A stretch of DNA of 32,418 bases, taken from contig CALXSJ010000031.1 of the NCBI GenBank assembly GCA_944391115.1, positions 1 through 32,418 on the forward strand, given 5' to 3'. This document shows, in pieces, positions 1 to 32,418 of the stretch (positions are counted from its first letter, which is position 1; the number at the start of each line of letters is the position of its first letter). The position numbers and the translations under genes are program-made. This DNA is from an uncultured Victivallales bacterium. GTDB lineage: Bacteria > Verrucomicrobiota > Lentisphaeria > Victivallales > UBA1829. The notes under the pieces were generated by a model. The model had not been told where the DNA came from, searched no databases, and saw only the letters and a program-made list of their open reading frames with translations.

Positions 1-3
1 CAT
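1..3 (-). CDS. rnfG: start codon of the next rnf gene, probably rnfG (rest outside window)
   Basis: An ATG read on the minus strand from base 3 to base 1 overlaps the end of rnfD in what looks like an ATGA stop-start junction; the last base lies outside the window. The same junction type is visible between rnfB and rnfC. A GGAG-type ribosome binding site lies a few bases upstream inside the end of rnfD. The assignment to rnfG, the FMN-binding subunit, rests only on the usual order rnfABCDGE. Confidence 0.4.
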
Positions 4-1088
4 TTGATCTCTCCTCTGCGCGGCTGAAGAATGTTGATCGAGGACGGATGCCAGCCGAACGGACGCTTGTAGCACATCTTGTCAATCAGAGGCACCAGCG
101 CGTTCATAATGAGGATGGCGAAACTCATCCCCTCCGGGAACGAGCCCCAGATGCGGATCACGCAGACGATGACGCCGATCCCGGCGCCGAAGACAATCCC
201 CCCCAGATGGGTCACAGGCGAGGTCACCATGTCGGTCGCCATGAAAAACGCGCCGATCATCACGCCGCCGGTCAGAAGATGGAACAGCGGCCCGGGCGTC
301 AATCCGGGGCTCGCAAGGTTCACGATCCAGACAAACACCGTGATCGTGACAAAAATCGCCAGCGGAATATAGCAGTGAATGACGCGGAGGGCGATCAGCG
401 CGATACCGCCGATCAGAATCGCCAGCGCGGAGGTTTCTCCGAGACTTCCCCCGACATTGCCGAGAAAGGCGTTCCAGAGAAAATCCCAAGAGTTGTAGTA
501 GGCGATTTCAGCGGCATTCCCCGCAACCGCCTTTGCGGCGGCAAGCGGCGTCGCGGACGCAACCGCGTCCACCTTGTCCGCCAGACCGAATACCGCGCCC
601 GGCGCGGGATCCATCCACGTCGTCATCGGCCCCGTGGCGCCGACCAGCATCGCGACGCGGGCGACCGCCGCCGGGTTGAACGGATTCTGTCCCAGGCCGC
701 CGAACACCTGCTTGGCCACCACGATCGCGATGAACGCGCCCGCCAGGCAGAGCCACCAAGGCGTCAGCGGGCTCACATTCAGAGCGAGAATCAGCCCCGT
801 CACCAGCGCGCTGAGATTGGAGAGCGTCGACTTCGTCTTCGCCAGCACGCACCAGAGATACTCGAAGAGCGCGCAGAACGCCATGCAGTAAATCACCACG
901 CGGAGCGCGTGCAGTCCGAAGAACCACACCGACGCCAGAACGGCCGGGATCAGCGTCAGAATCACCAGCAGCATGACCTTGTGCGTGGAATCCTCCGTGC
1001 GGATATGCGGGGAGGAACTCAGAATCAGGGTGCCTTCCGGGGGAAGCCGCACCTTGCCTTCCTCACGTTTCACTTCATTTTCACTCAT
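1..1088 (-). CDS. rnfD: Rnf electron transport complex subunit RnfD (stop at the window edge)
   Basis: RnfD is a polytopic inner-membrane subunit of the ferredoxin:NAD+ oxidoreductase (Rnf) that couples electron transfer to Na+ or H+ transport. Translation from ATG 1088 gives about 362 residues, close to the family's usual 320-360, with many hydrophobic helices. Recognisable motifs are GQNPFNPAA near residues 133-141 and FFMATDMVTSP in the C-terminal half. The motif SATPL, with Thr near 180, fits the conserved site where RnfD/NqrB proteins bind FMN covalently through a threonine. The gene begins 13 bases after the rnfC stop. Its reading frame stays open to base 3, and the first two bases of a likely TGA are visible. 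The start at 1088 is preceded by only a weak GAAG-like site. The identity is secure; the exact 3' end is inferred. Confidence 0.93.
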   Translation of the reverse strand, partial: MSENEVKREEGKVRLPPEGTLILSSSPHIRTEDSTHKVMLLVILTLIPAVLASVWFFGLHALRVVIYCMAFCALFEYLWCVLAKTKSTLSNLSALVTGLILALNVSPLTPWWLCLAGAFIAIVVAKQVFGGLGQNPFNPAAVARVAMLVGATGPMTTWMDPAPGAVFGLADKVDAVASATPLAAAKAVAGNAAEIAYYNSWDFLWNAFLGNVGGSLGETSALAILIGGIALIALRVIHCYIPLAIFVTITVFVWIVNLASPGLTPGPLFHLLTGGVMIGAFFMATDMVTSPVTHLGGIVFGAGIGVIVCVIRIWGSFPEGMSFAILIMNALVPLIDKMCYKRPFGWHPSSINILQPRRGEIK

Positions 1089-1101
1089 TCTTCACACCAT
1101 C

Positions 1102-2436
1102 TTATTTTTTGCGCCTGCGCGCGTTGATTTCCGCTTTGGCCAGCCGGAAATGCTGGACGTTCGGACGTCCCGCGGGACACACATAGGTGCAGATCCCGCA
1201 TTCCAGGCAGCTCATGACATAGTTCTCTTCTGCGAGATCGTAGCGCTCGTTCTCGCAGACCTTGCTCAGCGTGCTCACAAGGAGGCGCATCGGGCAGGCG
1301 TCGACACAGCGTCCGCAGCTCAGGCAGGGTCCCGCCTCGAACTGCCTGACCTCCTCCGGAGCCAGCAGCAGAATGCCCGAAGTGTTCTTCGAGACCGCCA
1401 CCTCCAGCGAGGACTGCGCGAATCCCATCATCGGCCCGCCGAGAATCAGCTTTCCGACCGGGCCTTTGACTCCGCCGGCAAATTCCAGAGCCTTTCCGAC
1501 CGGCGTGCCGAGCCGCAGAACAAAGTTCCCCGGACGCACCAGCGGCGATCCCGTCACGGTGACAAGACGCTCGATCAGGGGATGCCCTTCGGTCACGGCC
1601 TCGCAGATCGCCGCGAGCGTGCCGACGTTCTGCACCACGCATCCGACGTCCATCGGAAGCCCTCCCGCAACCACCTTGCGCCCGGTCAGCGCGTAGATCA
1701 GCTGTTTTTCGCCGCCCTGCGGATAGCGCACGTGCAGCGGGACAATCTCCGCGGAAAATTTTTCCGATACGGCGGAAAGCGCCTCGATCGCTTCGGGCTT
1801 GTTGTTTTCAATCCCGACCAGAATACGCGAAATCTTCAGGATCTTGGCCGCGATTGCCGCGCCCGTGAGCACCTTCTCCGCGGAATCCCGGAGCAGGCGG
1901 TCGTCCGCGGTCAGATACGGTTCGCATTCGGCGGCGTTGACAATCAGCGTGTCGATGATTTTTTCAGGCGGGGGAGAGAGTTTCGCATGTGTCGGGAAGG
2001 CCGCGCCGCCCATGCCGACGATGCCCGCTTCCTGAATCCGTTTTTTCAGTTTTTCCCGGTCGGTGTTTTTCCAGTCCGGATACGGTTCGAGGCACGCGCC
2101 CCACTCGTCTGCGCCGTCGGAGAGAATCTCGATGGCCGGAACCGCCACGCCGTTTGCGCCGGGGATTTCAACGGCATCCCCGATTTTTCCGCTGGTCGGC
2201 GCGTGAAGCGGAACGGAAATAAAGCCGTCCGCCTCGGCAATGCACTGCCCCTTCCTGACCTCATCGCCTTTCTTGACGATCAGTTTCGGCGGCGCACCGA
2301 TGTTCTGATGGATCGGGAGCGTATATTTTTCCAGCAGCGGCGGAACGCGCAGCGGCTCGTTCGCGGAGAGTTCCTTGCCCTCGTTCTCCGGATGAATTCC
2401 GCCCGCGAATTTTTTCGGATGAATGGATGAAATCAT
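1102..2436 (-). CDS. rnfC: Rnf electron transport complex subunit RnfC
   Basis: RnfC is the peripheral NADH-side subunit of Rnf; it carries FMN and two [4Fe-4S] clusters. The 444-residue protein starts with the family's HPxxFxGGIHP-like segment (residues 6-16). Residues 139-151 hold the glycine-rich GMGGAAFPTHAK segment of the NADH/flavin-binding Complex1-51K fold, followed by an SLBB-like region. Two ferredoxin motifs are present: Cys371-x2-Cys374-x2-Cys377-x3-Cys381 and Cys410-x2-Cys413-x2-Cys416-x3-Cys420. There is no long alanine/lysine-rich C-terminal extension of the kind found in E. coli RsxC. The ATG overlaps the rnfB stop as ATGA, which indicates translational coupling. Confidence 0.96.
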   Translation of the reverse strand: MISSIHPKKFAGGIHPENEGKELSANEPLRVPPLLEKYTLPIHQNIGAPPKLIVKKGDEVRKGQCIAEADGFISVPLHAPTSGKIGDAVEIPGANGVAVPAIEILSDGADEWGACLEPYPDWKNTDREKLKKRIQEAGIVGMGGAAFPTHAKLSPPPEKIIDTLIVNAAECEPYLTADDRLLRDSAEKVLTGAAIAAKILKISRILVGIENNKPEAIEALSAVSEKFSAEIVPLHVRYPQGGEKQLIYALTGRKVVAGGLPMDVGCVVQNVGTLAAICEAVTEGHPLIERLVTVTGSPLVRPGNFVLRLGTPVGKALEFAGGVKGPVGKLILGGPMMGFAQSSLEVAVSKNTSGILLLAPEEVRQFEAGPCLSCGRCVDACPMRLLVSTLSKVCENERYDLAEENYVMSCLECGICTYVCPAGRPNVQHFRLAKAEINARRRKK

Positions 2437-3275
2437 GCGGCACCTTCCTTTTCCTTCCCGGCAGCCTGTCCGAGCGCCAGATGGTCTTCCACCGTCTGAA
2501 GCGCGCCCGTGGGACAGCCCGCGCTCTTCACCAGTTCAGCGTCCACCAGCTCCGGTTTGACCGCACGGACCAGGAAGCCCTGCGGATTGAAGACCTCCGG
2601 CGCAGCCTTCACGCACTTGCGGCAGGCAATGCAGGGGATCGAACAGTATTTCTTTTTCTGCGGACCTTTCAAGAGAGAGTTGCAGTAAACATGTCCTTTG
2701 GATTCGGCGGGCACCAGGCGGATCAGCTTGCGCGGGCAGATGTCCACACATTTTCCGCATCCGACGCAGGTCTCCGGATGCACGATTGCAAGACCGTTGC
2801 GGATCTCGATCGCGCCGAACGGACAGCTCCTCGCGCAGGATCCGAGTCCGATGCATCCGAAGCGGCACCCTTTCCCGCCGCCGTGCAGCGAGGCTGCCGC
2901 ACGGCAGTCGTTGAGCCCGTTGTACTGCGCGATCATCTTTGCATGACTGCGGTCGCCGGAACAGTAGACAACGGCGACTTTCCTTTCCTTCGTTCCGGCC
3001 TCCACCCCCATGACAGCGCAGATTTTTGCGACATTTTCCGCGGAGCAGACCGCGCAGAGCGCCGGATCGGCGCCGCTTGTGACAATCGCCTTTGCCAGGT
3101 CGGCGCAGCCCGCGTAACCGCATCCGCCGCAGTTCGCCCCGGGCAGAAGCTCCGCGACCTGCTCGATACGCGGATCGGACGCCACCGCGAATTTCTTTGC
3201 CGTAAACCCGATCAGGACTCCGAGAATCAACCCCACCAGAGCGACCACTCCGACGGCGACAAGCACACTTTCCAT
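2433..3275 (-). CDS. rnfB: Rnf electron transport complex subunit RnfB (ferredoxin-type)
   Basis: RnfB is thought to take electrons from reduced ferredoxin and pass them into the Rnf complex. The 280-residue protein has one N-terminal membrane anchor (residues 3-24) and then the RnfB-specific Fe-S domain with Cys49, Cys52, Cys57 and Cys74. Further ferredoxin motifs follow: CRFGCIGLGSCARSCP, CVGCGKCVDICP, and a last unit CIACRKCVKAAPEVF paired with a remote GCPTGAL. The last unit lacks the usual fourth local cysteine but fits the single-cluster ferredoxin pattern, in which the fourth ligand lies near the C-terminus. A strong AAGGGG ribosome binding site lies 5 bases before the ATG. The long multi-cluster form resembles RnfB of strict anaerobes rather than the shorter E. 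coli RsxB. Confidence 0.96.
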   Translation of the reverse strand: MESVLVAVGVVALVGLILGVLIGFTAKKFAVASDPRIEQVAELLPGANCGGCGYAGCADLAKAIVTSGADPALCAVCSAENVAKICAVMGVEAGTKERKVAVVYCSGDRSHAKMIAQYNGLNDCRAAASLHGGGKGCRFGCIGLGSCARSCPFGAIEIRNGLAIVHPETCVGCGKCVDICPRKLIRLVPAESKGHVYCNSLLKGPQKKKYCSIPCIACRKCVKAAPEVFNPQGFLVRAVKPELVDAELVKSAGCPTGALQTVEDHLALGQAAGKEKEGAA

Positions 3276-3294
3276 AACTTATCCCCTTTTGCGG

Positions 3295-3918
3295 TTATTT
3301 GACCAGTCCGGAGAAACCCATGAACGCCAGCGCGAGAATTCCCGCCGTAATCAGGGCGATCGCCGTTCCCTGGAACATTTTCGGAATCCGCGAAAGCTCC
3401 AGGCGCTCCCGGATGCTGGCAAACAGGATCAGCGCAAGGCCGAACCCGACGCCCGAACAGATACCGTATACCGTTGAAGCGAGAATGGAACGACCGCTCG
3501 CCGCGTTGAGCTCCGCCGCGCCGAGCACGGCGCAGTTGGTCGTGATGAGCGGCAGATAAATGCCGAGCGCGCCGTACAGCGCCGGGCTGAACTTCTGAAG
3601 CAGAATCTCGACGATCTGCACGAGTCCGGCGATCACGACGATGAAGATCAGGATCTTCGTGAACGCCAGATCCAGATCCTGAATCTGGAGCGAACCGATC
3701 CGGATGCTGATCTTCGCGGAAAGCATCAGATGATACAGCACCGCGGTGGCGAAGGACGCGATTCCCATGACGAAAATCACGGCGCCGGCCATGCCGAGCG
3801 CGGTCTTGATTTTTTTGGACACGCCCAGGAACGGGCAGATCCCGAGGATTCTGGATAACACGATGTTGTTCACCAGAACGGCGCCGACTGTAATCAACAG
3901 CCATTCATTGGAAGGCAT
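3295..3918 (-). CDS. rnfA: Rnf electron transport complex subunit RnfA
   Basis: RnfA is an integral membrane subunit homologous to NqrE; with RnfE it forms the symmetric membrane core of Rnf and binds a [2Fe-2S] cluster between the two subunits. The 207-residue protein has six predicted hydrophobic helices and the family motifs VNNIVLSRILGICPFLGVS (residues 16-34) and LPLITTNCAVLG in the middle; their cysteines match the conserved cluster ligands. It ends with AFMGFSGLVK, which is characteristic of RnfA rather than RnfE. The gene is first in the operon, with AGGGAG about 6 bases before the ATG. The order A-B-C-D matches the proteobacterial rnfABCDGE arrangement; many Firmicutes and Bacteroidetes start with rnfC or rnfB. 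Confidence 0.96.
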   Translation of the reverse strand: MPSNEWLLITVGAVLVNNIVLSRILGICPFLGVSKKIKTALGMAGAVIFVMGIASFATAVLYHLMLSAKISIRIGSLQIQDLDLAFTKILIFIVVIAGLVQIVEILLQKFSPALYGALGIYLPLITTNCAVLGAAELNAASGRSILASTVYGICSGVGFGLALILFASIRERLELSRIPKMFQGTAIALITAGILALAFMGFSGLVK

Positions 3919-4289
3919 GACTTTCTCCCTTTTTTATGTTGCAAACAAATACGATACGATTGTTATCTATAAAAATATGCAATATGCGGACCGCCGGAAC
4001 GCCGCATCCGCCGTCATGAGCGGACCATGCGCCGGAATCCGGTAAAATATTCCAGAACAGACTTCATAATTTATAACGTCTTTCCCGGAATGCAAGCATC
4101 TTTTCCACAGGAAAACTGGAAAAACGGCACCCCGGAGGCATGGAGAAGCGATGGGAAAAACATGCGGAACAATGCGCCGGCGCTCCGCGCGGCGCTTTTT
4201 CCGCAAATGCCGCCGGACAGGAACTTGCATTCATTCCTTTCCAGTGTAAATTACCGCAGTTGCAGTCAATTCAGAAGGTGGAGCATCGT
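3919..4289. promoter_or_regulatory. divergent intergenic region between rnfA and the ABC transporter operon
   Basis: This 371-base gap must hold the promoters for two divergent operons. The part next to rnfA (about 3940-3980) is strongly AT-rich within otherwise GC-rich DNA, as expected for a promoter, but no good -35/-10 pair for rnf stands out. On the plus strand the best candidate is TTGCAT (4225-4230), a 16-base spacer and TAAATT (4247-4252), about 38 bases before the ABC ATPase start. A short palindrome CCGGAATCCGG lies near 4032-4042. No convincing gene is seen here. Confidence 0.35.
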
Positions 4290-5792
4290 ATGAGCGCGGA
4301 ATCGCTTCTTGAAATCAGAGGGCTTTCCAAATCCTATTCGGGAGTCAAAGTCCTGAACAACGTTTCGCTGTCCGTCCGGCGCGCCTCCGTCACGGGGCTC
4401 ATCGGTGAAAACGGAGCGGGAAAATCCACCCTCATCAAATGCATCAACGGCGTGACGCGTCCCGACGGAGGCGAAATCCTCTTCGCCGGGGAAACGCTGC
4501 GCCGGACGACAATCGAATCCGCGCTGCGCCGGGGAATCGTGACCATCCCGCAGGAATTCAATCTCGCCAATGAGATGACCGTCCGCGAAAACATCTTTCT
4601 CGGCCATGAACTGAAACACGGAGGCGTCTTTCTGGATCACTCCGCCATGCGGAAACGCACGGCGGAACTGCTGGAACGTCTGGAAAGCCGGATCTCCCCC
4701 GATGCGGAGGTCTCCAACCTGAGCATCGCGGAAAAACAGATTGTCGAAATCGCGCGCGCGCTCAACCGCGCCTGCCGTCTTCTGATTATGGACGAACCGT
4801 CCACGGTCCTGAATCCGCCGGAGGTGGAAAATCTCTTCCGGATCATGCGCGGCATGCGCGACGACGGAATCAGCATCATCTATGTGTCCCATAAGCTCAA
4901 CGAGGTCAAGACCATCTGCGACACGGTCGCCGTTCTGCGCGACGGAGAATTCGTCTGTGAAAAACCGGTGGAAGAACTCACCGCCAAGGACATGGCCAGT
5001 CTGATGGTGGGCCGCGAACTCAGCCGGATTTTTCCGCCGAAACCCGCGCCGCCCGCGGAAGACGCGCCCCCCGCTCTGGAACTGGACGGCGTCACGCTGG
5101 AAAAACTGGTGCATCACGCGTCTTTGAAACTGCACCGCGGTGAGATTCTGGGACTTGCAGGACTGGGAGGATCAGGCCGGACCGAACTGGCCGAAGCAGT
5201 GTACGGCATCCGGAAAACCGTGTCCGGACGGATTCTCGTGAACGGCCGGGAGGTCCGGATCAAATCCCCGGCGCAGGCGGTCGCATCCGGCATTGCATAT
5301 CTGACCGAGGACAGGCAGAGTTCCGGCATCATCCAGTCATTTCCGCTTGCGTGGAACTGTTCCCTGATCTCCCTGCGCAAATACTGTCTCGCCTCATTCA
5401 TCCGGAAAAAAAGGGAAAACGCCGCGGCGGAAGAGTATATCCGCAGGTTTGAAATCAGGACGACCTCCGGCGCGACGCCGATCGGAGAGCTCAGCGGCGG
5501 CAACCAGCAGAAGGGGGCGATTGCCAAAAGCCTGGATCATTCGCCGGAAATTTTCATTTTCGACGAACCCACGCGCGGAATCGACATCAAGTCCAGAGGG
5601 GACATCTATTCCTTCATCGGCGAACTGGCGCGCCGGGGCATGGCGTGCCTCATCATATCGTCCGATCTGGAAGAGGTGATCGGGCTCTGCCGGAAGGTCG
5701 CGGTCATGCGCGAGGGAACGGTCGCGGGCATTCTGGAGGACGAACACGTCAACGAAAAAGAAATCATGTATTTGGCAACAGGTGTAAAATGA
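4290..5792 (+). CDS. sugar-type ABC transporter ATP-binding protein (RbsA/MglA/XylG family)
   Basis: The protein has two fused ATPase domains in about 500 residues, the standard architecture of importers for ribose, galactose, xylose and related compounds. The first domain has the Walker A motif GENGAGKST (residues 39-47) and the Walker B segment LLIMDEPS. The second has a degenerate Walker A, GLGGSGRTEL with Arg in place of Lys, which is normal for this family, and a clean signature LSGGNQQK (401-408) followed by IFDEPTRGID. The start at 4290 is chosen because an AGAAGGTGGAG ribosome binding site lies just upstream; the longer open frame back to 4140 codes for unconserved-looking sequence. 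The stop overlaps the permease start as ATGA. The substrate cannot be read from the sequence, and no periplasmic binding protein gene is adjacent. Confidence 0.92.
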   Translation: MSAESLLEIRGLSKSYSGVKVLNNVSLSVRRASVTGLIGENGAGKSTLIKCINGVTRPDGGEILFAGETLRRTTIESALRRGIVTIPQEFNLANEMTVRENIFLGHELKHGGVFLDHSAMRKRTAELLERLESRISPDAEVSNLSIAEKQIVEIARALNRACRLLIMDEPSTVLNPPEVENLFRIMRGMRDDGISIIYVSHKLNEVKTICDTVAVLRDGEFVCEKPVEELTAKDMASLMVGRELSRIFPPKPAPPAEDAPPALELDGVTLEKLVHHASLKLHRGEILGLAGLGGSGRTELAEAVYGIRKTVSGRILVNGREVRIKSPAQAVASGIAYLTEDRQSSGIIQSFPLAWNCSLISLRKYCLASFIRKKRENAAAEEYIRRFEIRTTSGATPIGELSGGNQQKGAIAKSLDHSPEIFIFDEPTRGIDIKSRGDIYSFIGELARRGMACLIISSDLEEVIGLCRKVAVMREGTVAGILEDEHVNEKEIMYLATGVK

Positions 5793-6763
5793 ATCGGAAT
5801 CAGACAACGCTTCGGCAACAGCGGGCATGGACGGACATTCTCAATGAAAGCAAACCTTTTCTCGCACTTGCGGCGCTGCTGCTCGTATGCATGATTTCCA
5901 ACGAGCATTTCCGGAGTCCGCAGAATCTGATCAACATCACGCGCCAGGTCTCCTACACGGGAATCGTCGCGCTCGGCATGACCTTTGTCATCATCGCCGG
6001 AGGAATTGATCTCTCCATCGGATCGCTTCTCGCGCTTGCGGGAGTTTCCGGCATCATGCTCATGGGAAAAATCGCGGATCCGGCGGCAGCGGTTCTGGCG
6101 GCCTTCGCCGCGACGCTCGCAATCGGAATTCTGGGCGGTGTCGTGAACGGCGCGATCATTACGCTCGGCAAAGTCCCCTCCTTCATCGCGACGCTCGGCA
6201 CGCTCTCCATCTACCGCTCGCTCTCCCTGTACATGGCGGACGCGGGAACGGTCAGCAGCTCCAACGACATGTTCCGCGCGCTCGGCAGCGCGGGGTTTCT
6301 CGGGCTGCCGCTTCCGGCATGGGTCTTCTTCGGCCTGGCGGTCATCTTCGGCGTCATCCTGCGACAGACTTCGCTCGGACGGCATATCTGCGCGACGGGC
6401 GCAAACGCGAAAGCCGCCGAATACGCGGCAATCAAAACCGGCGCGGTCCGTTTCATCACCTATGCGATCGCCGGATTCACGGCGGGAGTTTCCGCCTTTC
6501 TCTTCAGCACGCGCCTGAACTCCATCAGTTCCACGGACGCGGGACTCTCCTATGAACTGGACGCCATCGCCGCCGCGATCATCGGCGGAACCGCCATGAA
6601 CGGAGGACGCGGCTCCATCGCCGGAACCGTCGCCGGCGTATTCATTCTCGGCATCATTTCCAACGCGCTGGACATGTGGGGGGCGCCGGTCAACCTGCAG
6701 GGACTGGTCAAAGGCTCGATCATCATCATCGCCGTTCTGATCCAGCGTCAGAAAAACGCCTGA
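5789..6763 (+). CDS. sugar-type ABC transporter permease (RbsC-like)
   Basis: This is an integral membrane permease of the branched-chain amino acid/ribose type (BPD_transp_2), the partner of the preceding ATPase. The 324-residue product has about eight to ten hydrophobic segments. Family landmarks include GMTFVIIAGGIDLSIGSLLAL in the first third, GxVNGAIITLGKVPSFIATLGT in the middle, and AAIIGGTAMNGGRGSIAGT in the C-terminal half. The start is the ATG overlapping the ATPase stop, which implies translational coupling. Only one permease is present, so the transporter would be a homodimer of this subunit. The cognate solute-binding protein must be encoded elsewhere or has been lost. Confidence 0.92.
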   Translation: MNRNQTTLRQQRAWTDILNESKPFLALAALLLVCMISNEHFRSPQNLINITRQVSYTGIVALGMTFVIIAGGIDLSIGSLLALAGVSGIMLMGKIADPAAAVLAAFAATLAIGILGGVVNGAIITLGKVPSFIATLGTLSIYRSLSLYMADAGTVSSSNDMFRALGSAGFLGLPLPAWVFFGLAVIFGVILRQTSLGRHICATGANAKAAEYAAIKTGAVRFITYAIAGFTAGVSAFLFSTRLNSISSTDAGLSYELDAIAAAIIGGTAMNGGRGSIAGTVAGVFILGIISNALDMWGAPVNLQGLVKGSIIIIAVLIQRQKNA

Positions 6764-6811
6764 CGGGAAAAGGGAACTGTCACAGAAAACATCGAAAAGG
6801 AGGGGCCTTTC

Positions 6812-7276
6812 ATGAAAAAATACGCGAAAGCAGCTTTTCTGCTGGCCGTGCTGGCGGCACTGACGGCGCTGTGCGCCTGTCAGGATTCCGTGAACACGCT
6901 GGAAAACACCGACAAGACCGCCCGGCGGGAATATGTCAACAGCCGGTATTTCTCAACGGATTCCTACTGCCGGGACCGCATCACGATTCTGGGGATCAGC
7001 AAAACCACGACAGACGCGGGGCTGATGAAGCTTCAGGTGCAGATCCGGAGCAACCGCTACGGATTCTGGTCCGAACTCTGGAGCGACATCATGGGAGCGA
7101 ATCCCTATCATATTTCCTACCGCGTGGACTGGCTCGACGCAAAGGGCATGAAAGTCAATACGGCGACAAGCGTCTGGCTTCCTGAAATCCTCATGCCGGG
7201 CGAAGTGAAATTCATTCAGTCCGTCGCACCGAACGCGAACTGCAGGGATTTCTTCATCAGCTTCAAGGAAAACTGA
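6812..7276 (+). CDS. ycfL: YcfL-like (DUF1425) lipoprotein
   Basis: The 154-residue product is a predicted lipoprotein: a basic N-terminus, a hydrophobic stretch and the lipobox LCAC with the lipidated cysteine at residue 23. The mature part contains DUF1425-like features (RYFSTD, LMKLQVQIRSN, YRVDWLDAKGM and a terminal NANCRDFFISF). In E. coli ycfL is directly followed by lpoB, and the same order is seen here, which strongly supports the call. The biochemical role of YcfL is unknown. The ribosome binding site AAGGAGG lies about 9 bases before the ATG and 48 bases separate the gene from the permease, so it could be cotranscribed with the transporter. Confidence 0.75.
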   Translation: MKKYAKAAFLLAVLAALTALCACQDSVNTLENTDKTARREYVNSRYFSTDSYCRDRITILGISKTTTDAGLMKLQVQIRSNRYGFWSELWSDIMGANPYHISYRVDWLDAKGMKVNTATSVWLPEILMPGEVKFIQSVAPNANCRDFFISFKEN

Positions 7277-7301
7277 ATTTCATCAAGGAAAGGGTTGCAG
7301 A

Positions 7302-7913
7302 ATGAAACGCAATATTTTCTTTTCGCTCGCCGGAGCCGCCGCGCTTCTGGGCATGACGGGCTGCGGTTCCGCCCCCGTCAGAATCGACACCGCTTCCAGT
7401 CAGGGAATCACCACGGTTCATCAGATTGATTTCAAGGACTGGCAGATTGCGGCGGAAAAGGGAATCAGCTCCATGCTGGAGTCCGGCGCCATGAAACGGG
7501 CGGACGGACGGAAGACGGTTCTGATGGTCGGCAATGTGAAAAACAGCACGCGCGAGAATGTCAACACGCGCATTCTGACCGACAAGATCCGGCAGGCGGT
7601 TCTGCGCTCCGGGCAGGCGGTCGTCACGACCGCGGTCGGCGCCAAAGGAGCGGAGGAAACCGCCGTGCGCCAGGTCCGTGAACTGGAAAACGACGATCTC
7701 TTCAATCAGTCCACCGTGCAGAAGCGCGGGACGGTGATCGCACCCGACATGAGTCTTTCCGGCGAAATCGTCCAGCAGCAGAGACACTCCGGACGGACGG
7801 AGGAATCCTATTTCTTCATTCACATGGTCTTAACCGATCTCGCCACCGGACTGGCGGTCTGGGAAGACAATGTGGAGATTGCGAAACAGGGAACCAAGTC
7901 CATCTTCGACTGA
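7302..7913 (+). CDS. lpoB: LpoB-like penicillin-binding protein activator lipoprotein
   Basis: LpoB is an outer-membrane lipoprotein that reaches through the peptidoglycan and activates the synthase PBP1b. The 203-residue protein has a lipobox MTGC with the cysteine at residue 21. It then shows the LpoB core: residues in TVLMVGNVKNSTRENVNT and ILTDKIRQAVLRSGQAVV, the segment ELENDDLFNQSTV, DMSLSGEIVQQ, and FFIHMVLTDLATGLAVWED near the C-terminus. The length is close to that of E. coli LpoB. It begins 25 bases after ycfL with AAGGAAAGGG upstream. The proline-rich disordered linker of the enterobacterial protein is not evident, so the spacing between membrane and enzyme may differ. No class A PBP gene lies in the window. 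Confidence 0.85.
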   Translation: MKRNIFFSLAGAAALLGMTGCGSAPVRIDTASSQGITTVHQIDFKDWQIAAEKGISSMLESGAMKRADGRKTVLMVGNVKNSTRENVNTRILTDKIRQAVLRSGQAVVTTAVGAKGAEETAVRQVRELENDDLFNQSTVQKRGTVIAPDMSLSGEIVQQQRHSGRTEESYFFIHMVLTDLATGLAVWEDNVEIAKQGTKSIFD

Positions 7914-7931
7914 CAGGCCGACGGGAGAATC

Positions 7932-10481
7932 ATGCAGGACACCAGCAATCTTACACCCGCAATGCGGCAGTACATGCAGATGAAGGCGGAAACCCCGGAG
8001 GGCGCCGTTCTGCTGTTCCGCATGGGCGATTTCTATGAGATGTTCTATGAGGACGCCCACAAGGCAAGCCCGATCCTCGAAATCGCGCTGACCAAACGGG
8101 CGGGCTATCCGATGTGCGGCATTCCGTATCACGCGCTGGACAGTTACCTGCCGAAACTTCTGGAGGCAGGTGTCAAAGTCGCCATCGCGGAACAGCTGGA
8201 GGATCCCGCCCTGGCCAAAGGCATCGTCAAGCGCGGCATCACCCGGATCATCACCCCCGGCACCGTGCTCGACTCCTCGGTGCTGAATCCCCACAGGAAC
8301 AATTTCCTCTGCGCGCTGACCGCTGCAAAAGACAGATTCGGACTGGCCTGGATGGATATCAGCACGGCGGAATTCAAGACCTCCGAGCTCGGTTCCAGGG
8401 CGGAGCTTGAATCCCAGCTCTACAGCATTCAGGCGCGGGAATGCCTTCTGCCCGCCTCGCTGATGCGTCTCTGGGAAGAGGAAAAGGCGTTTCCCTACAC
8501 GCAGAAACAGATCCTCTGGACACCGCTTGACGACTGGATTTTTTCCATGGAAAATGCCGAGGAGCTGCTGAAGCGGCAGTTCCAGGTCATGACGCTCGAC
8601 GGCTTCGGGCTGCGCGGACGCACGCTCGCCATTCAGTCCGCGGGAGCGGTCATTCACTACGCATCGGAAAATCTCCGCCATAATGTGGGGCATATCCGCA
8701 CGCTCAAATTCCACAGTCCGGAGGACTATCTCGCGCTCGATCCGATCTGCCAGCGCAATCTGGAACTGGTCGAGCCGATGTTCGGCGCATCAAAGGAAAA
8801 CACGCTTCTTCACGTCCTCGACCGGACCTGCACGCCGATGGGAAGCCGCCTGATGCGCAGCTGGCTGCTGAAACCGCTGAAGAACGTGGACCGGATCGTC
8901 GAACGCCAGGATGTGGTCGGCATTCTCAAGGACGATCCGCTGACGCTTGCGGAACTGCGGGAAACCATGGGCGCGGTGCGCGATCTCGAACGCATCATCG
9001 CGCGCCTCAACGTCGGAACCGTCAATCCCCGCGACATGCTCTCGCTCGCAAACAGCCTCGAAATGATCCCCGCTATCCGGACGCTGCTTTCCTCCTACGA
9101 TCTCCCGCTTGTGGAACGCCTGCGGGAAAACATCTGCGAAATGCCCGAGCTTTCCGGAAAAATCCTGAGCGCAATCGTCGACGAACCGCCCGCCACCGTC
9201 TCCGACGGCGGCGTGATCCGCACGGGATACCATCCGGAACTGGATGCGTTCCGCTCCGCCGCGACGGACGGCAAGCGATGGGTCGCGGAACTGCAGGCGA
9301 AGGAACAGGAGCGGAGCGGCATCAAGTCGCTGAAAGTCAACTACAACCGTGTGTTCGGCTATTTCATCGAGGTCACGAAAACCCATCTTGCCTCCATCCC
9401 GGACGACTACATCCGCAAACAGACCCTGGCCAACAGCGAACGCTTCATCACACCCGAACTCAAGGAGATGGAGAGCCGCATTCTCGGGGCGGAGGACAAG
9501 GCGAAGGCGCTGGAGATCCAGCTCTTCGAGGAACTGCGCAAATTCGCGGGGACATTCACGCCGCAGATTCAGCTGAGCGCCGCCGCGCTCGCGGAAATCG
9601 ACGTTCTCTGCGCGCTCGGAGACTGCGCCCAGCGCTACTCCTACTGCCGTCCGAAAGTCGCGGACGACGATCTTCTGGAGATCCGCGCGGGACGCCATCC
9701 GGTGCTCGACTGCGCCATGAAAGGGGAGCGGTTCATTCCCAACGACACGCTCCTGGACGGAGACGAAAACCGTATGATGATCATCACCGGTCCCAACATG
9801 GCGGGAAAATCCACCTACATCCGGCAGACCGCGCTCCTTGCGATCATGGCGCAGATGGGCTCCTTCCTCCCCGCGGCAAGTGCGCACATCGGCGTCGCGG
9901 ACCGGATTTTCACGCGCGTCGGGGCATCCGACGACATCGCGCGCGGGCAGAGCACCTTCATGGTGGAGATGGTCGAAACCGCAAACATCCTGAACAACGC
10001 CACGCCGAAGAGCATTGTGATTCTGGACGAAATCGGGCGCGGAACCAGCACGTTTGACGGACTTTCCATCGCCTGGGCCGTCGCGGAATTCCTGCTGGAC
10101 CACCCGTCCTGCCGCGCAAGAACCCAGTTTGCAACGCATTATCACGAACTTACGGAACTGGCGATCACCCGGCGCGGCGTGAAAAACTACAACGTCGCCG
10201 TCCGCGAATACGGCGACCAGGTCATCTTCCTGCGCCAGATCGTTCCGGGCGGAGCGGACAAAAGCTACGGAATCCATGTCGCAAAACTCGCCGGTCTGCC
10301 GGAAGAGGTGATCTCCCGGGCGCAGGACATTCTGGAAAACCTCGAGAACAATTCCATTGCCGAAGCGGGCCAGCCATCCCTCGTCACAAAATCGCGTTAC
10401 ATGATCCGCGATCCGCGCCAGAAATACCGGAAGGACAAAACAGACGACGGCCCGATCCAGCCTTCCCTGTTCGATCAGTGA
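7932..10481 (+). CDS. mutS: DNA mismatch repair protein MutS
   Basis: MutS recognises base mismatches and small loops and recruits MutL. The 849-residue protein is of normal length and has all domains in order. The mismatch-reading motif GDFYEMF includes Phe34 and Glu36. The connector and lever domains follow, and then the clamp. In the ATPase, Walker A is GPNMAGKST (residues 620-628), Walker B contains ILDEIGRGTSTFDG (Asp699, Glu700), and FATHYHELTEL follows. The C-terminus ends in QPSLFDQ, similar to the QxxLF-like tail often seen in bacterial MutS and consistent with sliding-clamp binding. The start has GGGAG 6 bases upstream and is only 18 bases after lpoB, an unusual neighbour that suggests cotranscription. 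The convergent downstream gene is separated by a probable terminator. Confidence 0.98.
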   Translation: MQDTSNLTPAMRQYMQMKAETPEGAVLLFRMGDFYEMFYEDAHKASPILEIALTKRAGYPMCGIPYHALDSYLPKLLEAGVKVAIAEQLEDPALAKGIVKRGITRIITPGTVLDSSVLNPHRNNFLCALTAAKDRFGLAWMDISTAEFKTSELGSRAELESQLYSIQARECLLPASLMRLWEEEKAFPYTQKQILWTPLDDWIFSMENAEELLKRQFQVMTLDGFGLRGRTLAIQSAGAVIHYASENLRHNVGHIRTLKFHSPEDYLALDPICQRNLELVEPMFGASKENTLLHVLDRTCTPMGSRLMRSWLLKPLKNVDRIVERQDVVGILKDDPLTLAELRETMGAVRDLERIIARLNVGTVNPRDMLSLANSLEMIPAIRTLLSSYDLPLVERLRENICEMPELSGKILSAIVDEPPATVSDGGVIRTGYHPELDAFRSAATDGKRWVAELQAKEQERSGIKSLKVNYNRVFGYFIEVTKTHLASIPDDYIRKQTLANSERFITPELKEMESRILGAEDKAKALEIQLFEELRKFAGTFTPQIQLSAAALAEIDVLCALGDCAQRYSYCRPKVADDDLLEIRAGRHPVLDCAMKGERFIPNDTLLDGDENRMMIITGPNMAGKSTYIRQTALLAIMAQMGSFLPAASAHIGVADRIFTRVGASDDIARGQSTFMVEMVETANILNNATPKSIVILDEIGRGTSTFDGLSIAWAVAEFLLDHPSCRARTQFATHYHELTELAITRRGVKNYNVAVREYGDQVIFLRQIVPGGADKSYGIHVAKLAGLPEEVISRAQDILENLENNSIAEAGQPSLVTKSRYMIRDPRQKYRKDKTDDGPIQPSLFDQ

Positions 10482-10503
10482 CGCGATGCCCGGCCGGAAC
10501 GCA

Positions 10504-10547
10504 GTTCTTCAGACGGCTGCCGATCCGAAGAACAGGCGGCGTTTTTT
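10504..10547. terminator. probable terminator between mutS and the convergent deacetylase-like gene
   Basis: Arms GTTCTTC (10504-10510) and GAAGAAC (10527-10533) form a perfect 7-bp inverted repeat with a smaller CGG/CCG pairing inside. A run of six T (10542-10547) follows 8 bases later on the plus strand; a competing stem GCCG/CGGC directly abuts it. Its position 23 bases after the mutS stop supports a mutS terminator. The T-run distance is not ideal, and termination in the other direction is less likely because no T-run is seen there. Confidence 0.5.
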
Positions 10548-11974
10548 CAGGCATTGCAGAGGGCGTGAATCCGCCCGGGAATTCCGCCGGCGGAAAAATC
10601 CAGTTCGCACCAGAAGAACGGCCGGGCGCCGGAAGGAATTTTTCCGCCGGGCAGTTCGATCCTGACGACAGTTTCCCCCTGCGGCAGATTCTCCGGACTC
10701 AGGCGGACCACACCGGTCCGGCAGACCGGGGACAAACGCGCGGAAAGGGCGGGATTCCGCAGTTCCTCTCCGGTATGGTTGAGCACTTTCAGCAGCAGGA
10801 GATTCCCCCGCGGTTCGAAGGACAGGCCCGCGTACAAGCCATCCATCCGGGTTTTCCCTGAAAAACCGCTCTGGTTGTCCCTGTTGGAGGTTGTGGAAAT
10901 CCACCGGGGAAGTTTCCGGTCTGCGGCATGCCGGAGTTCCATTACGCCGCCGGGGAACAGGGAGACGGAAACGCCGTCCGCTTCCGCAGACACCGCGTTT
11001 CCGCAGTGAAGATACAGCGGCACATCGCCTCCCAGCTCGGCAGGCGGCAGACGCCGGACTCGCCAGACGGCCTCTCTGCCTGACACGGAAAGACGCCGGA
11101 TTTCCGCATGATGGTATTCATAGCGGTAAGCGCCGTAATCGCCCGCGGTGCAGTACCACCAGTCCGGGCGGAACGCATAGGCGGAATAGCACTTTTCCAT
11201 CTCCCTCCAGCCGTCCCCGTTCTGCCGGGAATGAAGCCCGACGGTCAGGTTCGGATTGATCTCCAGGGCCCGGGAATCGGCAAGGCGCTCCTCCAGCTGC
11301 TGCCGGAACAGGGAAAAACTTGTGTCGCAGTCTCCGGGCAGGATCCAGTGTTCCCCGGAAAAATCACTGGAACGCAGTCCCTGTTCCGGAGCAGGAAAAT
11401 TCCCGTAGGATTCATGCAGAAACCCGCAGCGCGTAAAACAGTCGGCAATCCGGCGCCCGGCTCCGGGATCCCCGGCCCGGCGGTATGCCCCGTAAGCAAA
11501 GGCATGCGCTGTGACGGGCGCATTGCACGCGGCCTCCAGCATGGCGCGGCAGACACCGAGCTCACGGAAAATCTCATCGGAATCCGTCAGTTCCGCCAGA
11601 CTGGCGTGGCGCACTCCGTGGGCGCCGGCCGCACAGCCCCCGGAAAGCAGTTCTCCCAGAAAAACTTCAGGCGAGATCCCTTCCGGCGGAATCAGTCCGA
11701 GATCATTCAGATAAAATGTCCCGCGGAATCCGTAGCGGCACATCAGGCCGTGCATCCGAAGATGGGCGGGATTGTTGTCATCCCAGCGGCAGGAGAACGC
11801 CAGTTTTTTCCGGCAAGGCAGCGGCGCGGCGGAAATCCGGCATCCGCCGGCGGACGCCTCGTCGGGATAGGTCAGCTTCACAATCTGGTCATAACCGCGC
11901 AATCCCAGAGGATTTTCACGCGGAAGCAGGAAATCCGGGTCTCTCTGCTCCTGCTGTTTTTCCGGCGGAATCAT
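10547..11974 (-). CDS. polysaccharide deacetylase-like (CE4-type) protein with C-terminal beta-rich region
   Basis: The 475-residue product begins its recognisable domain near residue 58 with AFSCRWDDNN; Asp65 and Asp66 fit the CE4/NodB motif 1. YGFRGTFYLN (81-90) follows, and the metal-binding motif 2, H-x3-H, is His119 and His123 in GAHGVRH. This predicts a metal-dependent deacetylase or a related hydrolase acting on a sugar or glycan. The C-terminal half (about 300-475) looks like beta-sandwich sequence and is not recognised. There is no signal peptide, so the protein is probably cytoplasmic. The start at 11974 is preferred over a possible upstream ATG at 12013 because AAGGAG lies 9 bases before it. 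The gene follows the regulator on the same strand after a 159-base gap. Confidence 0.7.
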   Translation of the reverse strand: MIPPEKQQEQRDPDFLLPRENPLGLRGYDQIVKLTYPDEASAGGCRISAAPLPCRKKLAFSCRWDDNNPAHLRMHGLMCRYGFRGTFYLNDLGLIPPEGISPEVFLGELLSGGCAAGAHGVRHASLAELTDSDEIFRELGVCRAMLEAACNAPVTAHAFAYGAYRRAGDPGAGRRIADCFTRCGFLHESYGNFPAPEQGLRSSDFSGEHWILPGDCDTSFSLFRQQLEERLADSRALEINPNLTVGLHSRQNGDGWREMEKCYSAYAFRPDWWYCTAGDYGAYRYEYHHAEIRRLSVSGREAVWRVRRLPPAELGGDVPLYLHCGNAVSAEADGVSVSLFPGGVMELRHAADRKLPRWISTTSNRDNQSGFSGKTRMDGLYAGLSFEPRGNLLLLKVLNHTGEELRNPALSARLSPVCRTGVVRLSPENLPQGETVVRIELPGGKIPSGARPFFWCELDFSAGGIPGRIHALCNA

Positions 11975-12133
11975 TTCCCTTGTCTCCTTGTCTGCCTGAT
12001 TCGCGGACCACATTCTTCTTCATGACGCCAGACTGTGGACCGCACTCGATATAAGATAGCACGGCTTGCGGCGGAATCAAAACGGCGGACGGGGATTATG
12101 GAAAAGAATTCCGGAACCGCCGGCGGGAAAAAT

Positions 12134-13609
12134 CTATCGCCGGATAATGTCATGCAGGCGTTCCCGCGCACGGGCAAGACACTGTTCCGGGGGGATCGTC
12201 CCGCACAGACAGGGGCGGAGCTCCTCGCCGAAAACTCCCAGCGCCGCGCGGATGTTTTTAAAATCAAACTGCGGGTGCGCTCCGGCGATGGTCGAAACAA
12301 TCGTGTTTTTCTGAGAGGCCGGCAGTTCCGCAAGGCGGCAGGAAGCATCTCTCCTTGCCGGGAAATCATACTCCAGAGAGAGCGGATACTGCGCCCGCTT
12401 CTGATAGAGAAACTTCAGCCAGCGCCATGCCGCATGCAGCTCCTCCTCGTTCCGGACGCCGCCCCGGAAAATGCCGACGGAAAAATTCCCAAGTATGGAA
12501 ACGCTCCGCATGCCGGATTCCGGAGCAGGAATCGGATAATAGCGGAACGGCGAATCCCGGAACGGCATGCCGTTGAGATGGCAGGGATGCCGGGTCGTTG
12601 CAAAGACCATCCCGATCCGGCCGAACAGAAAGAGATCGTCCTCTTCCGGCGGAGCGGGCCGGCTCGTCCGCCGCCAGCGGGCAAGCGCCTCAAGCCCGCG
12701 GCGGCAGGACTTGCTTTCCAGCACGGCAAGAAAACTCCGCGCGGACGAGTCGATCCCCGCCGCATCGGCCCAGAGATACGGGAGATATCCGGTCACATTG
12801 TGCCAGCTGAACGGCAGCGGCATGCTCGTTCCGTAATTTCCGGGATGGCGTTCGGCATAAGCGCCCAGACGTTCACACCATTCGTTCACAATTTCAAAAG
12901 TCAAGGTTTCCGGAAGATTGCGGATTCCCGCGCGCGCCAGGAATTCCGTATTCACAATGCAGTGCCGCGCATTGGTTTTCAGTGCGATGGCGTGAATATG
13001 CGGTTCGTCGTTCATGTCCATGGTCGGAAACGCCGCGCCGGGAACCAGCTGCGACACCAGTTCTTCAAACCCGGGAAGATGCTCCAGCGGATGCAGCGCA
13101 TTGATCGCGGAATAGTCCGAGTGAAAGAAAAACTCCCCGGTCGACGGCGGAGTCCCAGCCCCGATCAGCCCGAGATAAGGATCCTCGCTTCCCACATACC
13201 CTTCCGGATTGAGCATCGAAACCTCCACCTTGATGTCCGGATTCTCCATGCGGAACAGCGCGGCCAGCGTCTTGACAATGAAGAGAGTCTGCGGCGGACA
13301 GATCAGGATGCCGTGCCGGATCGTAATCCGCGCGGGGCCGAAAAAGGAGCCGAACATCTCGCCCGGTTCCTCGTTGTCCACGGAGGAGCAGCTGATGTAG
13401 GAGCCGCTCCCGCGGACCTTGCGGATGATTCCCTGCGCCTCCAGATCCCGGAGAGCGCCGACCACAGTGATCCGGGAAACCCCGAACGCGTCGGCAAGCT
13501 CGCGTTCGGAAGGCAGACGCTGGTCCTTTTTCAGTTCTCCGTTGTTGATCCGGTTGATGATGTCGTTCCGGATGCGGATGTATTGCGGCGTAAAGGTTTT
13601 TCCTGTCAT
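12134..13609 (-). CDS. GntR-type regulator fused to an ABC-type solute-binding (SBP family 1-like) domain
   Basis: The N-terminal 75 or so residues are a GntR winged helix: PQYIRIRNDIINRINNGEL, then LPSERELADAFGVSR, then ALRDLEAQGIIRKVRGSGSYI. The remaining 410 residues resemble an extracellular solute-binding protein: FIVKTLAALFRMENPDIKVEV at the start, GEFFFHSDYSAINALHPLE, then IVNTEFLARAGIRNLPETL and a terminal helix-rich part. There is no signal peptide, lipobox or membrane helix, so the binding fold acts in the cytoplasm, presumably as the effector domain that senses a sugar. GntR regulators more often carry FCD, UTRA, MocR or LacI-like domains. The start at 13609 has GGAGAG 6 bases upstream. 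It is divergent from the isomerase operon that it probably controls. Confidence 0.85.
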   Translation of the reverse strand: MTGKTFTPQYIRIRNDIINRINNGELKKDQRLPSERELADAFGVSRITVVGALRDLEAQGIIRKVRGSGSYISCSSVDNEEPGEMFGSFFGPARITIRHGILICPPQTLFIVKTLAALFRMENPDIKVEVSMLNPEGYVGSEDPYLGLIGAGTPPSTGEFFFHSDYSAINALHPLEHLPGFEELVSQLVPGAAFPTMDMNDEPHIHAIALKTNARHCIVNTEFLARAGIRNLPETLTFEIVNEWCERLGAYAERHPGNYGTSMPLPFSWHNVTGYLPYLWADAAGIDSSARSFLAVLESKSCRRGLEALARWRRTSRPAPPEEDDLFLFGRIGMVFATTRHPCHLNGMPFRDSPFRYYPIPAPESGMRSVSILGNFSVGIFRGGVRNEEELHAAWRWLKFLYQKRAQYPLSLEYDFPARRDASCRLAELPASQKNTIVSTIAGAHPQFDFKNIRAALGVFGEELRPCLCGTIPPEQCLARARERLHDIIRR

Positions 13610-13630
13610 AAGACTCTCCGGTTTTGCCGT

Positions 13631-13660
13631 AATATACTCCGCGCGGGGAATTCTTTGCAA
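13631..13660 (-). promoter_or_regulatory. putative promoter of the GntR-fusion gene
   Basis: On the minus strand TTGCAA (13660-13655) and TATATT (13636-13631) are separated by 18 bases. The -10 hexamer lies about 22 bases before the start codon, giving a short leader with a GGAGAG ribosome binding site. The spacer holds a GC palindrome, CCGCGCGG. Confidence 0.4.
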
Positions 13661-13678
13661 GCGGAAATTCAGGAAAAT

Positions 13679-13698
13679 ATCTGTTTTTTATATCAGAT
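13679..13698. promoter_or_regulatory. candidate operator: inverted repeat ATCTG-N10-CAGAT
   Basis: Perfect 5-bp arms (13679-13683 and 13694-13698) flank an AT-rich 10-base centre. The site sits between the two divergent promoters, where a GntR-family dimer would be expected to act. The arms are short, so this is only a candidate. Confidence 0.25.
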
Positions 13699-13735
13699 TA
13701 GGCCAATAAAATAGAAAAATAATTTCTTCCATCCA

Positions 13736-13763
13736 TTGACAATATCAATATTTTCATTATAAT
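13736..13763 (+). promoter_or_regulatory. consensus sigma70-type promoter of the isomerase/glycan operon
   Basis: TTGACA (13736-13741), a 16-base spacer and TATAAT (13758-13763) match both consensus hexamers exactly, in a strikingly AT-rich stretch. It lies 47 bases before the TIM-barrel gene, whose ATG is preceded by TTGGAG. A promoter this strong usually needs tight repression, which fits the divergent GntR-fusion gene. Confidence 0.75.
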
Positions 13764-13809
13764 CTATCTTATAAATTGGATTTATTAATATATCAACATT
13801 GGAGCAATC

Positions 13810-14655
13810 ATGGGATTTCACTGCAACATCGGCTGCAATATTGTGGCTCCCGAAGTGGACGACATTCCCGGTTATACCAGGGAAATCTACCTGAAACGGA
13901 TTGCCGATTACCGCGACTACGGATTCCGCCATCTGGAATTTTCGCATCTATTGGCGCTGAGTCCGGAGGATGCCGCCGCAATCCGGACGTGCTGCCGCCG
14001 CGCGGGGATTGTGCCGTGGTCCGTCCATTCGGAACACCTGAACGAGGGAGGCGCACGCGAGGAATACTTCCGGATTCAGGAGCATTGCGCAAAAATCGCC
14101 GATGCGCTTGACGCCCGGGTAATGGTCTGCCATCTGCCGAATCTGCAGCCGCGTTTCGATTTCGCGCGCGCCGTGGACATTCTCTCGCGCCTCGCCGGAA
14201 TCACAGCAAAATACGGGGTGTGTCTCGCAATTGAAAACTGCGCCTTCCAGGGGGATGTCGATTTCATCATCCGGGTGATTGATGCGCTGGACCGCCCGGA
14301 CGTCGGTTTCAATCTTGACACGGGGCACGCCTTCTGCGGGGAGACCGACGATCTCGCCGGAGTGATCCGGAAGATCGGCTCGCGTCTCATCACAACTCAT
14401 CTGCACGACAATTTCGGGAAAAACGACGATCATCAGCCGCCGGGCCTCGGAAGGATCGACTGGCATTCCGTTCTGCAAGCCCTCCGGGAGACCGGCTATG
14501 ACGGCCCCCTGATGATGGAAATGACGGGAAACGGAGTCAAGCGGCACAGAAGCGCCGGAGAGCTCCGCGACTTCGAACTGGAGAAAGAACTGGTTTCGGC
14601 ATTTGCCTTCCTGCATTTTCAATGGGAACGCGTCTTTCGCGGAAACAGACACTGA
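13810..14655 (+). CDS. sugar phosphate isomerase/epimerase family TIM-barrel protein
   Basis: This 281-residue protein belongs to the xylose isomerase-like TIM-barrel superfamily (AP_endonuc_2 fold), whose members isomerise or epimerise sugars, or cleave related substrates, with a divalent metal. Metal and active-site residues fit the family pattern: Glu142 in LAIENC, Asp170 and His173 in FNLDTGH, His199 in THLHDN, and Glu237 in MMEMTG. The segment [22 protein letters not shown] is typical of this family. There is no signal peptide, so it acts in the cytoplasm. It is first in the operon after a consensus promoter, with TTGGAG 7 bases before the ATG. The substrate cannot be deduced; the neighbours suggest an amino sugar or a product of the oxidoreductase downstream. 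Confidence 0.85.
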
Positions 14656-14662
14656 AACGGAT

Positions 14663-14689
14663 CGGATCCGCCTTCCCTCTGCGGATCCG
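14663..14689 (+). repeat. perfect 9-bp stem-loop between isomerase and pseudopilin genes
   Basis: CGGATCCGC (14663-14671) and GCGGATCCG (14681-14689) form a perfect stem with a 9-base loop just after the isomerase stop. No T-run follows directly, so it is not a clear intrinsic terminator; it could mark an mRNA processing or stability boundary that lets the pseudopilin be expressed at a different level. Confidence 0.5.
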
Positions 14690-14741
14690 GGGGACGGCGC
14701 GGAAATATTTTTCAATTGCAGAACAGCGGAAGGAAGGAACG

Positions 14742-15566
14742 ATGAAACTCTTTACAACACATCCCGGCGCAAATCGCGGCGGTGAAATTCGGAAAAACTT
14801 TTCCCTGATCGAGCTTCTGGTTGTCATTGCGATCATTGCGATTCTCGCCGGAATGCTTCTGCCGGCCCTGAACCGGGCAAAAATGACCGCACAGAAAATC
14901 TCCTGCGTCGGCAATCAGAAACAGATCGGGCTGATGCTGACGATGTACACAAGCGATTTCAACGGCTGTTCCATTCTCTGCAGATACTACAAAAACGGAG
15001 AAACCGATTATGCGTTCGGCGCCAGCGAAGACTATAAAAATCCTGCATGGCATGTGGGACTCACCGGCATGGGTTACAGTGGCGTGAAAGCCGGAGCTCA
15101 GGGATATTTTCCTCCGACTCCCGCCATTGGAAAGCTGACGCACTGTCCAAGTCTGCCATACGAAGATCCGTTAAATACCTCGTATGGGATGATCGCCTCC
15201 GGAACTTCCTATGCAAAATGGAAACCTTACTGTTATACCATTGAGGGCCAGTCGTATCAGGGATACAATCTGAAAGTGATGAAACAGCCGTCGGGATTCG
15301 GCTGGATCGGCTGTTCCTGGCTGGGGAAAAGCAAACGGCCCTCCTCCATTATCCAGAACAACGGCACCTGGACGCCGAATTCCGGAGAAGGTGTCGGCGG
15401 AACAGGAGAGTTTGCATTCGTTCATGTCCGCACAGGCAACATGTGCATGGTAGACGGTTCCGTCCGGAGCTGGACGCCCAATGAATTCATTACGGCCATG
15501 ACCAGCGGCATCGGAGACGACAACGTGTTTTCCATGGTGGATTATACGACGGTTTTTTCGTTCTGA
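14742..15566 (+). CDS. type II secretion/type IV-like pseudopilin with prepilin N-terminus and H-X9-DG motif
   Basis: The 274-residue protein carries a prepilin-type N-terminal methylation segment, [19 protein letters not shown] followed by [10 protein letters not shown], which forms the hydrophobic helix that inserts in the membrane or packs in a pseudopilus. The residue before the Phe is Asn19, not the usual Gly. Near the C-terminus His228-x9-Asp238-Gly239 matches the prepilin-type processing-associated H-X9-DG domain found mainly in Planctomycetes, Verrucomicrobia and Lentisphaerae. The middle is a globular, Gly/Tyr-rich domain of unknown role. The start at 14742 follows an AAGGAAGGAAC site; the frame is open back to 14622 but without a good ribosome binding site. 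It lies inside a glycan-use operon with no secretion genes nearby, so it may work at the cell surface for that substrate. Confidence 0.88.
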
Positions 15567-15599
15567 ACTGGAATTTTCATCCATGCAGAAGGTGTTGTC

Positions 15600-17861
15600 A
15601 TGAATCCGGAACCCTCCATTCTTCTTTTTCCCCAGCCGCATGAAATCGGACTGGAGCGGAAAACAGAGAGATGTCCAAGAACCCGCAGGAAAATCCCCTC
15701 CCCTCTTTCCGGACGCCCGGATGAATATCAGATTGTCTTCACGGAAACGGAAATCCGGATTCTAGGTTCCGGGGAACGCGCCTTCCGATACGCGGATCAG
15801 ACGCTCCGTTCCCTGGAACAGAGATACGGGCTGGATTTCATCGGACACATTACGGATTATGCCGATATCCCGAAACGGATCGCCATGATCGACCTGAAGC
15901 GGATTGTCTGGAAACGGGAGGCGTTCCTGCGCCATCTGCAAGAACTCTCAGACTGGAAAATCAACGGCTGCCTGATCGAATATGAAGACAAGTTCCCATA
16001 TGAAAACTCTCCCGGAATCGCACATCCGCGCGCCTTCTCAAAAAATGACATCCGCGCAGTCGTCCGGGAGGCGGAGCGCCTCGGGATCGAACTGATTCCG
16101 CTCGTGCAGTGTTTCAGCCACTGGGAATACATTCTCCGTCACGGCCGGTATGCTCCGCTGCGGGAGGAATCTGCCGTCATCCAGCAGGGATGTCCGCGGA
16201 ACCCCGCGGTATTCCGGCTGTTTTGCGCCATGGCGGAGGAGGTCATTGCCCTGCACGGAAATGTCCGCACATTCCATATCGGCGGCGACGAGGCGCGGCT
16301 GCTGGGAAAGTGCCCCGCGTGCGCGGAAAAAGTCCGCAAGGAAGGAATCACCGCGCTCTACGGGGATTATCTTGCGCAATGCATCCGCTTTCTTAATGAA
16401 AAGGGGATTCACGCATATTTCTGGGGAGACTTCTACCGGCATCACGACGCAATCCCCCAGCTGAAAAATCTGCGATGCACCGCCGTCGACTGGGCTTACG
16501 GAGAAACCTCCGCAAGAGCCCAATCGGCCGCGTTTCCGCGAATTCCGTGCGGCAGAGCCCTGTTCGGCACGGAGGAAGCCGCCCGCTATGCCGAAGTGCT
16601 TCTGCCGGATGCCGCAACCCGGACGCTGTTCGCCTTTCCGCACCGGAAAGTCATCGAAAAAGACGGCATGCGGGCTGCTGGCGCGGGAAACATTGCGAAT
16701 CCGGGAAACATTCTCGCTCATGCCGAGGCCGCCGTTCACTGCGGTTCGGACGCCGTGATCGGGACATACTGGGCGTCGAGCAACTCCCTTTCCATGCCGT
16801 ATTCCGTTTATGAACTCAGGAAGGCGGGCGCGGCGCTGCTCGGGGCGGCGGCATGGAACCTTGCATTCGAGCAAAAAGAAAAAAAGAGCTTTTTCATGCG
16901 TTTCCTGACACATGCGGAAACGAAAATCCGGACGGGGGAGGAGCTGGAGTTCCTGCATTCGCTGGAACATCACTTCGCACCGCTTCCGGAAATGCCGGAC
17001 CGGATTCCCGGAACCAATCCGATTGCGGGAAAACTGCGTCTGGAAAAGCGTCTGGCGCAATTCCGGGACGCCCGGTTCTTTCCGCCGGACACCTGTGTCT
17101 GTCCCGATCTTTCACCCCTTTTCAACAGCACGCTCGGATTCCGGGTCGGGGATCGGGAGTGCACGTTCACGGATGAAACGCTCTCGTTCCTTCCCGCGGG
17201 GATGCACTTCCGTCATGGATTTCCTTTCCGCCTGGGAAATGGACTCCTTCTTTACGGATGCGGATATGATTCCATTCCGTCCGGAACTGTCATCACGTGC
17301 GAACGGAAGAAATATGCGGCGCTCTCGTTCCTCCAGTCGGCGGTCGGAGGCTGCGGAACGGAACACGGAAAATGGGGCGAACTCCGCCTCGTTTATTCGG
17401 ACGGGAGCCGTCATTGCGAGCCGCTGATCCAGTATGACAATCTGAATGCGTGGTATCAGCCTCTGCAGGGAAGGAGGACACGCATTGCGTTCACGGCGTC
17501 TCCGAAACCGTCCCTCCGTCTGGGACTCCATCAGTTCACGCTGCCGAATCCCTTCCCGGAAAAAGAGCTGGAGCGGATCGAGCTGGAAAGCTGTTCTTCC
17601 GGCGTAATCGCCCTCGCCGCACTGACTCTTCTTCCGGTCCCCCGCGCTCCGGAAGGGAAAAACACAATTTTTCCTGCCTTCCCCGGAATCCGGAAGGACA
17701 TGGAAGAGACCAGGAATGCAATGAAGGAGCTTCTGGCTCCGGAAATCGCGGACACCTCTGCGGAGGAACTGTGCGCCATTGCATTCGGCGGCATCGAGGC
17801 GGAACTCGGCGCCATGGAACGGATCTCAGCATTTTTTCAGGAGCAGCATCCTGATTCCTGA
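15600..17861 (+). CDS. GH20-type beta-N-acetylhexosaminidase-like glycoside hydrolase, cytoplasmic
   Basis: GH20 enzymes remove terminal N-acetylhexosamine by substrate-assisted catalysis using an Asp-Glu pair. The TIM barrel starts near residue 92 with KRIAMIDLKRIVWKREAFL, then INGCLIEYEDKFPYE. The catalytic pair Asp230-Glu231 lies in FHIGGDEARLLGKC. AYFWGDF, DWAYGE and IGTYWASSNSLSMPY form later barrel strands. Residues 500-690 look like beta-sandwich modules. At 753 residues it is longer than a minimal GH20. No signal peptide is visible, so the substrate is probably an imported oligosaccharide. The ATG at 15600 follows AGAAGGTG. Specificity (GlcNAc, GalNAc or a modified hexosamine) cannot be judged from the sequence alone. 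Confidence 0.82.
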   Translation: MNPEPSILLFPQPHEIGLERKTERCPRTRRKIPSPLSGRPDEYQIVFTETEIRILGSGERAFRYADQTLRSLEQRYGLDFIGHITDYADIPKRIAMIDLKRIVWKREAFLRHLQELSDWKINGCLIEYEDKFPYENSPGIAHPRAFSKNDIRAVVREAERLGIELIPLVQCFSHWEYILRHGRYAPLREESAVIQQGCPRNPAVFRLFCAMAEEVIALHGNVRTFHIGGDEARLLGKCPACAEKVRKEGITALYGDYLAQCIRFLNEKGIHAYFWGDFYRHHDAIPQLKNLRCTAVDWAYGETSARAQSAAFPRIPCGRALFGTEEAARYAEVLLPDAATRTLFAFPHRKVIEKDGMRAAGAGNIANPGNILAHAEAAVHCGSDAVIGTYWASSNSLSMPYSVYELRKAGAALLGAAAWNLAFEQKEKKSFFMRFLTHAETKIRTGEELEFLHSLEHHFAPLPEMPDRIPGTNPIAGKLRLEKRLAQFRDARFFPPDTCVCPDLSPLFNSTLGFRVGDRECTFTDETLSFLPAGMHFRHGFPFRLGNGLLLYGCGYDSIPSGTVITCERKKYAALSFLQSAVGGCGTEHGKWGELRLVYSDGSRHCEPLIQYDNLNAWYQPLQGRRTRIAFTASPKPSLRLGLHQFTLPNPFPEKELERIELESCSSGVIALAALTLLPVPRAPEGKNTIFPAFPGIRKDMEETRNAMKELLAPEIADTSAEELCAIAFGGIEAELGAMERISAFFQEQHPDS

Positions 17862-17893
17862 ATGAATTACAGCGAAGCAAGCATACGCGGGAT

Positions 17894-17985
17894 CGGAGGT
17901 TTCGCCTCCGGCGGCCAGCTTGCGCAGCTGGAACGCACCAGGACTGAAAGGAGGGCACGAAGCAATGTTTGCGATGCAAGGCATC
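17894..17985. repeat. three tandem short stem-loops upstream of the oxidoreductase gene
   Basis: CGGAGG-TTTCG-CCTCCG (17894-17910), CCAGCT-TGCGC-AGCTGG (17915-17931) and GATGC-AAG-GCATC (17973-17985) are all perfect stems in the 168-base gap between the GH20 gene and the oxidoreductase. Only T-rich sequence without an adjacent stem (18000-18006) follows. They could be a structured leader, an mRNA processing region or a copy of a dispersed REP-like element. Confidence 0.5.
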
Positions 17986-18029
17986 ACGGGATCAATCCAA
18001 TTTTTTGAATAAAAAAAGGAGGAAGCAAC

Positions 18030-19295
18030 ATGTCGGAACCAGTCAAACTGATCATCTGCGGCTGCGGCGGACGCGGCACCGGATACGCCAACTGGGTGTT
18101 GAACCATCCGGACCGTGCAAAAATCGCCGCCGTCGCCGAACCGCGGGATTTCTACCGGAACCGGATCGGAGATCAGCACAACATTCCCGAGGAGATGCGT
18201 TTCCGATCCTGGGAAGAGGTCGCCGCGCGCCCGAAATTCGCCGACGCGGTTCTGATCTGCATGATGGACGATCTGCACGAGATTCCAGCCGTGACCTTCG
18301 CGGACATGGGGTATCACATCATGCTGGAAAAACCGATGGCGCCCACGGAGGAAGCCTGCCGCAGAATCGCGGACGCGGTAAGGAAAAGCGGCATTCTGTT
18401 CGCCGTCTGCCATGTCATGCGCTATACTTATTACACGAGACAGGTGAAGAAACTGATCGATGAAGGGAAAATCGGGCGGATCGTCACCATCCAGCATCTG
18501 GAGCCGGTCGGGCACTGGCACCAGTGTCACTCCTTTGTCCGCGGCAACTGGCGCAATGAAAAGGAGACCTGTTTCATGCTGCTTGCAAAATGCTGTCACG
18601 ATCTCGACTGGATCCGCTATATCATGAACCGCCCGTGCGTCAGGATTCAATCTTTCGGTTCCCTGTTTGAATTCCGGAAGGAGAACCGGCCCGCCGGCGG
18701 GGCGGACCGCTGCATGGAATGCCCGCCGGAAGTGGAGTCGCAGTGTCCGGCCTCCGCGCTGAAAATCTACCTGCGCGACAGGGTGGCGCGCGGACGCGGA
18801 AAGCTCTGGCCGACCGATGTTCTGACGCCCGACACCACGCCCGCGGGAGTGGCCGAGGCCTTGCGGAACGGTCCCTACGGACGCTGCGCCTACCGCTGCG
18901 ACAACGACGTCGTGGACAACCAGGTGGTCAACATGAGTTTCGCGGACGGCTCCACTGCGCAGATGCTCATGACCGCCTTCTGCAACGAGCGCGGCCGCCA
19001 GACGAGAATCTGCGGCACGCACGGCGCCATTCTCGGAAACGGCGCAACGATCCGTCTCACGAATTTTCTCACGGACGAAATCACTGAAATCGATCCGAAC
19101 GCCGTTGACGACGGCAGCATCCTCTCCGGCCACGGAGGCGGGGACGGCGGTCTCATGGACTCCTTTGTCACCGCACTTGAAACCGGAGACCCGTCCACAA
19201 TCCGATCCGGTGTTGACGACACGCTGGAATCGCATCTGATGTGCTTCAAGGCGGAAGAATCCCGCCGGAGCGGATGCGTATGCGATGTGAAATAA
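18030..19295 (+). CDS. Gfo/Idh/MocA family NAD(P)-dependent oxidoreductase
   Basis: The family oxidises or reduces sugars, inositols and sugar derivatives, and some members act as NAD-dependent glycosidases. The 421-residue protein has an N-terminal Rossmann fold with GCGGRGTGYA (residues 11-20), the family hallmark EKPMAP near residue 109, and the substrate-side CCHDLDW segment containing the expected His/Asp. A cysteine cluster, RCMECPPEVESQCPASALKI, is seen in one Gfo/Idh subgroup. No signal peptide or Tat motif is present, so it is cytoplasmic. A perfect AGGAGG lies 8 bases upstream. With the GH20 and TIM-barrel proteins it would form a cytoplasmic route for processing the released sugar; the exact reaction is not known. 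Confidence 0.9.
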   Translation: MSEPVKLIICGCGGRGTGYANWVLNHPDRAKIAAVAEPRDFYRNRIGDQHNIPEEMRFRSWEEVAARPKFADAVLICMMDDLHEIPAVTFADMGYHIMLEKPMAPTEEACRRIADAVRKSGILFAVCHVMRYTYYTRQVKKLIDEGKIGRIVTIQHLEPVGHWHQCHSFVRGNWRNEKETCFMLLAKCCHDLDWIRYIMNRPCVRIQSFGSLFEFRKENRPAGGADRCMECPPEVESQCPASALKIYLRDRVARGRGKLWPTDVLTPDTTPAGVAEALRNGPYGRCAYRCDNDVVDNQVVNMSFADGSTAQMLMTAFCNERGRQTRICGTHGAILGNGATIRLTNFLTDEITEIDPNAVDDGSILSGHGGGDGGLMDSFVTALETGDPSTIRSGVDDTLESHLMCFKAEESRRSGCVCDVK

Positions 19296-19327
19296 ACCAT
19301 CAACTTCTTACAAAAAAAGGATTTTCA

Positions 19328-20122
19328 ATGAAAAAAGCAAACACCGCAACCACCGTCCTGTTCGCCCTCGCATCCGCCTTTCTCCTTCATGCCGCGGAAC
19401 AGCCCGCTCCGCTTGCAAATGTGAAAAACGGCCCGCTTGATGTTGTGCTTCAGGATAAATACTCCAAATCGTCCGGCCTGAAGAAAGTTTCCTTCGGCGG
19501 AAAACAGCTTCTGCGCGGCGACAACAACTATCTCCGGATCAAAAACAATGAGGGGAAACGCGTCATTCTCCAGACGAAATTCGATCCCGCATCCGTTTGC
19601 ACAACAGAAAAAACCGCGGGAGGCGATGTTATCTGCAAATTCTCGAAAAAATTCCAGGAGAAAGCCGGAGCGTCCCCGCTTGCAGTCCTGGACACGGCGA
19701 TGACGATCGGGGCGTCTTCCATCACCGTTCAGTGCAGGGCGACCGCGCTTTCCGATCTGAATTTCGACGGATATGAAGCCAATCCTCTGCGGATGGGATT
19801 TTCCATGACGGCGCAGAATATGAAGGGATGGACCGTCGAAGCGAAAATCGGAGATGATCTGACGATGGCGCCGATTGAAATTCCGTTTGTGAAAGGACAT
19901 TTCAACCTGAACAAAAGCTATGATTCGATTGTCTTTTCCGGCGACGGCATGTCCGTTTCCCTTGCCGGTGAGAACTGCGCGTTCCGCATCGCGCGTTACA
20001 GCGATACCAGCTGCGAAATTTACGCAGGCCTCCGGAAAAGCACAAACGGCACTCCCTACAGCCTGAAAAAAGGGGAATCCTTCGTCTTTTCCTTCTCAAT
20101 CGCATTTTCAAAACAGCAGTAA
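19328..20122 (+). CDS. small secreted protein of unknown function
   Basis: The 264-residue product begins with a signal peptide: basic KK, a hydrophobic stretch and a likely cleavage site in LLHAAEQ around residue 24. The mature part is rich in beta-strand-like sequence with many short charged and Gly/Ser turns, and no catalytic motif is recognised. It lies 32 bases after the oxidoreductase and 12 bases before the DUF4838 gene, so it is almost certainly cotranscribed with them and probably acts outside the cytoplasm on the same glycan. The ATG at 19328 follows AAAGGA with 7-base spacing and is preferred because the signal peptide begins there. Confidence 0.75.
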   Translation: MKKANTATTVLFALASAFLLHAAEQPAPLANVKNGPLDVVLQDKYSKSSGLKKVSFGGKQLLRGDNNYLRIKNNEGKRVILQTKFDPASVCTTEKTAGGDVICKFSKKFQEKAGASPLAVLDTAMTIGASSITVQCRATALSDLNFDGYEANPLRMGFSMTAQNMKGWTVEAKIGDDLTMAPIEIPFVKGHFNLNKSYDSIVFSGDGMSVSLAGENCAFRIARYSDTSCEIYAGLRKSTNGTPYSLKKGESFVFSFSIAFSKQQ

Positions 20123-20134
20123 AAAGAGGCTCTC

Positions 20135-22966
20135 ATGAAGCAACAGCAACAACGGTTCCGCTTTCTTGTGCTGCTTCCGCTTGCCGTCATGCTGACGGCA
20201 GGAAGCGCCGCTCACGCACAGGTTGACGAAGCCTACTGGACACCGCAGCTCTCCTACGCGCCGGCCAAACTGATGTGGGGCCCCTGGAACGGACGCGATT
20301 TCTTCACGGTCGAGAACCGGGTTCTGCATGTGAACGCAGGTGCAAATGGGGAATTCAAAAGCGCACAGATGGAATATCCCGGCGGCATTTACCGCACCAT
20401 CAGCGCCTATGAGCTCTCGTTTGAATACCGGACAAACGGAAACGCCTCGGCAACTTCCAGCGGCTGGCACAAGGAAAAGAAGATTCCGGCCTATTCGGCA
20501 AAAACTCTGGAGCCTTCTGCCGAGTTCAGGAAGGTCTCTCTGCGTCTTGCGGTGCACCCGGAAGCCATCGACGGCGTTCTGGCATTTGGCGTAAAGGGAA
20601 AGAACGCGTTTCTGGAAGTCCGGAACCTTCAGGTCCGCGGGATCGAGCCGGAAAAACGCAACGCGCGGAAACTGCTGCTGAACGGCAGGGAATGTGAAGG
20701 ATTTTATTATCTGAACGATCCGGAAGATCCCGTGACGACCCGCCTGGACCGCGAGGCCGCGCAGATGCTGCGTTACGCATTCGCAAAAGCCGGAGGAAAT
20801 CTGTATCCGGTCAAGGCGCTTCCGGGTTCTCCGCTTTCCGGCGTATGCGGCGTCTTCGTCGGGAAAGCGGCGGAGAAAACGCTTCTTCTGGATGCGAAAA
20901 CGCTGGCGGGAATCCGCGAAGGAGGCTTTGCCATGCGTCTGAAAGGCCATCAGGCGGCGATTGCCGGCGCAAGGCCCTCGGGCGTCTCCTTCGGCGCATT
21001 CCGTTTTCTGGAAAAGGCGGGAGTCGTCCTGCTGAGCCAGCACCGGTTCCGGAAAACACAGGGCAATGCCGAACTGAAGGACTTTGCCATGGCGCAGAAT
21101 CCCGCCGTGCCGAACCGGGAGCTGATGTACCGGGTGGAACAGCCCGAACTGTGGGGATACACATCCCATCAGGACTGGGTGACGATGCGGATGCTCGGCA
21201 GCCACTGCACAAACTGCCATGCGGCAATCACCTACATCCCGCTGAAGGAGTTTCAGGATTCCCATCCCGAATATTTCGCGCTGACTGAATCGGGAAAACG
21301 TCTGCATGCCTCAATGGGAAAGAATGTCCAGACACACTACTGCATGAGCAATCCGGAACTGATCCGTCTTGCCGCGTCGCGTCTCTTGGAAATGATGAAG
21401 GCCGATCCCGAGGCGCGGTATTTTTACTTCTTCCCCGGCGACGGCGGCAACTTCTTCTGCCGGTGCGCCGAATGCCGGAAGCTCGGCTCGACAACGGACC
21501 GGCTTCTGCACTGGATCAGCGCCATCGCGGCAATTACCGGAAAAAAGCATCCGGACCGCTTCATCGTCACGCTCGCCTATGTGGATTCCCAGGTTCCGCC
21601 GGAAAAGGTCCGCACCCTGCCGGCCAACGTCATCGTGCTCTATGCGCCCTACGGACACAGCTGGGGCAGCCATCTCGTGTACAACCACAGGAGCAATCAG
21701 CCCGGCCGGGAACGGATGCGGAAATGGGAGGAACTGTTTCCGCGCCAGATCGGCGCATTCGTCTATCCGAACTCCTGCCGGGAACACTACAACGTCTGGC
21801 CCGCGTTCCGCATGAACTGCAAACTCTGGCGGCATTTCGCGGAAAAGAAATACCGGGTCGTCGCGCACTGCGGTTTCACGCCGGCCTATGCCGCGGGCGC
21901 CATCAGCGAGAATGGAAGTTTTCAGGCGCTTCAGATGAAGGTGCTCAACGAGGTGCTCTGCAATCCGGATGCGGACGTGGAAAAACTGATCGACAGCTAT
22001 ATGCGCGATGCATACGGAAGCGCCGCCGCGCCGATGCGAAGCTATTTCGATCTGATTCAAGCGGAACCGGAAAAACAGAACTGGGAACAGAACACCGAAC
22101 AGATCAGGCGCGGATTCGTCACGCCGGAACTCGCGGAAAAGGCCGTGCAATATCTCGAACAGGCCTCCGGCATGGTCGAAAGGAATTCGGAGGAATGGAA
22201 AGCAATTCAGCGCGAGATGTTTCCGTTGCTCTGGAGTTATCTGACGGACAACTGCCGCGGCAACGGAAGAATCACAAAACAGCAGATGCCGTTCTATGCG
22301 AAATGCCTGGTGAAATACGTAGAAGTCTGCCGGGAGCTGGGAATTCATTACGAAGGACACCCCATCGCGGCGGACTGGCTCTGGGAAACCGCGATGCTGA
22401 AAATCGAGAAGACGCGCCCGTGGTATGACGCACCGACTCTGAAACGTCTTGCGGAAAACCCGCTGAAAGTGCTGGGAGCTTCCACACCGGTCGTGCAGGA
22501 AAAGACACCTTACGGCTTCCTGATTGCGAACAAGGGGATCATCGGGGGACAGAAGTGCCGGGCATGGCTGCGCAGCGACGGGGCCGTCTGCAAGGTCCTG
22601 CGCCGCCCGAGCTCCACATTCGGAAGCGCCACGGCCGTGCTGCAGCTGGATCAGACTCCGAAAGCGGATCTCAAGCTGCTCGTCTACGGCATCGACAATG
22701 AAAAAAAGGATCCCTCCCTGATGGAGATCCGGGTCAACGGCGTCAGCATATTCAAAGGTCCTTCGCCATTTTCCAAGAAGGAGTGGAAAGAAATTCCGTT
22801 CTCCGTCCCGCATAAACTGCTTGTCGCGGGAGACAACGACATTCTCTTTCTGAACATCACGCCGGACAGGGAGATCGACGGGGAAGGCGGCGTCCGGTTC
22901 ATGGCGAAACGCGACTATACCTGGGGATGGTTCATGATCGATTTCATCAAGGTGCTGCTGCCCTGA
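20135..22966 (+). CDS. secreted DUF4838 domain protein, putative glycan-active enzyme
   Basis: The 943-residue protein has a signal peptide (RFLVLLPLAVMLTAGSAAHA, cleaved before QVDEA). An N-terminal beta-rich module (about 40-170) follows. Next is an alpha/beta lead-in domain similar to that preceding alpha-glucuronidase-like barrels (about 185-310). The DUF4838 region begins near residue 345: CTNCHA, HPEYFALTESGKR, CMSNPELIRLAASRL, FFPGDGGNFCRCAECRKL, then FIVTLAYVDSQVPP. A C-terminal beta-sandwich-like module ends the protein. DUF4838 proteins occur in polysaccharide-use loci and are assumed to be glycoside hydrolases, but no activity is established as far as I know. The gene ends in a 52-base overlap with the convergent LysR gene. 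Confidence 0.85.
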   Translation: MKQQQQRFRFLVLLPLAVMLTAGSAAHAQVDEAYWTPQLSYAPAKLMWGPWNGRDFFTVENRVLHVNAGANGEFKSAQMEYPGGIYRTISAYELSFEYRTNGNASATSSGWHKEKKIPAYSAKTLEPSAEFRKVSLRLAVHPEAIDGVLAFGVKGKNAFLEVRNLQVRGIEPEKRNARKLLLNGRECEGFYYLNDPEDPVTTRLDREAAQMLRYAFAKAGGNLYPVKALPGSPLSGVCGVFVGKAAEKTLLLDAKTLAGIREGGFAMRLKGHQAAIAGARPSGVSFGAFRFLEKAGVVLLSQHRFRKTQGNAELKDFAMAQNPAVPNRELMYRVEQPELWGYTSHQDWVTMRMLGSHCTNCHAAITYIPLKEFQDSHPEYFALTESGKRLHASMGKNVQTHYCMSNPELIRLAASRLLEMMKADPEARYFYFFPGDGGNFFCRCAECRKLGSTTDRLLHWISAIAAITGKKHPDRFIVTLAYVDSQVPPEKVRTLPANVIVLYAPYGHSWGSHLVYNHRSNQPGRERMRKWEELFPRQIGAFVYPNSCREHYNVWPAFRMNCKLWRHFAEKKYRVVAHCGFTPAYAAGAISENGSFQALQMKVLNEVLCNPDADVEKLIDSYMRDAYGSAAAPMRSYFDLIQAEPEKQNWEQNTEQIRRGFVTPELAEKAVQYLEQASGMVERNSEEWKAIQREMFPLLWSYLTDNCRGNGRITKQQMPFYAKCLVKYVEVCRELGIHYEGHPIAADWLWETAMLKIEKTRPWYDAPTLKRLAENPLKVLGASTPVVQEKTPYGFLIANKGIIGGQKCRAWLRSDGAVCKVLRRPSSTFGSATAVLQLDQTPKADLKLLVYGIDNEKKDPSLMEIRVNGVSIFKGPSPFSKKEWKEIPFSVPHKLLVAGDNDILFLNITPDREIDGEGGVRFMAKRDYTWGWFMIDFIKVLLP

Positions 22967-23892
22967 GCGGGCACATGCCGCGCGTGTCCGCAACTGCCGC
23001 CGGACACGCGCGGCGCACCTTCCAGAATGCGGAGGAATTTCTTCAGGGCAGGCGACGGATTGTCCCGCCGCCAGACCGCGGACAGAGGAAGCATTTCCGC
23101 ATAATCGTCGAGAGAACGGAAGACAAGTCCGCCGAATCTTCCTGCAAAAGAATCCGGCACCAGCGTCACGCAGTTCAAGGCGGCCAGAATCGAAAGAACG
23201 GCGGTCATGCTTTCAGTCTCCAGGGCGATCTCGGGAGTAAATCCCGCCTTCCGGCAGACCAGGTCAAGCAGATTCCCCGGCAGCGCCGCATCCGTTGCGC
23301 GCGGGACAACAAACCGCTCCCTGGAAAAATCGCGCAGAAACAGTCTCTTTTTTTCCGCCAGGGGATGTTTTTCCGGAATCGCCATCAGCAGACGGTTCCG
23401 CGCCAGAAGACGCATCTCCAGCTCTTCGTCAGGAACGGATGCGATCCGCAGGATCCCGAGATCCGTCTCTTTCCCGCAAACCCGCCCGTAAATGCGGCTG
23501 CTTGAGCTTTCCTGAATATTCAGATGCAGCCCGGGATGATGGATGCGCATCTCATGCACGGCATGCAGAAAAGGCGGAAAACTCATCACGGACGGAACCA
23601 GTTCCACGGAAAGACGTCCCAGCTCTCCTTTTGCGGCGGCAAGCGCAACATCCTTTGCCTTCCCCGCCAGGTCCAGAATCTTCCGGACCTCAGGCGCAAA
23701 TGCGGCTCCGGAAGGGGTCAGGGAAACTTTCCAGCGGTTGGAACGGTCGAACAGCCGGCACCCGAGTTCCTCTTCCAGAATCAGAATCTGACGGCTGAGC
23801 GCGGACTGCGCAATCCCGAGTTCCTCGGCAGCCCGTCCGAAATGAAGCGTCTCCGCAAGCTTCAGAAAAAAAGACAGTCTTTTGAGATCCAT
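22915..23892 (-). CDS. LysR-family transcriptional regulator
   Basis: The N-terminal winged helix is textbook LysR: MDLKRLSFFLKLAETLHFGRAAEELGIAQSALSRQILILEEELGCRLFDR. A linker helix and a two-lobed effector domain follow (about 90-300). The protein is 325 residues; the last 25 or so (after ILEGAPRV) look like an unconserved tail that reads through a perfect 13-bp stem-loop and into the 3' end of the DUF4838 gene on the other strand. The ATG has no obvious Shine-Dalgarno sequence. It is divergent from the kinase-like fusion gene, a usual layout for LysR targets, and could also act on the glycan operon. The effector is unknown. Confidence 0.93.
   Translation of the reverse strand: MDLKRLSFFLKLAETLHFGRAAEELGIAQSALSRQILILEEELGCRLFDRSNRWKVSLTPSGAAFAPEVRKILDLAGKAKDVALAAAKGELGRLSVELVPSVMSFPPFLHAVHEMRIHHPGLHLNIQESSSSRIYGRVCGKETDLGILRIASVPDEELEMRLLARNRLLMAIPEKHPLAEKKRLFLRDFSRERFVVPRATDAALPGNLLDLVCRKAGFTPEIALETESMTAVLSILAALNCVTLVPDSFAGRFGGLVFRSLDDYAEMLPLSAVWRRDNPSPALKKFLRILEGAPRVSGGSCGHARHVPAQGSSTLMKSIMNHPQV
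22978..23013. terminator. perfect 13-bp stem-loop just after the DUF4838 stop, inside the LysR coding tail
   Basis: CCGCGCGTGTCCG (22978-22990) and its exact complement CGGACACGCGCGG (23001-23013) flank a 10-base loop, beginning 11 bases after the DUF4838 stop. No T-run follows on either strand, so it is either a factor-dependent or non-canonical terminator or an RNA-stabilising 3' hairpin for the glycan operon. Confidence 0.55.
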
Positions 23893-23893
23893 A

Positions 23894-23908
23894 TTTTCAA
23901 TCTGAAAA
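23894..23908. promoter_or_regulatory. LysR-type palindrome TTTTCA-ATC-TGAAAA next to the lysR start
   Basis: A perfect 6-bp inverted repeat with a 3-base centre; the inner 13 bases fit the T-N11-A pattern of LysR binding sites. It lies one base before the regulator's ATG and downstream of its predicted -10, so binding would be expected to block its own expression. Confidence 0.5.
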
Positions 23909-23929
23909 ACAGTTTGATTTTTAGAAAAT

Positions 23930-23957
23930 AATATATTGAATCATATGGAAAATGCAA
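23930..23957 (-). promoter_or_regulatory. putative promoter of the LysR gene
   Basis: On the minus strand TTGCAT (23957-23952), a 16-base spacer and TATATT (23935-23930) lie in an AT-rich island about 38 bases before the ATG. The remaining part of the 156-base divergent gap up to 24049 must hold the promoter of the membrane/kinase fusion gene, but no clear hexamers stand out for it. Confidence 0.4.
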
Positions 23958-24048
23958 ATATATTCCGCGATGCATTTCCGGAAACCGTTTCCGCAACGGG
24001 GGAAACAGGTTGCATCTCCGGGAAAACCATCAGGATTGAAGTGGAAAA

Positions 24049-25371
24049 ATGAAGGAATCTCGCGGCATCCGGGAACATTGCAGGCGTTATGCGGCCTTTG
24101 TGGTGTCCCTGTTCATTCTGGCATTGGGGGTTGCGCTCACGCTGCGCGCGGATCTGGGTTCCTCTCCGATCTCCTGTCCCCCGTACGTGCTGAGCCGTGC
24201 GCCGCAGCCTCTGCTTTCGATCGGCGGATATATCTTCTGCATGCAGTTCTTTTTTGTTCTCGCGCAGATCATTCTGCTGCGGAAGGATTTTCAGAAAATC
24301 CAGCTGCTTCAGCTTGCGGTATGTCTGATCTTCGGCACATTTACCGATGTCGCCATGTTTCTGACGGAACCGCTGCAATGGGGCGGCGGCCTGTCCGGGT
24401 ATCTGCTCCGCTGGCTGCAGCTGGCGTTCGGCGGCGCGATTCTGGGAATCGGCGTGGCCTGGGAAGTGCGCTGCGACGTCCTCATGATCCCCGGCGAAGG
24501 GCTGCCCGCAACCATTGCCAGGGTTTTCCGCATTGATTTCGGCAAGGTGAAAATCGCATTCGACGTGACATTGGTGGCGGCGGCCGTCGCGCTCTGCTAT
24601 TTCTTCTGGGGAAGATGGCGCTGGGACATGGTCGGATTCGGCACGCTGTTTTCGATGTTTTATGTCGGATTCATCGTCCGCCTGGTCAATCCGCATATGC
24701 GCTGGCTGGACAACTGGCTGTGCGGGACGGCAACGGAAAACGCGCAGGCGGACAATGTCCGGAATTATCCGCTGGTCATCACGGTTTCCCGGCAGTACGG
24801 CAGCGGCGGACACGAACTCGGGGAAAGGCTGGCGAAAGCCCTGCATATTCCGTTTTATGACAAAAGCATTCTTTATGAAGCCGCAAGAGAACTGGGAAGC
24901 ACGCCGAAACGGGTGATGCAGAAGGAGCAGAGTCTTTCCAATGCGGGTCTGCTGAAAATGATTTTTGAAAAAGGCGGCGGGGTTTCTCCGGAGATGTCGC
25001 TTTCGGAGGACGATGCCATTTTTGTCACGGAAAGCCGCATCATCCGGACGCTGGCGGAACGGAAGTCCTGCGTCATCGTCGGACGCTGCGCGGATTTCAT
25101 TCTGAAGGATCATCCCCGCTGTTTCCGGATTTTCGTCCAGTCCGGACTGGAATTCGCAAGGGAGCGCGTCGCAGTCTATACCAGACTGCCGCTTCCCGAA
25201 ACCGACCGTGAAATTCTCCGGGTCAACCGGGAGCGCGCCAATCACTACCGGCAGTATACCGACAGGAAGTGGGACGACGCAGGCAATTACGACCTTGTTG
25301 TCAACACTTCCAGAATCCCGCTTGAGCAGGCCGTGAAGGCAATTCTGGCGGCGCTGGAGGAACAGCGGTAA
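24049..25371 (+). CDS. YczE/YitT-like membrane protein fused to a cytidylate-kinase-like domain
   Basis: Residues 12-215 form about five or six hydrophobic helices with GVALTLRADLGSSPISCPPYVLS early and GVAWEVRCDVLMIPGEGLPATIA in the middle, features of the YczE/DUF6198 group of small membrane proteins. Residues 241-440 are a cytidylate kinase-like P-loop domain: PLVITVSRQYGSGGHELGE, then IPFYDKSILYEAARE, GRCADFILKDHP, and terminal RKWDDAGNYDLVVNTSRI. This domain family uses SRQYGSGG in place of a classical GKS P-loop. Both parts are in one uninterrupted frame. Function is unknown; the kinase half may phosphorylate a nucleotide-like or other small substrate linked to whatever the membrane half senses or moves. 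The ribosome binding site is weak (GAAGTGG). Confidence 0.85.
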   Translation: MKESRGIREHCRRYAAFVVSLFILALGVALTLRADLGSSPISCPPYVLSRAPQPLLSIGGYIFCMQFFFVLAQIILLRKDFQKIQLLQLAVCLIFGTFTDVAMFLTEPLQWGGGLSGYLLRWLQLAFGGAILGIGVAWEVRCDVLMIPGEGLPATIARVFRIDFGKVKIAFDVTLVAAAVALCYFFWGRWRWDMVGFGTLFSMFYVGFIVRLVNPHMRWLDNWLCGTATENAQADNVRNYPLVITVSRQYGSGGHELGERLAKALHIPFYDKSILYEAARELGSTPKRVMQKEQSLSNAGLLKMIFEKGGGVSPEMSLSEDDAIFVTESRIIRTLAERKSCVIVGRCADFILKDHPRCFRIFVQSGLEFARERVAVYTRLPLPETDREILRVNRERANHYRQYTDRKWDDAGNYDLVVNTSRIPLEQAVKAILAALEEQR

Positions 25372-25478
25372 GCGTCTCCGCAATCATCCCGGATTCCGTC
25401 TGCGCCGGCGGAGGGAAACGGAGCGGCGCGCCATGCGTTTCTGCCCCCCCGCCGGACTCGCCCGGAATCATTTCCGCT
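25372..25478. other. short convergent gap between the kinase fusion gene and nrdD
   Basis: This 107-base GC-rich gap separates two genes that end towards each other. No gene and no clear intrinsic terminator with a T-run is seen on either strand; only a weak GCGG/CCGC pairing overlaps the end of the kinase fusion gene. Confidence 0.4.
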
Positions 25479-27836
25479 TCAGACCGCGTCAATATATTTC
25501 CGGATGTTGGATACGTTGATGATGCGCTCCGCCTTCCCGTCCTTTTTGACAACCAGCGTCGGCGCCTGACGGATCCCGAAGCGTTCGGCGGTCTCCAGAT
25601 CATCGTCCGCGAACACCACGTCATAAGTGATTCCGGCCTGATCCAGAAACGCTTTGGCGGTCTTGCAGTTCGGGCAGGTTTTTGTGGCGAAGAGGATGAA
25701 GTGTTCCTCCTCTTTCTTCGCCTCCGCTTTCGTTTCGGCGGGCGCATCGGCGCATTGCAGCGCGATGTTCTTCGCGCTGTAGACCTTGCGCTGTTTGTAC
25801 TCCTGAAGCTTGCCGTCGTTCCAGTTCTGGACGGGCCGGTAATAGCCGGTGATGCGGCTGTAGACCTCGGTGCGCTGTCCGCAGTGCGGACATTCGAGCT
25901 TTTCCCCCGGAAGATAGCCGTGCTGCTTGCAGACCGAATAGGTCGGAGAGAGCGTGTAGTAGGGGAGCCGGTAGTTGGTTGCGATCTTCCTCACCAGACT
26001 GGCGGCGCTCTTCCAGTCGGGGAGCTTCTCGCCGAGGAACGCGTGAAAGACGGTGCCGGAGGTGTACAGAACCTGCAGATCGTCCTGAATGTCAAGCGCG
26101 CTGAAGATGTCGTCGGTGTAGCCGACGGGCAGATGCGAGCTGTTGGTGTAGTAGGGCGTTTCGCTGTTTTCCGACGCCGTGATGATGTCCGGAAAACGCT
26201 TCCTGTCATGCTTGGCGAGACGGTAGCTGGTGGATTCCGCCGGCGTCGCCTCCAGGTTGTAGAGATCGCCGTATTTCTCCTGATAGTCGGAGAGACGCTC
26301 GCGCATGTGGTTGAGAACCTCTTTTGTGAACTCCTGCGTCCGTTTGTCGGTCATGTCCGCGCGCAGCCATTTTGCATTGAGTCCGACCTCGTTCATCCCG
26401 ACCAGTCCGATGGTGGAGAAGTGGTTGTCGAACTTGCCGAGGTAGCGTTTGGTGTAAGGATACAGTCCCTCGTTCAGGAGCTTGGTGATGATTCTCCGCT
26501 TGATGTTGAGCGAGCGCGCCGAAATGTCCATCATATGGTCGAGGCGCTTGAAGAAATTCTCCCTGTTCTCCGCGAGATAGGCGATGCGCGGCATGTTGAT
26601 CGTGACGACGCCGATGGAGCCGGTGCTTTCGCCGCTGCCGAAGAATCCGCCGGACTTCTTGCGGAGTTCGCGCAGGTCGAGCCGCAGGCGGCAGCACATG
26701 CTGCGGATGTCGCTCGGCTCCATGTCGCTGTTGATGTAATTGGAGAAATAGGGAGTGCCGTATTTCGAAGCCATCTCGAAAAGAAGGCGGTTGTTTTCGC
26801 GGTCGGACCAGTCGAAATCGCGTGTGATGGAGTAGGTCGGAATCGGATACTGGAATCCGCGTCCGTTGGCGTCGCCCTCGATCATCGTTTCGATGAACGC
26901 CTTGTTGATCATGTCCATCTCTTTCTTGCAGTCCTTGTATTTGAAGGGCATCTCCTTTCCGCCGACGATCGCGTTCAGTTCGGCGAGGTCGTTGGGGACC
27001 TCCCAGTCCAGCGTGATGTTGGAGAAGGGCGCCTGGGTTCCCCAGCGGGAGGGCGTGTTGACGCCGAAAATGAAGGATTCGATGCACTTCTTGACCTGGT
27101 CGTAGGAGAGGTTGTCCGCCTTGACGAAGGGGGCGAGATAGGTGTCGAAGGAGGAGAAGGCCTGCGCGCCCGCCCATTCGTTCTGCATGATGCCGAGGAA
27201 ATTGACCATCTGGTTGCAGAGCGTCGCAAGATGGCGGGCCGGCGCGCTGGTGATCTTGCCGGGAACGCCGCCGAGCCCCTCCTGGATCAGCTGGCGGAGG
27301 GACCAGCCGGCGCAGTAGCCGGTCAGCATTGAAAGGTCATGCAGATGGATGTCCGCATTCCGGTGCGCATTGGCAATCTCGTCATCATAAACCTCGGAGA
27401 GCCAGTAATTCGCGGTGATGGCGCCGGAGTTGGAAAGAATCAGCCCGCCGACGGAGTAGGTGACGGTGGAATTCTCCTTGACGCGCCAGTCGCTGATCTT
27501 GAGATAGCTGTCCACCGTGCTCTTGTAATCCAGCGCGGTTGAAGAAATGGAGCGGAGTTTTTCCCGCTGGCGCCGGTAGAGGATATAGGCCTTCGCGACA
27601 TCGGCGTAGCCGGCCTGCACCAGCACGGCTTCCACGCTGTCCTGAATGTCCTCGACGGAAATCAGGCTCTCTTTGATCTTCGGTTCGAAATCGGCCGTGA
27701 CCTTCAGCGCGAGGAAATCGATGACCGACGGGTGATACTGTTTTTCCTGGGCTTCAAAAGCCATCCGGATCGCGTCGGAAATCTTCTGCAGATTGAAGTC
27801 GACGTTTTTTCCGTCACGTTTCTGGACCTGATACAT
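25479..27836 (-). CDS. nrdD: anaerobic (class III) ribonucleoside-triphosphate reductase with fused C-terminal redoxin domain
   Basis: NrdD reduces ribonucleoside triphosphates to dNTPs with a glycyl radical installed by NrdG. The 785-residue protein starts with an ATP-cone (about 1-90). The catalytic barrel follows, with GYCAGWSLRQL and SMCCRLRLDL carrying the likely active-site cysteines. A Cys4 zinc site (VCKQHGYLPGEKLECPHCG) precedes the glycyl-radical loop RITGYYRP (Gly664) and WNDGKLQEYKQRKVY. An Ala/Glu/Lys linker then joins a 75-residue thioredoxin/glutaredoxin-like domain with a CPNC active site (Cys721, Cys724) and a cis-Pro segment QAPTLVV. The fused redoxin suggests a thiol-dependent enzyme rather than the formate-dependent E. 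coli type. The ATG at 27836 has GGAAGAG upstream. Confidence 0.96.
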   Translation of the reverse strand: MYQVQKRDGKNVDFNLQKISDAIRMAFEAQEKQYHPSVIDFLALKVTADFEPKIKESLISVEDIQDSVEAVLVQAGYADVAKAYILYRRQREKLRSISSTALDYKSTVDSYLKISDWRVKENSTVTYSVGGLILSNSGAITANYWLSEVYDDEIANAHRNADIHLHDLSMLTGYCAGWSLRQLIQEGLGGVPGKITSAPARHLATLCNQMVNFLGIMQNEWAGAQAFSSFDTYLAPFVKADNLSYDQVKKCIESFIFGVNTPSRWGTQAPFSNITLDWEVPNDLAELNAIVGGKEMPFKYKDCKKEMDMINKAFIETMIEGDANGRGFQYPIPTYSITRDFDWSDRENNRLLFEMASKYGTPYFSNYINSDMEPSDIRSMCCRLRLDLRELRKKSGGFFGSGESTGSIGVVTINMPRIAYLAENRENFFKRLDHMMDISARSLNIKRRIITKLLNEGLYPYTKRYLGKFDNHFSTIGLVGMNEVGLNAKWLRADMTDKRTQEFTKEVLNHMRERLSDYQEKYGDLYNLEATPAESTSYRLAKHDRKRFPDIITASENSETPYYTNSSHLPVGYTDDIFSALDIQDDLQVLYTSGTVFHAFLGEKLPDWKSAASLVRKIATNYRLPYYTLSPTYSVCKQHGYLPGEKLECPHCGQRTEVYSRITGYYRPVQNWNDGKLQEYKQRKVYSAKNIALQCADAPAETKAEAKKEEEHFILFATKTCPNCKTAKAFLDQAGITYDVVFADDDLETAERFGIRQAPTLVVKKDGKAERIINVSNIRKYIDAV

Positions 27837-27883
27837 GTTGTCTCTTCCTTCATGATTTTTTGAATTGAAATTGCCGTTCTCTG

Positions 27884-28579
27884 TCACGCCCCGCGGATTC
27901 CGGCATTCGGAACAAAACGCTGCACCGCCGCAAGACACTGCGCCATCTCATCGCCGGAAAGCGCGCTGCATCCCTTCCCCAGCAGATTCCCCGAATCGAC
28001 GAATCCCTGCAGAAAATAGCGCGGCACCCCCTGAATCCAGGCTCCGATCGCCTCAAAATCCACGGCATTGTGAAACTGCCGGACCACGGTGGTCCGGAAT
28101 TCATACGGGACTTTTCCCTGTTTCAGATAGGCGACGCTTCTGCGCACCGCGTCGAGCATTCCCTCCTCCGCGGTGGTTTCCCCGTATTTCTCGGGAGCGT
28201 TCTTGATGTCCAGCGCGACATAATCCACGCAGTGCGATTCCACGATCTCGCGCAGACGCTCCGGAAACGAGCCGTTGGTATCCAGCTTGACCGCAAATCC
28301 GGCGTCGTGCACCCTCCGCAGAAACCCCGGAAGTTCGGGATGCAGCAGAGGCTCTCCTCCGGAAACGCAGACGCCGTCCAGAATCCCGCGACGCCGTTCA
28401 AGAAACGCAAAAACGGAGTCCTCATCCCACGCATCCGCCTCGCCGTCGCGATGCACCAGCGAGGCGTTGTGGCAGAAGGGACAATGAAAATTGCACCCGA
28501 ACGTAAACACGGTGCACGCCACTTTGCCCGGAAAATCAAGCAAAGTTAATTTCTGCAGCCCGAAATGAAGTTTCCCCAT
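27884..28579 (-). CDS. nrdG: anaerobic ribonucleoside-triphosphate reductase activating protein (radical SAM)
   Basis: NrdG uses a [4Fe-4S] cluster and S-adenosylmethionine to form the glycyl radical on NrdD. The 231-residue protein has the radical SAM motif C-x3-C-x2-C in FGCNFHCPFCHN, then GVCVSGGEPLLHPELPGFL and LDTNGSFPERL and DYVALDIKNAPEKYG, typical of the longer NrdG2 type rather than the roughly 155-residue E. coli form. It lies 47 bases upstream of nrdD on the same strand. The ATG at 28579 is chosen over an in-frame GTG at 28639 because the latter falls in the operator region and adds an unconserved segment. The ribosome binding site is weak (CGGGA). Confidence 0.93.
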   Translation of the reverse strand: MGKLHFGLQKLTLLDFPGKVACTVFTFGCNFHCPFCHNASLVHRDGEADAWDEDSVFAFLERRRGILDGVCVSGGEPLLHPELPGFLRRVHDAGFAVKLDTNGSFPERLREIVESHCVDYVALDIKNAPEKYGETTAEEGMLDAVRRSVAYLKQGKVPYEFRTTVVRQFHNAVDFEAIGAWIQGVPRYFLQGFVDSGNLLGKGCSALSGDEMAQCLAAVQRFVPNAGIRGA

Positions 28580-28635
28580 ATTTCCCGAATCCCGAAAAAA
28601 ATGCGACGCCGAAACCGTCGCACCACCCTTCCAAA

Positions 28636-28651
28636 ACACTACATATTGTAG
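28636..28651. promoter_or_regulatory. candidate NrdR box (proximal) of nrdG-nrdD
   Basis: The 16-base site ACACTACATATTGTAG agrees with the published NrdR consensus acaCwAtATaTwGtgt at 13 positions by eye. It lies just downstream of the predicted -10 of the nrdG promoter, where a repressor would block transcription. Confidence 0.6.
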
Positions 28652-28659
28652 AGAGAAAG

Positions 28660-28688
28660 AATATAAGAGGTATATCTTGTATTTTCAA
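28660..28688 (-). promoter_or_regulatory. putative sigma70-type promoter of nrdG-nrdD
   Basis: On the minus strand TTGAAA (28688-28683), a 17-base spacer and TATATT (28665-28660) place the transcription start near 28653, about 75 bases before the nrdG ATG. The spacer is almost exactly covered by the distal NrdR-box-like site. Confidence 0.6.
28667..28682. promoter_or_regulatory. candidate NrdR box (distal), 31 nt from the proximal box
   Basis: This site fits the NrdR consensus at 10 of 16 positions, mainly in its core and right half (TATATCTTGT). It begins exactly 31 bases from the start of the proximal box. NrdR boxes usually occur in pairs an integral number of helical turns apart, and 31-32 bases is one of the known spacings. 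Confidence 0.5.
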
Positions 28689-28846
28689 GATGAAAATCAA
28701 ACATTTTTCTAACAAAAAAACGCTTTGCCTCCTTGCAATCCGGAAACTCCTTCTCCAGCGACTGCCCGGAACGTGCGGCATCTGTTTCCGGAATGCCAGG
28801 ATTCCGCAGGCCTTTCAGAAAAAATCGAAAAAACAATGAGGTACGC

Positions 28847-28874
28847 TTGAAAGTGAAGGAATGCGGATTATACT
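28847..28874 (+). promoter_or_regulatory. putative promoter of the decarboxylase gene
   Basis: TTGAAA (28847-28852), a 16-base spacer and TATACT (28869-28874) predict a start near 28881. That would give a leader of about 330 bases before the decarboxylase gene at 29208. The region between this promoter and the nrdG promoter (28689-28846) holds no gene that I can support. Confidence 0.5.
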
Positions 28875-28880
28875 AAAAAC

Positions 28881-29207
28881 GGGATGAGGAAGCCGCCCGG
28901 CTTCCATAGAGTTTGAATATGGGGGGACTTGCAATGAGCGCCGAATCGCGTTTTCTGATTTCTCGCTTTTTTTCCAGCTGCGCCTTGCCGCGCCTTGTCC
29001 CGTGACCGGATGACATCCGTAAACGGGATTTGACTCTCGCGGATACCATCGCCTTGCCGCCCGGCGGATCAACCCGGTTGTGCAGCGGATCCGCTTCCGC
29101 GGTTCTCCTCCCGTTCCGGACGCCGGCTCTTCTGTGCAATCGGACCGGAAGCGCAACAAACGTCTCCGGATGCAGACAAAAAAACAACAATACGAGGAGG
29201 GGGAAGT
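28881..29207 (+). ncRNA. long, structured 5' leader of the decarboxylase gene (no known riboswitch recognised)
   Basis: No protein-coding gene is seen here. The predicted transcript begins with a perfect stem GGAAGCC-GCCC-GGCTTCC (28888-28905). Further in, TCCCGT/ACGGGA (28998-29003 with 29023-29028) encloses a second stem CGGAT/ATCCG, separated by a symmetric 3x3 internal loop. A 12-base palindrome AGCGGATCCGCT lies at 29084-29095, and a run of seven T is present near 28967-28973 without a strong stem before it. Whether this is a cis-regulatory RNA, a small RNA or simply an untranslated leader is unknown. Confidence 0.35.
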
Positions 29208-30479
29208 ATGAACTCGCCGGTAAAACCGAAAAATAAAATGTTCGCCGCAGGCAAATGGATGCCGAAAGACCGGGAGACATTGACACAATGGCTGCTGAAA
29301 ATCATGGAAAAGGCGGAAAAGGACACCGGACCGCTGAAACCGGTGCTTGAGGATTTCAGGAATTTCATTGAAACCGATGCGGACGCCTATATGTTCTTTT
29401 CTCAGATGTTCAGCGAGGTCCCGGCGGATAAAACACAGTCTCCGACAGGACTGCCGCAGGTGCGCGATTATCAGCACATGCTCCGGCTTTTCAACGTCAT
29501 TCTGACTCATGCGCCGGATTTCGCCGAAAACGGCCTGGTCGGATTTCCGTTCAACGCGATTCTGGACTGGTCCATGGCGACGACCGACGGCTGGGCGGCA
29601 TTCATCGACCGGAAGGTCAACGTCCACATCAAGGCGATCCTCAACGAGTGGGGCACCTTCCTCCGCTCACCGGACAGCGCCTATGTGCTCAATGACGACC
29701 CGCGCCACGGCTGGTTCGGCGAAGATGCGAAAAAAGCCATGCCGGGTTTTGCCGAAGAGTTTGTCTGCGATCCGTCCAAACCGCATTACGGATTCAAATC
29801 CTGGGACGATTTCTTCATCCGGGAATTCCGGGAAGGCGTCCGCCCTGTCGTCGAACCGGAGAATGACGCGGTGATCGCCAATGCCTGTGAATCCGCTCCC
29901 TTCGCCATCGCACGGAATGTCAGACTTCTGGATCAGTTCTGGATCAAAGCGCAGCCGTATGCCCTGCGTTTCATGCTCAACAACGATCCGCTGGCTGAAA
30001 AATTTGTCGGAGGAACCGTCTATCAGGCCTTCCTGAGCGCCTTCAGCTATCACAGATGGCATGCGCCGGTTTCCGGACGCGTCGTGAAAACCGCTCTCAT
30101 TCCGGGAACCTACTATTCCGAAGCGCGCAGTGCGGGGTTCGATCCCTCCGCGCCGAACGACTCGCAGGGCTACCTTGCCGAGATCGCGACACGCGCAGTC
30201 ATCTATATTGAGGCGGACAATCCCGATATCGGTCTGATGTGCTTTATCGCCATCGGCATGGCGGAAGTCTCCACCTGTGAGATTTCAGTATTTCAGGGAC
30301 AGCATATTGAGAAAGGACAGGAAACGGGAATGTTCCATTTCGGAGGATCGACCTACTGTCTCGTCTTCGGCCCGCACGTCAATCTGGAATTCGATCTTCA
30401 CGGCCAGGAACCAGGTCTGGAAAGTTTCAATATCAACATCAATTCACGCCTTGCGACAGTCGGTCCGCGCAGGAAATAA
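29208..30479 (+). CDS. phosphatidylserine decarboxylase-family protein (soluble, PsiD-like architecture)
   Basis: The family makes a pyruvoyl cofactor by self-cleavage at a Gly-Ser bond. The 423-residue protein has an N-terminal helical domain (about 15-175) of the kind found in PSD-like amino acid decarboxylases, including fungal tryptophan decarboxylase PsiD. The catalytic domain follows: SWDDFFIREFREGVRPV near 198-213, YHRWHAPVSG with His282 and His285, and the self-cleavage motif FGGST with Ser381, leaving a 43-residue alpha chain. The PADG-like motif of true phosphatidylserine decarboxylases is replaced by NACES (225-229). No membrane helix is seen. A decarboxylase for a free amino acid is therefore at least as likely as a phospholipid enzyme. 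AGGAGGGGG precedes the ATG. Confidence 0.85.
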   Translation: MNSPVKPKNKMFAAGKWMPKDRETLTQWLLKIMEKAEKDTGPLKPVLEDFRNFIETDADAYMFFSQMFSEVPADKTQSPTGLPQVRDYQHMLRLFNVILTHAPDFAENGLVGFPFNAILDWSMATTDGWAAFIDRKVNVHIKAILNEWGTFLRSPDSAYVLNDDPRHGWFGEDAKKAMPGFAEEFVCDPSKPHYGFKSWDDFFIREFREGVRPVVEPENDAVIANACESAPFAIARNVRLLDQFWIKAQPYALRFMLNNDPLAEKFVGGTVYQAFLSAFSYHRWHAPVSGRVVKTALIPGTYYSEARSAGFDPSAPNDSQGYLAEIATRAVIYIEADNPDIGLMCFIAIGMAEVSTCEISVFQGQHIEKGQETGMFHFGGSTYCLVFGPHVNLEFDLHGQEPGLESFNININSRLATVGPRRK

Positions 30480-30489
30480 GCGCACCTCC

Positions 30490-30566
30490 GGGATGCGGAA
30501 AAGCCGGCTGAAAAAGAAACAAGCTGCCGATCCTGCATGATTGCGGGACCGGACATTCCGCATCCC
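30490..30566. repeat. perfect 11-bp inverted repeat in the gap after the decarboxylase gene
   Basis: GGGATGCGGAA (30490-30500) is exactly complementary to TTCCGCATCCC (30556-30566), separated by 55 bases. It begins 11 bases after the decarboxylase stop and may act as an RNA structure or terminator-like element. The remaining stretch to 30810 (about 240 bases) contains no gene or motif that I can support; it becomes AT-rich around 30645-30705. Confidence 0.4.
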
Positions 30567-30810
30567 CGGCCCGGGGCTTCTTCTGCCGGACTCATGTCTG
30601 CATCATGCCGCCCTTGCCCAAGGGAACATTGCAAGAGCGGCACATCATTTTTCGCACTAATATTCTAACCATTTGCAAGTATTTCACATTACATATTTTC
30701 CGCATGACGAAAAGGCTGCCGGAAACCGCCCCGATCCAGCTCATTTGGCAGAGGACGCTCCGTTACGGTGTCCGGAGTAAAAGAAGTCATGGAACCGCAG
30801 GAAAAAGAGT

Positions 30811-30867
30811 TGGCAACCCCGTCAGGATTCGAACCTGAACTGAGTGGACCAAAACCACTTGTGCTAC
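30811..30867 (-). tRNA. 3' fragment of tRNA-Gln (UUG anticodon), probable attachment site of an integrated element
   Basis: Read on the minus strand, bases 30867-30811 give the end of a D arm, an anticodon arm AGTGG-TTTTGGT-CCACT (anticodon UUG, glutamine), a 4-base variable loop, a T arm TCAGG-TTCGAAT-CCTGA and the acceptor 3' strand CGGGGTT-G-CCA. The 5' acceptor strand (expected AACCCCG) and a normal D loop with GG are missing upstream; the sequence there does not pair. The tRNA homology therefore stops near 30867, on the side facing the integrase gene. This is what an element inserted into the 3' part of a tRNA gene leaves at its distal end; the restored full tRNA should lie beyond the right edge. 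Confidence 0.75.
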
Positions 30868-30976
30868 TCTAAGCGATAACACTCGTTTTTAACACCTGAA
30901 CAGAAAAATGCGGGACGAATGTCTGACGCTTGAATCCTTTCAGAGCCCTGAACACCAAAGATCGGAAAAGTTCAGG
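30834..30976. repeat. repeated heptamer CCTGAAC, candidate integrase arm-type sites
   Basis: CCTGAAC occurs at 30834-30840 (within the tRNA T arm), 30895-30901 and 30947-30953, and inverted as GTTCAGG at 30970-30976. The last two face each other with a 16-base loop. Four copies of a 7-mer in 143 bases next to an att-like tRNA fragment and an integrase gene suggest binding sites for the recombinase. Confidence 0.45.
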
Positions 30977-31000
30977 AAAAAAAAACAATGAAAGGATTCA
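30931..31000. repeat. perfect 12-bp inverted repeat whose right arm contains the integrase ribosome binding site
   Basis: TGAATCCTTTCA (30931-30942) is exactly complementary to TGAAAGGATTCA (30989-31000), with 46 bases between. The Shine-Dalgarno-like AAAGGA (30991-30996) lies in the right arm, 10 bases before the integrase ATG. Folding would mask it. The loop contains the smaller CCTGAAC/GTTCAGG stem. Confidence 0.6.
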
Positions 31001-31006
31001 TGCAAG

Positions 31007-32407
31007 ATGAAGAATGTCCGCAACAGAGAAAAAGGCACCGGAACCATTGAGAAAAAGAGAAATCGGTTTTATCTGAAAATGCGCATCGGCGGAAAAACCA
31101 GGACGACGCTGCTGCTCGGGCAGGATGATAAACCGGTTACAACACGCAAAGATGCGGAAAAAGCCGCCGCATTATTGCGTCCCGTCTTAAGAGCCAGACA
31201 GAAGGAAGAAATCGCATTGCACGTTGCCAGTGCACGCAAATTGAGGAAAGAAAGCAATCTGTCTGTTGAGCAGATTTGGGAAACCTATCTTGCTCAATAC
31301 CGTCGTCCGGACAGCAGTGAAGGAACACTGAAAAGTTATCGGAAGTCCTTGAAACATTTCACGGATTGGCTGGCTGTGGAACATCCTGAAATCCGTAAGG
31401 CGGGAGAAATCACAGAGGAAATCGCGGGAGAATATTTCAATGATGTCTGGAGCCGGAAACATGTCACAGGCAAAACCTTCAATATCTATCGTCAGGCGCT
31501 TCAGCTGATCTTCAAGCACATTCAGGATGCCGCCGGTCTGGAAAACAATCCTTTTGCCATGATAGAGCGGAAAGCTGTCCAGATGGAGAGCCGTCTTCCA
31601 TTTACCGAAGAGCAGATCAAAGCTATCTTTGAGGGATTCGATAAAGGTTTTTATTATCAAACGCAACTGACACAGCTGGGACCTGGCAGAAAGCATATCA
31701 GAGTCAACAAGACCTTGCAGTTCAAGCCGATGTATCAGGATGAAATGTTTGTTCTTCTGAATCTCTGCTGCTGGACCGGATGCCGTGGTCAGGACGGCTG
31801 TCTGATGAAATGGGAAAATGTGGATATGGAACATGGCTTCATCCATTATATTCCCCGGAAAACCGCCAGACAGACCAATAGCAGGGAAGTCTCACTTCCT
31901 CTGCACGCGGCTTTGTATGATGCCCTGGTGCAGGCGGAAACATTCCGTTCCCGGAATCAGGCAGGTGAGGATTTTATCCTGCCCTCTGTCGCGGCACGAT
32001 TTCAGAGAAATCCAGGCGGTGTACAGGAGGACGTCAGAAAAATCATTCATTGTGCAACAGGATGTGCGGCAAGTGCTTCAAAACGGGGCGAACATCGAGT
32101 TCACAGGGCAAATCTTTACAGTCTGCACAGTTTCCGCCATACGTTTGTGTCGTTCTGCGCGAATGCGGGGGTCCCGCTGGATGTGGTTGCTTCAATTGTC
32201 GGCCACGGCAGCACGGCAATGACCCGACATTATGCGCATATCTCCGATGAGGCGAAAAACAAAGCGATTGGGGCATTGCCGCTTCTGAAGGCGGAAGAAG
32301 AAAAGGGCTCTGATCCTGTACGGGAAACACTCCTCCACAAACTTTCCGGACTCCCGACAAAGGAGCTGGAAAAGTTGACACAACACTTAGAAGTTCTTTC
32401 TACTTGA
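31007..32407 (+). CDS. int: tyrosine-type site-specific recombinase (integrase)
   Basis: The enzyme cuts and rejoins DNA at att sites through a covalent phosphotyrosine and is expected to integrate and excise the adjoining element. The 466-residue protein has an N-terminal arm-binding-like region, a core-binding SAM-like domain (about 85-185) and a C-terminal catalytic domain. All catalytic residues are visible: Arg260 in TGCRGQD, Lys285 in PRKTARQT, His374-x2-Arg377 in LHSFRHTF, His400 in GHGST and the nucleophile Tyr409 in RHYAHIS. Base composition is less GC-rich than in the neighbours, consistent with transfer. The ATG at 31007 follows AAAGGA, which lies in a stem. The gene ends 11 bases before the window edge. 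Confidence 0.95.
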   Translation: MKNVRNREKGTGTIEKKRNRFYLKMRIGGKTRTTLLLGQDDKPVTTRKDAEKAAALLRPVLRARQKEEIALHVASARKLRKESNLSVEQIWETYLAQYRRPDSSEGTLKSYRKSLKHFTDWLAVEHPEIRKAGEITEEIAGEYFNDVWSRKHVTGKTFNIYRQALQLIFKHIQDAAGLENNPFAMIERKAVQMESRLPFTEEQIKAIFEGFDKGFYYQTQLTQLGPGRKHIRVNKTLQFKPMYQDEMFVLLNLCCWTGCRGQDGCLMKWENVDMEHGFIHYIPRKTARQTNSREVSLPLHAALYDALVQAETFRSRNQAGEDFILPSVAARFQRNPGGVQEDVRKIIHCATGCAASASKRGEHRVHRANLYSLHSFRHTFVSFCANAGVPLDVVASIVGHGSTAMTRHYAHISDEAKNKAIGALPLLKAEEEKGSDPVRETLLHKLSGLPTKELEKLTQHLEVLST

Positions 32408-32418
32408 AGTATAATTTT

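Follow-up and report, generated by a model that had tools for sequence, protein, structure and literature searches.

A tRNA-Gln(UUG) 3' fragment beside a tyrosine integrase gene as the probable end of a tRNA-targeted island in an uncultured Victivallales bacterium

The window analysed here is the entire contig C31 (32,418 bp) of a draft Victivallales genome of 3.66 Mb, which is in 44 contigs and is 95.4% complete and 0.23% contaminated. Towards its right-hand end lie a phosphatidylserine decarboxylase gene (psd), a piece of a tRNA-Gln gene and a gene encoding a tyrosine integrase (Table 1). The psd gene is the chromosomal left flank, outside the element discussed below, and its protein is 94–95% identical to the versions in two congeners (G001 and G003). 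Between psd and the tRNA piece, positions 30480-30800 had no match in 60 relatives apart from a short repeat. The integrase gene starts 139 bp from the tRNA fragment and the contig ends 11 bp past the integrase stop codon. The integrase ORF is uninterrupted and, by motif position, has each of the family's six catalytic residues (R260, K285, H374, R377, H400 and Y409). Viral contigs yielded no relatives of the integrase and, when scanned with 50 contiguous bases from the tRNA fragment, no matches to that either.

Table 1. Features at the right-hand end of the window (contig C31)
Feature	Position	Strand	Evidence
Phosphatidylserine decarboxylase gene (psd)	29208..30479	+	PF12588/PF02666
3' part of tRNA-Gln(UUG) and 10 bp past the CCA, attR-type end	30801..30867	-	100% identity to C37:12349-12415
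Complement of the anticodon loop of the tRNA-Gln fragment	30848-30854		
Integrase-side att arm/int leader	30868..31006	.	Homologous int-side region in G003 C226
Tyrosine integrase gene, 466 aa	31007..32407	+	PF00589 E=6.4e-19; phrog_1 integrase E=2.6e-47

Read on the minus strand, positions 30867-30811 are TAGCACAAGTGGTTTTGGTCCACTCAGTTCAGGTTCGAATCCTGACGGGGTTGCCA (plus the first bases) and correspond, with 100% identity, to nucleotides 18-74 of the tRNA-Gln(TTG) of this genome. The exact repeat is longer, at 67 bp, since it includes 10 bp beyond the CCA; its partner is found on a second contig, C37 (same-genome search, E=1.7e-28), a match far beyond chance. The window copy has neither the 5' acceptor strand nor most of the D-arm, and the complete cloverleaf of a functional tRNA gene is not seen. 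ARAGORN called no tRNA in the window and the fragment scored 21.8 bits with the Rfam tRNA model, below the gathering score of 29, indicating that the fragment is not a functional tRNA gene. An earlier note on this DNA had described the piece as running from the anticodon arm to the CCA end only, with homology stopping on the side facing the integrase gene, and had named a complete functional tRNA at this place as evidence against its reading. None can be called, the 3' portion and the direction are as the note described, and the one correction is that homology starts in the D-arm, slightly 5' of the anticodon arm.

Alone at 30726-30761 on the plus strand, 40 bp to the left of the tRNA fragment, lies a degenerate version (30/36) of the CRISPR repeat CCGCCTCAATCTAGCTCATTTGGCAGAGGATGCGAC. 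Arrays of this repeat are present on C42 of G001 and on C33 of this genome, the latter contig also encoding Cas12b (type V-B) and a Cas4–Cas1 fusion, and the copy by the fragment could be left over from an array or could be a crRNA-like RNA. The C33 type V-B array (L077 5598-6589) contains a repeated block of four spacers, an apparent internal duplication. With a CRISPR repeat so close by, the tRNA piece might be a spacer, or else a decayed tRNA gene, unrelated in either case to integration, and a spacer containing a piece of tRNA is known (PMC9897764). However, 67 bp is double the length of the 34-36 nt spacers of the type V-B array, no repeats flank the piece and, at 100% identity, there is no decay; we give this explanation almost no credence.

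Tyrosine integrases recombine an attP site carrying a piece of a tRNA with the tRNA gene itself, such that the gene is restored at one end of the element and the fragment displaced to the other (PMC4383910; PMC8371274, the latter an archaeal integrase review). Among the islands catalogued by Islander, 3' fragments occur in 3760 of 3919 and anticodon-centred sites in 2083 (PMC4383910). The second copy that was foreseen in the earlier note, attached to an intact tRNA-Gln, does exist: the gene lies at C37:12332-12405 in the same genome, joined to the partner repeat. It is not visible inside the window because the window is the whole of contig C31. As in the Islander islands (PMC4383910), an intact tDNA and a displaced 3' fragment would thus flank an element encoding a tyrosine integrase, but here the two ends are on separate contigs of a draft genome and the island is not closed. 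Islander looks for a 3' tDNA fragment that is an exact match to an intact tDNA in that genome, for a tyrosine integrase gene inside the island, and for the two tDNA copies to be on the same replicon and in the same orientation, 2-200 kb apart. The first two features are present here (67 bp at 100% identity to the C37 tRNA-Gln; the PF00589 match and catalytic motif residues), whilst the third is seen in four relatives carrying the same integrase family (G015, G045, G104 and G070).

Across 137 genomes of the order, integrase homologues (defined by E below 1e-90) are encoded by 12, this genome included. In 10 of the 11 others an antisense 3' tRNA fragment is found just upstream of the integrase gene, its 3' end pointing away from the integrase. 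The fragments derive from tRNA-Arg (G001, G002), tRNA-Met (G015, G021, G051), tRNA-Thr (G045, G104), tRNA-Lys (G070, G122) and tRNA-Asn (G060), with isotypes lacking an intact partner being assigned by reading the anticodon loop. Complete elements of about 3.7-8.9 kb, running from fragment to integrase to an intact tRNA that shares a 45-53 bp repeat with the fragment, are present on four contigs: at tRNA-Met in G015 (46 bp repeat, 3.7 kb), at tRNA-Thr in G045 (53 bp, 5.0 kb) and G104 (45 bp, 8.9 kb) and at tRNA-Lys in G070 (52 bp at 98%, 8.3 kb). In each the 3' end of the intact tRNA is directed into the element. The polarity that the earlier note had proposed for the window (fragment, integrase, element, intact tRNA) can therefore be seen in full in all four: the fragment lies next to the integrase gene, which is transcribed away from it, and the intact tRNA is at the far end. 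The relatives differ from the window in their use of Met, Thr or Lys tRNAs and in having repeats of 45-53 bp that stop in or near the anticodon loop, whereas the window's 67-bp repeat reaches into the D-arm. When empty sites for these elements were sought in the genera to which G045, G070 and G104 belong, no clean uninterrupted site was present among the matches followed. That one integrase family uses different tRNAs with a single fixed polarity means that island ends should be easy to find in Victivallales assemblies.

The 3.7 kb tRNA-Met element of G015 (L106) carries the integrase gene together with one for a reverse transcriptase (RVT_1, 305 aa), which is probably truncated. Element-like DNA is also found outside its tRNA-Met fragment, which suggests stacked insertions in this genome. 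In the tRNA-Thr element of G104 (L142 6690-7163, 8557-11373) a gene of 938 aa resembles phage tape-measure genes and a short ORF resembles the terminase small subunit, both judged by eye only. The G001 element resembles phage- or plasmid-like satellites with integrase, excisionase and D5 primase, encoding an integrase, an HTH_17 excisionase-like protein, PriCT_2 and D5_N/DUF5906; the window, unlike these, stops right after the integrase gene. A search of the present genome for the D5 primase module that follows the integrase in G001 gave a 27% match at best.

The exception among the 11 genomes is G003, which has no tRNA fragment upstream of the integrase gene. There (L054 9840-9900) the integrase gene lies directly against a protein-coding gene in which GATTATGAG occurs, the letters of the tRNA-Met anticodon loop beside the G015 fragment, a possible case of insertion at a secondary site. 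Since the G003 integrase adjoins a protein-coding gene in this way, insertions outside tRNA genes may occur in the family. This bears on the window, where the element could have inserted at a secondary, non-tRNA site by psd, the tRNA piece being derived from attP and the C37 tRNA-Gln being empty or holding another element. Not only is the G003 integrase a close relative, but no relative, including the two congeners that have psd, shows this gene joined directly to tRNA-Gln; in G001 and G003 psd has other downstream neighbours. Against this, the identity between the two copies spans the tRNA 3' end and 10 bp downstream, whereas a crossover in the anticodon loop at such a site would leave a partial repeat, and the four complete relatives show the usual pairing of tRNA and fragment. 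We consider insertion at a secondary site improbable.

A fault in binning or assembly would also place psd beside the fragment, either through misjoining of psd DNA to the integrase end across the 67-bp repeat or through mixing of contigs from two strains. An exact repeat of this length can mislead a short-read assembler, and an assembly in 44 contigs, with a contig end 11 bp after the integrase gene, invites the suspicion. The figures for completeness and contamination (95% and 0.23%) speak against it, however, as does the presence of the same type of junction between fragment and integrase in relatives from other assemblies. Because that junction recurs, only the join between psd and the fragment could be wrong, and we judge even this to be very improbable.

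If the element of this genome has the polarity of its relatives, the sequence following tRNA-Gln on C37 is expected to belong to it. This DNA is common to the three congeners, and thus to all four species of the genus, and on the basis of that conservation we at first held it to be native. Two observations reversed this view. First, it can be aligned to the DNA immediately beside the tRNA-Met fragment in G015, a member of another genus (z=13.7 against shuffles), whereas the left flank of the window cannot (z=1.2). Second, G003 and C37 are 97% identical over the 150 bp directly after tRNA-Gln but 64% identical over the 60 bp before it. In addition, exact copies of the 11-mer GGGACGAATGT are found on the integrase side, both in the att arm of the window (30912-30922) and in G003 C226, as well as beyond the 3' end of tRNA-Gln in C37, G001 and G003; by our own arithmetic about 0.1 chance exact hits are expected in the sequence scanned, with the orthologous sites not being independent of one another. 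A phage-like replication gene lies past C37:13.1 kb (phrog_947 match, E=8e-15). On these sequence comparisons, what follows tRNA-Gln on C37 resembles the far end of the element.

No second tRNA-Gln(UUG) fragment was found in the three congeners that share this DNA, and the C37 side could thus be an old or stacked remnant, or native. The C37 and window sides might then belong to different elements that used tRNA-Gln at different times, as a relic of an old insertion or as stacked islands. The sharing of the downstream DNA by all four species is in keeping with such a history, as is the element-like DNA beyond the G015 fragment, but an uninterrupted integrase gene with intact catalytic motifs and a perfect 67-bp pair fit a recent insertion. 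We think a layered origin unlikely, though it deserves some weight, and mechanistically it would still be tRNA-targeted integration.

Taken together, the evidence supports the earlier reading of an integrated-element end, and we consider it likely that the fragment represents the 3' end of tRNA-Gln(UUG), displaced to one end of an integrative island whose two ends are carried by C31 and C37. Counting against this are the location of the two ends on different contigs, the other downstream neighbours of psd in G001 and G003, the near absence of matches to 30480-30800, the sharing of the C37-side DNA by congeners that have no second tRNA-Gln(UUG) fragment, and the lack of a D5 primase match above 27%. 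The integrase would have recombined the attP of the element, bearing a copy of the 3' part of the tRNA, with the tRNA gene acting as attB. The crossover was probably in the anticodon loop, since the shared repeats of the relatives end in or near it. The incoming copy would have restored the intact tRNA on C37, and the original 3' part would have been displaced to its place beside the integrase gene, with the chromosome (psd) on its left. The element would then start at about 30868, continue to the right beyond the contig and reach its far end on C37 from position 12406 onwards. We infer that C31 and C37 hold the ends of one element, which may still be mobile. The finding supplies an exact island boundary for an order that has been little studied and is mostly uncultured. 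The island would be of the ordinary tRNA-targeted kind, and only the wide tRNA range of the integrase family and the possible cargo described next exceed the routine.

A type II CRISPR-Cas locus encoding Cas9 (1122 aa), Cas1 and Cas2, with 29 repeats, lies 5.6 kb beyond the intact tRNA-Gln, at about C37:18017-24640 (L012 10017-16640), and is absent from the three congeners. The locus is possibly cargo of the element, in which case it would represent a route of CRISPR-Cas gain for these bacteria. We propose, as a tentative idea about which we have more doubt than confidence, that the Victivallales integrase family of this island switches its target between the anticodon loops of six or more tRNA isotypes and that at tRNA-Gln here it has a complete type II CRISPR-Cas9 system as mobile cargo. 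When CRISPR spacers were compared with the loci examined, none of the matches listed lay in the integrase elements. One spacer of the type II locus agrees at 27/28 bases with a site within the G001 type V-B array.
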